Below are positions 1-64,000 of a DNA stretch of 64,000 bases, in pieces (positions within the stretch are counted from its first letter, which is position 1; each line of letters starts with the position of its first letter). A program made the translations under genes and the position numbers. Source of the stretch: Acinetobacter pragensis (GTDB taxonomy: Bacteria; Pseudomonadota; Gammaproteobacteria; Pseudomonadales; Moraxellaceae); assembly GCF_001605895.1 (NCBI RefSeq), contig NZ_LUAW01000001.1, forward strand, positions 62,001-126,000. Direction: 5' to 3'. A model generated the notes under the pieces. It had not been told where the DNA came from. It did not search any database and was given only the letters and a program-made list of their open reading frames with translations.

Positions 1-1070
1 ATATTATTAAAACTTTTAAAGATAAAATAAAAAAAACTATTTTTTTATTGGAGCAGGAGTTAAAGCGTAGTGATGTGGATATTGAGATAAGGCGTCTATT
101 TGAATACAAAATTGACCGTAAAAAAGGATTGTTGAATTATGACAAAGATGAAGAAATAGTTGAATATTGTAAGAAAGAATTTAGTTGTTTTTTTGGTGAA
201 TTTTTACTACAAAACTCTAATAAATATAATGAAATTATTGCTGTTATTGTTGATTTGTATTTTATTGAATTAGATTATTATGAGTATTTAGGTAAGTGTT
301 CACGGGATAGAATTCTTAATAATTATCTTTATAATGATATTGTTAAAATATATGAAGAAAAAAACATTAAAATTATTGAAGAAGATTCGGAATTTTATAA
401 ATATAAAATTAACTCAATTAATGAAAATTTTTCAATAGTTTGCAATCAAGCTAATAAATATTTAGTGGATAAAAGACTAGATATAAACTTTTGTTTATCA
501 ATTCGTAGATTTTTATTGGAAACTCTATCGTACTATTACAAGAAAGGGGTTATTGAAAATCTTGCTTTTAGGGTTGATGGGGTGCGGAAAGGTTTTTTAA
601 TTTTTGATTCTATTGATCGTGGTGCTAAATTAAAAAATGAAATAAGTACCTTACCGAAAGTTTCAAAATTTTTTGATTTAAATAATTATGAAAATGCTTT
701 ATGGATACAACATAATCGGTTGAAAAGACATCTAATATTTGAGGAGATATGTGATGATTTTGAGTTGCTTAATGAGAATATTGTGACTCAACTTGTTCAT
801 TTGGAATATTTTATTGAGAATGATCAATATTTTATATCACATCTTGATCATGAGTATATAGTTTACTCTTTAGACGAATACTCTGAACGTTTAAAAAATT
901 CTAATGTAAAAGGTCATCGAAAAGTTAAAACTTTTAAAATAGACAATTCTCGGATTCCTTTTTTTGATAAATTTAAAAACGAATATTTTTTGTTTATAGT
1001 TTTAAATAGTTACTTTAATCATAAAGAATTGTTAAAAGAGTATTTTGAAACAGTAAGTGATTTTGTTTGA
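1..1070 (+). CDS. uncharacterised AT-rich protein, 5' end outside window
   Basis: The frame is open from base 3 to the stop at 1068-1070 with no stop codon, so the gene most likely begins left of the window. The first ATG-like start inside (TTG at 48) has no convincing ribosome binding site, and the codons before it read as normal protein. About 356 residues are visible. They are rich in Lys, Asn, Ile, Tyr and Phe, with long predicted helical stretches, no signal peptide and no motif I recognise. Base composition is far more AT-rich than the following genes, which suggests horizontal transfer. It lies just before a VapBC pair, a typical setting for accessory or defence genes, but that is only context. 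Function unknown. Confidence 0.7.
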   Translation, partial: IIKTFKDKIKKTIFLLEQELKRSDVDIEIRRLFEYKIDRKKGLLNYDKDEEIVEYCKKEFSCFFGEFLLQNSNKYNEIIAVIVDLYFIELDYYEYLGKCSRDRILNNYLYNDIVKIYEEKNIKIIEEDSEFYKYKINSINENFSIVCNQANKYLVDKRLDINFCLSIRRFLLETLSYYYKKGVIENLAFRVDGVRKGFLIFDSIDRGAKLKNEISTLPKVSKFFDLNNYENALWIQHNRLKRHLIFEEICDDFELLNENIVTQLVHLEYFIENDQYFISHLDHEYIVYSLDEYSERLKNSNVKGHRKVKTFKIDNSRIPFFDKFKNEYFLFIVLNSYFNHKELLKEYFETVSDFV

Positions 1071-1087
1071 AAAACATCCATAAAATA

Positions 1088-1107
1088 CCTATCATAGGAT
1101 ATATATC
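1088..1107 (+). promoter_or_regulatory. overlapping palindromes upstream of vapB, candidate VapB/VapBC operator
   Basis: CCTATCATAGG (1088-1098) is an 11-base palindrome around a central C. It is followed, sharing its last G, by the perfect palindrome GATATATATC (1098-1107). They lie 20-40 bases before the vapB start, where autoregulating VapBC complexes usually bind. The -10 element probably overlaps them. The operator role is inferred. Confidence 0.45.
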
Positions 1108-1127
1108 AAAACTGATGGAGTAGCCCG

Positions 1128-1358
1128 ATGACTACCGCAAAAGTTTTTATGACAGGACGCAGTCAAGCCATCCGCTTACCGAAAGAATTTCGTTTTGAAG
1201 GCAAAGAAGTTGAAATCTTCCGCCGTGGTGACGAAGTGATATTGCGCGAAAAACCAGTCACAGCAGAGCGTTTATTTAATGTCTTGGCGCAAATGCCAGA
1301 TGACTTTTATGCAGAAACAAGAGTGGATGAACCACCGCAAGAACGAGAAGAGTTCTAA
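1128..1358 (+). CDS. vapB: VapB-type antitoxin (AbrB/SpoVT fold)
   Basis: This 76-residue protein has the swapped-hairpin AbrB/MazE DNA-binding pattern in its first ~45 residues (KVFMTGRSQAIRLPKEF, then the VEIFRRGDEVIL strand). Its acidic C-terminal tail is typical of the part that wraps the toxin. In this family the antitoxin neutralises the PIN-domain RNase encoded next and represses their shared promoter. GGAG at 1117-1120 sits 7 bases before the ATG. The stop codon overlaps the start of vapC in TAATG (one shared base), indicating translational coupling. Confidence 0.9.
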   Translation: MTTAKVFMTGRSQAIRLPKEFRFEGKEVEIFRRGDEVILREKPVTAERLFNVLAQMPDDFYAETRVDEPPQEREEF

Positions 1359-1777
1359 TGCCAACACAATACCTATTAGATACCAATATTTGTATCTATA
1401 TCACCAAACATCAGCCTGAAATTGTCCGTCAGCATTTTGAAAAACATTTACCTGACGGCAATATTTTTATTTCAGTCATCACTTTGGGGGAATTATGCTT
1501 TGGCGCAGAAAAAAGCCAATGGAAACACAAAGCCTTAAAAGTTATAGATGAATTAACCGCTATTATCCCAGTTATCGAATTAGATGAAACCGTTGCAGAA
1601 CACTATGCGCAAATCCGAAAAGACTTAACGGCTAAAGGGCAAATTATAGGAAACAATGACTTATGGTTAGCCGCACATGCGCGAACAAATAACTGGGTGA
1701 TGGTCACCAACAATGAAAAAGAATTTTTAAGAGTAGAGCAGCTGCAAGTTGAAAACTGGCTTACCAAAAGTTTATAA
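1358..1777 (+). CDS. vapC: VapC-type PIN-domain ribonuclease toxin
   Basis: This 139-residue protein is a single PIN domain of usual length. The acidic metal-binding residues are visible: Asp8 in LLDTN, Glu45 in TLGELCFG and Asp101 in IGNNDLWLAAHA, followed by the VTNNEKEF motif near residues 116-123. VapC proteins of this type cleave RNA, often the initiator tRNA anticodon loop, when freed from VapB. The target here is unknown. The start overlaps the vapB stop, so the two form one operon. All expected catalytic residues are present and the toxin appears intact. Confidence 0.9.
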   Translation: MPTQYLLDTNICIYITKHQPEIVRQHFEKHLPDGNIFISVITLGELCFGAEKSQWKHKALKVIDELTAIIPVIELDETVAEHYAQIRKDLTAKGQIIGNNDLWLAAHARTNNWVMVTNNEKEFLRVEQLQVENWLTKSL

Positions 1778-1883
1778 AGCTGTCAAATTCATTATAAAAA
1801 TTATACTTCGCCCAACTGCCACTATCATTTGTCGAAATGACCAATAGATAATCATCATAAGAGGGATATACTGGTTCTACCAT
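1761..1883 (-). pseudogene. possible remnant of a minus-strand gene (C-terminal fragment)
   Basis: On the minus strand a frame from ATG at 1883 to TAA at 1761-1763 encodes 40 residues with protein-like composition, including YPSYDDYLLVISTND and NEFDSFINFW. It stays open further upstream, into the antisense of the zinc-ribbon gene. It overlaps the last 17 bases of vapC. No ribosome binding site is obvious. It may be the tail of a gene cut off when the VapBC patch arrived, or a chance frame; I do not recognise the family. Confidence 0.3.
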
Positions 1884-1908
1884 TTCTAAAAACACATGGA
1901 GAACAAAA

Positions 1909-2043
1909 ATGGTTACTGCTGGCTCAAAACCCGGAACAGGCTTCTATTTTTGTGTTCAGTGCGGCAAACGCACATACTTAGAAATTGGTACAGACCGTTT
2001 ACCCCCGTGTACCAAATGCCATGGCACTGAATTTAAAAAATAA
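1909..2043 (+). CDS. small zinc-ribbon protein
   Basis: A 44-residue ORF starts at ATG 1909 with GGAGA at 1898-1902 six bases upstream. It carries two CxxC pairs (FCVQCGKR near residues 15-18 and CTKCHG near 34-37), the classic knuckles of a zinc ribbon, and almost nothing else. Such small zinc-ribbon proteins are common in gammaproteobacteria and usually uncharacterised. A strong terminator follows 48 bases after the stop, so it is probably a single-gene transcript. Metal binding is inferred from the Cys spacing. Confidence 0.75.
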   Translation: MVTAGSKPGTGFYFCVQCGKRTYLEIGTDRLPPCTKCHGTEFKK

Positions 2044-2090
2044 ATTTGCCAAAGCAATATGTTTTAAACAGATAACCCTGCTTTAAACAT

Positions 2091-2118
2091 AAGCCCCGTC
2101 ACAAGATGGGGCTTTTTA
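2091..2118 (+). terminator. rho-independent terminator after the zinc-ribbon gene
   Basis: AGCCCC (2092-2097) pairs with GGGGCT (2108-2113) across a 10-base loop and is followed by a T run. Confidence 0.8.
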
Positions 2119-2197
2119 TTGCCTTCTAAGCATGCTGTAATAAAAATAAGCAGCAAATTCATAAAATAACAAAAGTATCAAAAGGCAGAGGGGCATT

Positions 2198-2776
2198 ATG
2201 GAAACAATCTTAGGGTTATGCATTGGCATTGGGTTAAGCGCCGCCTGCGGTTTTCGTGTATTTGTTCCTTTGCTGGTGATGAGCATTGCATCCTTAACCG
2301 GCCTGTTTGAACCCATGAAAGGCTTCGAATGGCTGGCAATGCCATCGGTCTGCATTGCATTAGGCTTTGCAACCGTCTGTGAAATTGCCGCTTACTACAT
2401 TCCTTGGGTAGACAATGTTTTAGATACGATTGCAACCCCTGCATCCATGGTCGCGGGCACTTTGGCCACCATGGCGGTCAGCAGCGGTGAAATGTCGCAG
2501 TTTGCCAGCTGGGCGGCGGCCATTATTGTCGGCGGCGGAACGGCAGGCGTAGTGCAAATGAACACTGTCGCAGCGCGTGCAGTATCGACAGGTACAACAG
2601 GCGGCATCGCCAATCCGCTGATTTCAACAGGTGAATTGATCGGCGCCGTGCTGCTGTCGGTTTTGTCGTTTATTGTTCCTGTGCTGGTGGTGTTGCTGGT
2701 GATCATTGCTATGATTTTAATTGTGCGCTGGATACGCCGTAAACGGATGGAAAATATCCATACGCCTGCAGCCTAA
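2198..2776 (+). CDS. DUF4126 family inner-membrane protein
   Basis: This 192-residue protein has about five hydrophobic segments: residues 3-35, 48-68, 77-93, 103-118 and 143-173. It ends in a basic tail (RWIRRKRMENIH) that should stay in the cytoplasm. The glycine-rich start (GLCIGIGLSAACGFRVFVPLL) and the central GGTAGVVQMNTVAARA stretch are typical of the DUF4126 family, whose function is unknown. GAGGGG at 2186-2191 precedes the ATG by six bases. It sits alone between a terminator and a gene-poor stretch. The family call is from memory of its motifs; a transport role would be speculation. Confidence 0.75.
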   Translation: METILGLCIGIGLSAACGFRVFVPLLVMSIASLTGLFEPMKGFEWLAMPSVCIALGFATVCEIAAYYIPWVDNVLDTIATPASMVAGTLATMAVSSGEMSQFASWAAAIIVGGGTAGVVQMNTVAARAVSTGTTGGIANPLISTGELIGAVLLSVLSFIVPVLVVLLVIIAMILIVRWIRRKRMENIHTPAA

Positions 2777-3072
2777 CTGGACTCAGTGGCTTTGGGTGTG
2801 CAGCGCTGTAATCCGTTTTGATATGATTCATGCGGTTTTTCGGAAGGCTGTGGATATTCAAGCATGTACTGCATATATAGAATAATAAGAAAAATTTATA
2901 AATAGCGGCTTGTTTTATATAAGAATAAAATAATTAAAAAATGAAAAACATACACAAAAACTGATTGATTTTCACTCAATAAAGGCATAATTTTATTATG
3001 GAATTAAAGCCATAATTTTTATATGGGTTTATTCATTGCCGAACTTAAAAAAATTAATATGGGGAATGCTGC

Positions 3073-3279
3073 ATGATTAAATTTATTGTCGATGAAAACG
3101 CTTTGCCGAATGGTGTGCATAAAATTCATAATGCATCGGAAGGCTGCGAAGATCTGCCAAAATTTGATGACCAGATTTTAATTGGCTACTTTGCAGATTT
3201 TAAACTGGCGTACAAGCGGGCAAGAATGAATTGGCCGATGGAAAAAATCGACGGCTGCAGCAAATGCTGTGAACAGTGA
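3073..3279 (+). CDS. small Cys-rich protein of unknown function
   Basis: The 68-residue product begins at ATG 3073 after GGGGA at 3060-3064. It has the pattern HKIHNASEGCEDLP near residues 16-29 and ends in DGCSKCCEQ. The spread of His and Cys residues suggests a metal site. I recall short proteins in Acinetobacter and relatives with this same layout (HKxH, CxxLP, terminal CxxCC), but I know no function. A strong terminator follows the stop, so it is a single-gene unit. About 300 bases before it (2777-3072) are AT-rich and hold no gene I can see. Confidence 0.7.
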   Translation: MIKFIVDENALPNGVHKIHNASEGCEDLPKFDDQILIGYFADFKLAYKRARMNWPMEKIDGCSKCCEQ

Positions 3280-3306
3280 CGGACGCCGATGTGAATGCTG
3301 CAAGAC

Positions 3307-3336
3307 AACTCTGCCATGGGGCAGAGTTTTTTTTTT
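3307..3336 (+). terminator. rho-independent terminator
   Basis: A nine-base stem, AACTCTGCC (3307-3315) with GGCAGAGTT (3320-3328), has a four-base loop and runs into ten T residues. Confidence 0.9.
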
Positions 3337-3445
3337 AACAGCCATCGATTAGGCAGACTGCAGCCCATAATATGAAGCTTAAATATGGAATACTCAAATT
3401 TTAAGCCTAAATTTATCAAGCGCCGTATAAATAAGGAAATCAATA

Positions 3446-4183
3446 ATGCGCAAAAAAATCAAAAAGCCAAGTTGGCCGCTGAAGGCTGGCTTATTGGCAG
3501 CGCTAGGGCTGAATGTATTTTCCTATGCTGAAACGCCCTCTGTTCAGCCCGTATCTGCAGAGCAACTGCAGCTGCAAAAAGATCAGCAGCAATATCAAGC
3601 GTATATTCCACAAAGCTTCGTACTGTATGAAGCGCTAAAGGGTGACTTGAATAAAGACGCTAAAGCGGATTTGGTGCTGATTGTCAAAAGTACAGATTCA
3701 AAAATGAACGAAGCCAATCAATTTGGCGAACAGGTCGACCGCAACCGCCGCGGCATTATTGTGCTGCTGTACGACGGCGGAAAATACAAAAAAGTTATGC
3801 AGAATCTGGCGGCCTTTTCATCTGAAAATGAAGACGGCGGGGTGTATTTTGCGCCAGAGCTTGTGCCATACATCGAAAAAGGATTATTGAAAATTCACTA
3901 TGCGCATGGCCGCTATGGCTACTGGTCATATAGCTTTCGTTTAGAAGGCCAAGATCTGCGTTTGATTGGCTATGATGATTCCTCTAATCATGGGCCTTAT
4001 ATCGATAACAAAACCAGTATCAATTTTTTAAGTCAGAAAAAATTGTACAGAGATAATATCAATAAAAATAATGACGATGCAGAGCCGCGCTTTAAGGAAA
4101 GTTGGCGCCGAATACATGCGGCCCCCATCTATCTGTCGCAAATACACGATTTTGATGAACTGACGCTTTCAGCGCTTGAATAA
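3446..4183 (+). CDS. exported conserved hypothetical protein with a Ca-loop-like repeat
   Basis: This 245-residue protein starts with a basic region and hydrophobic stretch (residues 12-27) ending in FSYA-ET, a likely signal peptidase I site, so the protein should be periplasmic. Near residue 66 is GDLNKDAKADLVLIV, which looks like one FG-GAP/VCBS-type DxNxDxxxD loop. The rest (residues 100-180) resembles one compact beta-rich domain. AAGGAAA lies about eight bases before the ATG. I recognise it only as a conserved Acinetobacter exported protein; no enzymatic motif is visible. The two genes that follow run in the same direction, but nothing ties them together functionally. Confidence 0.65.
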   Translation: MRKKIKKPSWPLKAGLLAALGLNVFSYAETPSVQPVSAEQLQLQKDQQQYQAYIPQSFVLYEALKGDLNKDAKADLVLIVKSTDSKMNEANQFGEQVDRNRRGIIVLLYDGGKYKKVMQNLAAFSSENEDGGVYFAPELVPYIEKGLLKIHYAHGRYGYWSYSFRLEGQDLRLIGYDDSSNHGPYIDNKTSINFLSQKKLYRDNINKNNDDAEPRFKESWRRIHAAPIYLSQIHDFDELTLSALE

Positions 4184-4246
4184 AAAACGGCGGAAACCGC
4201 ATAAAAAGCTTAAAATAAAAGCAACAGCCGGCAGCGGAGAAAGACC

Positions 4247-4489
4247 ATGAATATCACACAGCTCAGTGACTTTCTGCTCTATTGCATGTTAATCAATTAC
4301 ATCATTTTAATGATTTGGTTTATCGCATTTATTTTTGCCAAAGATTGGATGAAACGTCTGCATGGTCAATGGTTTCAAATCAGCGATCAGCAATTTGATG
4401 CAATCCACTATGGCGGCATGGCCGTATATAAAATTGGAATTTTATTGCTGAATTTGACGCCCTATATTGCATTAAATATGTTGCATTAA
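4247..4489 (+). CDS. DUF6868 family small membrane protein
   Basis: This 80-residue protein has two hydrophobic segments (about residues 9-32 and 56-78) separated by a charged region with KDWMKRLHGQWFQISDQQFD. That central part is characteristic of the DUF6868 family of two-helix membrane proteins, whose role is not known. GGAGA stands about seven bases before the ATG. It follows the exported protein gene by 63 bases and precedes the DUF1003 gene by about 60, so the three could share a transcript. Confidence 0.75.
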   Translation: MNITQLSDFLLYCMLINYIILMIWFIAFIFAKDWMKRLHGQWFQISDQQFDAIHYGGMAVYKIGILLLNLTPYIALNMLH

Positions 4490-4548
4490 AATTATGCTCG
4501 ACAGTATGCTCAAGTCAAAGATGAGTGATTCAATGCAGCGGGGTTGGA

Positions 4549-5253
4549 ATGAACGGAAAAACAGAATGCCGGACATGCTTGGTGTGCAAAAAAAGTTTTT
4601 CTTTGAAAACACTGATTCCAATCGGGACAGTGCGCAAGGTCATTACTAAAGAAATAGCCAAAGACTACCCAGATTGGACGGTGCAGGACTATATTTGCCA
4701 GTCCGATTTGACCAAGTACCGCATGCAGTATGTTCAGTCCATACTCAGCTCCGAGCAGGGCGAGGTATCGAATTTAGAATATGAGGTTCTGAACAGCATG
4801 CAGCTGCATGACCTGATCAGTAAAAATGTCGAAAACAAACTGGATCAACAGTGGAGTTTCGGCGAACGGCTGGCCGATAAAATTGCTACATTTGGCGGCA
4901 GCTGGGCGTTTTTAATTTGTTTTGGCTTGTTTCTAGCGTTGTGGATTATGGTGAATACCGTGATTATGGTGAAGCATCCCGCAGATCCGTATCCTTTTAT
5001 TTTACTGAATTTGATGCTGTCCTGCCTGGCGGCCATTCAAGCGCCGATCATTATGATGAGTCAAAACCGTCAAGAAGCCAAAGACCGCATGCGTTCGGAA
5101 AATGACTATCAGGTGAATTTAAAGGCTGAGCTGGAAATCCGGAATTTGCATGAAAAAATTGACCACCTGCTGATGCATCAATGGGACAGGCTGGCAAAAA
5201 TTCAGGAAATTCAGCTGGATTTACTGTCAGAAATGAGTAAAAAGAAAGATTAG
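4549..5253 (+). CDS. DUF1003 domain membrane protein
   Basis: The product of 234 residues opens with a CxxC-containing region (ECRTCLVCKKSF) followed by a soluble part. Two membrane segments (about residues 114-137 and 144-164) come next, joined by the HPADPYPFILLNLMLSCLAAIQAP motif (shown by its first and last residues) that defines DUF1003. A charged helical C-terminus ends the protein. Family function is unknown. I place the start at ATG 4549, with GGGG at 4540-4543; the same frame has a GTG at 4525 that would add eight residues. A Cys pair at the N-terminus of DUF1003 proteins may bind metal, which is an inference. Confidence 0.8.
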   Translation: MNGKTECRTCLVCKKSFSLKTLIPIGTVRKVITKEIAKDYPDWTVQDYICQSDLTKYRMQYVQSILSSEQGEVSNLEYEVLNSMQLHDLISKNVENKLDQQWSFGERLADKIATFGGSWAFLICFGLFLALWIMVNTVIMVKHPADPYPFILLNLMLSCLAAIQAPIIMMSQNRQEAKDRMRSENDYQVNLKAELEIRNLHEKIDHLLMHQWDRLAKIQEIQLDLLSEMSKKKD

Positions 5254-5455
5254 CGCTGATTTAGAGCCTCATTTTATGCAATATGGCGCTTTATCGCAGA
5301 GAAAATATTTCTAATAAAGCATTTTTAGCGCAATAAAAATCTTAAAAAATGGGCTTAAAGGGAAAATATACTTTTATGATGTGGGAATGCGAAAAAAAAT
5401 CCTAAAATGAATGAAAATTGCTGAATCTTCGGAAATTAATCCCTCAGTGCATTCG
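5254..5455. other. AT-rich intergenic stretch before the first 222-bp repeat
   Basis: No gene and no clear terminator is visible here. The last bases lead into the CTACTATAG sequence that opens the repeated element and may serve as its -10 region. Confidence 0.4.
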
Positions 5456-5677
5456 CTACTATAGATCTCAAGGGTGTGACAGAGATCGAAAAGAGCAGCA
5501 TGCTGTGAGGGCGCAAAACGCGAGAGCAGTACTTACCCACAAGGTCTCGATTCGGCTTAGGACGCTATAAATCACAAGTTTATAGGCTATAAGATCATGA
5601 CTTACCAAGTCAGGATAGTTGAAGTAAACAATTCAGTTTTCTCTTACACCGCCCTAAAAATTCGCAGCAAAGCACAA
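5456..5677 (+). ncRNA. 222-bp intergenic element, copy 1; candidate structured small RNA
   Basis: This stretch recurs at 6774-6995 with a single difference (A5570 versus G6888) and no gaps, while the flanks are unrelated. It lacks a convincing ORF but can fold. GATCTC pairs with GAGATC near its start, CTATAAA (5565-5571) pairs with TTTATAG (5579-5585), and GACTT pairs with AAGTC around 5600-5612. The only substitution lies in the second stem and turns an A-U into a G-U pair, which fits selection on RNA structure. It opens with a TACTAT -10-like sequence, so transcription is probably left to right. Multicopy C4-antisense-like small RNAs are known in Acinetobacter; membership is possible but unverified. 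Confidence 0.55.
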
Positions 5678-6051
5678 AACATTATAACAATCTCATTCAA
5701 ATAGCACTTTGCATTCTTTTAGAACACTACCTGTATATTCTCAATTTTTTATTTAACTTTCTTATTCCGCTTTTGCATTTTTTCCTTTCTTGTCCTGCAA
5801 AATAGTTACGGCAATTGTGTGCTGAATGAATCCGGTTCATCCAGAATTTTGCTTAAAGGCACTGTAAATATCAAGCTGCAGTGTTGAAAGAATATGGCTT
5901 ATTTCATTTTTTTAAATATTACTGTGCCGAAAGTCATTAAATCACCTTTTTTAAAGTGATGGGATTCATTTAAGCATTTAAAAACAAAATGATAGTGCCT
6001 TTTAAACTATTGGTAAAATTTAAGCAGAGTATAAAATCAGGCAGAATAACA
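5678..6051. other. intergenic stretch between repeat copy 1 and the next gene
   Basis: AT-rich sequence with no gene seen. The frame of the next gene is open from an ATG at 5989, but that start lacks a ribosome binding site. The bases just before 6052 probably hold the promoter of the next gene. Confidence 0.35.
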
Positions 6052-6495
6052 ATGACAACCTATGATTTAGAGATCCGGCATCCGCACCATCATTCAGATG
6101 ATGAAGCAGAGTTTTTTGAAGAAATGTCTGCTGAAGAAATTATGGAAAAATTCAACGGAATGAACTGGAAACAGCTGCAGATTTTAATGCTCCAGATGCG
6201 GGGCGGAAAGGCTGTATTTACTGTGACTGACAATGAACAGAATCTTGCTGTACAGATCAGCTTAATTGAAATACCGGAGACGGGCGCTTTGGCATTTAAT
6301 TTTGACAGTGATATTGAAGTTGAGGTTGAACGGTCAAATTTATTTGGCTTGCTGAAATACAGCACAGTCAAAGATGCCGCTTTTCAGCATTTAAATTTAA
6401 CCGCTACGCGGGATTTGCTCGATGCATTTACACATGGTGAATTGGAGGCCATTCGGGCGCTGTATACAGAACAGCATGCATCTTTGGCAGAATAA
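6052..6495 (+). CDS. uncharacterised acidic protein between the two repeats
   Basis: From ATG 6052 the product has 147 residues. It starts with a His-rich, acidic segment (IRHPHHHSDDEAEFFEEMS) and continues with a soluble alpha/beta-like region; no membrane segment or known motif is seen. An in-frame ATG at 5989 would add 21 basic residues unlike the rest, so I prefer 6052, though its ribosome binding site is weak. The gene lies exactly between the two copies of the 222-bp element, so recombination between the copies would delete or duplicate it. Function unknown. Confidence 0.65.
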   Translation: MTTYDLEIRHPHHHSDDEAEFFEEMSAEEIMEKFNGMNWKQLQILMLQMRGGKAVFTVTDNEQNLAVQISLIEIPETGALAFNFDSDIEVEVERSNLFGLLKYSTVKDAAFQHLNLTATRDLLDAFTHGELEAIRALYTEQHASLAE

Positions 6496-6773
6496 GCCGC
6501 AAGTCTTGCGTTGCGCGGGCTATCTTCACATTCACGCTGTATGGGGCTGGATTTTTTTAAAAAAAACAGCCATTAGAAAATGTTGAATAGGCAAAAGCAT
6601 TAGTGGCATTGTTGGGTTGAATAAAATTTCATTAATTGTGTTTTTATGCGCTGATAAATCCGTTTTTTGTTCTTATTGGAAATAATTTTTCAATATTTAG
6701 GATTAAGTGGAAAATTTTATTAAAAAATACAAAGATTTCGCACGTTCAGGGAAACAATCCCGCTGGCTATTGT
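6496..6773. other. intergenic stretch before repeat copy 2
   Basis: No gene or terminator seen. The sequence is AT-rich, especially 6600-6740. Confidence 0.35.
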
Positions 6774-6995
6774 CTACTATAGATCTCAAGGGTGTGACAG
6801 AGATCGAAAAGAGCAGCATGCTGTGAGGGCGCAAAACGCGAGAGCAGTACTTACCCACAAGGTCTCGATTCGGCTTAGGACGCTATAGATCACAAGTTTA
6901 TAGGCTATAAGATCATGACTTACCAAGTCAGGATAGTTGAAGTAAACAATTCAGTTTTCTCTTACACCGCCCTAAAAATTCGCAGCAAAGCACAA
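6774..6995 (+). ncRNA. 222-bp intergenic element, copy 2; candidate structured small RNA
   Basis: It equals copy 1 at 5456-5677 in 221 of 222 positions. Homology stops sharply: the bases before C6774 and after A6995 differ from copy 1. The sole change, G6888, keeps the CTATAGA/TTTATAG stem as a G-U pair. The segment around 6861-6880 (CTCGATTCGGCTTAGG) faintly recalls the conserved part of phage C4 antisense RNAs, from memory only. No classical terminator ends the element, so the 3' end of any RNA is unclear. Confidence 0.55.
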
Positions 6996-7179
6996 TAAAA
7001 AGATCAATCTATAAAAAATTAAAAAGTGCCTCGGCTTTTCATCCCAAATCCTCAAATTTAACTGGATTGATGCTCAATGATTCATGCCTGTCTTGAATAC
7101 TGTTGCGCCAATTTAGAAGATTGACACACGAAAAGGCAGTTGCTATGTTGCGGCAAATTTTATCCCATGCTGCTGCGCT
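6996..7179. other. region upstream of rluA
   Basis: It holds no ORF of note. The promoter of rluA is expected here, but I cannot fix its -35/-10 elements. Confidence 0.3.
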
Positions 7180-7845
7180 ATGCCTTTAGACGAAAATTTT
7201 GTATATATGCCCCCGCAAGAACCGTTGATCATCGTCTATGAAGATGATGATCTGGTGGTGATTGATAAGCCGGCAGGGCTGCTGTCTGTGCCCGGACGCC
7301 TGCCTGAGCATCATGACAGCGCGTATTTGCGGGTGGTGGATGTTTACCCGAATGCCAAGATTACTCACCGCTTGGATATGGCGACCTCAGGAATACTGAT
7401 GTTTGCAAAGCACCGTGACGCGGAAGTGGCAGTCAGCAAAATGTTTCAGGCGCGTACGGTCAAAAAAAATTATATTGCCTTGGTGCAAGGCCAGCTGCAC
7501 GGCGAAGGCAGTGTTAATGAACCTTTAATTGCGGATTGGGAAAACCGCCCGCGCCAAATGGTGCATGATGAACTGGGCAAACCGGCGCAGACTTTATATC
7601 AGGGGCTGAACTACGATGAAACCCAAGACATTAGCCGTGTTTTATTAACGCCCATTACGGGCCGCTCGCATCAGCTTCGGGTGCATATGATGCATATTGG
7701 CCACCCCATTACCGGCGATAAAATTTATCATCCGAACGCGGCGCAAAGCCCTTTAAAGCGCATGGCGCTGCATGCCTGCTATTTGGCTTTTATCCAGCCT
7801 TTAAGCGGGGAGTCTGTTGAAATTAAGGGGAATGTTCCATTTTAA
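7180..7845 (+). CDS. rluA: RluA-family pseudouridine synthase
   Basis: This 221-residue protein has the RluA-family catalytic block ITHRLDMATSG with the nucleophile Asp66. The EDDDLVVIDKPAGLLSVPG motif precedes it and TGRSHQLRVHMMHIGHPI (about residues 165-182) follows. The compact size without an S4 domain matches RluA itself, which isomerises U746 of 23S rRNA and U32 of some tRNAs, rather than RluC/RluD. All family motifs are intact. It stands alone between the repeat-bearing region and a gene-poor stretch. The exact substrate is inferred from length and motif pattern. Confidence 0.85.
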   Translation: MPLDENFVYMPPQEPLIIVYEDDDLVVIDKPAGLLSVPGRLPEHHDSAYLRVVDVYPNAKITHRLDMATSGILMFAKHRDAEVAVSKMFQARTVKKNYIALVQGQLHGEGSVNEPLIADWENRPRQMVHDELGKPAQTLYQGLNYDETQDISRVLLTPITGRSHQLRVHMMHIGHPITGDKIYHPNAAQSPLKRMALHACYLAFIQPLSGESVEIKGNVPF

Positions 7846-8266
7846 TATGCATGCCGTTTTGCATGCAGCAGCGGCCTGCGTTGCAGCCGGCCGAACCGAA
7901 GCCTGTTGAATCTGGGGTGGCAAGTATTCAGCCGCAGATTTTCTGGGTATTGCCCAAACCGGCATAAATCCATTTTGCATTAAAAAAAGCGTAATACATT
8001 CAACACAATTAAAATGAAATTTTGAATTTTATGAATGGATTATAAAAAACAAATTGTTTTGCAAAAATCTTAAAGGCCGCGCGGTGAAAAACTTAAATCC
8101 TTTATCAACATAAGCTTTTAGAAACAGGATTGGCTGAATCTCCATTGATCATCTTTTATGAGCAAATGTTGCAACATGGTTCAAGATCGCCTATTCATAG
8201 TGAATAACATAAAAACTGCAGCGCTGGGCAAAAGCGGCATGCCGCAGCTTAAGCAGAGGAGCTGCA
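7846..8266. other. gene-poor stretch after rluA
   Basis: No supported gene. GCATGC repeats at about 7850-7866 can form a small hairpin but lack a T tail. A short frame at 8158-8349 has no ribosome binding site and overlaps the next gene, so I treat it as chance. Confidence 0.4.
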
Positions 8267-9205
8267 ATGACACAGACGATTTTAATTACATTGCTTGCAA
8301 TACTGAGTGCGGCGCTGCTGTTTGTCTGGCAAAAAAATCAGAAAAATAGCCGCTTGCTGCAGAATCTGCAGGATAATTTAAAGCATGCGCGCAATGAGCT
8401 GAGCGAGCAAGAGCAGCTGCGTGATGAGATGAATTATGAGATGACACAGCTGCGCATTCAGCTCAGCAGCCTGAAAGTGACGGTCAACCGGCTCAGCCAA
8501 TATCAGCATGTGTCCGATATAGAACAGTATGTCTTGAACCGCAGGCTGCAGGTCGACAGTTGTATCGAGCTGACCAAAATGAATGCAGAAATTCTGCTGA
8601 ATGAAATTCAAGAGAAAATTGCTCAGGTTAATGTTTTTCTAAATGAGCATCAGCGTAACACACAGGCGCTGACTGAGCAGAAGGCGCAGGAAAAACTGAG
8701 GGCATATTGGGCACACGCTCAGGCGCTGCAGGAACGCGATGATATTCTTCAAGCGCTTGAGCGTAAAATTAACGGTTATCAGCGGCATTATTTTGCGCCT
8801 ATTCAGCAGCTGCAGCATCAGCTGATTGGCCGTTATGGCGCATCAGATGCCGCGCAGCATCTGCAACAGGTAAGAATGAAAATTGAGCAAGCCAATACTG
8901 CAGGGCAGGTTGCTGAATGCCATTATTTAGATGAAAACCGCAGGCTGGCCGCTATTGCACTGGTCACGCTGGTGTTTAATACCAAAGCGGAGCTGTATTT
9001 AGCGCTGCTGAATAGTGAAAATTTGGGCCAGCTGCTGCAGGAGCTGCGCGATGATTATCTGCTCATCAACTTTCACGGCAATCACTTCAGCAATGCGCAG
9101 CTGCATGAATCATATCTGAATTTAAGGCTGGAAGAGCTGAAGTTTATGGCCTTGATGCAGGCTGAGCCATTGACCAGCGGGATTGAGCCGGGGACGGCGC
9201 CGTGA
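8267..9205 (+). CDS. membrane-anchored coiled-coil protein, DUF4041-like
   Basis: The 312-residue protein has one N-terminal membrane segment (residues 3-21). A long Gln/Leu/Glu-rich coiled coil follows (about 25-75) and then helical segments (about 95-175). The C-terminal part (residues 220-300, with NTKAELYLALLNSENLG and the ending YLNLRLEELKFMALMQ) resembles the DUF4041 domain, which in other proteins precedes a T5orf172 nuclease domain. No nuclease domain is present here. GAGGAG lies seven bases before the ATG. The DUF4041 link is my reading of a few conserved positions. Function unknown. Confidence 0.6.
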   Translation: MTQTILITLLAILSAALLFVWQKNQKNSRLLQNLQDNLKHARNELSEQEQLRDEMNYEMTQLRIQLSSLKVTVNRLSQYQHVSDIEQYVLNRRLQVDSCIELTKMNAEILLNEIQEKIAQVNVFLNEHQRNTQALTEQKAQEKLRAYWAHAQALQERDDILQALERKINGYQRHYFAPIQQLQHQLIGRYGASDAAQHLQQVRMKIEQANTAGQVAECHYLDENRRLAAIALVTLVFNTKAELYLALLNSENLGQLLQELRDDYLLINFHGNHFSNAQLHESYLNLRLEELKFMALMQAEPLTSGIEPGTAP

Positions 9206-9293
9206 TAAAAAAAGTTGTGCAATAAATCTCCAAACAGCAGCAAATTTCGGCTAATCTAAAAGCGGTACAGCAAAAGCACAATAAGGATAATGT

Positions 9294-9692
9294 ATGACAC
9301 GCGATTACCAGCAATTTCCAGACGATGATAACGGCAATGTATTGTGGCAAATGCATGAAGACGGTGATGACCTGAGCGTGCCGCATGAAATTGAATATTC
9401 CATTGCTTTTCAGCACGAAGAAAAAGCGGACCAATGCGCCATTTACCTGCTGAAAGAAGAGCAGAAAATCAGCCTTTTTGAAGATGAGGAATCAGGGGAA
9501 TGGATTATCACGATTTACGTCTACATGGAACCGGAGTATGCGGATATTGTTGATTTGGAAGAATGGTTTACTAAAATAGCAGGCCAGTTTTCGGGCGAAT
9601 ATGACGGCTGGGGCTGTATGGCTTACGTCTATGATGATGAGCCTGACGATGAAGCTGAAGACGATGCCGATGCGGATGGAAAGCCGAATTAA
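9294..9692 (+). CDS. RraB-like regulator of RNase E
   Basis: This 132-residue, very acidic protein matches the RraB pattern. It opens with an N-terminal two-layer alpha/beta region. The hallmark FSGEYDGWGC follows at about residues 100-109, where E. coli RraB has FDVEYDGWG. The tail is almost pure Asp/Glu/Ala. RraB binds RNase E and changes which RNAs it cleaves. AAGGAT stands eight bases before the ATG. The tail is as acidic as in the E. coli protein although the rest is diverged, so I call it RraB-like. It is followed by a terminator. Confidence 0.65.
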   Translation: MTRDYQQFPDDDNGNVLWQMHEDGDDLSVPHEIEYSIAFQHEEKADQCAIYLLKEEQKISLFEDEESGEWIITIYVYMEPEYADIVDLEEWFTKIAGQFSGEYDGWGCMAYVYDDEPDDEAEDDADADGKPN

Positions 9693-9710
9693 GCAAAGAT
9701 AACGCAGTGC

Positions 9711-9745
9711 AAAAGCCTTGTGAAAAACACAGGGCTTTTTTTTTT
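9711..9745 (+). terminator. rho-independent terminator
   Basis: AAGCCTTGTG pairs with CACAGGGCTT (one T-G pair) around a five-A loop, followed by about ten T residues. Confidence 0.85.
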
Positions 9746-9902
9746 GCAGTAAAAACACCGTATCGCAAGCATGGCCAAGCCAGTATTTGGCAGCCGGATA
9801 TCAAATCAAAAAGGCGTTCATTTATCCTACAGAAAAGGCATAGATCATTTTAAGACAGCCTATTACATTCAGAATAATAGAACATGATCATGGAGAACAG
9901 CA

Positions 9903-10349
9903 ATGAGCAATACCATACAGCTGCATCGTGTTTTCAGCGCCCCGCCAGAGCGGGTGTTCCGTGCATTTACCGACCCTGACGCCTTGGTGAAGTGGATGGC
10001 GCCGCATGGCTTTACGGCTCATGTTGAACATTCGGATGTCCGCACCGGCGGCAGTTACCGGATGTACTTTACTAATTTTTCAACGGGAACCAAGCATTCC
10101 TTTCATGGCGACTACCATCAGGTTGTGGACAATCAGCTGCTGCGCTATACAGACCAGTTTGATATGCCTGAATTGGCCGGTGAAATTGAAGTGACAATTG
10201 AGCTGAAAGCGGTCAGCGTTGGCACTGAAGTCAAAATCACTCAAGCGGGCTTGCCGGATGTGATTCCCCCCGAGGCATGCTATTTAGGCTGGCAAGAGTC
10301 GCTGCAGCTGCTTTCACTGCTGGTTAACCCCGCCATTCCAGATGAGTGA
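9903..10349 (+). CDS. AHSA1/SRPBCC family protein
   Basis: This 148-residue protein has the typical START of AHSA1-type SRPBCC proteins: HRVFSAPPERVFRAFTDPDA, then KWMAPHGF, GGSYRMYF, and a C-terminal GWQESLQLLSLL helix. These proteins form a cup-shaped hydrophobic pocket that binds small ligands; the name refers to a domain of the Hsp90 activator Aha1. No specific ligand can be read from sequence. GGAGA precedes the ATG by six bases. The next gene starts nine bases after the stop, so the two are probably co-transcribed. Confidence 0.85.
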   Translation: MSNTIQLHRVFSAPPERVFRAFTDPDALVKWMAPHGFTAHVEHSDVRTGGSYRMYFTNFSTGTKHSFHGDYHQVVDNQLLRYTDQFDMPELAGEIEVTIELKAVSVGTEVKITQAGLPDVIPPEACYLGWQESLQLLSLLVNPAIPDE

Positions 10350-10358
10350 AGTCGGTAT

Positions 10359-10706
10359 ATGGATATCAAAATTAAACGGATTTATGATCAAGCCGATGCT
10401 GCAGACGGCAAACGCATCTTAGTCGACCGCTTATGGCCCAGAGGCATAAAAAAGGAAGATGCCCAGCTGGATGGATGGGCCAAAGCGCTGACCCCATCAA
10501 ATGAGCTGCGCAAGTGGTATCACCAAGATATTGAACAGCGCTGGAGCGAATTTCAGCAGCGCTATGCAGCAGAACTGGCCGCGCAGAATGAAGCGCTGCA
10601 GCAGCTGCGTGATTTGGCGCAGAGTGAAAAAATTACGTTGCTTACAGCCGCTAAAAATGCTGGTAAAAGCCATGCAGATGTGCTGAAACGCCTGTTAGAG
10701 CAATAA
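10359..10706 (+). CDS. DUF488 family protein
   Basis: This 115-residue protein shows the DUF488 signature: IKRIYDQADAADGKRILVDR at the start, LWPRGIKKEDAQLDGWAKAL, then a helical FQQRYAAEL region and the LLTAAKN strand near residue 93. Function of the family is not established; conserved Arg, Trp and Lys residues suggest an enzyme or nucleic-acid role. It has no strong ribosome binding site of its own and starts nine bases after the SRPBCC gene, which suggests translational coupling. Confidence 0.85.
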   Translation: MDIKIKRIYDQADAADGKRILVDRLWPRGIKKEDAQLDGWAKALTPSNELRKWYHQDIEQRWSEFQQRYAAELAAQNEALQQLRDLAQSEKITLLTAAKNAGKSHADVLKRLLEQ

Positions 10707-10961
10707 GTATTTACTATGAATCATGTTTTAGATTTTAAGGGGTTATCCCAGTATTGGATTTGCTCAATTCAATAGGAAATTTATGGAAGGCAGATGATTC
10801 AAATCGGCTGATCCTAAATGGCAGATGGGCTGCCTTGATAAGTGATAAGCCATAAACTTTTTATGTGATTAAAGCGCTTGAAAAATTAAAATGCTATAGT
10901 GCTTGTTTTGAGCAGCATGCAGGCTCATTTTTACTTTGTTTTTTTATTTTTTGAGGTCGCT

Positions 10962-11306
10962 ATGTCTTTACCCCAATGCCCAAAATGTCAGTCAGAATAT
11001 ACCTACGAAGATGGGGACTTGCTGATTTGCCCTGAATGTTCTCATGAATGGAAAGAAGGCGATGCGGCTGCAGAAGATGCGCAAAGCGTCATTAAGGATG
11101 CCAACGGCAATATTTTGGCGGATGGCGATACGGTCAGTGTAATTAAAGATTTAAAAATTAAAGGCTCTTCTTCCGTGGTCAAAGTCGGCACCAAAGTCAA
11201 GAATATCCGCTTGCTGACAGATGCCGCGGATGGCCATGATATTGACTGCAAGATTGATGGTATTGGCGCGATGAAATTAAAATCGGAATATGTCAAAAAA
11301 GCCTAA
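10962..11306 (+). CDS. yjdM: PhnA/YjdM family zinc-ribbon protein
   Basis: From ATG 10962 (after GAGGT at 10953-10957) the product has 114 residues. An N-terminal zinc ribbon, [21 protein letters not shown], shown here by its two Cys pairs at about residues 6/9 and 24/27, precedes an SH3-like domain. That domain holds [17 protein letters not shown] and the [11 protein letters not shown] strand. This is the YjdM (formerly PhnA) family; despite the old phosphonate-utilisation name its role is uncertain. An upstream in-frame start at 10899 would add a hydrophobic leader not typical of the family, so I prefer 10962. Confidence 0.88.
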
Positions 11307-11415
11307 GCTTAAATTGAATTTATTGCGTGACGAATGCGCTGTTTGATGCAAATCATTCAGCGCATTTTTACGAGACAAGGCATAATAGCTGAAAACGTTT
11401 AAGATGATTGTGACT

Positions 11416-11781
11416 ATGCCGCATATCCACTTGGAATATTCTGAAAACCTTCAGCCTCTTGATGTCAAAGGTACGCTTACCGCATTAAACCGCGCTTTTT
11501 TTGAATCAGGCTATGTTTCCGATATCAACGATATTAAAAGCCGCGCAGTGTGCCAGCAAAACTATGTCATTGGTTTAGGCGAAGCCAGCGGTGAGGCTTA
11601 TTTGCATGTAAAAGTATCGCTCTTGTCGGGCCGGAGTACTGCCGTACAGCAGGAAATTTCAGCGCTGTTGCTGAATGTGCTGCAGCAGCAAGTGCCGCCT
11701 CATGCTGGCTTGCGCATTCAAATGTGTGTAGAAATGCTTGAAATGAATAAAGAAACTTACAGCAAGCAGGTTGTCAAATAA
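11416..11781 (+). CDS. 5-carboxymethyl-2-hydroxymuconate isomerase-like tautomerase
   Basis: The product begins Met-Pro-His-Ile-His-Leu-Glu-Tyr. In this tautomerase family the initiator Met is removed and Pro1 is the catalytic base. That requirement fixes the start at ATG 11416 rather than the in-frame ATG at 11404, which would bury the proline. The 121-residue length suits the CHMI (HpaF-like) branch, which isomerises 5-carboxymethyl-2-hydroxymuconate in homoprotocatechuate breakdown. No other homoprotocatechuate gene is nearby, so the true substrate is open. The ribosome binding site is weak. A terminator follows. Confidence 0.8.
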   Translation: MPHIHLEYSENLQPLDVKGTLTALNRAFFESGYVSDINDIKSRAVCQQNYVIGLGEASGEAYLHVKVSLLSGRSTAVQQEISALLLNVLQQQVPPHAGLRIQMCVEMLEMNKETYSKQVVK

Positions 11782-11797
11782 GGCCAGCAGCTAAAAG

Positions 11798-11821
11798 ATA
11801 CGGCAAGCGCCGTATTTTTTT
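11798..11821 (+). terminator. rho-independent terminator
   Basis: ATACGGC (11798-11804) pairs with GCCGTAT (11809-11815) over a four-base loop, then T residues. Confidence 0.85.
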
Positions 11822-12018
11822 GACTTAATTTTTAAATTAACATTATGAAAAATAATAAAATTTAATAAGTGTTTTTAAAGCAGATAAAATGGCTAAAAGC
11901 TGTAATAAAAAAATATTGTTTTCTTTGATAAATTTCAATTATATTCATAAAAATAGAATAAATTTTAGACAATATGCATTCTATCAACGACAAACTTTAT
12001 AATGAGAAGAGGTGTAGG

Positions 12019-12354
12019 ATGGCGGGGTGGTATGAAATTAGTCAGGCCAGTGATGGCCAATACCGTTTTGTATTAAAAGCGGGCAATGGTGAAATTATTT
12101 TGACCAGCGAACTGTATAAAGCAAAAGCTTCGGCGCACAATGGCATTGAATCTGTACAGAAGAACAGCGCAGATGATAGCCGTTATGAGCGTTTGGAAGC
12201 AAAAAATGGCAAGCCGTATTTCAATTTGAAGGCGGCCAATCATCAAATTATTGGCACCAGTCAATTTTATGGCAGTGAACAGTCGCGGGATAAAGGCATT
12301 GAATCTGTTAAAAATAACGGCAGCAGTGAAACGGTTAAAGATTTAATCGGCTAG
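12019..12354 (+). CDS. YegP family protein with two DUF1508 repeats
   Basis: From ATG 12019 the product has 111 residues in two similar halves: WYEISQASDGQYRFVLKAGNGEIILTSE and YERLEAKNGKPYFNLKAANHQIIGTSQ, each followed by a GIESV(Q/K)xN motif (the longer strings are given only by their ends: YxFxLKAxNxxII). These are the tandem DUF1508 repeats of YegP-type proteins, whose function is unknown. AGAGGTGTAGG lies directly upstream. An alternative in-frame ATG at 11974 would add 15 unrelated residues. Confidence 0.85.
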   Translation: MAGWYEISQASDGQYRFVLKAGNGEIILTSELYKAKASAHNGIESVQKNSADDSRYERLEAKNGKPYFNLKAANHQIIGTSQFYGSEQSRDKGIESVKNNGSSETVKDLIG

Positions 12355-12413
12355 TTTGACGCTGCATCATTCTATCGTTGAGTGAAGCTTGATGTATCTA
12401 GCGGCAGTACGCG

Positions 12414-12444
12414 GAAAAAAAGCATGCCACGGCATGCTTTTTTT
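12414..12444. terminator. bidirectional-looking hairpin terminator
   Basis: AGCATGC pairs with GCATGCT around 12421-12438, flanked by seven A residues on the left and a T run on the right. It ends the YegP-type gene. Confidence 0.85.
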
Positions 12445-12500
12445 CACCGCAGATCGGGTGTTCTTGAAATGTTTTTGGCAGGCAAGAGGCCCTTGAAAAG

Positions 12501-13163
12501 ATGAAAGCTTTAAAAATCTTACTGGCCGGCATGGCAGTTCTCAGCTTGCTGATATTTGCTGCTTCTCCTTATTGGGCGCTGTATCAAATCAATCAGGCCT
12601 ATCAGCATAATGACGCTGCCCGCATGTCTCAATATATTAATTTTGCAGAAGTTAAAGCCAGTTTAAAACCGCAAATCCAGCAAAAAATGAATGCTGCTGC
12701 AGGGCTGGAGCATTTGCCTGAAGGATTGCAGCAATGGGGCGCTGAGTTGAGTCATTCCATCAGCTCTCATGCTGTGGATGCCGCTGTAAATGAGCAAACC
12801 ATATTTTTATTGATGCAGGGGAAAGGGCTGAAAGAATCGATCCAGCTAAGCCTGTCAAAAAACCGTGAAGAATTGTCCAAATCACTTTTGAAGTCAACAG
12901 TGCTACCTGACATGCATGGTGATGAAAGAGCAATGAATACTCCGCCAAAAATGCGGGAAATGGCTGATGTGCAGCCGGAATCTTCGTCAGGCGCCCAGCA
13001 TCCATCAGCAAAAGCCAAACCGCACATGCATGCACATTATACCGGGTGGAACAGTTTTGAAATTGCCGTGCCGAATGACTCCGGTTCTATGACGCGTTTT
13101 AAAATGCAGCGTTCACAGCTCAGCTGGAAAATCACAGCCATTGAATTGCCAAATTCAAAATAG
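12501..13163 (+). CDS. DUF2939 family membrane-anchored protein
   Basis: This 220-residue protein has an N-terminal hydrophobic segment (residues 5-25) followed by SPYWALYQINQAYQHNDAARMSQYINF, the hallmark of DUF2939 (quoted by its ends SPYWALYQI and YINFAEVKASL). The hydrophobic segment is probably an anchor rather than a cleaved signal, placing the rest in the periplasm. The C-terminal third has a His/Met-rich stretch (PHMHAHYTGWNSFEI) and then a beta-like end. Function unknown; all DUF2939 landmarks are present. Confidence 0.8.
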   Translation: MKALKILLAGMAVLSLLIFAASPYWALYQINQAYQHNDAARMSQYINFAEVKASLKPQIQQKMNAAAGLEHLPEGLQQWGAELSHSISSHAVDAAVNEQTIFLLMQGKGLKESIQLSLSKNREELSKSLLKSTVLPDMHGDERAMNTPPKMREMADVQPESSSGAQHPSAKAKPHMHAHYTGWNSFEIAVPNDSGSMTRFKMQRSQLSWKITAIELPNSK

Positions 13164-13723
13164 TCCGGCAGCCGGTGTAATCAAAGGTTTTCGGCTGTAC
13201 ATTGAGTTTTTAGTTAATTCGGTGTTAAGCCATAGGATGAGACAATAAAAAGAATCATCTAAAGAACAGCCATCTCTCTGTATGAAAAATAAAATAGTCA
13301 ATGTACATATTGCTTGCTGGTTTAGGCCCTTTGACTCAGCGGCAAGCATCAGAAAAGATTTGGCCTGATCACGTGAAGGGGGAACTAGCGCTTAATTCAA
13401 ATATTGTCGCAGCGCTTTGACTTGAGCAGAACAGAATTAGTCAAAGTTATTTTAATTCTGTGAGTCCAGCGCTTGTACAGCTGGAGCTGTTCAACAGTAA
13501 ACACGCAAGCAGTAAAGTTATGCCGGCTGGTGGCATAAAATTCTATAAATTTACTCAAGTCGTTTATAGGCCATGATGATTGTGCATAGTTCGATTTTTA
13601 GCCTATATTAAAGAAGGGCTTAATGCATGTGTTTTGAACATTGATTCATGCTGGCAGCGCTGTATTTTTCATAAATAGACAATATAACTATGAATAGATA
13701 ATAACTTTTGAAGGATGTATGCC
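13164..13723. other. gene-poor stretch of about 560 bases
   Basis: No supported gene on either strand; the frames present are short and lack ribosome binding sites. No terminator for the preceding gene is obvious. It may hold decayed sequence, but I find no recognisable relic. Confidence 0.4.
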
Positions 13724-14782
13724 ATGAATAAACAACGTCAGCATCTGCAAAAATATTTGGTATTGGGCTTTATGTTTTTCAGCCCATTCAGCGTTGCTGA
13801 AACTATACAGGGAATCCATTTTGTGCATAAGGACTGGGAGCTGGCCTGTGACAATACCGGGACATGCCGTGCCGCAGGCTATCAGGCAGATGACCATTTA
13901 GACCGGCCAGTTTCGGTGCTGTTGCAACGGGCCGCAGGATCAAACCCGCCAGTCACCGCACGGCTGAAAATAGATTCAGATCATTTGCCGGCACAGCGTA
14001 AAAACGTGAATGTCAGTATGCTGGGACGCAGCTACGGCACTGTGGCTATTCATGAGCAGACCGGAGAAGGCACGCTGAGCGGACAGCAAACTCAAGCGCT
14101 GCTCAGGGCTGTACAAGGTTCAGCGCCTATTATTTTTACAGCCGATCAGGTTGAATGGGCGTTGTCCACAGAAGGCGCCAGCGCGGTACTGCTGAAAATG
14201 GATGATTTTCAAAAAAGGATTGGCACTGCATCTGCTTTGCTCCGCAAAGGCAAGCTGTCCAATGCCGGGGTATTAAAAATACAGCCTTTGCCTTTAATTC
14301 AGATCAAAGGTTATAGCCGAGGCATCGCCAAGCGTTTGGATGTAAATACAGCGCCAGCCAAGCAGCTGGCGGAACAGCTGAAAAAGTCAGTCAATAAAGA
14401 CCAATGCTGGACGCTCTATGAACAGAATTATCTGCCGGATGATCAAATGGCTATTTATCCGCTAAACCGAAATCATGTGGTCGTTGAAGCGCCATGCTGG
14501 CGCGGCGCTTACAATTACGGCTACGGTTATTGGGTGATGGATAAAGCTTTGAAGCAAACGCGGCAGCTGGTAACGGCATCCGGTTCCAGCTTCAGTGAAG
14601 GGCAGATTTTTGCTTCGCAAAAAGGAAGGGGCATTGCTGATTGCGGCTCGCAAGAAGAATGGGCATGGAACGGCAGCCGATTTGTGCAAACTTACCGGGC
14701 GATGCAGGCGCAATGCAAAGGCTTTGCTGGCGGCGCTTGGCAAATGCCGATCTTCATTTCAAAAGTACATGCTGCGCAGTAA
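13724..14782 (+). CDS. DUF1176 family exported protein
   Basis: The product of 352 residues starts with a signal peptide (hydrophobic core LVLGFMFFSPFSV, likely cut after SVA). The mature part has the pattern of DUF1176: HKDWELACDNTGTCRAAGY near the start, then CWTLYEQN and WVMDKAL. Late Cys-containing segments (IADCGSQEEWAWNG, CKGFAGGAW) close it. Paired Cys residues suggest disulfides in the periplasm. AAGGA at 13711-13715 suits the ATG at 13724 better than the in-frame ATG at 13715, which overlaps it. Family function unknown. Confidence 0.85.
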   Translation: MNKQRQHLQKYLVLGFMFFSPFSVAETIQGIHFVHKDWELACDNTGTCRAAGYQADDHLDRPVSVLLQRAAGSNPPVTARLKIDSDHLPAQRKNVNVSMLGRSYGTVAIHEQTGEGTLSGQQTQALLRAVQGSAPIIFTADQVEWALSTEGASAVLLKMDDFQKRIGTASALLRKGKLSNAGVLKIQPLPLIQIKGYSRGIAKRLDVNTAPAKQLAEQLKKSVNKDQCWTLYEQNYLPDDQMAIYPLNRNHVVVEAPCWRGAYNYGYGYWVMDKALKQTRQLVTASGSSFSEGQIFASQKGRGIADCGSQEEWAWNGSRFVQTYRAMQAQCKGFAGGAWQMPIFISKVHAAQ

Positions 14783-14808
14783 AAAGCGTCCGGCAGGACG
14801 CTTTTTTT
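14783..14808. terminator. terminator shared by the convergent DUF1176 gene and thiD
   Basis: AAAAGCGTCC pairs with GGACGCTTTT over the loop GGCA (14792-14795), with As on one side and Ts on the other, so it can work for both strands. Confidence 0.9.
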
Positions 14809-14838
14809 GATTCCAGACGGCATTCACTCTGCTTGAGG

Positions 14839-15651
<813 letters not shown>

Positions 15652-15701
15652 TCAGGCAACACTCGAGTGCATTTTGCGGAGTGGCGAATAAGGTGCGGCG
15701 C

Positions 15702-16370
15702 GTGATTAAGAATATTTTGATTGATTTGGATGGAACATTGACCGACCCTAAGGTCGGCATCACGGCATCGGCGCGCTATGGGCTGGAAAAAGTAGGTCAT
15801 CCAATTAATGAACATATCAATATTGACTGGATTATTGGCCCGCCGCTCAAAGCTTCTTTGGCCAAAATTCTGAATGTGGCCGTTGACGATGATTTAGCCG
15901 AACAGGCTTTACTGGGCTATCGAGAACGTTTTTCGGTGACGGGCCTGTTTGAAAATCAGGTCTATCCGCATGTACCTGAAACCTTAGAGGCCTTAACGCA
16001 GCAAGGCCTTAAACTGTATGTCGCGACTGCCAAGCCGACGATCTATGCCAAGCAAATTTTAGAGCATTTTAAATTGGCGCCGTATTTCAGCAAGATTTAC
16101 GGCAGTGAGCTGTCGGGTGAGCGCACCAATAAGGCGGAGCTGATTGCCTATATTATAGATCAGGAACAGCTGGCTGCCGCAGAATGCCTGATGGTTGGCG
16201 ACCGTGAATATGATATTTTAGGCGCGCGCCATAATGGCATTGACAGTATTGCTGTGACCTATGGTTACGGCACAGCAGAAGAACTGGCGCATGCGCAGCC
16301 CAAAAAACAGATTGAATCTTTTGCAGATTTGGCTGAGGTTATTCCATCGCTTTGCAGCCAGCCGGCTTAA
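15702..16370 (+). CDS. HAD superfamily phosphatase
   Basis: The 222-residue protein shows all HAD motifs: IDLDGTLTD (nucleophile Asp8 and Asp10), YVATAKPT (motif II Thr), a Lys in the GERTNKAELI region and LMVGDREYD (motif IV). A helical cap lies between motifs I and II, as in phosphoglycolate phosphatase and related enzymes. Its substrate cannot be read. I prefer GTG 15702, preceded by AAGGTG; in-frame GTG codons at 15681 and 15693 would add 3 to 7 residues. Its last four bases overlap the end of the convergent gene. Confidence 0.85.
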   Translation: MIKNILIDLDGTLTDPKVGITASARYGLEKVGHPINEHINIDWIIGPPLKASLAKILNVAVDDDLAEQALLGYRERFSVTGLFENQVYPHVPETLEALTQQGLKLYVATAKPTIYAKQILEHFKLAPYFSKIYGSELSGERTNKAELIAYIIDQEQLAAAECLMVGDREYDILGARHNGIDSIAVTYGYGTAEELAHAQPKKQIESFADLAEVIPSLCSQPA

Positions 16371-16849
16371 AGCGACGGGCTCGCTTTTTCAAGCGACAGT
16401 ACGGCCGCCAGCGCAATCAGATACAGCACAATGAGGCCAATCATCAGAAGGCGAAAAGTATGTGAAGCCTGAGCGGGCAATTTCTCATGCTCGATGGCTT
16501 CGCCATCTTTTAAAAAGATTTGCACGATGCGTGCATTGGCGCTGAGCGCCATCTCCCGAATGGCTTGAATTTCAATCCCGTCTGACCGCATTTCGGTACG
16601 GTCCATAAGCTGAATAAAGACAATGGGCTGCCCAAAGTCGTGCCATTTTAAATTGGCCTGCTGTAAAAGCTGAGCAAAATGCTGTTCTGCAAGGGGATAA
16701 TTCAGCGCAAAACTGTCCGAATAGTCAAAAGAAATAGGGCAGATTTCTTGCGCAAGAATGTCGTGGCTTGATGAACGCAACAGCATTTGCTGCTGTGTGA
16801 TTTGCACCCAAAGGGCTTGAGGATAAATGCTTAAATAATCTTGAATCAT
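16367..16849 (-). CDS. uncharacterised protein with C-terminal membrane anchor
   Basis: This 160-residue protein is soluble for its first ~130 residues and has one membrane segment near the C-terminus (about 133-153). It is therefore probably tail-anchored, with the bulk in the cytoplasm. A conserved-looking segment, LMDRTEMRSDGIEIQAIRE, occupies residues 82-100. I do not recognise the family. It converges on the HAD phosphatase gene and overlaps its stop codon by four bases, leaving no room for a terminator between them. Confidence 0.65.
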   Translation of the reverse strand: MIQDYLSIYPQALWVQITQQQMLLRSSSHDILAQEICPISFDYSDSFALNYPLAEQHFAQLLQQANLKWHDFGQPIVFIQLMDRTEMRSDGIEIQAIREMALSANARIVQIFLKDGEAIEHEKLPAQASHTFRLLMIGLIVLYLIALAAVLSLEKASPSL

Positions 16850-17091
16850 TGATTTTTCTGTTTTTTTTATTTTTAGATAAACAGTATCTCACTGAATTTA
16901 TAATAAATGAAGCCATTTAAAGTAAAAATTATTTCTGCTGGTTTTAGATCTGCGGCCTCAAGCCTTATGTGAAGGCTATGGCCATTATTTGCAGTACAGC
17001 CCTGCGCGCATTTTATTTTGTAAGTTGGCTTGTGTCTTCAGATCTAATTTGAAAAAATTTGGCTGAATCCATGAAAATTTAGAAAAAACAA

Positions 17092-18264
17092 ATGCCAAAC
17101 TCATTTTTATCTGCTCATGCATGGCTCAGGCCGCTTGCGCCGCGCGACCCGCATGAAAAGCACCGCGTCGCCACTTCCTTAGAGCTGCTGTTTGATCTAA
17201 TTTTTGTGGTCGCAATTGCGACGGCGGGACAGCAGCTGCATCATGCCATTGTTGAAAACCATTTAGCGCACGGCTTAACGCTTTATGGCATGGTGTTTTT
17301 CGCGCTGTGGTGGGCATGGATGAATTTCAGCTGGTTTGCCTCTGCTTATGATAATGATGATGCGCTGTACCGGATTTTAACGTTTATACAGATTATTGGC
17401 TCATTGGTTATTGCGGCTGGCATTCCTAGCGCATTTCAGCAGCAGGACTTTGATATCATTATTATCGGCTACGCCATTATGCGCCTGAGTCTGGTCACGC
17501 AATGGCTCCGTGTTGCAAAACATGATGCTGAACGGCGCAAAACAGCGCTGCGTTATGCCTTCGGTATTATTCTGGTGCAATGCGGCTGGCTGCTGTTTCA
17601 CTTTTCACCTATCCACTTTACGGTTTATTTATTTGTGCTGCTGGCGGCGGCTGAGCTGTGTGTGCCTGTTTTTGCAGAGGCTGCCAGCAGAACACCGTGG
17701 CATGCGCATCATATTGCAGAGCGCTATTCACTGCTGACAATTATTGTTCTGGGTGAATCGATTGTCGGCTGTTCAATTGCAATTACGGATGCGCTGAACA
17801 ATCAGCGCTTCAGTACCGAGCTGATTTTTCTGATGATTGGCGGCTTGCTGATGATGTTTACCATGTGGTGGGCCTATTTTGACAGTGAAATTGCAGAAAG
17901 GCTGAACAGCCGTAAGATGGCTTTTGCATGGGGCTATGGCCATTTTTTTGTTTTTATCAGTATTGCGTCTATTGGCGCAGGCTTGGCGGCGGCTGTTGAT
18001 GTGGTATCGCATAAGGCGCTGATCAGCTCAGTTCAAGAAAGCTATTTTGTGGCAGTCAGTTTAGTGCTGTATACGGCAAGCCTTTATGTGCTGCACGAGG
18101 CGCACCATCAGCATGGGTTAAAAAAATGGATTTACCCGCTGACAGTGGCAATTGTTCTATGTATACCCGCTGTGATTGAGCCTGTGGGCTATGCGATTTT
18201 TGCCATGGCTGTGGTCTATGCGCTAAGGCTGATTTTTACAAAATCTTGTTCAGTAAGGGCATAA
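17092..18264 (+). CDS. ltrA: low temperature requirement protein A (LtrA) family membrane protein
   Basis: This 390-residue protein is hydrophobic along most of its length with about ten membrane segments. It opens with the family signature RVATSLELLFDLIFVVAIA (residues 26-44) and includes HIAERYSLLTIIVLGESIVG, shown here by its ends HIAERYSLL and LGESIVG, near residue 210. LtrA was named from a Listeria mutant unable to grow in the cold; its biochemical role is unknown. The ATG lacks a strong ribosome binding site. Confidence 0.88.
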   Translation: MPNSFLSAHAWLRPLAPRDPHEKHRVATSLELLFDLIFVVAIATAGQQLHHAIVENHLAHGLTLYGMVFFALWWAWMNFSWFASAYDNDDALYRILTFIQIIGSLVIAAGIPSAFQQQDFDIIIIGYAIMRLSLVTQWLRVAKHDAERRKTALRYAFGIILVQCGWLLFHFSPIHFTVYLFVLLAAAELCVPVFAEAASRTPWHAHHIAERYSLLTIIVLGESIVGCSIAITDALNNQRFSTELIFLMIGGLLMMFTMWWAYFDSEIAERLNSRKMAFAWGYGHFFVFISIASIGAGLAAAVDVVSHKALISSVQESYFVAVSLVLYTASLYVLHEAHHQHGLKKWIYPLTVAIVLCIPAVIEPVGYAIFAMAVVYALRLIFTKSCSVRA

Positions 18265-18722
18265 TTTTTATAGCCAATATTTTAAAGCGAATCAAAAAAT
18301 TAGCATGAGCGTAAACAGAATTTTGCTGTAAAAACGGCCGATTCAGCAGAAGGTGGGTGAATTTGTAAGATCTTCTTTATGGATGAAATGGTTCTTGCTG
18401 CTAAACAACTGAATCTGGCGGGCACTGGCATTGTATTTCATGTCTGGTCGTGCCCGCTGTTCAATACAGGTCAATCCATTTTCAAAACCCCGCTGTTCAA
18501 GCGGGGTTTTGAATTGCGCCATGCGGCAGAACCCATGTTTTTTGGATGGTGTAATGGCCTAGCCTGTAGAATATTTTAAAACTGATAATATTCAGAGCGG
18601 CCATTGAGCTTTTAGCTTCAGTTCCAGTCTGTCTAGGGTGCATTATTTATAACTGCTTAATGTATCCAGTATTCAAAAATGCCATTCAAAGAACACAGGC
18701 CAAGGCTGCTCAATTTTCAGCT
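18265..18722. other. intergenic stretch with two hairpins, possible small RNA
   Basis: GCGGGCAC (18418-18425) and GTGCCCGC (18450-18457) form a perfect 8-base inverted repeat. A terminator-like hairpin follows at 18483-18511. A 66-codon frame at 18379-18579 runs through both hairpins and is probably not a gene. Confidence 0.35.
18483..18512. terminator. bidirectional terminator-like hairpin
   Basis: CAAAACCCCGCT pairs with AGCGGGGTTTTG over a five-base loop. The T tract is only four long, so strength is uncertain. It lies between convergent ltrA and the hydroxyacid dehydrogenase gene. Confidence 0.6.
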
Positions 18723-19673
18723 TTAGACTAAATTTTGAGCCTGTCCCAGCATATTTTTATTGACGTTATCTTCTAAAATAGAAAATAAGCGTTCCTGAGC
18801 TTCATCTGTGGCCCAGGCAATATGCGCTGTGAGCATGACATTCGGATGATTCGTCTTCAGCAGGATGTGGTCTTTAGCGGGCGGCTCCTGATCCAGCACA
18901 TCTGCGCCAAATCCAGCGAGCTGATGATTTTCTAAAGCATGAAGAATATCCTGATTATTAACCAGGCCGCCGCGGCCGACATTGATCAGGATACTGTCTT
19001 TTTTCATCCGTTTCAGAATACTCTGATCAATCATTTCACGAGTTTCATTGTTCAAGGCGCAATGCAATGACAGAATGTCGGCCTGCTCAATTGCCTGATC
19101 AAAAGAGACATAGCCTTCACGGCAATCTGCCGCATTTTTGCGCTCACTGAAAATAACATTCATGCCAAAGGCCTGCGCTTTGACGGCTAAAGCTGCGCCA
19201 ATTTCACCTTTGCCTAAAATCACCAAGGTTTTGCCTTTTAATTCACGTATCGGTGACGCCAAATAAAAGGACAAGGGGCCTTCAGACCATGAACCGTTTT
19301 GCACGGCATTAAGCTGGGCGCCAAAATTTTTGATTAAATTCATCATGAGAATAAAAGCATGTTCCGCGACAGCATCGCCTGCATAACCGCGAATATTGCA
19401 AACTTTGATGTTTTTAGCTTTAAGCAAATCCAGATTGACATGATCATAGCCCGTAGAGCATAAGGCCAGCAGCTTAAGGTTCGGGTTGTTCGCTAAAATC
19501 TGTTCATCTACTTTTAAGTCACTGATGATAATCACATCTTGGTCATGGACTTGAGTATAAAATTCCTGCTGGCTGAGCTGTTCGTATTCTGTGTATTCTG
19601 CTGGAAAATCAAAATTAAACGCTTTATTGATTAACACGCCTTTTTCAGCACAAGTAATTTTTAAAGTTTTCAT
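18723..19673 (-). CDS. NAD-dependent D-2-hydroxyacid dehydrogenase
   Basis: This 316-residue enzyme has the full D-2-hydroxyacid dehydrogenase pattern. The dinucleotide loop is VILGKGEIGAALA (about residue 151), the substrate Arg is in ILINVGRGGLV, the Glu in DVLDQEPPA and the catalytic His in LTAHIAWAT. Glycerate, glyoxylate or hydroxypyruvate reductases are the closest types. It is last of three leftward genes with the GntR regulator and the sugar-acid dehydratase, so it probably handles a side product or a related acid in that pathway. The exact substrate cannot be read. Confidence 0.85.
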   Translation of the reverse strand: MKTLKITCAEKGVLINKAFNFDFPAEYTEYEQLSQQEFYTQVHDQDVIIISDLKVDEQILANNPNLKLLALCSTGYDHVNLDLLKAKNIKVCNIRGYAGDAVAEHAFILMMNLIKNFGAQLNAVQNGSWSEGPLSFYLASPIRELKGKTLVILGKGEIGAALAVKAQAFGMNVIFSERKNAADCREGYVSFDQAIEQADILSLHCALNNETREMIDQSILKRMKKDSILINVGRGGLVNNQDILHALENHQLAGFGADVLDQEPPAKDHILLKTNHPNVMLTAHIAWATDEAQERLFSILEDNVNKNMLGQAQNLV

Positions 19674-19712
19674 AAATCCATATCTAAATGAAAGAGTAGA
19701 GGGGAGAGCGAC

Positions 19713-20429
19713 TTATTTTTTGATCAAATTGTAAGCCATTTTTGTGTCGTCCAATTGCACTAAAGACGCATGCCTTGCCGACAGAGGATCTTTGTTTTCA
19801 ATGGCCGTTAAAATAGCTTTATGCCGTGGCAGTGAATGGCCTTGCAAATTGGGCCGGAGGCTGGTCACTTGAATCGACTGCTGCAGCGGTAAAACCAGCA
19901 TTTTTGACATATAGGCGAGCAGATCGTTATGAGTCGCTTTGGCAATTGCAAGATGGAAATCGATGTCGGGCTGTATAAAATCTTCTACGGTCGCTGCTTT
20001 TTCCATGCCGTCGTATGCTTTTTTAATTTGTACGATATCTTCTTCAGTTGCCGTACTGGCCGCTATATAAGCCAACTCAGGTTCTAAAACTCGGCGAACA
20101 GTTGAAAGCGTTTTAAAAAATTCATTTTCAGGTGTGGATTGGATGAGCCAAAAAAGCACATCAGGGTCTAATAAATACCATTCATCTTTGGGGCGAACGA
20201 CGGTGCCAATTTTAGGGCGTGAATAAGTCAAGCCTTTGGCATTAAGTACCCGTATTGCTTCACGAAAAACTGGACGACTAACCTGAAATTCCTCACATAG
20301 CTCTGCCTCAGAAGGAATCTTTTCATTTTCGGCAATTTCGCCGGAAACGATTTTCAGACCCAATTGCTGCACAATAAGCGCATGCTGGCTTTTACTTGGA
20401 ACGGGGTTTTTATAGTCGGCGTTACTCAT
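19713..20429 (-). CDS. GntR-family regulator, FCD subfamily
   Basis: The 238-residue protein has an N-terminal winged helix, including KIPSEAELCEEFQVSRPVFREAIRVL (given by its ends KIPSEAELC and FREAIRVL). A helical FCD ligand-binding domain follows, with Asp/His metal ligands in DFHLAIAKATHN and SLPRHKAIL. FCD regulators bind small organic acids and usually repress the genes for their use. It lies between the dehydratase and the hydroxyacid dehydrogenase and is the obvious regulator of the divergent sugar-acid operons. I use ATG 20429; a TTG at 20438 opens the frame slightly earlier. Confidence 0.88.
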   Translation of the reverse strand: MSNADYKNPVPSKSQHALIVQQLGLKIVSGEIAENEKIPSEAELCEEFQVSRPVFREAIRVLNAKGLTYSRPKIGTVVRPKDEWYLLDPDVLFWLIQSTPENEFFKTLSTVRRVLEPELAYIAASTATEEDIVQIKKAYDGMEKAATVEDFIQPDIDFHLAIAKATHNDLLAYMSKMLVLPLQQSIQVTSLRPNLQGHSLPRHKAILTAIENKDPLSARHASLVQLDDTKMAYNLIKK

Positions 20430-20451
20430 ATTCTGCAATTAATCATATTTG

Positions 20452-20464
20452 ACCATAGTATGGT
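20452..20464. promoter_or_regulatory. 13-base palindrome upstream of the GntR gene
   Basis: ACCATAGTATGGT is perfectly symmetrical around a central G and sits 23 bases before the regulator start, between it and the dehydratase gene. It could be an autoregulatory site, but it differs from the two operators at 22257-22344. Confidence 0.35.
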
Positions 20465-20509
20465 ATAGATGACCCTGCGAATTAACAAGATCATCTATTT
20501 TTTAGCCAC

Positions 20510-22243
20510 TTAGTGTGAATGACGCGGGACTTCTGAACCTCGGCAACCGACAAGAAAGTCAAAGTCACAGCCTTCATCAGCCTGAAGCACATGATTCACA
20601 TACAGCTGACGGTATCCGCCAATAAAGTTAGGCTTAGGCGGCTCTGATAAATTGGCCAGACGATGCTGCAATTCTTCATCGCTGATATCTAAATGCAGTC
20701 TGCCTGCATAAGCATCAAGTTCGATAAAGTCGCCATTTTGCACAGCGCCTAATGGGCCGCCTGCCATCGCTTCAGGTGCAACGTGCAGCACAACGGTGCC
20801 GTAAGCTGTTCCGCTCATGCGGGCATCGGAAATACGGACCATATCGGTGATGCCTTTTTCAAGAATCTTTGGAGGCAAGCCCATATTGCCGACTTCGGCC
20901 ATGCCCGGATAGCCTTTGGGCCCAGCATTTTTCAGTACAAGGATGCAGCTTTCATCGACATCTAGATCAGGATCAGCAATACGCGCTTTATAGTCGTCAA
21001 AGTTTTCAAATACCACCGTGCGGCCGCGATGTTTCATTAATTCCGGTGAAGCCGCGGAAGGTTTTAACACCGCGCCTTTAGGTGCAAGATTGCCGCGCAA
21101 GATGCACATTCCGCCATCTTTGCGCAGCGGGTTATCTATTTGACGGATCACTTCATCATTGTAAATCGGTGAGTTTTGACAGTTGTCCCAGATGCTTTCA
21201 CCGTTGACGGTCAGCGCTTGCGGATGCGGCAATAAATTATGTTCACCCATGCGGCGGATGACTGCAGGCAAGCCGCCGCTATAATAAAATTCTTCCATCA
21301 GGAAACGGCCTGAAGGCTGTAAATCGACAATGGTTGGCATGCCGCGGCCGACACGGTTCCAATCATCCAGTTCTAAATCTACCCCAATACGTCCAGCGAT
21401 GGCTTTTAAATGAATCACTGCATTGGTCGAACCGCCAATGGCTGCATTTACTTTAATGGCATTTTCAAACGCTTCTTTGGTTAACACTTTAGACAGCGTC
21501 AAATCTTCTTTGACCATGTCTACAATCCGCATGCCGGATAAATGCGCCAAAACATAACGGCGTGAATCTACCGCAGGAATCGCCGCATTGTGCGGCAATG
21601 AAGTGCCTAAGGCTTCAGCCATGCACGCCATTGTCGATGCCGTGCCCATGGTATTGCATGTGCCTGCTGAACGCGACATGCCCGCTTCTGCAGACAGGAA
21701 TTCATTCAGGTCAATTTTGCCGGCTTTTAATTCTTCGTGCATTTGCCAAACAATAGTCCCTGCGCCGATGTCTTTGCCTTTATGTTTTCCGTTAAGCATC
21801 GGGCCGCCAGTCACCACAATTGCCGGAACATCACAGCTTGCAGCGCCCATCAGCAGTGCAGGGGTGGTTTTATCACAGCCTGTAAGCAGCACAACGCCAT
21901 CCATTGGGTTGCCGCGAATGGCTTCTTCTACATCCATACTGGCCAAATTGCGTGTCAGCATAGCGGTCGGGCGTAAGTTGGATTCGCCATTCGAAAAAAC
22001 TGGGAACTCTACGGGATAGCCGCCCGCTTCTAAAATCCCTTTTTTTACATGTTCGGCAATCTTACGGAAATGCGCATTGCACGGGGTCAGCTCTGACCAC
22101 GTATTGCAAATGCCAATAATTGGGCGTCCATCAAATTCATGATCTGGAATCCCTTGGTTTTTCATCCAGCTGCGGTACATAAATCCGTTTTTATCTGTCG
22201 TTCCGAACCAGGCGGTTGAGCGTAAAGGTTTCTTTTCTGACAT
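20510..22243 (-). CDS. IlvD/EDD family sugar-acid dehydratase (pentonate dehydratase type)
   Basis: This 577-residue enzyme belongs to the iron-sulfur dehydratases. The three expected cluster cysteines are Cys55 (TPCNAH), Cys123 (LTGCDKTTPA) and Cys196 (SAGTCNTMGTAS). Its length, the SRSAGTCNTMG context and the C-terminal GCDFDFLVG match the L-arabinonate/D-xylonate dehydratase branch rather than dihydroxyacid dehydratase. The reaction would give a 2-keto-3-deoxy sugar acid, the substrate of the AraD1-type enzyme encoded divergently. AAGGAT lies eight bases before its ATG. The precise sugar acid (arabinonate, xylonate, galactonate or similar) is not fixed by sequence. Confidence 0.88.
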   Translation of the reverse strand: MSEKKPLRSTAWFGTTDKNGFMYRSWMKNQGIPDHEFDGRPIIGICNTWSELTPCNAHFRKIAEHVKKGILEAGGYPVEFPVFSNGESNLRPTAMLTRNLASMDVEEAIRGNPMDGVVLLTGCDKTTPALLMGAASCDVPAIVVTGGPMLNGKHKGKDIGAGTIVWQMHEELKAGKIDLNEFLSAEAGMSRSAGTCNTMGTASTMACMAEALGTSLPHNAAIPAVDSRRYVLAHLSGMRIVDMVKEDLTLSKVLTKEAFENAIKVNAAIGGSTNAVIHLKAIAGRIGVDLELDDWNRVGRGMPTIVDLQPSGRFLMEEFYYSGGLPAVIRRMGEHNLLPHPQALTVNGESIWDNCQNSPIYNDEVIRQIDNPLRKDGGMCILRGNLAPKGAVLKPSAASPELMKHRGRTVVFENFDDYKARIADPDLDVDESCILVLKNAGPKGYPGMAEVGNMGLPPKILEKGITDMVRISDARMSGTAYGTVVLHVAPEAMAGGPLGAVQNGDFIELDAYAGRLHLDISDEELQHRLANLSEPPKPNFIGGYRQLYVNHVLQADEGCDFDFLVGCRGSEVPRHSH

Positions 22244-22256
22244 CTCAATATCCTTA

Positions 22257-22344
22257 TATAGTATTACTATTTAAATAATATAAAGCAAAATACACTAAAA
22301 AAAATCTTTTTAAAAGGGTTTGAAATTTAAATAGTAATACTATA
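22257..22344. promoter_or_regulatory. divergent promoter with two mirror-image operator-like sites
   Basis: The 20-base block 22257-22276 (TATAGTATTACTATTTAAAT) recurs exactly, inverted, at 22325-22344. Each block contains TAGTATTACTA or its complement TAGTAATACTA (22259-22269 and 22332-22342). This matches the TNGTNNNACNA form known for several GntR-FCD operators. One site lies next to each divergent gene start, so one regulator could control both directions. Their centres are 73 bases apart, about seven helical turns. Confidence 0.7.
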
Positions 22345-22412
22345 TTTTAAATTATAGAGATTTTCCTTTGGCATGATGCCTAAGAATAAATATATGAAAG
22401 GTGGAGTCGAAT

Positions 22413-23717
22413 ATGGATTTCGAAAAGGATGTTATACGGACGGTGACATATAAGCTGATCCCTGCATTAGTCATACTTTATCTTGTCGCCTATATCGACC
22501 GGGCGGCGGTCGGCTTTGCTCATTTACATATGGGCGCAGATGTCGGCATTGGTGACGCGGCCTATGGGCTGGGCGCTGGCCTGTTTTTCATTGGTTATTT
22601 TCTGTTTGAAGTTCCCAGCAATTTACTGTTGGATAAATTCGGTGCGCGCAAGTGGTTCACGCGAATTTTATTGACATGGGGCTTAATCACCATGGCAATG
22701 GCGCTGATTGAAGGCCCGAAAAGCTTTTATGCGCTCAGATTTTTACTTGGTGTGGCTGAAGCCGGATTCTTTCCAGGTGTCTTATATTTAATTACCCAGT
22801 GGTATCCGGTACGGCACCGCGGAAAAATCATGGGCATGTTTGTCTTGTCTCAGCCGATTGCAATGATGATTGCAGGCCCATTGGCAGGCGCATTGCTTGG
22901 CATGGACGGGGTAGCGAATCTGCATGGATGGCAATGGCTGTTTATTGCTGTCGGTTTACCAGCGGTTATTCTTGCTTTGCCTACCTATTTGTACTTGCCG
23001 GATGATATCAATAAAGTTAAATGGTTAAGCGATCAGCAGAAAATCTGGCTCAAAAATGAGTTGGTTAAAGATGAATCTGAATATGATCAAACACGGCATG
23101 CCAATCCGCTGCATGCATTAAAAGATAAACGCGTATTAACCCTTGCGCTTTACTATCTTCCCGTCACCTTAAGTATTTACGGCCTAAATCTATGGCTGCC
23201 GACCATTATTAAACAGTTTGGCGGCGGAACAGATCTGCAAGTGGGCTTTTTGTCCAGCATTCCTTATGTGTTCGGCATTATCGGCTTGCTGATTATTCCA
23301 CGCAGCACCGACCGTTTAAACGACCGTTACGGGCATCTCAGTTTTCTGTATGCCACAGGCGCCTGTGCGATGTTCTTGAGCGCGTGGTTAAGCTCGCCTG
23401 TCTTGCAGCTAGCTGCACTGTCTGTTGTCGCTTTTTGCCTATTCTCCTCGACTGCGGTTTTCTGGACTTTACCGGGACGTTTTTTAACAGGGGCAAGTGC
23501 TGCTGCCGGCATTGCATTAATTAATTCAGTCGGCAATTTAGGCGGCTATCTTGGGCCTTATGGCATCGGGTTATTAAAGGAATATACAGGCAACATGGCT
23601 GCAGGCTTGTATTTCCTCTCTATCGTTATGGTCTTCGGCCTGATTTTGACTTATTTCGTTTACTCAAAATTGGAAAGAAACAAATCTCAAAAATTGAATG
23701 TTAATAAACAAGCGTAA
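22413..23717 (+). CDS. MFS transporter, anion:cation symporter family
   Basis: This 434-residue carrier has about twelve membrane segments. It begins YKLIPALVILYLVAYIDRAAVGFAH (given by YKLIPAL and YIDRAAVGFAH), the hallmark of the ACS family that takes up sugar acids such as galactonate, glucarate and tartrate. The LLDKFGARKWFTRI loop follows TM2. GGTGGAG at 22400-22406 fits ATG 22413 (the frame also holds a GTG at 22401). It is first in the rightward unit and likely imports the aldonate that the cluster degrades. Confidence 0.87.
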   Translation: MDFEKDVIRTVTYKLIPALVILYLVAYIDRAAVGFAHLHMGADVGIGDAAYGLGAGLFFIGYFLFEVPSNLLLDKFGARKWFTRILLTWGLITMAMALIEGPKSFYALRFLLGVAEAGFFPGVLYLITQWYPVRHRGKIMGMFVLSQPIAMMIAGPLAGALLGMDGVANLHGWQWLFIAVGLPAVILALPTYLYLPDDINKVKWLSDQQKIWLKNELVKDESEYDQTRHANPLHALKDKRVLTLALYYLPVTLSIYGLNLWLPTIIKQFGGGTDLQVGFLSSIPYVFGIIGLLIIPRSTDRLNDRYGHLSFLYATGACAMFLSAWLSSPVLQLAALSVVAFCLFSSTAVFWTLPGRFLTGASAAAGIALINSVGNLGGYLGPYGIGLLKEYTGNMAAGLYFLSIVMVFGLILTYFVYSKLERNKSQKLNVNKQA

Positions 23718-23729
23718 AGGGAATTCCGA

Positions 23730-24728
23730 ATGAATGTTATTCAGTTTGAAAATCAGCATGATCAGCGCGCTGTCGGTATTGTGGAAAATAATACGGTTAA
23801 ATGTGTGAACGGCGTAGAGAGCGTGCGCGATTTAGCTTTAATGGCCATTAAGAATCAGTTCAGTTTGGAACAGCAAGTGCAGCAGCTTGGCTATAGTGAT
23901 GAAAGCTATGACTATTCATTTTTATTGGCAGAATTAAAAGTCCTTCCGCCTTTAGATCATCCTGATACGGCGCATTGCTTTATATCCGGTACAGGCTTGA
24001 CCCATTTGGGTTCAGCATCTACGCGCGACAAAATGCATCAGCAGAATTTAAATGATGCTGCATCAGTGACCGACACCATGCGCATGTTTCAGTGGGGCGT
24101 TGAAAAAGGCAAGCCTGCCGCAGGTGATGTCGGCGCGCAGCCTGAATGGTTCTATAAGGGGGATGGCTCTATTGTTGTTCGCCCCGGTACAGATTTGCCG
24201 TTGCCTCCATTTGCAGAAGATGGGGGAGAGGAGCCAGAAATTGCAGGCTTATATGTGATCGGTCCAGATTCAAAACCGTACCGCATCGGTTTTGCGCTGG
24301 GGAATGAATATTCCGATCACGTTATGGAACGCCGCAACTATTTATATCTTGCGCATTCTAAATTACGTTTTTGCAGTTATGGGCCAGAGCTGCGCACAGG
24401 TGAACTTCCCAACCATTTAGTCGGCACAAGCCGTTTGCGCCGCGATGGAGAAGTCATCTGGGAAAAAGAGTTCTTATCAGGTGAAGACAATATGTGTCAC
24501 AGCCTAAGCAATCTCGAATATCACCATTTTAAATATCAGCAATTTTTAAAACCTGGGGATGTGCACATTCATTACTTCGGTACTGCGACGCTGTCATTTG
24601 CAGACGGTATGCAGGCGCAAGTAGGCGATGAATTTGAAATTGAAATGAAAGAATTCGGCCATCCGCTGAAAAATAAGCTTGCACATACTCAGCCTGAATT
24701 ACCAATTGGTTCGGTTATTACACTTTAA
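23730..24728 (+). CDS. araD1: AraD1-type FAH family 2-keto-3-deoxy-pentonate dehydratase
   Basis: This 332-residue protein has the fumarylacetoacetate hydrolase fold pattern of the AraD1/GguC group: CFISGTGLTHLGSAS, the PEWFYKGDGSIVV region, GGEEPEIAGLYVIG with its metal-binding Glu residues and ALGNEYSDHVMERRNYLYLAHSK (quoted by ends ALGNEYSDH and YLAHSK). In the Weimberg route this enzyme turns 2-keto-3-deoxy-pentonate into 2,5-dioxopentanoate. It follows the transporter by 12 bases and precedes the aldehyde dehydrogenase by 10, so all three share an operon. Confidence 0.85.
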   Translation: MNVIQFENQHDQRAVGIVENNTVKCVNGVESVRDLALMAIKNQFSLEQQVQQLGYSDESYDYSFLLAELKVLPPLDHPDTAHCFISGTGLTHLGSASTRDKMHQQNLNDAASVTDTMRMFQWGVEKGKPAAGDVGAQPEWFYKGDGSIVVRPGTDLPLPPFAEDGGEEPEIAGLYVIGPDSKPYRIGFALGNEYSDHVMERRNYLYLAHSKLRFCSYGPELRTGELPNHLVGTSRLRRDGEVIWEKEFLSGEDNMCHSLSNLEYHHFKYQQFLKPGDVHIHYFGTATLSFADGMQAQVGDEFEIEMKEFGHPLKNKLAHTQPELPIGSVITL

Positions 24729-24738
24729 GGACACCGCG

Positions 24739-26313
24739 ATGATTATGGGAAAAAACTTTATTGCAGGCCAGCGCAGCGCGCTGGGAAGTGAAATCCTGCA
24801 CAGCATCAATGCCTCAACAGGCGAAGCGCTGGCCTATGAATTCCATCAGGCCACAGAGCAGGAAGTCAGCCAGGCCTGTGAAGCCGCCAGCCAAGCGTTT
24901 AAAAGCTACCGCCGCACTTCGCCTGAACAGCGCGCTCAGTTTCTTGAAGCGATAGCCGATGAACTGGATGCGCTGGGGTCGGATTTCCTTGATACCGTTT
25001 CCCAAGAAACAGCCTTGCCGATTGCCCGCCTGCAAGGCGAACGCGGCCGGACCAGCGGCCAAATGCGCTTATTTGCCAAAGTCTTGCGCCGCGGGGATTT
25101 CCTCGGAGCGCGCATTGATACGGCATTGCCTGAGCGCCAGCCCATGCCGCGTGCCGATCTGCGTCAAATTAAAATTGGCGTGGGCCCCATTGCGGTCTTT
25201 GGCGCCAGCAACTTCCCGCTGGCATTTTCAACCGCCGGCGGTGATACCGCTTCCGCTTTAGCCGCGGGCTGCCCCGTGGTGGTCAAAGCGCACAGCGGCC
25301 ACATGGCCACGGCAGATTTGGTGGCGCAAGCCATTGAGCGGGCGGCAGAAAAAACCCAGATGCCTAAAGGCGTATTCAACATGGTCTATGGCAACGGTGT
25401 GGGCGCATCGCTGGTCAAGCATCCGCTGATTCAAGCGGTCGGCTTTACCGGCTCCCTGAAAGGCGGCCGGGCGCTGTGCGATATGGCCGCGGCCCGCCCG
25501 CAGCCCATCCCTGTCTTTGCAGAAATGAGCAGCATCAATCCAATGCTGATGCTGCCTGCCGCGCTTAAAAGCCGCGGAGCGCAAATCGCTCAGGATCTGG
25601 CTGATTCTGTGGTAATGGGCTGCGGTCAGTTCTGCACCAGCCCGGGCTTGGTGATTGGGATCAAATCACCAGAATATGGCCAGATGATAGAAGCCTTGGC
25701 TGATATTCTGAATGCCAAGCCAGCACAGACCATGCTGAATGCCGGCACATTAAAAAGTTATGCTTCAGGTCTGGAGCATTTAGCGGCGCATGACGGCATT
25801 CAGTATTTAGCCGGTCAGGCGCAGCAAGGGAATCAGGCGCAGCCTCAGCTGTTTAAAGCTGATGTGCAGCTATTGCTGGCAGCGGATCAGCTGCTGCAGG
25901 AAGAAATCTTTGGCCCGGCGACCATCGTGATTGAAGTGGAAGATCAGGCGCAGCTGATTCAGGCGCTCGACAGCATGAACGGCCAGCTAACGGCCTCGCT
26001 GATTGCGGATGAAGCGGATTTAGCTGAGTTTGCAGAAGTCGTGCCAGTACTGGAAGAAAAAGCTGGACGTTTATTGCTGAACGGCTATCCAACCGGCGTG
26101 GAAGTGTGCGATGCCATGGTGCATGGCGGACCGTATCCGGCAACATCAGATGCGCGGGGCACGTCTGTCGGTACGCTGGCCATCGAGCGCTATCTGCGCC
26201 CGGTGTGCTATCAGAACTATCCGCAAAGCTTATTGCCGGAAGCCTTGCGTGATGAGAATCCGCTGAATCTGCTGAGACTGGTCAACGGCGAGATGACCCG
26301 GAACGCAATCTAA
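24739..26313 (+). CDS. 2,5-dioxovalerate (2-oxoglutarate semialdehyde) dehydrogenase
   Basis: This 524-residue aldehyde dehydrogenase has the catalytic Cys299 in GQFCTSPG and the general-base Glu262 in FAEMSSINP, plus GASNFPLAF and TGSLKGGRAL. Its form, starting MGKNFIAGQ and ending in a long tail with VHGGPYPATSDARGTSVG, matches type III 2-oxoglutarate semialdehyde dehydrogenases. These complete the pathway to 2-oxoglutarate. The start at ATG 24739 has AAGG eight bases upstream. Sampled lines count 61-63% GC versus about 40% in neighbours, so it was probably acquired separately. The last 103 bases recur inverted at 27604-27706. Confidence 0.87.
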   Translation: MIMGKNFIAGQRSALGSEILHSINASTGEALAYEFHQATEQEVSQACEAASQAFKSYRRTSPEQRAQFLEAIADELDALGSDFLDTVSQETALPIARLQGERGRTSGQMRLFAKVLRRGDFLGARIDTALPERQPMPRADLRQIKIGVGPIAVFGASNFPLAFSTAGGDTASALAAGCPVVVKAHSGHMATADLVAQAIERAAEKTQMPKGVFNMVYGNGVGASLVKHPLIQAVGFTGSLKGGRALCDMAAARPQPIPVFAEMSSINPMLMLPAALKSRGAQIAQDLADSVVMGCGQFCTSPGLVIGIKSPEYGQMIEALADILNAKPAQTMLNAGTLKSYASGLEHLAAHDGIQYLAGQAQQGNQAQPQLFKADVQLLLAADQLLQEEIFGPATIVIEVEDQAQLIQALDSMNGQLTASLIADEADLAEFAEVVPVLEEKAGRLLLNGYPTGVEVCDAMVHGGPYPATSDARGTSVGTLAIERYLRPVCYQNYPQSLLPEALRDENPLNLLRLVNGEMTRNAI

Positions 26314-26318
26314 AAAAA
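26216..26318 (+). repeat. left arm of a 103-bp inverted repeat flanking the lactonase gene
   Basis: This is the last part of the aldehyde dehydrogenase gene plus its stop codon and first following bases. It matches the reverse complement of 27604-27706 in 101 of 103 positions; the two differences are near the stop codon. Confidence 0.9.
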
Positions 26319-26344
26319 GAGAGGCCCTATTCGGGCCTCTTTTC
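26318..26344 (+). terminator. terminator between aldehyde dehydrogenase and lactonase
   Basis: AGAGGCCC (26320-26327) pairs with GGGCCTCT (26333-26340), preceded by an A run and followed by only three Ts. It leaves 19 bases before the lactonase start, so lactonase expression probably depends on readthrough. Confidence 0.75.
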
Positions 26345-26362
26345 AATCACAAGGATGAGAAA

Positions 26363-27562
26363 ATGAAAATAAATACATTTAAACAATTAGGCCTGCTGTC
26401 TGGAATTGTATTGGCGATGAACTGCTATGCGGACTCACTGCCATCAGCCGAGAATAAGCAGCAGGAATTTTATATAGGCACGTGGACCGCAAGCGCTCCA
26501 GATGGGCTTGGTGCTTTAAAATCAGATTTTCCAAGCCAAGGCATTTATAAGGTCCGTTTAAATGCAGACGGGACTTTATTGCCGGTAAATTATGTTGAAG
26601 CGGATAATCCATCATGGCTGGTCATTGATAAAAAGAACCAATATCTTTATGCAACAAATGAAGACAATGCCGATGCTGACGGCTCTGTTTCAGCATTTAA
26701 AATAGATCAGGAGGGCAATTTAACCTTCCTGAATGCAGTCAATAGCTTGGGGCAACAGCCGACACATGCTGAAATTTCGCCGGATAATCATTTTCTGTTT
26801 GTCGCGAATTATTCTGCCCGGCCTGCTCATGCAGGTGTTGCTGTATTTGCAATTCTTGACAATGGTTCATTGGGGCCGGCAGTACAGAACATTCCTTTCT
26901 TGAAGGGAAGCAAAGCCTTGCCTGAGCGCCAAATAGATGGTCATGCGCATTCCATTACCTTCGATCCAGAGGGTAAAAAAGTCTATTTAGCAGATTTAGG
27001 AAGCGATCTGATTCAGGCATATGACTATCTTCCTAAAGCAAAGCATCCCTTAAAAAGAAATGAAACGTCAGATTTGCATTTTCCGGCATGCAGCGGGCCC
27101 CGTCATTTGAGATTTAGTAAAAATGGCGATTACGCATATGCTTCCACAGAAATGGGCGCTCAGGTTGTAGTCTTTAAAAGAGCAGATGGAAAATATACCA
27201 AGATTCAGCAAGAAAATTTAACTGAGCAGAACAGTGCGGATTTTAAGGGCGGCGCGGGGCTGCTTCTGTCTCCAGACCAACGGTTTTTATATGTGGGAAA
27301 TCGGCGTAAAAGCAATGAAATTGCAGCCTATTCAGTTGACCAAGAAACAGGACGGTTAACTTTGGTTGGACGTTATTCGAGCGGCGGTATTGAGCCGCGC
27401 GCATTCGATATTGATGCAACCGGTCAGTATTTAATTGTAGCCAACGTTTTTAGCAACACGGTGAGCCAATTCAAACGCAATATAGAAACAGGGGCATTAA
27501 CTCCAACACGTATGGCTTTACAGATTGGCTTGCCCACAGATATTAAATTTATTTCGAAATAA
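26363..27562 (+). CDS. exported lactonase of the 6-phosphogluconolactonase (YbhE) beta-propeller family
   Basis: This 399-residue protein opens with a signal peptide (hydrophobic core GLLSGIVLAMN, likely cut after CYA before DSLPS), so it should act in the periplasm. The mature part shows the repeating blades of a seven-bladed lactonase: FYIGTWTAS, NPSWLVIDKKNQYLYATNE, PTHAEISPDNHFLFVANY, HAHSITFDPEGKKVYLADLG and RAFDIDATGQYLIVAN. Unlike cytosolic YbhE it is exported and lies in an aldonate cluster. The likely substrate is therefore an unphosphorylated aldono-lactone made by periplasmic sugar oxidation. AAGGATGAG precedes the ATG. Confidence 0.82.
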   Translation: MKINTFKQLGLLSGIVLAMNCYADSLPSAENKQQEFYIGTWTASAPDGLGALKSDFPSQGIYKVRLNADGTLLPVNYVEADNPSWLVIDKKNQYLYATNEDNADADGSVSAFKIDQEGNLTFLNAVNSLGQQPTHAEISPDNHFLFVANYSARPAHAGVAVFAILDNGSLGPAVQNIPFLKGSKALPERQIDGHAHSITFDPEGKKVYLADLGSDLIQAYDYLPKAKHPLKRNETSDLHFPACSGPRHLRFSKNGDYAYASTEMGAQVVVFKRADGKYTKIQQENLTEQNSADFKGGAGLLLSPDQRFLYVGNRRKSNEIAAYSVDQETGRLTLVGRYSSGGIEPRAFDIDATGQYLIVANVFSNTVSQFKRNIETGALTPTRMALQIGLPTDIKFISK

Positions 27563-27582
27563 ACGGGTATTAGGAAAAAAAG

Positions 27583-27610
27583 AGAGGCCCTATCCGGGCC
27601 TCTTTTTTTT
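27583..27610. terminator. terminator after the lactonase gene
   Basis: AGAGGCCC pairs with GGGCCTCT over TATCC, with seven As before and eight Ts after. The hairpin is nearly identical to that at 26320-26340 and can act in both directions. Confidence 0.9.
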
Positions 27611-27706
27611 AGATTGTGTTTCGGGTCATCTCGCCGTTGACCAGTCTCAGCAGATTCAGCGGATTCTCATCACGCAAGGCTTCCGGCAATAAGCTTTGCG
27701 GATAGT
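27604..27706 (-). repeat. right arm of the inverted repeat: relic of an aldehyde dehydrogenase 3' end
   Basis: Read on the minus strand this segment encodes the last ~31 residues of the aldehyde dehydrogenase (from YPQSLLPEALRDE to the stop), with one residue changed (Thr for Ala next to last). Nothing upstream of 27706 continues the gene. It is either the remaining tail of a second, deleted copy or an inverted duplication. Confidence 0.9.
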
Positions 27707-27982
27707 GATGTGCAGATGTTATTGGGTTAAGAATAGAGTTTCCTTAATTTTTTGGCATTAAGATAGTCTGTGGAATAATAATATCAACTTGAAATTATGC
27801 AAATTAGGGTCTTCTCTATCTTTATATTTAACGGTTATTTAAAGTTTTATATTATTGCAAAATGAATTACATTATTTTTTTGTTTTGAACATAAAAAAAC
27901 CGCCATTCATGGCGGTTTTTTTATGATATTTTATGCGTTGCATGATGTTTAAAAGTAAAAATTTACCTTTAAAATCAATATG
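27707..27982. other. AT-rich spacer between relic and nrdB terminator
   Basis: No gene is seen. The sequence turns AT-rich right after the inverted-repeat arm and leads to the nrdB terminator hairpin. Confidence 0.4.
27893..27923 (-). terminator. terminator of nrdB
   Basis: AACCGCCAT pairs with ATGGCGGTT over two bases, with A and T runs on both sides. It lies about 60 bases past the nrdB stop on the minus strand and may act both ways. Confidence 0.85.
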
Positions 27983-29266
27983 TTACCAGCTTAATGCGCC
28001 GCCGGTTTGGTAGTCTGTTACGCGAGTTTCGAAGAAATTCTTCTCTTTGCGCAAGTCCATCATTTCTGACATCCACTGGAATGGATTATTTACGCCAGCA
28101 AATTGTTCAGGCAAGCCCAGCTGAGCTAAACGGCGGTTACAGATGAATTTTAAGTATTCTTCCATCATTGCTGCATTCATGCCCAATACGCCGCGCGGCA
28201 TAGTGTCGCGTGCGTATTCAATTTCAAGCATTGTGCCTTCCAAAATCATTTGAATGATTTCTTGCTGGAATTCGGCTGTCCATAAACCTGGGTTTTCGAT
28301 TTTGATCTGGTTGATCATATCGATACCGAAGTTCAAATGCATAGACTCATCACGCAAAATGTACTGGAACTGCTCAGCAACACCATTCATTTTATTACGG
28401 CGACCCATCGACAAGATTTGGCTGAAACCGCAATAGAAGAAGATGCCTTCAAGCACGCAATAGAATGCAATTAAGTTGCGAAGCAAGATTTGATCGTTCT
28501 CAGGCGTACCGGTTTGGAAAGTCGGGTCGCTTAAAGACTGAGTATATTTCAGGCCCCACGCTGCTTTACGCGCAACAGACGGCACTTCGCGGTACATGTT
28601 GAAGACTTCGCCTTCATCCATACCCAAAGATTCGATACAGTATTGGTAAGCATGTGTGTGAATCGCTTCTTCAAATGCTTGGCGCAAGATGTATTGACGG
28701 CATTCAGGGTTGGTGATGTGGCGGTAAATCGCTAATACCAAGTTATTCGCCACCAAAGAATCGGCAGTCGAGAAGAAACCTAAAGAACGCATTACAATCG
28801 TACGCTCATCTTCAGTTAAGCCGTTTTCAGACTTCCAAAGCGCGATGTCATGGTTCATGTTGACTTCTTGCGGCATCCAGTGGTTTGCGCATCCGTCTAG
28901 ATATTTTTGCCAAGCCCATTCGTATTTGAACGGTACCAGCTGGTTTAAGTCAGCGCGGCAGTTGATCATTGCTTTGTCGTCAACCTGTACACGCTGTGCG
29001 CCCATTTCAAGCTCTTCCAAGCCAGGCGCGGCATCAAGTTGCTCTAGGGCAGCAGATGCTCTTTCCATTGAATCGGTTGGATTTGATCCGCGACTTCCAG
29101 CGGTTCGAGCGGGTTGTGCAGCTGCCACATGCGACGATGATTGGAGTGCATCAGATACCACTTGCGAATCAGCCGTTTTTTTCGGCTCGACGGGCGCAGG
29201 CTGGTGAGCTTGTGCAGCTTGTTTCGGTTCATCATCTTCGAAATCGTCCCAACTTAGGATAGACAT
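27983..29266 (-). CDS. nrdB: class Ia ribonucleotide reductase, beta subunit
   Basis: NrdB holds the di-iron tyrosyl radical cofactor used to make deoxyribonucleotides. The 427-residue protein has a disordered Ala/Gln/Ser-rich extension of about 85 residues. The core motifs then follow: [14 protein letters not shown] (metal ligand Asp169), [15 protein letters not shown] (Glu200, His203 and radical Tyr207) and the ending [18 protein letters not shown] that docks to NrdA. The sequence resembles chlamydial NrdB overall. It keeps Asp and Tyr where that subclass Ic protein has Glu and Phe, so a normal tyrosyl radical is expected. It lies downstream of nrdA. Confidence 0.95.
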
Positions 29267-29413
29267 AACAATTCTCTCTTCGTTGCTTTATATCTTTTAT
29301 AAGACATCCAGCTGTTGAAGCTAAGACATCCTACTATACGCTCATTCTGTGTAAGCAAAATTAAGTTTTGTCGATGGATGCTCTAATTTTATTCGGAAGA
29401 GCAAATATCCCCA

Positions 29414-29545
29414 CTACTTATTTTGATTGCGCTGCTGTTCCCGAATTTTGACCCATGCGTAAGTCAATGGAACATAAAAACAAACAATGAAGGAAACCAC
29501 CAAGGCAATAAGGCCTAACAGATAGTTATGCGTCATATGGGGCAT
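29414..29545 (-). CDS. small membrane protein between nrdA and nrdB
   Basis: A 43-codon ORF begins at ATG 29545 with AAGGA six to seven bases upstream (in-frame ATG codons also at 29560 and 29536). It encodes one strong membrane segment, YLLGLIALVVSFIVCFYVPL, followed by a basic/polar tail (WVKIREQQRNQNK). It is on the same strand as nrdA and nrdB and lies within their likely transcript. Small single-helix proteins like this are easily missed by annotation. No function is known to me. Confidence 0.6.
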   Translation of the reverse strand: MPHMTHNYLLGLIALVVSFIVCFYVPLTYAWVKIREQQRNQNK

Positions 29546-29576
29546 AGCGGGTTCCTTCATTTATCTTTTATTCTGA

Positions 29577-29672
29577 AATCCTCCCTAACCCTCCTTTGAA
29601 AAAGCAGGGAACTCCAACCATCGAAAGTATGGAAGTCCCCCTTTGGGAAAGGGGGATTCAGGAAGGATGTGA
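29577..29672. repeat. palindromic MITE-like repeat, copy 1
   Basis: The outer parts, AATCCTCCCTAACCCTCC on the left and GGGGGATTCAGGAAGGAT on the right, are imperfect reverse complements around a short centre with CCTTTG/CAAAGG-like halves. A related element lies at 55584-55691. It sits directly after the nrdA stop on the minus strand and could form a hairpin in the nrdA-nrdB transcript. Confidence 0.55.
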
Positions 29673-29683
29673 AACCTGTCAGA

Positions 29684-32521
29684 TTACTGACAAGCCTCAC
29701 AATCAGGATTATCAATTGAACATGCCATCGGCACTGGTGCAGCTTGGCCAAAACCGTCGTCTTCAACAGATGCTTCAGGTTTTTTCGCTTCAACTGCTGG
29801 AGCTGCTGCAACCACAGGCGCTGCGGCTGCAGTCGCTTTGACTGCATTCAATGCGCCAGTATTAATAGTCGATTTTTCTGCAGAAGTTGCACCCAATGCA
29901 CGAAGGTAATACGTGGTTTTCAGACCGCGCAGCCATGCCATTTTGTAAGTCATGTCCAGTTTCTTGCCGTTTGCACCTGAGATGTAAAGGTTCAGAGACT
30001 GAGCTTGATCGATCCATTTTTGACGGCGTGATGCAGCGTCCACAATCCAGCGCGGTTCAACTTCAAACGCAGTCGCGAAGATTGCTTTCAGCTCTTCAGG
30101 AATGCGTGAGATTTTTTGAACAGAACCTTCAAAATGTTTCAGGTCGTTGACCATAACAGAATCCCAAAGGCCCCGGTCTTTCAACGCACGTACCAAGTAC
30201 GGGTTGATCACTGTGAATTCACCAGAAAGGTTGGATTTCACATACAGGTTTTGGAATGTCGGTTCAATCGATTGCGAAACACCGCAAATGTTTGAAATGG
30301 TTGCTGTTGGTGCAATTGCCATTACGTTCGAGTTGCGCATGCCGTCTTTTTGAACTTTTGCGCGTAATGTATCCCAGTCCAAACGCTGCGTGCGGTCTAC
30401 TTCAAACATGCGTTCAGGGCGCGACTTAGCAACTAGATCTAAAGAGTCGATCGGCAGGATGCCTTGATCCCACAATGAACCTTTAAATGTTTCGTATGTA
30501 CCGCGTTCAACGGCTAAATCGCTTGATGTCGCAATTGCGTAGTAGCTGATCACTTCCATAGATTCGTCAGCAAAATCAACAGCTGCATCTGAACCATAAG
30601 CCAGTTTCATTTCATATAAAGCATCTTGGAAGCCCATGATGCCCATGCCGACTGGACGGTGTTTCAAGTTCGAATTGCGCGCTTGCGGCACAGCGTAATA
30701 GTTGATGTCAATCACGTTGTCGAGCATACGCACCGCAGTTTTCACTGTGCGCGCCAGTTTTTCACGGTCCAGCACACCGCCTTGAACGTGCTGTACAAGG
30801 TTAATTGAGCCTAAGTTGCAGACTGCAATTTCATCGGCATTGGTGTTCAGCGTAATTTCTGTACACAAGTTAGATGAGTGAACTACGCCCACATGCTGCT
30901 GCGGAGAACGCAAGTTGCAGACATCTTTAAATGTGATCCAAGGATGGCCTGTTTCAAACAGCATAGACAGCATTTTGCGCCACAAATCTTTTGCACGGAT
31001 TTTTTTGTGCAGCATATTTGTTTCTTTCGCAATCGCTTCGTAGTGCGCATAGCGCTCAGCAAATTCTGCGCCAGTTAAATCATGCAGGTCCGGTGTTTCA
31101 GACGGCGTGAACAGTGTCCATTCAGCATCTTCAAATACACGCTGCATGAACAGGTCTGGAACCCAGTTTGCAGTATTCATGTCGTGCGTACGGCGGCGGT
31201 CATCACCTGTGTTTTTACGCAGCTCAAGGAATTCTTCAATGTCCAAGTGCCAAGTTTCAAGGTATGCACAGACTGCGCCCTTGCGCTTGCCGCCTTGGTT
31301 GACTGCTACAGCGGTATCGTTCGCTACTTTCAGGAACGGAACAACACCCTGTGATTTGCCGTTTGTGCCTTTGATATAAGAGTTCAAGGCGCGAACAGGC
31401 GTCCAGTCATTGCCTAAGCCGCCAGCCCATTTAGACAGCATTGCGTTATCACGCATTGCGCCATAAATGTTGTACAGGTCATCGCCGATTGTTGTTAAGT
31501 AGCAGCTCGACAATTGCGGACGGAGCGTGCCTGAGTTGAACAGTGTCGGCGTAGAAGCCATGTAATCGAAGCTGGACAACAAGTTGTAGAATTCGATTGC
31601 GCGGTCTTCACGGTTTTCTTCATTGAGCGATAGGCCCATTGAAACACGCATGAAGAACAATTGGGGCAATTCAAAGCGTACGCCATCTGAATGGATGAAG
31701 TAACGGTCAAATAAGGTTTGCAGGCCGAGGTAGGTAAATTGGTTTGAGCGTTCAGGCTGAATCGCAGCGGCCAATTTAGCCAAGTCAAAGTTAAGCAGTT
31801 CAGCTGAAAGCAGATCAAGCTCAATCCCTTTTTTCAGGAATATCTCTAAAGCATCGCCTTCGTCAGTATCTGTAGCCAGACCCAAGAATTCCAAACCAGT
31901 CGCAACAAGGTTGTCACGCAGCAGGCGCGCAGTCACGTAAGTATAGTTAGGTTCTTGCTCAATGCGGGTACGGGTCGCCATCATCATCGTGGTTGCGATG
32001 TCTGATTCTTTTACGCCGTTATATAGGTTTTTAACGGTTTCATCGATAATGGCTTGAACATCAATGCCTTCCAAGCCTTCAGCCGCTTTGGCAATATGGG
32101 CTTCAAGCGCGCTGAGATCCAGCGGGCGAAGCTGGCCATCAGCAGTGGTGACTTGCAGTGTAGGGTGATGATTTGCGCCAGTCAGCTTGCGCGCTTCAGC
32201 ACGCTGGTCGCGGTAGATCACATAAGAACGCGCAACTTTTTGTTCACCTGTGCGCATCAGCGCCAGTTCAACTTGGTCTTGAATTTCTTCAATGTGGATC
32301 GTGCCGCCAGAGGGTAAACGGCGGTTAAACGTATTCAATACCATCTCGGTAAGTTGAGAAATACGGTCGTGGATACGGCTAGAGTCAGCACTCTGCTGGC
32401 CTTCAACAGCCAAGAACGCTTTGCCGATCGCTACAGAAATTTTTTCCGCATCAAAAACGGCAACATCACCGGTGCGCTTGATCACCTGCAATTGGCCTGG
32501 GGTAGACGTGATTACGCTCAT
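29684..32521 (-). CDS. nrdA: class Ia ribonucleotide reductase, alpha subunit
   Basis: NrdA reduces ribonucleoside diphosphates. The 945-residue protein is longer than E. coli NrdA (761). It opens with an ATP-cone (residues about 12-105, VIKRTGDVAVFDAEKI to RDQRAEARKL) and a second, partial cone (about 115-215), as in the Pseudomonas enzyme. The active-site parts are present: Cys in QLSSCYLTT, the NLCTEITLNT block with the radical Cys and Glu, the TYYLR Tyr pair, and the C-terminal redox pair CEACQ. GGAG precedes the ATG. The first cone should give dATP inhibition. Confidence 0.95.
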   Translation of the reverse strand: MSVITSTPGQLQVIKRTGDVAVFDAEKISVAIGKAFLAVEGQQSADSSRIHDRISQLTEMVLNTFNRRLPSGGTIHIEEIQDQVELALMRTGEQKVARSYVIYRDQRAEARKLTGANHHPTLQVTTADGQLRPLDLSALEAHIAKAAEGLEGIDVQAIIDETVKNLYNGVKESDIATTMMMATRTRIEQEPNYTYVTARLLRDNLVATGLEFLGLATDTDEGDALEIFLKKGIELDLLSAELLNFDLAKLAAAIQPERSNQFTYLGLQTLFDRYFIHSDGVRFELPQLFFMRVSMGLSLNEENREDRAIEFYNLLSSFDYMASTPTLFNSGTLRPQLSSCYLTTIGDDLYNIYGAMRDNAMLSKWAGGLGNDWTPVRALNSYIKGTNGKSQGVVPFLKVANDTAVAVNQGGKRKGAVCAYLETWHLDIEEFLELRKNTGDDRRRTHDMNTANWVPDLFMQRVFEDAEWTLFTPSETPDLHDLTGAEFAERYAHYEAIAKETNMLHKKIRAKDLWRKMLSMLFETGHPWITFKDVCNLRSPQQHVGVVHSSNLCTEITLNTNADEIAVCNLGSINLVQHVQGGVLDREKLARTVKTAVRMLDNVIDINYYAVPQARNSNLKHRPVGMGIMGFQDALYEMKLAYGSDAAVDFADESMEVISYYAIATSSDLAVERGTYETFKGSLWDQGILPIDSLDLVAKSRPERMFEVDRTQRLDWDTLRAKVQKDGMRNSNVMAIAPTATISNICGVSQSIEPTFQNLYVKSNLSGEFTVINPYLVRALKDRGLWDSVMVNDLKHFEGSVQKISRIPEELKAIFATAFEVEPRWIVDAASRRQKWIDQAQSLNLYISGANGKKLDMTYKMAWLRGLKTTYYLRALGATSAEKSTINTGALNAVKATAAAAPVVAAAPAVEAKKPEASVEDDGFGQAAPVPMACSIDNPDCEACQ

Positions 32522-33119
32522 GTCAGCATAGCTCCATTGTCATCTATTGTTATGTTTATAGACCGTTTGAACCGGGCAAAAACTATGCCACAGTGTTTGA
32601 GGTTTAAACACAAGACTTAGTGGTTTAAAAATGAATTGGACACAAGATACGGGAAAATTTAGGTCAGATCAATATTGACATTTTATTAAATATTTTGATC
32701 TGTTTCGATGAAAATCCTTCTCGAAAAAATCCCTATTTTTTATCTTTCTTGTTTAAGCCTTATTGGACAAGGGCATAGCATAGCAAAGCTGGGTTTAAGT
32801 GCTTATAGATAACCTTGTGGATAAGTTGAAAAGCTAAAAACTTATTGAATCTTTATTCATCTGATTGCTGTAAATATAGGCGTTGGCTGTTTTTTATTCT
32901 TTTTGTAACTGAATGTTTGCGACAAAGCCTCTAAAAAGGGCATTTCAGAAAAATATAGCGAATTCAATGCTTAAAACTTTTAACAAATTGCAGCCTTGAT
33001 GTATCAGTTTCGTGAACAGCATCTTGTTTACAATGTAAACGTGTGTATATTGCAAAATATATTGAATTGTATCTCTTGGATTTTTAAGGGATACATCCAG
33101 TCAGATAAAGGGGCACTCT
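32522..33119. promoter_or_regulatory. nrdA/bfmR divergent regulatory region
   Basis: This 598-base stretch separates divergent nrdA and bfmR. It holds a perfect DnaA box (32816-32824) and two ACACAAGA-type sequences at 32608-32623 and 32640-32655. The latter start 32 bases apart, the usual spacing of NrdR box pairs. ACACAAGACTTAGTGG fits the NrdR form moderately; the second has only its left half. No gene is seen. AAGGGG stands before bfmR. Confidence 0.45.
32816..32824 (-). promoter_or_regulatory. DnaA box
   Basis: TGTGGATAA is the exact complement of TTATCCACA. DnaA boxes upstream of nrd operons are known in E. coli and link dNTP supply to replication; the site lies about 300 bases before nrdA. 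Confidence 0.5.
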
Positions 33120-33836
33120 ATGAGCCAAGAAGAAAAGTTACCTAAAATTTTAATCGTTGAAGACGATGAGCGCCTTGCTCGCTTAACTCAAGAATACCTT
33201 ATCCGCAATGGGCTTGAAGTAGGGGTTGAGCCAGACGGAAACCGCGCAATCCGCCGCATTATCGCAGAACAGCCGGACATGGTGGTTTTGGATGTCATGC
33301 TGCCGGGTGCGGATGGCCTAACCATTTGCCGTGAAGTGCGTCCGCATTATCATCAGCCTATTTTGATGCTGACTGCGCGTACGGAAGACATGGATCAGGT
33401 GCTCGGCCTTGAAATGGGTGCAGATGACTATGTTGCTAAGCCTGTACAGCCGCGCGTATTGCTGGCGCGTATCCGCGCCTTGCTGCGCCGGACAGATAAA
33501 GTGCCTGAAGATGAAGTGGCGCAGCGTATCGAGTTTGATGATCTGGTGATTGATAATGGCGGCCGTTCAGTGACATTGAACGGTGAGCTGGTTGACTTTA
33601 CCAGCGCTGAATATGATTTGCTGTGGCTGCTGGCGTCAAATGCCGGCCGCATTCTTTCGCGTGAAGATATTTTTGAGCGTCTGCGCGGTATTGAATATGA
33701 CGGTCAGGACCGTTCAATTGATGTGCGCATTTCCCGCATCCGTCCAAAAATCGGCGATGATCCGGAAAATCCGAAACGCATTAAGACTGTACGCAGCAAG
33801 GGCTATCTGTTTGTAAAAGAAACCGGCGGCATTTAA
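33120..33836 (+). CDS. bfmR: BfmR response regulator (OmpR family)
   Basis: This 238-residue protein has a receiver domain (acidic Asp pair in VEDDE, phospho-acceptor Asp in VVLDVMLPG near residue 58, Lys in VAKPVQP). A winged-helix OmpR-type effector domain follows (DFTSAEYDLLWLLASNAG to RSKGYLFV). The sequence matches, as I recall it, BfmR of A. baumannii nearly throughout. That regulator controls biofilm formation, capsule and envelope stress and drug tolerance. The sensor gene follows 39 bases later. Confidence 0.95.
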   Translation: MSQEEKLPKILIVEDDERLARLTQEYLIRNGLEVGVEPDGNRAIRRIIAEQPDMVVLDVMLPGADGLTICREVRPHYHQPILMLTARTEDMDQVLGLEMGADDYVAKPVQPRVLLARIRALLRRTDKVPEDEVAQRIEFDDLVIDNGGRSVTLNGELVDFTSAEYDLLWLLASNAGRILSREDIFERLRGIEYDGQDRSIDVRISRIRPKIGDDPENPKRIKTVRSKGYLFVKETGGI

Positions 33837-33875
33837 TTCATGCCGTCCTTTTGGGCTCAAACAGGACACATTTAA

Positions 33876-35540
33876 GTGTTGAAGCACAGTATTTTTTTGC
33901 GCATCTATGCAGGACTGGTCATTTTGGTGGTCTTGGTGGCTTTGTTCGGCTATTTGCTGGTACAGATCATCAATTATCAGCGTGCGCAGGAATACCGCGA
34001 ATCCCTGACGGATGGCATGGCCTATATCATCAGTGAAGGCATTGCCCGTCAGCCCAATGAGCAGCAGCGCATGGATTGGATCTCTGATGCATCCAATCTG
34101 CTGGAATTGCCCATTTATTATGTCAAAGCCAATAAAGTTGATTTAACCCGCGCTGAATCCAGACGGATTGAAGAGCGCAAGGCAGTGGTGCGCTGGGATG
34201 CGCAAACCAATGTGGCCTATATTATTATTGGCCTCAAAGATGATGCGAATCACCTGCTGTATATTAAAGCGGAAAATATCACTGAACGGCAAATGAAAGC
34301 CTTGCCTGTCTTTGTGCTGGATTATTTGGTTTATTATCCGGGACAGGAAAAAGAATATTTAGCGCGCATTCAGCATTATTTCTCATATCCAATGGAAATT
34401 GTGGATGTCAAAAGCCTGCCTTTGGATTCTGAGCAAATTGGCCGCTTAAGGCTGGATCACAGCATTATTCTCTACCGTGACAGCGCAACAGTTCGCGGCA
34501 CCACTATTTCTATTGTTTCGCCTATTCCAAGTTCAACGTCAGAAGTGCTGATGATGGGCCCTGTGCCTTTGTTCAATTGGATGCCTTTTCAGCTGGCTGC
34601 CGGCATTACCTTGCTCAGCTTATTTGTATTGAGCCTTGGCGTATATGGCTTGCTGGTGCCCATGCAGCGTAAGCTGCGCGCTGTCAACTATGCGTTGAAT
34701 AAGATGAAAACAGGCGATATGTCTGTGCGCCTGCCGGTCGAAAGCACCGATGAAGTGGGTTCATTGGCGTCCAGCTATAACTCTATGTCAGACCATATTC
34801 AGCGTTTGATTGAAGCGCAGCGCGAGCTGATGCGTGCGGTATCGCATGAATTGCGCACACCTGTTGCGCGGATCCGTTTTGGCATGGAGATGCTGGCGGA
34901 CGAAGATGACTATGAATACCGGCAGCAACAAGTTGAGCAGATTGATAAGGATATTGAAGCGTTAAACACTTTAATTGATGAGATCATGACCTATGCCAAG
35001 CTGGAGCAGGGTACACCGTCATTAGATTTTGAGCAGATTGTACTGTTTGAAGTGCTGGATCAGGTGATTATTGAAACTGAAGCGCTGAAAACTGGCAAAA
35101 TTTTAGAACTTCAGGCGCCGCCATTGGCGGTCGTTGTAGATGCTGAACGCCGTTATTTGCACCGTGTTGTGCAGAATCTGGTGGGCAATGCGGTACGTTA
35201 TTGTGATGACCGCGTTCTGATCAGCGGGGGCTTGAATGAAAATGGCATGGCCTATATCAGTGTTGAAGATGACGGCCCCGGTATTCCTGAAGATGAGCGT
35301 TCGCGGGTTTTTGATGCTTTTGCGCGGTTGGATAACAGCCGTACCCGGGCGTCAGGCGGTTACGGATTAGGTTTATCGATTGTCAGCCGGATTGCCTATT
35401 GGTTTGGCGGGACAATTACGATTGATGAAAGTCCGAGCTTGGGCGGCGCGCGTTTTATCATGACGTGGCCGGCAACGCGTTTTAAAGACAGCAAGCGTAA
35501 AGCGGGGGATGCATCTAAAGATCTGGATGCAGAAAGTTAG
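33876..35540 (+). CDS. bfmS: BfmS sensor histidine kinase
   Basis: This 554-residue kinase has an N-terminal membrane segment (about residues 8-30), a periplasmic sensor region of about 190 residues and a second membrane segment (about 229-255). An HAMP domain follows (about 255-310). The H-box is MRAVSHELRTPVARIRFG, with the phosphorylated His. The ATPase has N-box LVGNAVRY, EDDGPGIPEDE and GYGLGLSIV. It starts with GTG at 33876, with AGGA ten bases before. BfmS phosphorylates or dephosphorylates BfmR. All catalytic boxes are intact. Confidence 0.94.
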   Translation: MLKHSIFLRIYAGLVILVVLVALFGYLLVQIINYQRAQEYRESLTDGMAYIISEGIARQPNEQQRMDWISDASNLLELPIYYVKANKVDLTRAESRRIEERKAVVRWDAQTNVAYIIIGLKDDANHLLYIKAENITERQMKALPVFVLDYLVYYPGQEKEYLARIQHYFSYPMEIVDVKSLPLDSEQIGRLRLDHSIILYRDSATVRGTTISIVSPIPSSTSEVLMMGPVPLFNWMPFQLAAGITLLSLFVLSLGVYGLLVPMQRKLRAVNYALNKMKTGDMSVRLPVESTDEVGSLASSYNSMSDHIQRLIEAQRELMRAVSHELRTPVARIRFGMEMLADEDDYEYRQQQVEQIDKDIEALNTLIDEIMTYAKLEQGTPSLDFEQIVLFEVLDQVIIETEALKTGKILELQAPPLAVVVDAERRYLHRVVQNLVGNAVRYCDDRVLISGGLNENGMAYISVEDDGPGIPEDERSRVFDAFARLDNSRTRASGGYGLGLSIVSRIAYWFGGTITIDESPSLGGARFIMTWPATRFKDSKRKAGDASKDLDAES

Positions 35541-35562
35541 CATGTTGCTGAATTACCGATAG

Positions 35563-35602
35563 AACGAAGATCAATCTGCAGTGCTAGGAAGCTTCGTTTT
35601 TT
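35563..35602 (+). terminator. possible terminator just after bfmS
   Basis: AACGAAG (35563-35569) can pair with CTTCGTT (35592-35598), followed by Ts. The long 22-base loop makes it weak. Confidence 0.35.
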
Positions 35603-35620
35603 AAAGATGAAAAACCTGTA

Positions 35621-35650
35621 AAAAAAGCCATTCAGATGAATGGCTTTTTT
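35621..35650. terminator. bidirectional terminator between bfmS and the next gene
   Basis: AAAAAAGCCATTC (35621-35633) pairs with GAATGGCTTTTTT (35638-35650), loop AGAT. Confidence 0.9.
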
Positions 35651-35730
35651 ATTTGAACACTATTTTTTAGCTGCAGGTTCTGTCAGTAAAATAATTTTTT
35701 GAATGAACCGGATGGCTGATTGAATTCACG

Positions 35731-36087
35731 CTATTCATGAAGCGTTGCGTCAGGCGCAATAATTTGTTTACCGTTTTTTAAGCCGGCCAATGCATTGGTG
35801 TTGAAATCAATCAGCAGTGAATTGTTTTTAGCATCAATCGCATAGCGGCTAATCAGCCTTTCATCGCCATTGAGCGTTTCAACCTTGTATTCGTCAGCAA
35901 TGTTCATGATGCCGTCTAGATTTGTTGTTGCGGAGGCCTTGTCTTGGCGGAACAATTCATAGATATCACGCAAATCAAAAATGGCATTATCAGCGTCTGG
36001 ATGCTTTTCTACATAATTTTCAATGTGACGGATAATCAGCTGGGCAAACAAAAAATAGTCAGGCTTATGCGTAAACTCTAGGTTCAT
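35731..36087 (-). CDS. uncharacterised soluble protein
   Basis: From ATG 36087 with AAGGAG six bases upstream, the product has 118 residues. The frame is open 30 codons further but those residues look random. It is mostly alpha-helical and charged, with an N-terminal MNLEFTHKPDYFLFAQLIIRH (shown by MNLEFTHKP and LIIRH). The C-terminal half is beta-rich and ends GKQIIAPDATLHE. No known motif. It converges on bfmS and is separated from it by a shared terminator. I do not recognise it. Confidence 0.7.
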   Translation of the reverse strand: MNLEFTHKPDYFLFAQLIIRHIENYVEKHPDADNAIFDLRDIYELFRQDKASATTNLDGIMNIADEYKVETLNGDERLISRYAIDAKNNSLLIDFNTNALAGLKNGKQIIAPDATLHE

Positions 36088-36692
36088 GTATTGCTCCTTT
36101 TTGTAGTGATTTGAATGTTTTATATAGAAATAGCACAAAAAATTTAAATGCGGACATTTAGTTTGGATTTGTTGCAAAAAAATACAAATGGGCTGGGGAA
36201 ATGCCTGCCTGTATGCTGCCGATGTGATGGATCAGCTGCAGCTCGGGATATCAATATCGGCAGGTAGGTGAAAAGTAGGGGAGGAAGACTGCGTTGATTT
36301 TTATTATTTAGTTAAATTATTGCATTGTGAGAATTTTATTGAAAATATCAATAGTATGGCTGATTGGTGTGTTGGTTTGATTGGCTTTTTGATATTGCAT
36401 TTAATTTACTGTGAAATATCTTCTTTAACGTGGATGAAATAGAAAATTTGTAAAAATAATCATAACTTGAAAGTTTATTTAATAAAGCGATAAGTCGTTG
36501 TGAAATACTGCTTTAGTCGAGCAATAAACTGAAAATGCCTAAAAAATCATCCCAAAGACTAAGGCTTATAAGCTAGCAAGATACATCATCAATCAGGTAC
36601 AATTGGCGGGATTAATTTTGTGTTTGGTGTATTTGAAGGCCAATACATGCATTCTTTGTTAATAAATTAGGCCTGCCAGGAGTTATCCCCGC
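36088..36692. other. long AT-rich region upstream of the nuo operon
   Basis: No gene is seen. CTGCCGAT (36216-36223) and ATCGGCAG (36256-36263) form an 8-base inverted repeat of unknown role. The nuo promoter should lie in the last 150 bases; I cannot fix its elements. Confidence 0.4.
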
Positions 36693-37238
36693 ATGAGTGC
36701 CATTACTCCATACGATTGGGCAATTATTGCCTTCGTGATCGGCGTTACATTTCTATGCGTCTTTATGCTCACTGTCCCGTTACTCCTAGGGGGTAAATCA
36801 TGGGGCCGTGCTAAGCAAGAGCAGTTTGAGTCTGGTGTAGTAGGTGCAGGCGGAGCGCGTATCCGCTTGTCTGCAAAGTTCTATTTAGTTGCAATTTTCT
36901 TCGTTGTATTTGATATCGAAGCGCTGTATCTCTATGCATGGTCTACGTCTGTGCGTGAAGCAGGCTGGTTCGGCTTTACGACGGTAGTCATTTTTGTAGT
37001 CGATTTATTGATTGCATTGATTTATGCGGTGAAAGTGGGCGCGTTGAATTGGGCGCCAACCGACCGTCGGAAAACTGCAGCTAGAGAAATGAAAATTGGC
37101 TCACCAGCCATGAACATTGCTGAAATTACCCGCTTTAACTCAATTGAAGAATTGGTAATTGACCCTACTGGTCAAATCCCAGCTCAATCCTCTGGCCGTG
37201 TGAAAAAATCAGCGGCTGCATCGTCTGACAAGGAGTAA
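36693..37238 (+). CDS. nuoA: NADH-quinone oxidoreductase subunit A
   Basis: NuoA is a small membrane subunit at the junction of the peripheral and membrane arms of complex I. The 181-residue protein has three membrane segments (about residues 8-32, 66-88 and 94-116) and the signature [12 protein letters not shown]...[18 protein letters not shown] (given by parts). It has a longer C-terminal tail than E. coli NuoA (147 residues). It is the first gene of a thirteen-gene operon, with the next start eight bases after its stop. Confidence 0.95.
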
Positions 37239-37245
37239 CCCGGGA

Positions 37246-37923
37246 ATGAAATATACATTAACCCGTGCGAATCCGGATGCTGATCAATATCCGCTTCAAG
37301 AGCGTCAAATCGTTACAGATCCGCTTGAAGAAGAAGTGAATAAAAATGTATTCATGACCCGTTTAGAGGACTTGATGCATACAGCAGTAAACTGGGGCCG
37401 TAAAAACTCAGTTTGGCCGTTCAACTTTGGTACATCTTGCTGCTATGTAGAATATGCAACAACCTTAACCGGCGTGCATGACTTGTCACGTTTCGGTGCT
37501 GAAGTTATCCGTGCTTCACCGCGTCAGGCCGATGTGATGATTATTGCAGGGACCTGCTTCATGAAAATGGCGCCGGTTATTCAGCGTTTGTACGAGCAAA
37601 TGCTTGAGCCGAAATGGGTTATTTCCATGGGTGCATGTGCAAACTCAGGCGGTATGTACGACATTTACTCTGTTGTGCAAGGCGTGGATAAAATCATTCC
37701 TGTGGATGTGTACATTCCAGGTTGCCCGCCGCGCCCTGAAGCGTTAATTCAGGCATTGATGCTATTGCAAGACCAAATTCAACTGGAGCGCCGCCCTTTG
37801 TCTGCGGTTATCGGTGATGATCTTCAGCCAGTGTATAAGCCAAAGATGCAGCCCGAACGTGACCGCAAGCAAGCACAGCGCATTGCTGTGAAAAATCTGC
37901 GCTCTATGGATGAAATTAAATAA
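37246..37923 (+). CDS. nuoB: NADH-quinone oxidoreductase subunit B
   Basis: NuoB carries the terminal [4Fe-4S] cluster N2, which passes electrons to quinone. The four ligands are visible at Cys65 and Cys66 (TSCCYVEY), Cys131 (MGACANSGG) and Cys160 ([11 protein letters not shown]). The 225-residue length matches E. coli NuoB (220). It is followed 87 bases later by nuoCD. Confidence 0.96.
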
Positions 37924-38010
37924 TTTAGACGATAAATGTTTGATGCACCCGGTCTGGGTGTAATTGTCGTTTAGGTTGACTGAATTTGTATTAAATAGGA
38001 AGCCAAGCCA

Positions 38011-39798
38011 ATGGCTGAAACTGACATTGCTATGCCAGAATCGACTCCAGTCGATTCACGCCCTGCATTTGCAATTGTAGAAGAGCTCAAAACCAAATTT
38101 GGTGAGAACTTCTGCGTGCAAACGACTTTTGAAGACTTTCCAACAGTCTGGGTTGAGCGCGCACGTGTACAAGACGTTTTAATGTTCTTGCGTACAGTGT
38201 CACGTCCATACGTGATGCTGTTTGACTTGTCTGCTGTAGACGAGCGTTTGCGTACTCACCGTGACGGTTTGCCTGCGTCAGACTTCACAGTGTTCTATCA
38301 CTTGCTGTCGCTTGAGCGCAACTCGGATATCCGGATTAAAGTTGCGCTGTCTGAAAATGATGTAAATCTTCCGACTGCAACCAATATTTGGCCAAATGCC
38401 AACTGGTACGAACGTGAAGCTTACGACATGTTCGGCATCAATTTCGAAGGGCATCCAATGCTCCGCCGTATTTTGCTGCCGACTTACTGGGAAGGTCACC
38501 CGCTTCGTAAAGAATATTCTGCGCGCGCGACTGAATATACGCCGTACATGCAGAACCAGGCAAAACAGGATTTCGAACAGGAGCACCTGCGTTTCGTACC
38601 TGAAGATTGGGGTCTAAAGCGCGGCAATGCTGACGAAGACTTTATGTTCCTGAACTTGGGTCCGAACCATCCATCTGCGCACGGTGCGTTCCGTGTAATT
38701 CTGCAGCTGGACGGTGAAGAAGTGAAAGACTGTGTGCCAGATATCGGTTATCACCACCGCGGTGTGGAAAAGATGGCTGAACGTCAAACTTGGCATTCAT
38801 TCATTCCGTATACAGACCGTGTCGATTACTTGGGCGGCTGTGCGCAAAATATGCCTTATGTCATGGGCGTAGAGCAAATGGCCGGCATTACTGTGCCTGA
38901 CCGTGCGCAATGTATCCGTGTCATGATGTCTGAATTGTTCCGTATCAATAACCATTTATTGTTCATTGGTACAGCCATTCAGGATGCCGGCGGTATGACG
39001 CCTGTATTCTATATGTTCGCGGACCGTCAAAAAATCTATGACGCAATCGAAGCGATCACTGGCTACCGCATGCACCCAGCATGGTTCCGTATTGGCGGTA
39101 CAGCGCATGACCTGCCAAATGGCTGGGAAAAGCTGATCCGTGAAATTTTGGACTGGATGCCGGGCCGTTTGAAAGAGTACTACACCGCAGCATTGAAAAA
39201 CTCAGTGTTCATCGGCCGTACACGCAATGTCGCTCAGTATGATGCGAAATCTGCATTGGCTTGGGGTGTGACAGGTACTGGCCTTCGCGCTACAGGCATC
39301 GACTTTGACGTGCGTAAATACCGCCCTTACAGCGGTTATGAAAATTACGACTTTGAAGTGCCTTTAGAGTATGAAGGCGATGCGTATGCGCGTGTGATTG
39401 TTCACTTCCGTGAAATTGAAGAATCACTGAAAATTATCAAGCAGTGCTTGGACAATATGCCTTCTGGCGCATACAAAGCAGACCATCCGCTGGCTGTTCC
39501 ACCGCCAAAAGACAAAACATTGCAAGATATTGAAACTTTGATTACGCACTTCTTGAGCGTGTCATGGGGTCCTGTAATGCCGGCAGGCGAAAGCTCTGTA
39601 ATGGCGGAAGTGGTAAAAGGCGCGTCGAACTACTACTTGACTTCAGACAAGTCAACAATGAGTTACCGTACCCGTATCCGTACACCGACTTTCACCCATT
39701 TACAGCAAATGCCTTCTGTGATTAACGGCAGCTTAATGTCTGACTTAATCATTTATTTAGCGACAATTGACGTCGTAATGGCTGACGTGGATCGCTAA
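38011..39798 (+). CDS. nuoCD: NADH-quinone oxidoreductase fused subunits C and D
   Basis: This 595-residue protein joins NuoC (about residues 1-190, with [18 protein letters not shown] and [17 protein letters not shown]) to NuoD (about 205-595, starting [15 protein letters not shown]). The fusion is the enterobacterial/Acinetobacter arrangement. The NuoD part forms the quinone site, with His residues in HPSAHG and the [11 protein letters not shown] motif. It ends in the DVVMADVDR tail typical of NuoD. Confidence 0.96.
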
Positions 39799-39812
39799 GG
39801 GGTAATCGCATT

Positions 39813-40322
39813 ATGATGATTTTGACAGATAAAAAACCGCGTGTGAATGTTGAAGGAATTTTGACTTCGGACGAAATTCACGAAATCGAACATCACATTG
39901 GTCACTATCCGTACCCGCGCGCCGCATGTTTAGATGCGCTGAAGTGTGTACAGCGCCGTAATGGCTGGGTAGATGATGCGCAAATGAATGCAATTGCTCA
40001 GCTGTTAAGCATGAGCGTTGCAGATTTAGAAGGCGTTGCGACTTTCTATAACCGTATTTACCGTCAGCCGGTTGGCCGTCACGTAATTTTGTTATGTGAT
40101 TCGATTGCTTGCTTCTTGATGGGTGCGGAAACTTTGGCAGAAGCATTCCAGCGTGAATTAGGCATTCAATTTGGTCAAACGACTGCAGACGGCCGTTTTA
40201 CATTATTGCCAATCTGCTGTTTGGGGAACTGCGATAAAGGTCCAACCCTAATGATTGACCAAGATACGCATGGTTTGGTTGAAGTAACTTCAATTAAACA
40301 GTTGCTGGAGAAGTATCTATGA
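39813..40322 (+). CDS. nuoE: NADH-quinone oxidoreductase subunit E
   Basis: NuoE holds the [2Fe-2S] cluster N1a. Ligands are Cys95 and Cys100 ([10 protein letters not shown]) and Cys136 and Cys140 ([10 protein letters not shown]). The start may be ATG 39813 or the adjacent ATG 39816. The final four bases overlap the start of nuoF, giving translational coupling. Confidence 0.95.
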
Positions 40323-41647
40323 ATACTGAACCAAAACCGATTTATGGCGACGGTAACCCGGAAACTCACCCATTAACATGGCGCTTGAGCAAACAGGAAC
40401 ATGTTCGCAGCGCAGATGACTATGAAGCGCTTGAAGGCTATGCCGGCTTTAAAAAAGCGATCGGCATGCAGCCGAAAGATGTGTTGGATGTAATTAAAGC
40501 AGCGACTGTAAAAGGCCGCGGCGGTGCAGGTTTCCCAGCTGGTATTAAATGGTCATTGATGGCGCCGAATGACGGCGGCCCTCGTTACCTGATTTGTAAT
40601 GCTGATGAAATGGAACCGGGCACTTTCAAAGACCGTTTGCTGATGGAACAGCTTCCACATCAATTGATCGAAGGTATGTTGATTGCAGGTTATACCTTAG
40701 AGGCAACTCAAGGTTATATCTTCATCCGTGGTGAATACATCGAAGCTGCTCAATACTTAAATGAAGCATTAGAGCAGATCCGCGCTAAAGGCTACTTGGG
40801 TGAAAACATCCTCGGAACTGGCTGGAACTTTGATTTGCATGTGCATACCGGTGCAGGCCGTTATATTTGCGGTGAAGAAACTGCATTGATTAACTCGCTT
40901 GAAGGCCGCCGCGCAAACCCGCGTACCAAACCGCCGTTCCCGCAAGTGGCAGGCGCTTGGGGCCGTCCGACAATTGTCAATAACGTAGAAACCTACAACA
41001 ACTTACCGGCAATCATGCTCCGCGGTCCAGAATGGTACGTGGGCTTGTCTGAAGGCAAGTCAAAAGACCCAGGCACAAAAATTTACGGCGCTTCAGGCAA
41101 AGTAAAATTCCCAGGTCTTTGGGAACTGCCATTCGGTACAACTGCGCGTGAAGTGATTGAAGATCATGCTGGCGGTATGCGCGATGGCCTAACGCTGAAA
41201 GCGTGGCTGCCGGGCGGCGCATCAACAGACTTCTTGGCTGCTGAGCACATTGACCTTCCTATGGATGCCGAAAGCATCATGAAAGCCGGTTCACGTTTAG
41301 GTACGTGCCTGCTGATGGTGGTAGATGAAACGCAGTGCATGGTATCTGCAACACGTAACTTAGAAGAATTCTTTGCACGTGAATCATGCGGTTTCTGTAC
41401 GCCGTGCCGTGATGGCCTGCCTTGGGCGGTAAAAGCGCTGAAAGCGCTTGAAGACGGTACCGGTAAGAAAGAAGATATCGATCACTTACAAGAACTGACG
41501 CGTAAGTTATGGATTGGTAAAACTTTCTGTGCCCACGCACCGGGTGCAATGGAACCGCTTATGGGCGCACTCAAACATTTCCGTGGCGAGTTTGAAGCGA
41601 AAGTAGTGAATGCTGCCGCTCAAGCTGGCACCGCCGAACAAGTTTAA
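40319..41647 (+). CDS. nuoF: NADH-quinone oxidoreductase subunit F
   Basis: NuoF binds NADH and FMN. The 442-residue protein shows the FMN/NADH loop [15 protein letters not shown], the [15 protein letters not shown] segment and [17 protein letters not shown]. The N3 cluster motif [12 protein letters not shown] lies around residues 356-367, with a fourth Cys near [10 protein letters not shown]. It overlaps nuoE by four bases and precedes nuoG by 11. Confidence 0.96.
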
Positions 41648-41658
41648 GGAATTCGACT

Positions 41659-44337
41659 ATGGCTACAATTCATGTCGATGGAAAAGACTACGAAGTAAAT
41701 GGCTCGGAAAACCTGCTGCAAGCATGTTTGAGCCTGGGTATTGATATCCCTTACTTTTGTTGGCATCCATCCTTAGGTTCTGTCGGTTCTTGCCGTCAAT
41801 GTGCCGTAACTCAATACGCCAACGCTGAAGATACGCGTGGCCGTTTAGTTATGTCATGTATGACGCCTGCTGCTGACAATACCTTTATTTCGATTGAAGA
41901 CAAAGAAGCAAAAGATTTCCGCGCTTCGATTGTTGAATTCTTAATGACCAACCACCCGCACGACTGTCCAGTCTGTGAAGAGGGCGGGCACTGTCATTTG
42001 CAAGATATGACTGTAATGACGCAGCATGACCGCCGCCGTTACCGTTTCACCAAGCGCACGCATTATAACCAAGAGCTCGGCTCATTCATTTCTCATGAAA
42101 TGAACCGCTGTATCGCATGTTACCGCTGTGTCCGCTACTACAAAGACTATGCGGGCGGTACAGACTTCGGTGTGTATGCAAGCGCGTCACGTGTTTACTT
42201 TGGCCGTCCAGAATCAGGCACTTTAGAGTCTGAATTTTCGGGCAACCTGACTGAAGTATGCCCAACAGGCGTATTTACAGATAAAACGCACTCAGAACGC
42301 TACAACCGTAAGTGGGACATGCAGTATGCGCCAAGCGTATGCCAAGGCTGTTCTTCTGGCTGCAACATCTCTCCGGGTGAGCGTTATGGCGAATTGCGCC
42401 GTGTGGAAAACCGTTTCAATGGTGAAGTTAACCAATACTTCCTTTGCGATAAAGGCCGTTTCGGTACAGGTTATGTGAACCGCGCTGACCGTCCGCGCCA
42501 GCCGCAATTCCGTAATGGCGAAATGGTTGAAACTGTTTCTGTCGATACGGCACTGGATACGGTGATTGCGAATATTCAAGGCAAAAAAGTCTTAGGTATC
42601 GGTTCACCGCGTGCATCGCTTGAATCAAACTTCGCGCTTCGTGAATTGGTTGGTCAAGACAACTTCTCTACCGGCTTGTCTCAGAAAGAACAGGGTCTGG
42701 TTGAGCTTGCAGCTTCAATTATGCAGACAGAGGGTGTTTACAACCCGAATATGCGTGAAATTGAAAGCTATGATGCCGTGCTGATCTTAGGTGAAGACTT
42801 AACGCAAACTGCGCCACGTATGGCTTTGTCTGTTCGCCAAGCTGCGAAAAACAAAGGCAAGGAAATGGCTGCAGAGCGCCGTACGCAAGACTGGCTGGCT
42901 GAACCTGTGCAGCGTATTGCTCAAGATGAAAAATCTCCGATTTACATTTTGGCGGCAACACAAACACGTTTGGCTGATGTTGCGACTGGCGAAGTTGTTG
43001 CTTCTCCAAATGACATTGCGCGTCTAGGCTTTGCGGTTGCAGCGGCAGTTGCGGGCGAAAGCATTCTTGGTTTGGCGGATGATGCGAAAGCATTTGCGCA
43101 AACCATTGCAGATACGCTTAAAGCGGCGAAAAAACCGTTGATCATTTCAGGGACAAGCCTTCAGGACGCTGCCATTATGGAAGCTGCCGCACAAGTTGCG
43201 CAGAACCTTGGCAATGCAGGCCTGACATTGACTGTTCCGGAAGTAAACTCGATGGGTATGGCAATCTTTGGCGGTCAAAGCTTAGAACAAGCTTTCGCTC
43301 AAGATTACGATACTGTGGTTGTGGTCGAAAATGACCTATATCGCCGCTTACCGGCTGCGCAAGTGAATGCTGCGCTTTCAGGCAAAGAAGTGATCGTGTT
43401 GGATCACTCTGAAACTGAAACTGTGAAGAAAGCCGATATTGTACTTTCTGCTGCAAGCTTTGCTGAAGGCGACGGTACTGTTGTGTCTCAAGAAGGCCGG
43501 GCACAGCGTTTCTACCAAGTGTATGACGCTAGCTATTACAAACCGGAACTTGCAATTAAAGAATCTTGGCGCTGGCTGCATGCCATTGAAACTGGCGTGA
43601 AGGGCAAGGCGATTTCTTGGACATTGCTGGATGATGTGATTGAATCCGTGGCGAAAAATGTTCCTGCACTTGAAGCTATTCAAGATGTAGCGCCGGATGC
43701 GGGCTTCCGTGTTCATGGCTTGAAAGTTGCGCGTGAACCGCGCCGTTATTCTGGCCGTACAGCAATGCGTTCACCGCTATCTATTCATGAGCCGAAACAG
43801 CCAGTGGATACGGATACTGCATTAACATTCTCAATGGAAGGTTATGTCGGTAATGAAACACCGTCTCCGCTAGTGCCATTCGCTTGGTCTGCAGGCTGGA
43901 ACTCTCCGCAAGCTTGGAATAAATTCCAAGATAAAGTGGGCGGCCATTTAAAAGGCGGTGATTCAGGCATCCGTTTATTTGACCGTTTGCCAAAACGTCC
44001 AGCGCGTACTTTTGTTGCGCCAGCTGTAGCGGCTGTCAACGCGGAAAGCTTCCGTTTAGTGCCTATGCACCACATCTTCGCTTCGGGTGAATTCACTGTA
44101 AAAACACCGGCAATGGAATCGCGTATTCCTGAAGCTGCATTTGCAGTCGGTGAGCAGGATGCTGCGCGCTTGAATGTTCAAACCGGTCAAAAAATTACTG
44201 TGCAAGCTGGCGAGACTTCAATCGTGCTTCCAGTTCAAGTGATTGATTATTTACCTACAGGTTATATTGGCTACCCAATCGGTCTGGCACCGACGGTATC
44301 TCTTGCAGAGCCTGTTTCAGTCGCGGTAGGAGTGTAA
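41659..44337 (+). CDS. nuoG: NADH-quinone oxidoreductase subunit G
   Basis: NuoG carries most of the iron-sulfur wire. The ligands can be counted: N1b at Cys34, 45, 48 and 67; N5 at His99, Cys103, 106 and 112; N4 at Cys151, 154, 157 and 201; and the extra N7 cluster at Cys228, 231, 235 and 263. N7 occurs only in some bacteria such as E. coli and Thermus. After about residue 300 the protein is a molybdopterin-oxidoreductase-like fold without a cofactor site. Its 892 residues match E. coli NuoG (about 908). No ligand is missing. Confidence 0.96.
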   Translation: MATIHVDGKDYEVNGSENLLQACLSLGIDIPYFCWHPSLGSVGSCRQCAVTQYANAEDTRGRLVMSCMTPAADNTFISIEDKEAKDFRASIVEFLMTNHPHDCPVCEEGGHCHLQDMTVMTQHDRRRYRFTKRTHYNQELGSFISHEMNRCIACYRCVRYYKDYAGGTDFGVYASASRVYFGRPESGTLESEFSGNLTEVCPTGVFTDKTHSERYNRKWDMQYAPSVCQGCSSGCNISPGERYGELRRVENRFNGEVNQYFLCDKGRFGTGYVNRADRPRQPQFRNGEMVETVSVDTALDTVIANIQGKKVLGIGSPRASLESNFALRELVGQDNFSTGLSQKEQGLVELAASIMQTEGVYNPNMREIESYDAVLILGEDLTQTAPRMALSVRQAAKNKGKEMAAERRTQDWLAEPVQRIAQDEKSPIYILAATQTRLADVATGEVVASPNDIARLGFAVAAAVAGESILGLADDAKAFAQTIADTLKAAKKPLIISGTSLQDAAIMEAAAQVAQNLGNAGLTLTVPEVNSMGMAIFGGQSLEQAFAQDYDTVVVVENDLYRRLPAAQVNAALSGKEVIVLDHSETETVKKADIVLSAASFAEGDGTVVSQEGRAQRFYQVYDASYYKPELAIKESWRWLHAIETGVKGKAISWTLLDDVIESVAKNVPALEAIQDVAPDAGFRVHGLKVAREPRRYSGRTAMRSPLSIHEPKQPVDTDTALTFSMEGYVGNETPSPLVPFAWSAGWNSPQAWNKFQDKVGGHLKGGDSGIRLFDRLPKRPARTFVAPAVAAVNAESFRLVPMHHIFASGEFTVKTPAMESRIPEAAFAVGEQDAARLNVQTGQKITVQAGETSIVLPVQVIDYLPTGYIGYPIGLAPTVSLAEPVSVAVGV

Positions 44338-44340
44338 TTC

Positions 44341-45357
44341 ATGGAACAAGAATTAATACGTCAAACGCCGCTGTGGGCTGAGAACTGGCCAATTGCCTAT
44401 TCTGTGCTGCAAGCGATTGTCATCTTGCTGGCGGTGGTGCTGATTGCGGCTCTAATGTCGTTCATTGAGCGCCGCTTGCTGGCTTTATGGCAAGACCGTT
44501 ACGGTCCGAACCGTGTCGGTCCGGGCGGTATGTTCCAGATTGTTGCCGACATGCTGAAAATCATGTTCAAAGAAGACTGGACACCAAAATTTGCTGACAA
44601 GCTGACTTTCCGTTTAGCGCCAGGCGTTGCAATGGGGACAGCTGTGCTTTCCTTCATGGTTATTCCGATTTCACCTTATATGGGTGTTTCGGACATGAGC
44701 ATCGGCCTATTGTTCTTTATGGCAATGGCAGGCATTGCCGTGTATGCCGTATTGTTCGGCGGCTGGTCATCAAACAACAAATACGCGCTGCTTGGCGGTT
44801 TGCGTTCTGCGGCTCAAACTATTTCATATGAAGTATTCTTGGGCATCTCGCTGATGGGCGTTGTGGCGATTGCCGGCTCATTCAATATGCGTGAGATTGT
44901 AGAAGCGCAGCGTGATGTTTGGTTTGTGATTCCTCAATTCTTAGGCTTCTTGATTTTCGTTGTGGCCGGCGTTGCGGTAACGCATCGTCATCCATTTGAC
45001 CAGCCGGAAGCAGAACAAGAATTGGCGGAAGGCTACCATGTCGAATACGGCGGTATGAAGTGGGGGATGTTCTTCGTTGCAGAATATGTCAACGTGGTGC
45101 TGATCTCCGCTCTGATTGTCACTTTATTTTTTGGTGGCTGGCTTGCGCCTTTCAACCTTGAAATTCCGTTTATTCCAGATGCGTTCTGGTTCATTATTAA
45201 AACAGCATTCTTTGTCATGATGTTTGTCTTGGCGCGCGGTTCATTAATGCGTCCGCGTTACGACCAAGTGATGAACTTTGGCTGGAAAATTTGCTTGCCA
45301 TTGGCATTGGTCAACTTACTTGTGACCGGTGCTGTGATTCTGATGAATCAGGCCTAA
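44341..45357 (+). CDS. nuoH: NADH-quinone oxidoreductase subunit H
   Basis: NuoH is the membrane subunit that lines the quinone chamber. The 338-residue protein has about eight membrane segments. It holds [20 protein letters not shown] (residues 41-60) and the acidic loop [20 protein letters not shown] (residues 219-238). Both are typical. It starts three bases after the nuoG stop. Confidence 0.96.
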
Positions 45358-45374
45358 GGCAGCAGGAGAACAAA

Positions 45375-45917
45375 ATGTTTAAGTTTCTAGCTGGATTTGG
45401 GTCAATTGTACGTTCACTGTGGATGGTTTTCTCACACGTGACACGTAAACGTGACACCATTTTATATCCGGAAGTGCCGGCTGAAGATATCGTACCGCCG
45501 CGTTTCCGTGGCCGTATTGTGTTGACGCGCGACCCAGATGGCGAAGAGCGCTGCGTAGCATGCAACCTGTGTGCGGTTGCTTGCCCTGTCGGCTGTATTT
45601 CACTGCAAAAAGCAGAGCATGAAGATGGCCGCTGGTATCCGGAATTTTTCCGTATCAACTTCTCCCGTTGCATTTTCTGCGGTATGTGTGAAGAAGCGTG
45701 TCCAACGACTGCCATTCAGCTTACTCCAGACTTTGAGTTAGGTGAATACGTTCGTCAAGACCTTGTATATGAGAAAGAACACTTGCTTATCTCAGGTCCT
45801 GGTAAATACCCTGATTACAACTTCTACCGTGTAACCGGTATGGCTGTGACAGGTAAAGACAAAGGTCAAGCACAACGTGAAAGTGCGCCTGTTGATGTAC
45901 GGAGTCTATTACCATGA
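45375..45917 (+). CDS. nuoI: NADH-quinone oxidoreductase subunit I
   Basis: NuoI holds two [4Fe-4S] clusters, N6a and N6b. From ATG 45375 the 180-residue protein has Cys60, 63, 66 and 70 ([15 protein letters not shown]) and Cys99, 102, 105 and 109 ([12 protein letters not shown]). The longer frame to 45291 overlaps nuoH and is not expected to be used. The last four bases overlap nuoJ. Confidence 0.96.
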
Positions 45918-46435
45918 TGTGGCCGTTTTATTTGATGGCGCTTGTGGCCATCGTCTCTACGATTCGTGTTGTGACCAACACGAATCCCGTACACGCTTTA
46001 TTAAGCTTGATTGTTTCATTGCTCGCTGTTGCCGGCATGTTCATGATTGTTGGCGCGCCGTTTGCCGGTGCGCTGGAGATCATCGTTTACGCTGGCGCAA
46101 TCATGGTGCTTTTCGTATTCGTCGTGATGATGCTGAACTTGGGTCAGCAAACAGTGGAACAGGAAAGCAAATGGCTGACTTCATCTGCGTGGGCTTATCC
46201 TGCGCTGATGAGCTTTCTGATGGGCCTTGTGCTTGTCTGGATGCTGGGCTCTGACTACACCAAGCCATCTTTGGTGATGGGCGCTGAAGTTGTTGGCCCG
46301 AAAGCTGTCGGTACAGCACTCTTTACTCAGTACTTATTATTGGTCGAAGTTGCCGCGATGCTATTGCTTGGTGCACTTGTTGCAGCATTCCATTTGGGCA
46401 AACGTGAACCAAGTGCAGAAGAGGAAAAAGAATAA
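45914..46435 (+). CDS. nuoJ: NADH-quinone oxidoreductase subunit J
   Basis: The 173-residue membrane subunit has five hydrophobic segments and the [25 protein letters not shown] motif (given as [16 protein letters not shown]), with the flexible third helix important for coupling. It overlaps nuoI by four bases and nuoK by one. Confidence 0.95.
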
Positions 46436-46743
46436 TGGGCAACATCCCTTTAGAACATGGTTTGATCGTTGCAACCATTCTTTTTGCACTGGGTTTTTAC
46501 GGTGTAATGGTGCGACGCAACTTACTATTTATTTTGATGAGCCTTGAAATCATGATGAACGCGGCGGCTTTAGCGTTCGTTTTGGCAGGCAGCGCATGGG
46601 CGCAGCCAGACGGCCAAGTCATGTTCATCCTGATCTTAACGCTTGCTGCGGCAGAGGCTTGTATCGGTCTTGCCATCGTCCTTCAGTTCTATCATCGCTT
46701 CCATCATTTGGATGTGGATGCTGCTAGTGAGATGCGCGGATGA
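46435..46743 (+). CDS. nuoK: NADH-quinone oxidoreductase subunit K
   Basis: The 102-residue, three-helix subunit has the conserved membrane Glu residues in [15 protein letters not shown] and [15 protein letters not shown], part of the proton path. It overlaps nuoL by four bases. Confidence 0.96.
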
Positions 46744-48629
46744 GCTATTTATATTTAACAGTATTATTTCCGCTCATTGGTTTTATCCTTTTGGCGGCAG
46801 GACGCAACAATCTTCCTGAAAAAGTTGCAGCCATTATTGGGGCGGGTTCAGTTGGCCTTTCTGCATTATTTGCACTGATTGCCGGCTTGGACTTTGTGAA
46901 TAACGGTTCTGTGGCGACAACACAGCACTTGTGGACATGGTTCAGCGCGGGCAACTTGGCGCCGGGCTTTACGCTTCACCTTGACGGTTTATCATTGTTA
47001 ATGATGGGCATGGTGACAGGCGTCGGTTTCTTAATTCACATTTTCGCGACATGGTACATGCGCGGTGAAGAAGACTTCGCGCGTTTCTTCTCTTACTTCA
47101 ACCTATTTGTAGCAAGCATGCTGCTTTTGGTGTTGGGCGATAACTTAGCGTTATTGTTCTTGGGTTGGGAAGGCGTTGGCCTGTGTTCTTACTTGCTGAT
47201 CGGTTACTACTATCAAAACCCTGCAAACGGTTTTGCTGCGATTAAAGCATTTACCGTGACCCGTATCGGTGACGTATTCCTGCTGATTGCATTGTTCCTG
47301 ATTTACCAGCAGTTCGGCACATTAAACATCGCTGAAGTGGTTGCGGCTGCGCCGGCAGTGTTGGCGCAAAGCTCATCAATTGCAATTTGGACTGCACTTA
47401 TGCTGTTCTTGGGCGCAGCTGGTAAATCAGCTCAAATCCCATTGCAAACATGGCTGGCGGATGCGATGGCAGGTCCTACACCTGTATCTGCATTGATCCA
47501 TGCTGCAACAATGGTAACTGCGGGTGTTTATCTGTGCTGCCGTATGTTCTCAGTATTCGAGCAAGCGCCAGAAGTGATGATGTTCATCTCAATCACAGGC
47601 GCTGTTACCTTGCTGGTGGCTGGTTTCGCTGCATTGGTTCAGACAGACATCAAACGTATTCTTGCTTACTCTACAATGAGCCAGCTGGGTTATATGTTCA
47701 TGGCTGTAGGCGCTGAAGCATACCAAGCAGGCCTGTTCCACATGCTGACTCACGCATTCTTCAAGGCATTATTATTCTTGTCTTCAGGTGCGGTGATTCT
47801 GGCTTACCATCATGAACAAAACATTTTCAAAATGGGCGGCTTGTTCCACAAGAACAAATTCCTGTTTGCTTGTTTTGCGATTGGCGGCGGCGCATTGGCT
47901 GCAATCCCATTCATCACTATCGGCTTCTTCTCGAAAGATGCGATTTTAGGTGCGGTATGGGTGAAAGGTCAGGCGGTTGCTGTTTATGACTGCTTGTACT
48001 GGACGGGTGTTGCAGGTGCATTCTTAACGTCAATTTATACATTCCGTTTAATCTGGGTTGTATTCTTTGGCAAAGAAAACACGCCTTACCATGAAATTAA
48101 AGGTGTGACTTACTGGGGTCCTTTGGCGATTCTTGCAGTATTGTCTACTGGTTTGGCTTATGTATTAAAAGCGCCGGTAACCAATATTTTAAACGCTGCC
48201 AAAATTCCAGCATTCAATGTTCCTGAAGCTTTGGAACATGGCATGCACAGCGCTGAGTACACTGCTGTGGGCATTGCGCTTGCAGGTTTAGTCATTGGCG
48301 TAATTCTGTTCGCATTTGCATACAGCGCTGTAAAAGCTTTTGCAAAAACTTCACTGGGCGCTGGCCTTGCGAGCATTTGCCGCAATGCACTGGGTTTCGA
48401 TGCGCTATACAACATCGTATTCGTTAAACCCTATTTGCTGATTGCGAAAATCTTAGGCCGTGACCCGATTGATGGCTTATGGCTGGTTCTGCCTGCACTT
48501 GTAAAAGGCGGCAACAGTTTCACCAGCTCACGTCAAACAGGTTCATTGCGTGAATACGCATCAAGTATGGCACTGGGTATTGTTGTCTTACTGATGATCC
48601 TGGTGGTGATTCAGGTTGTGGGGAAATAA
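46740..48629 (+). CDS. nuoL: NADH-quinone oxidoreductase subunit L
   Basis: NuoL is the distal antiporter-like proton channel. The 629-residue protein has more than a dozen membrane segments, with the core [36 protein letters not shown] and [14 protein letters not shown] motifs. The key Lys and Glu residues are in these motifs. The C-terminal part forms the long lateral helix. Length and motifs match the family. Confidence 0.96.
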
Positions 48630-48630
48630 A

Positions 48631-50241
48631 ATGGAAACTAATAATTTAATTTTACCCGCTCTGGTCCTTATTCCGTTCATTGCAGGTTTTGCATGCTGGC
48701 TGGTCGATAAGCTCGATAAGCACTTGCCGCGCTATATCGCGCTGATCGGTATGCTGGTGACTCTGGTCTTGACCATTGTTCTTTGGCAAACGGGTACATA
48801 TAACTATGAACTTGGCGGCGCAGCTCCAACTTGGGCGGCTGAGTTTAAATTGCCTTGGATTCAAACCCTAGGCATCAACATTCACTTAGCTGTGGATGGC
48901 TTATCGCTTCTGATGGTCGGCTTAACTGCACTCCTCGGTGTGCTGGCAGTGGGTTGTTCATGGGGTGAGATTCAGAAAAACGTCGGTTTCTTCCACTTAA
49001 ACCTTCTATGGTCTTTAGGCGGCGTGATCGGTGTGTTCTTAGCGATTGACATGTTCCTGTTCTTCTTCTTCTGGGAGATGATGCTGGTTCCAATCTATTT
49101 CTTGATCGCACTTTGGGGCCATCGCGGTGCAGAAGGCAAGTCGCGCGTTTACGCAGCTACTAAATTCTTCATCTATACGCAAGTTGCCGGCTTAATCATG
49201 CTGATCGGTATCCTTGGCCTTGTGGCTGTTGGATATTCGATGAATGGTGAAATCCGTTTCGACTACAACTATCTGATGGCTGTAGCGAATACGATTGATG
49301 CCCAAGCGCCTGCGCTGGCATATGCCTTCATGATCTGCATGTTCATCGGCTTTGCGGTAAAACTTCCAGTTTTCCCACTGCACGGCTGGCTTCCGGATGC
49401 GCATGCTCAAGCGCCGACAGCAGGTTCTGTCGACTTGGCAGGTATCTTGATTAAAACTGCGGCTTACGGTCTGCTGCGTTTCGTGATTCCATTTTTCCCA
49501 ATGGCATCTGCGCAGTTTGCGGACATTGCGGTTATTTTCGGTTTAATCGGTATTTTCTACGGCGCTTGGTGTGCTTTCCAGCAAACAGACATGAAACGTC
49601 TGCTGGCCTACACGTCGATTTCACATATGGGCTTTATTTTGCTGGCGATTTACGCAGGCAATATTTTGACCTTCCAAGGCTTAATGATCATGATGCTGGC
49701 GCATGGCCTGTCATCTGCTGCCTTGTTCATTATGTGCGGTCAAGTATACGAACGCCTGCATACGCGTGATTTGCGCCTGATGGGCGGTATGCGCGGCCAG
49801 TTCAAATATCTTGCATTTTTCTTGATGTTCTTTGTTGCAGCGCTTGTGGGTATTCCTGGTCTGGGCAACTTCATCGGTGAATTCCTGATTTTGATGGGTT
49901 CGTATGCGAAATTCCCTGTGTTTACAATTTTGGCTGCGATCAGCCTTGTATTCGCAGGCTTGTACGGCTTGATCCTGATTCACAAAGCGCTATTCGGTAC
50001 GCCGAATGAAGAACAGCAAAAGCACTATTCAAGTCCTTTGAAAGACTTGAATGCACGTGAAATTGTGATTCTTTTAATTTGTGCGCTGAGTCTGGTTTGG
50101 CTGGGCCTTTACCCGCAAACTTTCCTTGACGTTTCTAACTCGAGCATGGCGTGGCTGGCGAATAGCTACATTCCTGTTCAAGAAACAGTTGATACAGTGC
50201 AGCAAGCTGTCGTTTCAGCTGAAAATGTGGAGATCCAATAA
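48631..50241 (+). CDS. nuoM: NADH-quinone oxidoreductase subunit M
   Basis: This 536-residue antiporter-like subunit shows FFFWEMMLVPIYFLIALWG, with the conserved membrane Glu, and KLPVFPLHGWLPDAHAQAPT. The start at ATG 48631 follows GGGGA; the frame opens at a GTG 15 bases earlier, inside nuoL. It begins two bases after the nuoL stop. Confidence 0.95.
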   Translation: METNNLILPALVLIPFIAGFACWLVDKLDKHLPRYIALIGMLVTLVLTIVLWQTGTYNYELGGAAPTWAAEFKLPWIQTLGINIHLAVDGLSLLMVGLTALLGVLAVGCSWGEIQKNVGFFHLNLLWSLGGVIGVFLAIDMFLFFFFWEMMLVPIYFLIALWGHRGAEGKSRVYAATKFFIYTQVAGLIMLIGILGLVAVGYSMNGEIRFDYNYLMAVANTIDAQAPALAYAFMICMFIGFAVKLPVFPLHGWLPDAHAQAPTAGSVDLAGILIKTAAYGLLRFVIPFFPMASAQFADIAVIFGLIGIFYGAWCAFQQTDMKRLLAYTSISHMGFILLAIYAGNILTFQGLMIMMLAHGLSSAALFIMCGQVYERLHTRDLRLMGGMRGQFKYLAFFLMFFVAALVGIPGLGNFIGEFLILMGSYAKFPVFTILAAISLVFAGLYGLILIHKALFGTPNEEQQKHYSSPLKDLNAREIVILLICALSLVWLGLYPQTFLDVSNSSMAWLANSYIPVQETVDTVQQAVVSAENVEIQ

Positions 50242-50244
50242 GTC

Positions 50245-51789
50245 ATGAACTTCACAATGTCATTTGCAGAGCTTATGCCTATCGCGCCAGTCATGATCGT
50301 CGCTTTAACAGCGGTGGTGGTGATGCTGCTGGTAGCCATCAAGCGAAATCATAATTTAGCTGCAACTACATCCGTTATCGGTTTGAACCTTGCTGCGCTT
50401 TACATTATTTTCGTTGTGCTTGCAGGGCAGTTTGCGCCTGCAAATGTAATGAACCTATTCATCGTAGATCCGTTTACGATGCTGTATCAGTTTGTGATTA
50501 TTGTGGCGTCGCTTGCGTGCTGCACACTGTCACATGCTTATATTGAAACTTATAAAGACAACCGTGAAGAGCTTTACATTCTGATGCTTGCGTCCGTGAC
50601 CGGCGCATTGCTGATGGTGGCAAGCACGCACTATGCATCGTTCTTTATCAGCCTAGAGTTAATGTCAATTCCTGTTTACGGCTTATTGGCATATACGCAT
50701 CAGCGTTCTCAATCGCTAGAAGCCGGCGTGAAATATCTTGTGCTTTCAGCGACTGCGTCTGCAATGTTGCTGATGGGTATGGCTTACATCTATGCATACA
50801 CAGGCACACTGAACTTTGTTGCTGAACCAGGCAAACTGTTCACAACATTCAGCCAGCCAGCAGTGGTATTGGGCCTCGCATTGATCATCTTTGCTGTCGC
50901 TTTCAAACTGTCGCTTGCGCCATTCCATAAATGGACGCCGGATGTGTATGCCGGTGCGCCAGCGCCAATTGCGACATTCCTTGCAACTGTTGCAAAAGTG
51001 GCAATGATTGGTCTATTTGTCCGCTATGTATTGTCTTCAGGCTTAATCCTGTCAGATAGCTTTGTGATCATCCTGACGATTCTTGCCGTGCTTTCTATTC
51101 TTGCAGGTAACTTGCTGGCGGTTCGCCAAGTGAACCTGAAGCGCATTCTTGCGTATTCATCAATTGCTCACTTCGGTTATTTGCTGGTGGCGATTGTCAG
51201 CGCACGCAACACAGACTTTCTTCAAGTTCAAGGTTTCGCGACTTTTGAATCTGTAAATGTCTATGTGATCACTTATGTGCTAACAACGATCGGTGCGTTC
51301 GGTGTTGTAACCTTAATGTCCAGTCCATACAACAATACAGATGAAGCGGGCAGCTTGGCCGAGTACCGCGGCTTGTTCTGGCGCCGTCCAGTGTTAACTG
51401 CGACGTTAACGGTCATGATGCTGTCGTTAGCGGGCATTCCATTAACAGCAGGCTTTATCGGTAAGTTCTTGGTGATTAAAACTGCAGTTGCCGGCCAATC
51501 TTGGTTCTTGGCTGCAATGGTGATCATTGGTTCGGGTATCGGTTTGTACTACTACCTGCGTGTCATGGTTGTGATGTACATGACTCCACCTGAAAACCCG
51601 CGTATCGACGCTGTTGACCATTGGGGTCAAAAAGTCGGCGGTATTATGGTTTTAGGCGCAGCAGCTCTTGTACTGTTGATCGGTGTCTATCCAGATCCAA
51701 TTATTGCAATTTCTAAAGTGGCTTTCTTTGCCATTTCACCTGAATTGCAGCAATTTATTCTGGCATTGGTACAAAGCGGTTTTAACTGA
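50245..51789 (+). CDS. nuoN: NADH-quinone oxidoreductase subunit N
   Basis: The 514-residue subunit closes the operon. It has the ISLELMSIPVYGLLAY motif with the membrane Glu and FKLSLAPFHKWTPDVYAGAP with the conserved Lys. It is the third antiporter-like channel of complex I. A strong terminator follows 27 bases after the stop. Confidence 0.95.
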   Translation: MNFTMSFAELMPIAPVMIVALTAVVVMLLVAIKRNHNLAATTSVIGLNLAALYIIFVVLAGQFAPANVMNLFIVDPFTMLYQFVIIVASLACCTLSHAYIETYKDNREELYILMLASVTGALLMVASTHYASFFISLELMSIPVYGLLAYTHQRSQSLEAGVKYLVLSATASAMLLMGMAYIYAYTGTLNFVAEPGKLFTTFSQPAVVLGLALIIFAVAFKLSLAPFHKWTPDVYAGAPAPIATFLATVAKVAMIGLFVRYVLSSGLILSDSFVIILTILAVLSILAGNLLAVRQVNLKRILAYSSIAHFGYLLVAIVSARNTDFLQVQGFATFESVNVYVITYVLTTIGAFGVVTLMSSPYNNTDEAGSLAEYRGLFWRRPVLTATLTVMMLSLAGIPLTAGFIGKFLVIKTAVAGQSWFLAAMVIIGSGIGLYYYLRVMVVMYMTPPENPRIDAVDHWGQKVGGIMVLGAAALVLLIGVYPDPIIAISKVAFFAISPELQQFILALVQSGFN

Positions 51790-51814
51790 TTAATATGAAT
51801 TAATTCAGTTATTA

Positions 51815-51846
51815 CAAAAAAGCCCTCGACTTAGAGGGCTTTTTTA
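51815..51846 (+). terminator. terminator of the nuo operon
   Basis: AAAAAAGCCCTC pairs with GAGGGCTTTTTT over the loop GACTTA. Confidence 0.95.
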
Positions 51847-51913
51847 TTTTTATCATTCGTTAAATGCCCTTATAATACGAAGAGTTTAATCTTAACCTTT
51901 TAGGTGTTCTCCC

Positions 51914-52549
51914 GTGGCTATCCATGAAATCCGCCATCCGCTCATCCGCCATAAACTTGGTTTATTGCGCCGTTCGGATATCAGTACTAAAAACTTCCGC
52001 GAACTTGCTCAAGAAGTCACCATGCTTCTGACCTATGAAGCGACTAAAGACTTGCCTGTTTGCGATCATGAAATTAATGGCTGGAATGGTAAAGTCAATG
52101 TTGACCGTATTGCCGGTAAAAAAATTACAGTCGTTCCTATTTTGCGTGCGGGTATTGGCATGCTGGAAGGTTTCTTAAATTTAATTCCAAGCGCAAAAGT
52201 TTCGGTATTGGGCTTAGAACGTGACGAAGAAACTTTAGAAGCGCGCACTTACTACAAAAAATTAGTGCCGGATGTACAGAACCGTATTGCGATGATTATC
52301 GATCCAATGCTTGCAACTGGCTCTTCACTGGTTGCGGCAATTGATGTATTGAAGTCAAGCGGCTGTAAGGATATCCGTGTGATGGTTTTGGTTGCGGCGC
52401 CAGAAGGCATTAAGCGCGTTGAAACTGCGCATCCTGATGTGACTATTTTCACGGCTTCTGTTGACCAAGGCATTAATGAAAATGGCTATATCGTTCCTGG
52501 CTTAGGCGATGCAGGCGACAAAATTTTCGGTTCAGTGCAAAAAGACTGA
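51914..52549 (+). CDS. upp: uracil phosphoribosyltransferase
   Basis: Upp salvages uracil with PRPP to UMP. The 211-residue protein has [14 protein letters not shown] at its start, [15 protein letters not shown], the PRPP loop [11 protein letters not shown] (about residues 130-140) and the C-terminal uracil-binding loop [13 protein letters not shown]. The start codon is GTG at 51914; the ribosome binding site is weak. Confidence 0.96.
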
Positions 52550-52567
52550 TTTTTGAAACTGAATAAG

Positions 52568-52592
52568 AAAGAGGCTTTTAAAGCCTCTTTTT
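52568..52592 (+). terminator. terminator of upp
   Basis: AAAGAGGCTT pairs with AAGCCTCTTT over three bases, followed by Ts. Confidence 0.9.
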
Positions 52593-52634
52593 TATATAAT
52601 GCTGAATAAGGCATTTTAAAAATAGGGCAGTAAA

Positions 52635-52928
52635 ATGAAAGATGAAGTATATCAGGGTAAAATCAAACAGTATGATCCTGAAAAAGGTTATGGTTTTATT
52701 GGTTCAGCCGAAGGGGATGTGTTCTTTCATATTTCAGATTTCCCCGCAGCGGATGGTGAACCAAAGCGCAATGAACGTGTGAAATTTAACGTTGTAGACA
52801 ATGGCGGTAAATTTAAAGCGGTTAAAATTGAACGTGCAGAAGACAATTCTGCAAAAGCAAAAAAATCTAAAGTAGTTGCGAATAACAAATCAATTACGTC
52901 TGCGCTGTTGTCAAATTTACGTAAATAA
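52635..52928 (+). CDS. cold-shock domain protein
   Basis: The 97-residue product is one cold-shock domain with the RNA-binding motifs KGYGFIG (RNP1, residue 17 on) and VFFHIS (RNP2, residue 29 on), followed by a basic tail (AKAKKSKVVANNKS). It is longer than standalone CspA-type proteins (about 70) by this tail. Such proteins bind single-stranded RNA or DNA and act as chaperones. It stands next to a second gene with a similar domain and a nearly identical terminator, suggesting tandem duplication. Confidence 0.9.
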   Translation: MKDEVYQGKIKQYDPEKGYGFIGSAEGDVFFHISDFPAADGEPKRNERVKFNVVDNGGKFKAVKIERAEDNSAKAKKSKVVANNKSITSALLSNLRK

Positions 52929-52978
52929 GAAAGCTTGAAATTTTGATATTCCAATAGGAATTGAGTGAAATATGATGT

Positions 52979-53007
52979 AAAAAAAGCGCCGTTAAGGCGC
53001 TTTTTTT
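52979..53007 (+). terminator. terminator of the first cold-shock gene
   Basis: AGCGCC pairs with GGCGCT over GTTAA, flanked by A and T runs. It is nearly identical to the terminator at 53804-53831. Confidence 0.92.
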
Positions 53008-53043
53008 ATTACAATTATTAAAAATATAAAGATAGGATGAATG

Positions 53044-53793
53044 ATGTTTCAAGAGGGGAAAGTTAAAAATTATCAAGCAGAACGCGGCTTTGGTTTTATA
53101 CACATAGACGGGGAGTCTAAGGACTTATTTTTTCATATTAAGGATATGCCTAATCGGAATATTCAACCGAAGATTGGTGAAAAGCTGAAGTTTCGTGTTG
53201 TAGAAGAAAATGGCAAATTTAAAGCAGGTAATATTGTTCGTTTGGATCTGAAGAGTGATGATAAATTTGAACCAGTTGACCAGCAATATCAATCTTCAGG
53301 TCAAACAGCCAATCCCGATAACTGCATACCAGCAGTAGAAAAACCGGCATCAACTTATGCAAAATTGTTTACGCTGATTGGTGCTGTAATAATCGCAATT
53401 TTAGCTTTTTTGCTATATGGAAAAATTCAAGAATATAATGCACATAAAGCTGAACGTGTGCAGCAAATGGTGCTGGAACAGGAAAAGATTATTGCCAAAC
53501 AGCGTCAAGCGCAAGGAAATTTACCTGATCGAGTTCTGTCAGAACAAGGCCATAAAAATTTAGAAAATCATCCCGAAGTTTTGATAGGAACTCGCCCTAA
53601 ACAAGATGTTAAAAATAATGAAATAACCAAGCAAGCGAGTTCTAAGCCTATTGATCCAAAGTGTTATGAGCGGACACGTTGCGGTCAAATGACTTCAAGA
53701 TCAGAAGCTGAGTGGTTTGTAAGAAATTGTCCAAATAATGAAATGGATGGTGATGGTGATGGAAGACCCTGTGAAAATGATTCACGGTGGTAA
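53044..53793 (+). CDS. cold-shock domain / membrane / excalibur domain fusion protein
   Basis: This ~249-residue protein has three parts. A cold-shock domain lies at about residues 1-70 (RGFGFIH and LFFHIK motifs). One membrane segment sits at about 106-127 (FTLIGAVIIAILAFLLYG). After a charged linker, a C-terminal excalibur domain covers about 212-249 (CYERTRCGQMTSRSEAEWF then DGDGDGRPCEND). Excalibur is a Ca-binding, Cys-containing domain usually outside the membrane. The nucleic-acid-binding end would thus be cytoplasmic and the Ca-binding end periplasmic. AGGA lies seven bases before ATG 53044 (an ATG at 53041 is also possible). Confidence 0.85.
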   Translation: MFQEGKVKNYQAERGFGFIHIDGESKDLFFHIKDMPNRNIQPKIGEKLKFRVVEENGKFKAGNIVRLDLKSDDKFEPVDQQYQSSGQTANPDNCIPAVEKPASTYAKLFTLIGAVIIAILAFLLYGKIQEYNAHKAERVQQMVLEQEKIIAKQRQAQGNLPDRVLSEQGHKNLENHPEVLIGTRPKQDVKNNEITKQASSKPIDPKCYERTRCGQMTSRSEAEWFVRNCPNNEMDGDGDGRPCENDSRW

Positions 53794-53803
53794 CGATTGA
53801 TAT

Positions 53804-53831
53804 AAAAAAGCGCCGTTATGGCGCTTTTTTT
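53804..53831. terminator. terminator of the fusion gene, shared with convergent LysR gene
   Basis: AAAAAAGCGCC pairs with GGCGCTTTTTT over GTTAT. Confidence 0.92.
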
Positions 53832-53848
53832 ACATAGGCAGAAACTTA

Positions 53849-54727
53849 TTATTTTTCACAGAATTTCATAAAAGCCTTTAAGCCCGGCCCTTGATATTTC
53901 TGACGGTGCACCAGCATAAACAGCGGGCGGGTCAATTGCCAGAAAGGGGTATTTAAAATAACCAATTGGCCTTTTTCACGCAGCGGTTCAATGGCAAGTT
54001 TTGAAATGCATGACATGCCTAAACCGCCTGCAACAATTTTCAGAATTGCCTCATTATGGCCTAGAGTCAGGCGGATATTGGCATCCGGCAAATCCTGCAA
54101 AATCGCATTATCAAAGACTTCGCGTGTGCCTGAGCCTTCTTCACGCAATATCCATTCAACACTTTTAAAGTCATCAATCGTTAAAGGCCGGCCCAGCTGT
54201 GCAAGCGGGTGATCGGGTGAGCAGCACACGGCCAGTTCATCATCACGCCAGTGAATGCATTGCAGCTGCGGCAAATGGCAAGAGCCTTCAATTAAGGCTA
54301 AATCCAACTGAAATTGATTGACGGCTTCAATCATCTGGCGGGTATTGCCGACTTGCAGCTGCAAATGAGCTTGAGGCTGAATTTGCAGAAAATCCGCCAT
54401 CAGGTCAGGCATTAAGTAATCACTGATTGTTAAGGTTGCGCCTAAGCGTAAATCAATGCTTTGCAGTTCACCTTTGGCGGCCTGTTCGAATGATTCGCAG
54501 CGGCCAAGAATTTCCAGTGCTTGAGGCAGTAAAAAACGGCCCAAGTCATTGAGCTGCAATCGTTTGCCTAGACGGTCAAACAGCGGTGCACCTAAGCCGT
54601 CTTCTAGATCTGCTAAAGCCATACTTGCAGCGCTTTGCGTGAGCTTAACGGCATCACTCGCTTTGGTTACCGTACCTTCTTGAGCAACTGCTACAAAAAC
54701 AGCCAGCTGGCGTAAAGTCATGCGCAT
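53849..54727 (-). CDS. LysR-family regulator next to fpr (FinR-like)
   Basis: This 292-residue LysR protein has the N-terminal helix-turn-helix (residues about 3-62, MTLRQLAVFVAVAQEGTVTKAS and LTQSAASMALADLE) and a substrate-binding domain. In pseudomonads the regulator FinR is divergent from fpr and activates it under oxidative stress or iron-sulfur demand. The same arrangement here (86 bases between starts) suggests the same role. That is inference from context; the sequence alone fits several LysR groups. Confidence 0.85.
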   Translation of the reverse strand: MRMTLRQLAVFVAVAQEGTVTKASDAVKLTQSAASMALADLEDGLGAPLFDRLGKRLQLNDLGRFLLPQALEILGRCESFEQAAKGELQSIDLRLGATLTISDYLMPDLMADFLQIQPQAHLQLQVGNTRQMIEAVNQFQLDLALIEGSCHLPQLQCIHWRDDELAVCCSPDHPLAQLGRPLTIDDFKSVEWILREEGSGTREVFDNAILQDLPDANIRLTLGHNEAILKIVAGGLGMSCISKLAIEPLREKGQLVILNTPFWQLTRPLFMLVHRQKYQGPGLKAFMKFCEK

Positions 54728-54812
54728 GAATATAGCCTTAACATTTAAAAAATATTAATAATTTAAGCCGTCATGCTAACATGAGCACAGTCATAGATGC
54801 CACGTTGAAATC

Positions 54813-55574
54813 ATGTCAATTGAGAAATTTAGCTTAGAAAAAGTCTTATCTGTACACCGTTGGACCAATACTTTATTCAGCTTTACGATGACGCGGCCAG
54901 CCCATTTTAAATTCACTGCAGGCCAATTCGCGCGCATTGGCTTAAAAGTAGGAGATGATTTGGTGGTGCGGGCTTATTCTGTGGTGTCGTCGCCATTTGA
55001 TGAAACTTTGGAATTTTTCTCAATTGTGGTTCCTGATGGGGCGTTTACTTCAAATTTACAGCATCTCAAAGTCGGCGATGAGCTGTATCTAGAAAAAATT
55101 CCGTATGGTTTCTTAACCTTGGCGCGTTATCAATTGCCGCTGCCGCAAGACTTGTGGCTGTTAGGCACAGGGACCGGTTTAGCGCCATTTTTATCTATGC
55201 TGCAAGATTTTGAAACATGGAAAAAGTATTCAAAAATTAATTTGGTCTACAGTGTGCGCACAGCGGCTGAATTGGCTTATGCGGACAGAATTCATGAAAT
55301 TGCAGAAATTTTTGGTGAAGGGTACACTGGTTTTCAGTTTATTCCGATTATTACCCGTGACCCGAATGCCCCATTGCATGAGCGCTTACCTGCGCTGATT
55401 GCAAACGGAGCGCTTGAAAAAGCTGCGGGCATGGCGCTGAACCCTGAAAGCAGCCATGTCATGCTGTGCGGTAACCCGCAAATGGTGGATGATACGAAAG
55501 ATGCTTTAAAAGCGCGCGGTTTAACCATGAACCGCCGCGGTGAAGGCAATATCGCAGTTGAAAATTATTGGTAA
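54813..55574 (+). CDS. fpr: ferredoxin--NADP(+) reductase
   Basis: The 253-residue flavoprotein has the FAD-binding RAYSVVSSP motif (about residue 53), the NADP-binding LGTGTGLAPFLSML loop (about residue 112) and the family ending AVENYW. It shuttles electrons between NADPH and ferredoxin or flavodoxin. It lies divergent from a LysR regulator that probably controls it. Confidence 0.93.
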   Translation: MSIEKFSLEKVLSVHRWTNTLFSFTMTRPAHFKFTAGQFARIGLKVGDDLVVRAYSVVSSPFDETLEFFSIVVPDGAFTSNLQHLKVGDELYLEKIPYGFLTLARYQLPLPQDLWLLGTGTGLAPFLSMLQDFETWKKYSKINLVYSVRTAAELAYADRIHEIAEIFGEGYTGFQFIPIITRDPNAPLHERLPALIANGALEKAAGMALNPESSHVMLCGNPQMVDDTKDALKARGLTMNRRGEGNIAVENYW

Positions 55575-55583
55575 GTACCCTCA

Positions 55584-55691
55584 GCACTCCTCCCTTTAAA
55601 AAGGGAGGTTGGGAGGGATTAAAATTATAAAATTCTTCTCAAATCTTTGAATCCTCCCCAAACCCCTCCTTTAATAAAGGAGGGGCTTTTT
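55584..55691. repeat. palindromic MITE-like repeat, copy 2
   Basis: CTCCTCCCTTTAAAAAGGGA is followed by GGTTGGGAGGGATT. About 30 bases later comes the inverted counterpart AATCCTCCCCAAACCCCTCC and its own AAAGGAGGGG. The whole can fold back on itself. It is related to the element at 29577-29672 in having AATCCTCCC(T/C)AA at one end. It lies between fpr and a terminator. Confidence 0.55.
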
Positions 55692-55699
55692 ACAGATAT

Positions 55700-55729
55700 A
55701 AAAAATCCTCCGCACAGGAGGATTTTTTA
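55700..55729. terminator. bidirectional terminator between fpr and convergent gene
   Basis: AAAAATCCTCC (55701-55711) pairs with GGAGGATTTTT (55717-55727). Confidence 0.9.
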
Positions 55730-55739
55730 TTTGAATCTT

Positions 55740-56162
55740 TTAATGAACAAACATGTCCATATATTCACGGATTTCCTGAATGGCCGTGTCGACATCGGCA
55801 GTCAGCCATGTCGGCTCAAAGATGCCTGCATAGTGATCCATGCGTTCTTGCGGCACGACTAAACGTACCGGACATTCTTCTTCCAGCAAGCGCCAAGGAA
55901 TTATCGGCACTTCATTGTCCAGATAAGCCGTGACATTGCGGATATCTATCACCATTGCATTCACGCAGTCTGGAAACGGCATGACAGAAAATTCTTCAGT
56001 GCGGCGGCGGAAAAACTCCAAATCGCCCCATTTTAAGACATAGCTGGGCTTACTGAATTCAATAATGCCAATCAGATGCTGATCACGGGTGTAATGTAAA
56101 GCACATTGATAAGTGACGTCAGTGTCAAGATCAAGCGTTACACTTTGCTGACGGTACGCCAT
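55740..56162 (-). CDS. uncharacterised soluble protein
   Basis: The 140-residue product from ATG 56162 (a GTG at 56177 would add five residues) has no membrane segment. It has a beta-rich first half and LVVPQERMDHYAGIF and IQEIREYMDMF in the second. No known motif or domain is recognised. It converges with fpr across the shared terminator. Neither possible start has a clear ribosome binding site, so the start is uncertain. Confidence 0.65.
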   Translation of the reverse strand: MAYRQQSVTLDLDTDVTYQCALHYTRDQHLIGIIEFSKPSYVLKWGDLEFFRRRTEEFSVMPFPDCVNAMVIDIRNVTAYLDNEVPIIPWRLLEEECPVRLVVPQERMDHYAGIFEPTWLTADVDTAIQEIREYMDMFVH

Positions 56163-56383
56163 ATAGAACGAGTGCACAAAAAATGAGGTGCATAATTATA
56201 GCGCATTTATTCAGTCAAAGGCAGTCTTTCCATTTTTGCGCCATGAAAGCCAGCGGCTGAATAAACCATGCATTTTTTCAATGAGATAGTACAGCCATTT
56301 TGGACGGTTTGACTCAGAATTCAAAACTGGTATGGCTTATGCATAACTTTAAGCATTAAAAGAAACATAATTTAGAGGTGCGT

Positions 56384-57823
56384 ATGTCAAATGCGAAAAG
56401 CGCAGCGGCCATGCCTGCAGCAGAAACTGCATCAGCGGATTATTTTGCGCAAAGACAATTGAAAAAAGGCGCAGTCGGCTGGCTGCTGCTGGTTGGGCTT
56501 GGGGTGGCCTATGTCATTTCAGGGGACTTTGCCGGCTGGAATTTTGGTTTGGCGCAAGGCGGCTGGGGTGGCATGTTCATTGCGACAGTCGCTGTGGCAT
56601 TTATGTACCTCTGCATGTGCCTGTGCATGTCTGAAATGTCGACCATGCTGCCGACTGCTGGCGGCGGTTACAGTTTTGCCCGTACTGCATTTGGCCCAAT
56701 AGGCGGATACCTGACGGGCACGGCCATTCTGATTGAATATGCGATTGCTCCGGCAGCCATTGCCTGTTTTATTGGCGCATATTGTGAATCCTTATTCGGC
56801 ATTGGAGGCTGGATCATTTATCTGGTGTGCTATTTGGTTTTTATGGGCATTCATCTTAAAGGCGCAGGCGAAGCCCTGAAAATTATCTTTGGCATTACGG
56901 CAGTGGCGGCTATTGCGCTGATGGTATTTATCTTTGCCATGCTGCCATCGTTTAACAGCGCCAATTTATTTGATATTGCGGTGACATCTGAGGCCGCAGG
57001 CGCCAGCAGCTTTTTACCTTTGGGCTATTTGGGCATTTGGGCGGCGGTGCCTTATGCCATTTGGTTTTTCTTGGCGGTAGAAGGCGTGCCTTTAGCGGCT
57101 GAAGAAGCGAAAGAACCGCATAAATCTCTGCCGCGCGGCCTTATCGGTTCCATGCTGATTTTGGCCTTCTTTGCTTTAGCGATTTTATTCTTGGGGCCAG
57201 GGGCTGCCGGTGCAGATGCGCTGAAGGCATCCGGCGCACCATTGGTTGATGCGCTGAAAGCTGTGTATGGCGCAAACACTTGGCTGGCGAGCTTCGTCAA
57301 CTTTGTTGGCCTTGCAGGGCTGGTTGCCAGCTTTTTCTCTATTATCTATGCCTATTCACGTCAAATTTTTGCCCTGTCCCGTGCGGGCTACTTGCCGAAA
57401 TCATTATCGTTAACCAATAAAAATCATGCGCCGCATTTGGCTATTATCATTCCCGGCGTGATCGGCTTTTTAATGTCTTTATCCGGTGAAGGCGACCTGC
57501 TGATTTTAATGGCGGTCTTTGGCGCGACAATTTCCTATGTACTGATGATGCTGTCTTATATTAAGCTGAAAACATCGAAAGCAGACCTGCCGCGCCCCTA
57601 TTTGGCGCCGGGCGGCATTGTGACAGCGTATATTGCATTGATTTTAGCAGCGGTTGCTGTGGTGGCGGGTTTTGTCGTCGATCCCAAAGTCTGGCTGATG
57701 GCTGCCGCGATTTATGCAGTCTTTATTCTGTACTTTTTATTGTACAGCCGCCATCACTTGGTTGCAGGCACGCCAGAAGAGGAGTTTGCCAATATTCAGC
57801 ACGCAGAGCAGGAATTGAAATAA
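56384..57823 (+). CDS. eat: ethanolamine permease
   Basis: This ~479-residue APC-family transporter has about twelve membrane segments. It contains YFAQRQLKKGAVGWLLLVGLG (given by YFAQRQLKKG), the SGDFAGWNFGLAQGGWGG segment and EGVPLAAEEAKEPHKSLPRG, all as in Eat proteins of Acinetobacter and Pseudomonas. AGAGG lies five bases before ATG 56384 (GTG 56378 is alternative). The ammonia-lyase genes follow directly, confirming ethanolamine as the likely substrate. Confidence 0.92.
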   Translation: MSNAKSAAAMPAAETASADYFAQRQLKKGAVGWLLLVGLGVAYVISGDFAGWNFGLAQGGWGGMFIATVAVAFMYLCMCLCMSEMSTMLPTAGGGYSFARTAFGPIGGYLTGTAILIEYAIAPAAIACFIGAYCESLFGIGGWIIYLVCYLVFMGIHLKGAGEALKIIFGITAVAAIALMVFIFAMLPSFNSANLFDIAVTSEAAGASSFLPLGYLGIWAAVPYAIWFFLAVEGVPLAAEEAKEPHKSLPRGLIGSMLILAFFALAILFLGPGAAGADALKASGAPLVDALKAVYGANTWLASFVNFVGLAGLVASFFSIIYAYSRQIFALSRAGYLPKSLSLTNKNHAPHLAIIIPGVIGFLMSLSGEGDLLILMAVFGATISYVLMMLSYIKLKTSKADLPRPYLAPGGIVTAYIALILAAVAVVAGFVVDPKVWLMAAAIYAVFILYFLLYSRHHLVAGTPEEEFANIQHAEQELK

Positions 57824-57845
57824 GGCGCAGGATAAAAGGATCTGA

Positions 57846-59234
57846 ATGATGCTGTATCAAATTCATGTAGCAAGTCAGCATTATGTTTTTCAAGACTTGA
57901 AAACCTTAATGGCCAAAGCAACGCCTGCGCGTACCGGTGACCAGCTGGCTGGCATTGCGGCGCAGGATGCAACGGAACGGGTCGCTGCGCAAATGTGCTT
58001 GGCGGATGTGCCTTTAAAGCAGTTTCTGAATGAAGCGCTGATTGACTATGAGGCGGATGAAGTTACCCGCTTGATTATGGATGAGCATGATGCTGCGGCC
58101 TTTTATCCGATTGCCCATTTTACTGTAGGCGATTTTCGTGACTGGCTGCTCAGTGATGATGCCGGCACCGAAAAACTGCAGGCGCTGCAGGCAGGGCTGA
58201 CACCTGAAATGACAGCGGCGGTCAGCAAAATTATGCGCAATCAGGATTTGATTTTAGTGGCGAAAAAATGCCGTGTGGTGACGCAATTCCGCAATACTAT
58301 TGGCTTGGAAGGCCACTTGTCGACACGCCTGCAGCCGAATCATCCGACTGATGATGTGTTGGGCATTTCTGCCAGTATTTTAGACGGCCTGATGTATGGC
58401 AATGGTGATGCAGTGATTGGCATTAACCCTGCTACAGACAATTTACAGAATTTATCTGAACTGCTGAAATTATTGGATTACATCATTCACGAGTATGAAA
58501 TTCCAACACAGTCCTGTGTGCTGACGCATGTTAGTTCCGGCATTCAGCTGGCCAATAAAAATGTCCCCATAGACCTGATGTTTCAGTCGATTGCCGGTTC
58601 GCAGGATGCCAACACCGCATTCGGCATTAATTTGGCGATGCTGCAGGAAGGCTATGACGCGGCTTTAAGCCTGAAGCGCGGCACGGTGGGGCAAAATGTG
58701 ATGTATTTTGAAACAGGTCAGGGCAGTGCGCTGTCCAGCAATACGCATCATGGCGTTGATCAGCAAACCATGGAAACGCGGGCATACGCCGTGGCGCGCA
58801 AATTTAAGCCATTTTTAGTCAATACCGTGGTGGGCTTTATTGGGCCTGAATACTTGTACAACGGCAAGCAGATTATTCGTGCAGGACTGGAAGACCATTT
58901 CTGCGGCAAGCTGCTGGGCGTGCCGATGGGCTGTGATATCTGCTATACCAACCATGCTGACGCTGATCAGGACGATATGGATGTGCTGCTGACCTTATTG
59001 GCAAATGCCGGACTGAATTTTATGATGGGCATTCCCGGTTCAGATGATGTGATGCTGAATTATCAGACCACCTCATTTCATGATGCACTGTATATCCGCC
59101 AGCTTTTAGGTTTAAAGCCAGCGCCTGAATTTGGCGCTTGGCTGGAACAGCAGGGCATTTTAAAGCAGCAGCTTCATCAGCTGCAGTGGCCTGCGCAAGT
59201 ACCTGAAAAATTTTCTAAACTGCTGATGTCTTAG
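57846..59234 (+). CDS. eutB: ethanolamine ammonia-lyase large subunit
   Basis: EutB, with adenosylcobalamin, splits ethanolamine into acetaldehyde and ammonia. The 462-residue protein has the TIM-barrel pattern of the family: GLEGHLSTRLQPNHPTDD, IVIGINPATDNL-type AVIGINPATDNL, SIAGSQDANTAFG, and FETGQGSALSSNTHHGVDQQT (given as GQGSALSSNTHHG). It lies 22 bases after the permease and 15 before eutC. The start may be either of two adjacent ATGs. Confidence 0.95.
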   Translation: MMLYQIHVASQHYVFQDLKTLMAKATPARTGDQLAGIAAQDATERVAAQMCLADVPLKQFLNEALIDYEADEVTRLIMDEHDAAAFYPIAHFTVGDFRDWLLSDDAGTEKLQALQAGLTPEMTAAVSKIMRNQDLILVAKKCRVVTQFRNTIGLEGHLSTRLQPNHPTDDVLGISASILDGLMYGNGDAVIGINPATDNLQNLSELLKLLDYIIHEYEIPTQSCVLTHVSSGIQLANKNVPIDLMFQSIAGSQDANTAFGINLAMLQEGYDAALSLKRGTVGQNVMYFETGQGSALSSNTHHGVDQQTMETRAYAVARKFKPFLVNTVVGFIGPEYLYNGKQIIRAGLEDHFCGKLLGVPMGCDICYTNHADADQDDMDVLLTLLANAGLNFMMGIPGSDDVMLNYQTTSFHDALYIRQLLGLKPAPEFGAWLEQQGILKQQLHQLQWPAQVPEKFSKLLMS

Positions 59235-59249
59235 CCGGAGCTGACGCGA

Positions 59250-60068
59250 ATGAAATTACATCCGGATGTTCAGTTTAAAACTCAATGTGAAAGCAATGCT
59301 TGGGAAAAATTAAAACAGTTTACTGATGCGCGCATTGCTTTGGGGCGCGTGGGAGGAAGTCTGCCGACACGGCCTGCTTTGGAATTTCAATTGGCGCATG
59401 CGCAGGCGAAAGACGCGGTGCTGAAAGCGCTGGATGTCGAAAGCATGATTAGGCAGCTGTCTGAATTTCAGATGAGCGTGCTGCAGATTGAAAGCTGCGC
59501 AGTTGACAAAGACCTGTATCTGAAGCGTCCTGATTTGGGGCGGGAGCTTTCAGAAGCCTCTCGGCAGCTGCTGAGCGACTATGCCCAGCAGCATGATGAA
59601 GGCTATGACGTAGCAATAGTTGCCGGAGACGGCCTGTCTGCCCGTGCGATTGAAGACAATGCGCCGTATTTTATCCAGCAGCTGCATGACGCTTGCCTGA
59701 CGCAGGGCTGGAGTGTTGCGCCCTTGGTGCTGGCGACTGGCAGCCGAGTGGCATTAGGGGATGAAACCGCCCAAATATTGCATGCCAAAATGCTGGTGAT
59801 GCTGATTGGAGAGCGTCCGGGTCTAAGCTCACCTGACAGCATGGGGATTTATTTTACATGGCAGGCGCATAAAGGCTGCCATGATGCTATGCGCAACTGC
59901 ATTTCTAATGTGCGTCCTGCAGGGCTATCGGTTACGGTAGCGATTCAGCGCCTGCTGGGGTTAATGAAAAAATCTGCGCAACTGGGACTGTCTGGCGTGC
60001 AGCTGAAAGATGAACATGAGATGACGGCACTCAGCGCTGAAGATACGCGTCCGAAGCGGCTATTTTAA
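59250..60068 (+). CDS. eutC: ethanolamine ammonia-lyase small subunit
   Basis: The 272-residue partner of EutB has ARIALGRVGGSLPTRPALEF at its start, VAIVAGDGLSARAIEDNAP in the middle and the cobalamin-related GERPGLSSPDSMGIYFTW block. GGAG precedes the ATG. No eutA, eutD, eutE or shell-protein gene lies nearby, so acetaldehyde must be handled elsewhere in the genome. Confidence 0.95.
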   Translation: MKLHPDVQFKTQCESNAWEKLKQFTDARIALGRVGGSLPTRPALEFQLAHAQAKDAVLKALDVESMIRQLSEFQMSVLQIESCAVDKDLYLKRPDLGRELSEASRQLLSDYAQQHDEGYDVAIVAGDGLSARAIEDNAPYFIQQLHDACLTQGWSVAPLVLATGSRVALGDETAQILHAKMLVMLIGERPGLSSPDSMGIYFTWQAHKGCHDAMRNCISNVRPAGLSVTVAIQRLLGLMKKSAQLGLSGVQLKDEHEMTALSAEDTRPKRLF

Positions 60069-60424
60069 AACAGCCTGCAAATGCTGGATATAAAGACTAT
60101 TTGACTTGACTGGATATCGGCGGTCTTTGAAAGCCTAATTTTCAATGCATGATGAAGGCCTCTATTGCGACGCGCGGCTTGCAGCCATGGTCATCAGCAG
60201 TACATCGGCCTATACATAAACCGTCAAGTCCGTTCACCTGCATTGGACAGACCAAATGACGGCTTTGTGCGGACAGGATCTACAAGTATTTTTTAAGCTG
60301 CGGCTGAGCTTCAGTTTTTTTACAACTATTCACCATCCTGTAAAGCTTCTTCACATAATACGGTGACTGGAATTGATAGTATAAAAAAACAGCAGTAGAT
60401 AACAATTATTTAGAGGGGAAAATT
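60069..60424. other. intergenic stretch after eutC
   Basis: No gene is seen. A weak hairpin with a T run around 60295-60321 might end the ethanolamine operon. AGAGGGG stands before the next start. Confidence 0.35.
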
Positions 60425-60703
60425 ATGACGCATGATTTTAATAAACCGCCCCATACTTCGAGTTCGGAAGAAACCACTCAGAAGAAGCGCATACCGGTAT
60501 ATATATTGGTCTTGATAGGCATATTCTTTGTTGCGCTGATTATTTATATGTCGGCAGATATCAAGCCTACACCAAGCGATGCGCCTCCAGGACATCCTAA
60601 TCCAGAAGCACAGCCAGCCACTCCGAACAATACCGCTACAGCTACTGCGGGGGACGAAGCCGCTGCGGCAGACCGCAATACGGCAACTGCTTCAGATCAT
60701 TGA
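60425..60703 (+). CDS. small single-span membrane protein with Ala/Thr-rich tail
   Basis: The 92-residue protein has a basic stretch then one membrane segment (about residues 24-43, IPVYILVLIGIFFVALIIYM). A polar Pro/Ala/Thr-rich tail follows (PGHPNPEAQPATPNNTATAT) and is probably periplasmic. The topology is like small envelope proteins of unknown role. A strong ribosome binding site (AGAGGGG) and a terminator 30 bases after the stop show a single-gene unit. Not recognised. Confidence 0.7.
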   Translation: MTHDFNKPPHTSSSEETTQKKRIPVYILVLIGIFFVALIIYMSADIKPTPSDAPPGHPNPEAQPATPNNTATATAGDEAAAADRNTATASDH

Positions 60704-60733
60704 TCATAGACAATTTAAACGCAAATCAAATGC

Positions 60734-60764
60734 CAAGCCTTAGCTATAAAGCTAGGGCTTTTTT
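60734..60764 (+). terminator. rho-independent terminator
   Basis: AAGCCTTAGCT pairs with AGCTAGGGCTT (one mismatch) followed by six Ts. Confidence 0.85.
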
Positions 60765-60969
60765 GCAATGGATTGTGCTCTTTTGTAGTAGTTCTGCATT
60801 TCAGTGTTGATTAAAAAATACCCAAAAACTAAGGTGGATTAATACGCTAAAAATCTTGGGCTGTGCAATAGATTACGAAATTCAGTCAAATACTTGCTTA
60901 AAAATAGATGATGTCAAAAAGATTGAGATGAAGCGATAACGATGAAGTAATAACAATGAGGGCTTAAAA

Positions 60970-62700
60970 ATGAATGATTATCCTGGCGGTTCAGGACGAT
61001 TTGATGCCATGTATTATTGGGATCAATTTCATCCTATTCTGAGTGCGGTCGCAATTCTTTTTATCGGCTGGATTGTGGCCTTGCTGATTGCAGGCGGTAT
61101 GAAGAAAGTGCTTGAAAAACTGGGCACAAATCAAAAGCTTTCAAGTGCTACGGGGCACAGATCCAATATTGAAAATATTGTTTCCCGAATTGTATTTTGG
61201 ATCATTTTAATTATTGCGGTCATTGGCGCATTAAATGTGCTGAACTTAACCAGTGTCAGCGGACCATTCAGCAATATGATTCAGCAATTCCTGCTGTTTA
61301 TTCCACAGCTGCTGGCTGCGGCTGCCGTGGGCTTTATTGGCTGGATTATTGCCAATTTGGTGAAAGTCGGTTCGCAAAAGCTGCTGAATAAAACCCAGCT
61401 GGATGAAAAGCTCAGTTCAGAAGTGGGTGTCAGTCCCATTAGTGAAAATATCAGTGAAATTGCATATTGGCTGATTTTGCTGCTGTTTTTGCCGATTGTG
61501 CTGTCTATTTTAGGGCTGAATGGCTTGCTCTATCCGGTACAGAATATGGTCAATGAGGCTGTGCTGTACTTGCCGAACATTTTTATTGCAGGGGTGATAG
61601 TTTTTGTCGGCTATATTTTGGCAAAAATTGTCCGGGGTATTATAGAAGGGCTGGTTCGCAGCTTGAATCTGCAGTCGCAGGCTGAAAAAATCGGCTTATT
61701 CAAGAATTCTAATTTACCGCATTTATTAGGTTCGTTTGTTTTCGCGGTCGTCATTATTACTGCATTAATTGTGGCATTTGAAGCGCTTGGCATCGAGGCC
61801 ATTTCACAGCCGGCAACCGCCATGCTGCATGAAATCATGTTTGCAATTCCTAACATTATCGCCGCAGGTTTAATCTTAGTCTTGGCGTATGTCGTTTCGC
61901 GCTTTGTTGCAAAGCTGGTCACGGAGGTAGTGGCCGGAACTGGCATAGACCGCGTTCCTGAAAAATTGGATGTACAGCGGTTTTTAGGTGCAACCAAACT
62001 GTCCGATGTGGTTGGCTATTTGATTGTTTTCTTTACCATGCTGTTTGCCGTCTCCGAAGCGGCCAACCGTTTGGGCTTTGAGCAAATCAGCGGCCTGATT
62101 GCCATGTTCATTCAATTTGGCGCCAATATTTTGCTGGGTGCAGTCATTTTGGTCATTGGCTTCTGGCTGGCGAATATTGTGGCCAATGTGGTGCAGCGCG
62201 GCGAATACAACAGTTCTCGCTGGCTGGGCAATTTAGTGCGTGTCCTGATTATGGGCTTGGTTGTCGCTATGGGCTTGCGTGCCATGGGCATTGCAGATTC
62301 TATCGTGAACTTGGCTTTTGGATTGACGCTGGGTGCGGTCGCGGTCGCTTTTGCCTTAGCTTTTGGTTTAGGCGGGCGCCAGCCGGCAGAGCGAGTGCTG
62401 ACCGACTTGATCGATAAGGCCAAAAAAGAAGGCAATCAGCCAAATCCAGTTAAAGATCAGGCGCGTGCCTGCGGGTTCGGAACCTCTGCTTCATCTGCAA
62501 CGGCTCAGTCTAAATCGCTTGATGACGGCTATACTGTTCAGCATCAGGAAGCGCCGGGTGTGGTGGAAAAAGAAACTGCAACACCGGATCAATTGGATGT
62601 CGATCCGGCAACGCAGCCGCTCAATAACCCTTTCGGCTCGACCGGTGAAAAAGAAGAGGGGATTGATACGCATACCCCATCTAAAAATGACCCCGAATAA
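60970..62700 (+). CDS. CmpX-like mechanosensitive channel family protein
   Basis: This 576-residue membrane protein has repeated helix-pair units, each of the form LLFIPQLLAAAAVGFIGWIIA, LYLPNIFIAGVIVFVGYILAK or FAIPNIIAAGLILVLAYVVSR (given in part: IPQLLAAAAV, LPNIFIAGVI, IPNIIAAGLI). These are the conserved TM-helix repeats found in CmpX and related small-conductance channels. An MscS-like GLTLGAVAVAFALAFGLGGR stretch follows near residue 455. The last ~100 residues are polar and probably disordered. The likely role is osmotic or membrane-tension response; this is inferred from family. Confidence 0.85.
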   Translation: MNDYPGGSGRFDAMYYWDQFHPILSAVAILFIGWIVALLIAGGMKKVLEKLGTNQKLSSATGHRSNIENIVSRIVFWIILIIAVIGALNVLNLTSVSGPFSNMIQQFLLFIPQLLAAAAVGFIGWIIANLVKVGSQKLLNKTQLDEKLSSEVGVSPISENISEIAYWLILLLFLPIVLSILGLNGLLYPVQNMVNEAVLYLPNIFIAGVIVFVGYILAKIVRGIIEGLVRSLNLQSQAEKIGLFKNSNLPHLLGSFVFAVVIITALIVAFEALGIEAISQPATAMLHEIMFAIPNIIAAGLILVLAYVVSRFVAKLVTEVVAGTGIDRVPEKLDVQRFLGATKLSDVVGYLIVFFTMLFAVSEAANRLGFEQISGLIAMFIQFGANILLGAVILVIGFWLANIVANVVQRGEYNSSRWLGNLVRVLIMGLVVAMGLRAMGIADSIVNLAFGLTLGAVAVAFALAFGLGGRQPAERVLTDLIDKAKKEGNQPNPVKDQARACGFGTSASSATAQSKSLDDGYTVQHQEAPGVVEKETATPDQLDVDPATQPLNNPFGSTGEKEEGIDTHTPSKNDPE

Positions 62701-62768
62701 CCTGTTCAATACATAATGAATCGGTCACTGTAATCAGTGGCCGATTGCTGATTTTAAAGAGGTGAAAC

Positions 62769-62936
62769 ATGTCAAAGAAAGCGCCAAATAAAGTACTTGC
62801 TCCGATCGTTATTGCGGGGATTACCATTGGTTTTTTAGCCAGCGCCTATAAGTTCATTTTTGCAGCCAAACAGCGCACTGAAATAGAGCATGAGGATTCG
62901 ATGATTGAAAAAAATGATCATGAATCAGAAAAATAG
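62769..62936 (+). CDS. small single-span membrane protein after the channel gene
   Basis: A 55-residue ORF starts at ATG 62769 with GAGG about six bases before it. It has a basic start (MSKKAPNKV), one membrane segment (about residues 11-31) and an acidic, His-containing tail (EIEHEDSMIEKNDHES). It follows the mechanosensitive channel gene by 68 bases on the same strand, so it may be co-transcribed. It is too short for many gene finders. No family recognised. Confidence 0.6.
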   Translation: MSKKAPNKVLAPIVIAGITIGFLASAYKFIFAAKQRTEIEHEDSMIEKNDHESEK

Positions 62937-63090
62937 TGTTTGAAAATTAGACTTTTTTTGGTATTTTTATACTCATAACTTAGTGAATTTCATAATAATA
63001 TTAATGGAATATAGCTGTTTAACTGTAATTGGGCAGTAATATTGCTGTTCTATAATTGGTCAAGGAATGACAGGAATGAGGGTAATTAAA

Positions 63091-63240
63091 ATGCTAAATA
63101 AAATTATGTCGGTAATGCAATTCAACGCACAGGTTCCAGCGCCGCATATTGCGGCTGCAGTGGCGAAAATGGAGCAGGCGGAAAACCGTTTGGCTGGTGC
63201 TAAAGGAATCACATTATTTCAAACTGATTATCTGGAATAA
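63091..63240 (+). CDS. possible small protein of 49 residues
   Basis: From ATG 63091, with GAGGG eight bases upstream, the frame encodes 49 residues including AQVPAPHIAAAVAKMEQAEN. An in-frame ATG at 63076 adds five residues. It is amphipathic rather than a membrane helix and is followed by a terminator hairpin, which supports a real transcript. No family recognised. Confidence 0.5.
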   Translation: MLNKIMSVMQFNAQVPAPHIAAAVAKMEQAENRLAGAKGITLFQTDYLE

Positions 63241-63278
63241 CATGTAAAGCAATACAGCGCATCTAAAAAATGCAGAAT

Positions 63279-63313
63279 TAAAAAGCGATTGAAATGATTT
63301 CAATCGCTTTTTA
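63279..63313. terminator. terminator between small gene and flavoprotein gene
   Basis: AAAAAGCGATTGAAA pairs with TTTCAATCGCTTTTT around a three-base turn, able to work both ways. Confidence 0.9.
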
Positions 63314-63392
63314 ATTTTCAGCCCTTTCCTATCTTATTTAAACCAGCAGCGTAAATAAAATGGGGGGGAACAATCCGTTTGTCTGGGCTGCA

Positions 63393-64000
63393 TCAGACGT
63401 ATTCAGAGGCGGCATGCGCAGACGACCAAGCCCATTGGAAGTTGAAGCCGCCTAAATGTCCTGAAACATCTAAAATTTCACCGATAAAGAACAGGCCTTT
63501 CTGCTTTTTGCTTTCCATAGTTTTTGAGGAGACTTCTGCAGTATCAACTCCGCCTAAAGTTACTTCTGCGGTACGGTAGCCTTCTGTACCGGAAGGTTTT
63601 ACCTCAAAGGCAGACAGCCGCTGTGCCGTTTTTTCTAGCTTTTCATCACTGATGTTGCCAATGGCGGTATCGGCGCTGTCCGGCCAAATCAGGTTTTGCA
63701 GCTCAAGCACGACACTTTTCGGCAAATGCTCACTCAGCAAGGTCCGTAGCAAAACTTTAGGCTGGCTCTGTTTTTTTGTTTTGAAAAAGTCTAGCAGATC
63801 GATACTGGGCAAAAAGTCAATTTTAAAACTCTGTCCTGCATCCCAATAGTTGGATAGCTGCAGTGAGCTTGGGCCGCTGAGGCCGCGGTGTGTGAACAGC
63901 AGCGCTTCGGTAAAACTGTTCAGCGCATTTGAAAGCGTTGCCTCTACGGCATTGCCGCTTAAACGGGTTGTCACTTCCTTGAAACTGTCCGAGAAGGTAA
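63393..64000 (-). CDS. BaiN/HI0933-type NAD(P)/FAD-dependent oxidoreductase, C-terminal part
   Basis: The frame is open to the right edge, so the N-terminal FAD-binding part lies outside the window. About 202 residues are seen. They include LLFTHRGLSGPSSLQLS (conserved THxGLSGP), the AEVTLGGVDTAEVSSKTMESK region and the ending GLFFIGEILDVSGHLGGFNFQWAWSSA (given as GLFFIGEILDVSGHLGG). All are hallmarks of the HI0933/YhiN/BaiN flavoprotein family. Substrate unknown. A GTG at 63974 could be mistaken for the start, but normal protein continues beyond it. Confidence 0.9.
   Translation of the reverse strand, partial: TFSDSFKEVTTRLSGNAVEATLSNALNSFTEALLFTHRGLSGPSSLQLSNYWDAGQSFKIDFLPSIDLLDFFKTKKQSQPKVLLRTLLSEHLPKSVVLELQNLIWPDSADTAIGNISDEKLEKTAQRLSAFEVKPSGTEGYRTAEVTLGGVDTAEVSSKTMESKKQKGLFFIGEILDVSGHLGGFNFQWAWSSAHAASEYV

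Follow-up and report, generated by a model that had tools for sequence, protein, structure and literature searches.

Duplicated catabolic genes of Acinetobacter, catIJF and pcaIJF, undergo concerted evolution. As at the locus described here, one genome has near-identical catabolic genes in two of its operons. A second parallel is offered by the flip/flop region of Saccharomyces, 24 kb long. Its ends, according to the account in PMC9731477, are inverted paralogues kept alike by recombination within the genome, and the segment occurs in both orientations across species. Short inverted repeats can behave in a related way in bacteria, where those of insertion sequences are described as recombining and flipping what lies between them (PMC3004938). 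Here we analyze an inverted repeat that surrounds a lactonase gene in Acinetobacter pragensis. We propose, with a probability of roughly 85%, that this repeat is the remnant of two near-identical aldehyde dehydrogenase (ALDH) genes, formerly present in facing orientation on either side of the lactonase. Its origin looks like the usual kind of rearrangement between duplicated genes and not like a dedicated genetic switch. Our literature search found no paper on this locus, a result that speaks only for the terms used.

The window, by which we mean the whole 64,000-nt stretch of DNA that was analyzed, contains a single inverted repeat of at least 45 nt. Its arms (26216-26318 and 27604-27706) are each 103 nt long, lie 1285 nt apart and are complementary at 101 of 103 bases, so that our recomputed alignment agrees with the repeat reported in an earlier note on this DNA. 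One mismatch, at 26301 (CGG/CGA), leaves Arg in both arms; the other, at 26305 (GCA/ACA), gives the Ala/Thr change that the note had foreseen as the one residue that recombination could alter. When a 183-nt query (26180-26362) was compared with the whole genome, three matches were found at E <= 0.001. One is the query itself, another covers the right arm and the adjoining hairpin (127 nt, 94%), and the third is the right hairpin, matched in direct orientation. The right arm has the form of a truncated pseudogene: it holds an ALDH tail of 103 nt, stop codon included, and not a whole gene. On the + strand, the window reads MFS transporter, AraD1-family gene, ALDH and lactonase, followed by ribonucleotide reductase genes on the - strand (Table 1). 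Judging from the gene families, the cluster may encode a pathway from an aldonate to alpha-ketoglutarate. No NCBIfam equivalog was found for the ALDH at its cut-off among the 25 of 40 families listed.

Table 1. Features of the sugar-acid cluster, the inverted repeat and their neighbors, in window coordinates.
Feature	Position	Strand	Description
GntR-type regulator and IlvD/EDD-type sugar-acid dehydratase (DehydA)	19713..22243	-	Divergent half of the cluster
MFS transporter and AraD1-family gene	22401..24728	+	Upstream part of operon A; PF07690; NF040903 GguC/AraD1, 550 bits (cut-off 340)
ALDH of operon A	24739..26313	+	Intact; start ATG; Pfam PF00171; GC 0.573
Left arm	26216..26318	+	3' end of the intact ALDH gene including its stop; inverted repeat, 101/103
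Left hairpin	26312..26343	+	Four T on the + strand; direct repeat of 27575-27606; fold -18.6 kcal/mol
Lactonase	26363..27562	+	399 aa; intact, no internal stop; Pfam PF10282 Lactonase, E 1.1e-87
Right hairpin	27575..27610		T runs on both strands
Right arm	27604..27706	-	Probable tail of a lost convergent ALDH copy; colinear with the lactonase/ALDH junctions of G087 and G085
Possible further degraded ALDH remnant	27707..27842	-	Outscores most shuffles when aligned to ALDH, but other operon genes score as high
Ribonucleotide reductase small chain gene (nrdB)	27983..29266	-	PF00268; fixed right-hand neighbor

Each arm adjoins a hairpin. The earlier note took the two hairpins to be nearly identical terminators, and they do share 31 of 32 bases; they are, however, direct repeats (26312-26343 and 27575-27606) despite the inversion of the arms, and a consensus scan calls the right hairpin a terminator on both strands but the left one on the minus strand alone. 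This direct orientation is left unaccounted for by the best explanation given below. Four T and then CAATC come after the left hairpin on the + strand, and eight T come after the right one. The gap of 19 bases between the end of the left hairpin at 26343 and the lactonase ATG at 26363 is as the note described it. In the consensus scan, no promoter-like site was listed on the + strand from 26000 to 26578, the first lying at 26579 within the lactonase, and those past the relic (27752 on the + strand, and others) fall outside the arms. By the same scan, which lists no promoter-like site in the gap that separates the lactonase from the left hairpin, inversion would move neither a promoter nor an intact coding choice. 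The note's view that the lactonase has no room for a promoter of its own is thus in keeping with the scan, but given the short T run of the left hairpin and the lack of a promoter-like site ahead of the gene, readthrough from the ALDH operon would be the simplest view of its transcription. Were the segment to flip today, the ALDH would stay whole, as the note also held, and the lactonase would end up behind no recognizable promoter. Nothing indicates that such a flip is in use.

Many Acinetobacter carry two ALDH copies, encoded in separate units that we call operon A (MFS-AraD1-ALDH) and operon B (DehydB-ALDH), where DehydB denotes another dehydratase of the IlvD/EDD type, which in the genome G087 shares 42% identity with DehydA. 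Within a comparison set of 175 genomes of the genus, ALDH matches at E <= 1e-200 were found in 32 and lactonase matches at E <= 1e-30 in 31. Only three of these 31 have lactonase and ALDH together by coordinates: the window's genome, G085 and G087. The window runs rightward through MFS, AraD1, ALDH and lactonase to a leftward ALDH tail. In G087, rightward DehydB and lactonase meet leftward ALDH, AraD1 and MFS, while in G085 rightward DehydB, ALDH and lactonase meet a leftward ALDH tail that reaches the contig end. Positions 26492-27706 of the window align to G087 with 82.6% identity over 1216 nt, colinear through the lactonase end, hairpin and ALDH tail, and positions 26462-27706 align to G085 with 71.9% identity over 1281 nt across the same colinear junction. 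Both alignments end exactly at the end of the window's relic, and the tail in the relatives continues into a convergent ALDH, which is full in G087 and in G085 is cut off by the contig end after 248 coding nt. The colinear junction in all three genomes and its extension into ALDH in the relatives argue for the right arm being what is left of a convergent ALDH, lending good support to the note's second reading of this arm as the tail of a deleted copy.

Relative to the MFS-AraD1-ALDH operon, the lactonase has opposite orientations in G087 and in the window. This strongly suggests that a rearrangement through ALDH sequence did happen, via inversion or one-sided import. The comparison of related Acinetobacter that the note had called for thus returns both orientations with respect to operon A (window and G087), but the lactonase, open in the window, is a pseudogene in G087 (7 stops) and G085 (2 stops). 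The invertible segment of the note's first reading therefore stands as history only, and not as present-day flipping or regulation by flipping, so that its two readings together are supported in part. In G087, the first ALDH codons are fused to the lactonase behind DehydB, apparently the scar of its lost copy B. The DehydB locus was compared in 19 genomes, and in 17 of them an ALDH adjoins it, with G087 and G022 as the exceptions. In the window's own genome DehydB was not found, the best matches being DehydA (44%) and another dehydratase (35%), nor was a second ALDH of the same kind, with eight candidates scored per genome and the sole other one above threshold being 61% identical. The flanks in G085 are mirror-identical over 286 of 286 nt, as far as the contig end, and the 5' end of its ALDH-A, on another contig, matches its copy B at 281 of 282 nt. 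Copy A of G085 is pieced together from two contig ends, and the path through the repeat of about 1.6 kb is possibly an assembly choice. Operon A adjoins nrdB in two of the nine genomes looked at, the window's and G130, and in G130 it does so without the lactonase.

ALDH copies A and B can be strikingly alike within a genome. Those of G116 are identical over 1566 of 1566 nt, and beyond the coding part that was compared the identity extends no more than 9 nt upstream and 5 nt downstream. A 258-nt piece of copy B in G041 matches that genome's own copy A at 256 positions and copy B of G116 at 245; from partial copies, strong A/B likeness is seen in both G041 and G085. Across the ten genomes with two full copies, A/B identity ranges from 77.4% (G159) to 100%, and it exceeds both best same-locus identities in four (G046, G116, G123 and G156) and not in the other six. 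In a tree of 34 full ALDH copies (18 A and 16 B, the partial copies of G145, G041 and G085 left out), A and B are not separated, and a single clade of B copies is rejected (p-AU 7.8e-7, with the identical G116 pair left free). The copies thus do not fall into clades by locus, the pattern looked for under concerted evolution. The A and B copies of one genome are nearest relatives in four of the ten genomes with both and not in six. Along the tree the A/B label switches 13 times, compared with 11.5 on average (range 6-15) over 500 shuffles; this shows mixing but not pairing. With identical or near-identical pairs in some genomes, 77.4% identity in G159 and pairing in four of ten, recombination between ALDH copies is real but uneven.

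The relic itself is a mosaic. Its 28 nt on the lactonase side are those of G087, while farther in it is identical to the window's own ALDH, and this distal part is closer to that gene than to the ALDH of G087, from which it differs at 14 of 95 positions. At both sites where the arms differ, the relic has the same base as G087; the base shared at the 26305 site is present in other copies as well (10 of 34), and the A at the site equivalent to 26301 is common to the relic and 28 of 34 ALDH copies. This mosaic fits a later conversion of the tail, although no more than two sites distinguish the arms. Beyond the relic, the picture is mixed. Per 1000 dinucleotide shuffles, the score of 27707-27880 against ALDH is reached by 0 for the window, 4 for G087, 7 for G130 and 137 for G085, and GC-similar pieces reach it in 1 of 149 (G087), 0 of 28 (G130) and 8 of 300 (window) cases. 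Window pieces taken without GC matching reach it in 171 of 600 cases, other operon genes score equally on this stretch (MFS up to 27.5, AraD1 up to 24.0), and only 8 of 34 ALDH copies satisfy the rule we set for placement. An nhmmer search for ALDH beyond 27706 reported the known tail alone. A 296-nt query from the spacer between the relic and nrdB matches 142 of 175 genomes, but since the matches listed are mostly on a terminator-like palindrome at about 27890-27925, they are uninformative on the origin of this spacer; a comparison with nrdB-adjacent spacers elsewhere in the genus yielded nothing clear, save such a palindrome in G116.

We propose the following history for the locus. Operons A and B would have converged with the lactonase in between, as in the lineage of G085 and G087, and recombination between the ALDH copies would have kept them alike and could have swapped the copy adjoining the lactonase. 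In the window's lineage, the lactonase would then have been placed behind the ALDH of operon A; DehydB would have been lost, and of the other ALDH only about 103 nt would have survived. The surviving tail would have been kept, or made, identical to the end of the intact gene, and conversion may have renewed it. The join itself could have arisen by inversion between the ALDH copies followed by deletion, or by import of an ALDH-anchored fragment. Both routes give the observed order, and we hold them to be about equally likely. Among the genomes examined, none had the intermediate, in which a lactonase oriented as in the window would be flanked by two full ALDH copies.

The import route is a serious candidate, though we would put it somewhat short of even odds. 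Here, a fragment carrying ALDH, lactonase, hairpin and ALDH tail would have come from a relative of G087 by natural transformation, with a crossover in ALDH on the left and a non-homologous join at 27706, and one-sided integration of this kind is described in the account of naturally competent bacteria in PMC3240628. The lactonase differs from the G087 pseudogene at 23 of 114 four-fold sites (0.20) and from G085 at 62 of 103 (0.60), whereas six genes of the operon A cluster differ from G087 at 0.50-0.59 of such sites. This gap suggests that the lactonase and operon A have different histories and were joined by recombination, and the presence of operon A beside nrdB without a lactonase in G130 points the same way. 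The distal part of the relic, however, resembles the window's own ALDH and not that of G087, so import would also need conversion. Furthermore, 18 genes on the ribonucleotide reductase side differ from G087 at 0.21-0.56 of four-fold sites, and because the 0.20 of the lactonase sits just under this range, the lactonase may alternatively have been inherited vertically, with operon A being the odd one. Comparisons of the lactonase with G160 and G022 are saturated at synonymous sites (pS 0.76 and 0.83), which makes dN/dS unusable for them. In a search for a plasmid origin, 436 plasmid records matched the ALDH and none covered 80% of ALDH plus lactonase. Three Acinetobacter plasmid records among the matches listed are 3.7-4.1 Mb long and look like chromosomes filed as plasmids.

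Explanations that dispense with a lost gene fare worse than the remnant of two facing ALDH genes. A working switch, in which recombination between the arms flips the lactonase on and off within the population, could draw on the length, spacing and 98% likeness of the arms, on the reversed orientation of the lactonase in G087 and on the absence of a promoter-like site just upstream of it. The arms, however, are gene tail sequence and not recombinase sites, and a Pfam search that covered 19 of 20 ORFs with a length of 120 aa or more in the interval 13715-39798 (all but 17092-18264) found no recombinase family, hence no recombinase gene near the segment within that scope. With the lactonase broken in both relatives and the layout limited to so few of the genomes with a lactonase match, we consider a switch highly improbable. 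A fresh inverted duplication, in which a single event in this lineage produced a reversed copy of the ALDH tail, through strand switching at the hairpin for instance, and no second gene took part, would explain why the arms are short, nearly identical and end at a palindromic hairpin; as the same junction of lactonase, hairpin and tail occurs in G087 and G085, where the tail is part of a longer ALDH, we judge it very unlikely. An assembly artefact is conceivable for a draft genome of 72 contigs, in a group where repeats break contigs in G085 and G041, but both arms lie within a single 216-kb contig, two mismatches tell them apart, and the right junction is present again in a further two assemblies, which leaves this explanation barely credible. 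The recurrence of the right junction in G087 and G085 led us to reject both the fresh duplication and the artefact.

The composition of the ALDH gene offers a further lead. In the window, its GC content is 0.573, against 0.453-0.459 for the two upstream genes of the operon and 0.433 for the lactonase, and at four-fold sites the contrast is 0.75 against 0.49-0.59 for its neighbors. This four-fold excess over neighboring genes amounts to +0.20 in the window, +0.18 in G085 and +0.17 in G116, the three highest values, the ALDH copies of G085 and G116 being identical or nearly so, and it is near zero in most others; for the 61% identical paralogue in the window's genome it is -0.16. Across 11 genomes, the relation between GC excess and copy identity is not significant (rho 0.46, p 0.15; rho 0.03 without G085 and G116), the A/B identity of G085 having been set by hand at 0.998 from its two ends. 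The raised GC of homogenized ALDHs hints at GC-biased conversion, a process that, as put forward in PMC4450053, has been proposed in bacteria from genome-wide data. We regard as unlikely the more far-reaching idea that facing ALDH copies would act as a long-lived recombination engine, converting one another, flipping or swapping the middle gene and driving up GC, so that a trace of the lost partner would persist in the window's ALDH. Should the GC excess be borne out, the paired ALDH copies of Acinetobacter could serve as a natural setting in which to test whether gene conversion in bacteria is GC-biased.

Understood as the remnant of two facing ALDH genes, a striking repeat would be explained as the residue of duplicated operons, and the locus would show an operon gaining a gene, the lactonase, via recombination through a shared paralogue. 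The catIJF/pcaIJF case involves other genes, and in contrast to it one copy here is reduced to a relic. Unlike the insertion sequences described in PMC3004938, the repeats at our locus are the ends of genes and not of a transposon, and the flip itself is inferred. The yeast repeats, as reported in PMC9731477, are 4 kb long and intact in many strains, whereas we find a 103-nt relic, a layout shared by three species and an unambiguous change of orientation from G087 versus the window alone. Even so, to the extent that it is described there, the yeast flip/flop region (PMC9731477) appears to be the best analogue, with the repeat around the lactonase being the relic of a paralogue and the product of a known kind of process.

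The ALDH gene, the aldehyde dehydrogenase gene that closes operon A, is a strong outlier in base composition, with a GC content of 0.573 beside about 0.45 in its neighbours and a GC of 0.75 at its four-fold sites. Loss of ALDH at this cluster has occurred a second time, independently, in genome G087, where a lactonase pseudogene lying 3' of DehydB (the second IlvD/EDD-type dehydratase of the genus, usually found with its own ALDH copy) carries the fused initial codons of an ALDH copy.

Beyond the right-arm ALDH relic, a near-perfect terminator-like palindrome lies 3' of the ribonucleotide reductase gene. The spacer that contains it, used as a query, matches 142 of the 175 Acinetobacter genomes, and most of the matches listed are elements resembling this palindrome. 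A repeat scan of the whole window, with a minimum length of 45 nt, reported a single family of direct repeats: two copies of 247 nt that share 96% identity and lie 1318 nt apart.

Feature coordinates in the window and in fetched loci
Feature	Sequence	Position
ALDH	window	24739-26313 (+)
Palindrome	window	27890-27925
Direct repeat, two copies	window	5431-5677; 6749-6995
Pseudogene fusion, G087	L034	9140-9190
Lactonase relative, G160	L149	8893-10101
Lactonase relative, G022	L036	9700-10917

The plasmid collection includes three entries from Acinetobacter baumannii (H1-H3) that, at 3.7-4.1 Mb, appear to be chromosomes. Elsewhere in the genus, relatives of the lactonase in G160 (65%) and G022 (63%) occupy unrelated gene contexts, the former adjoining VgrG-like and YcaO genes and the latter ANTAR-regulator, NMT1-like and DcaP porin genes.
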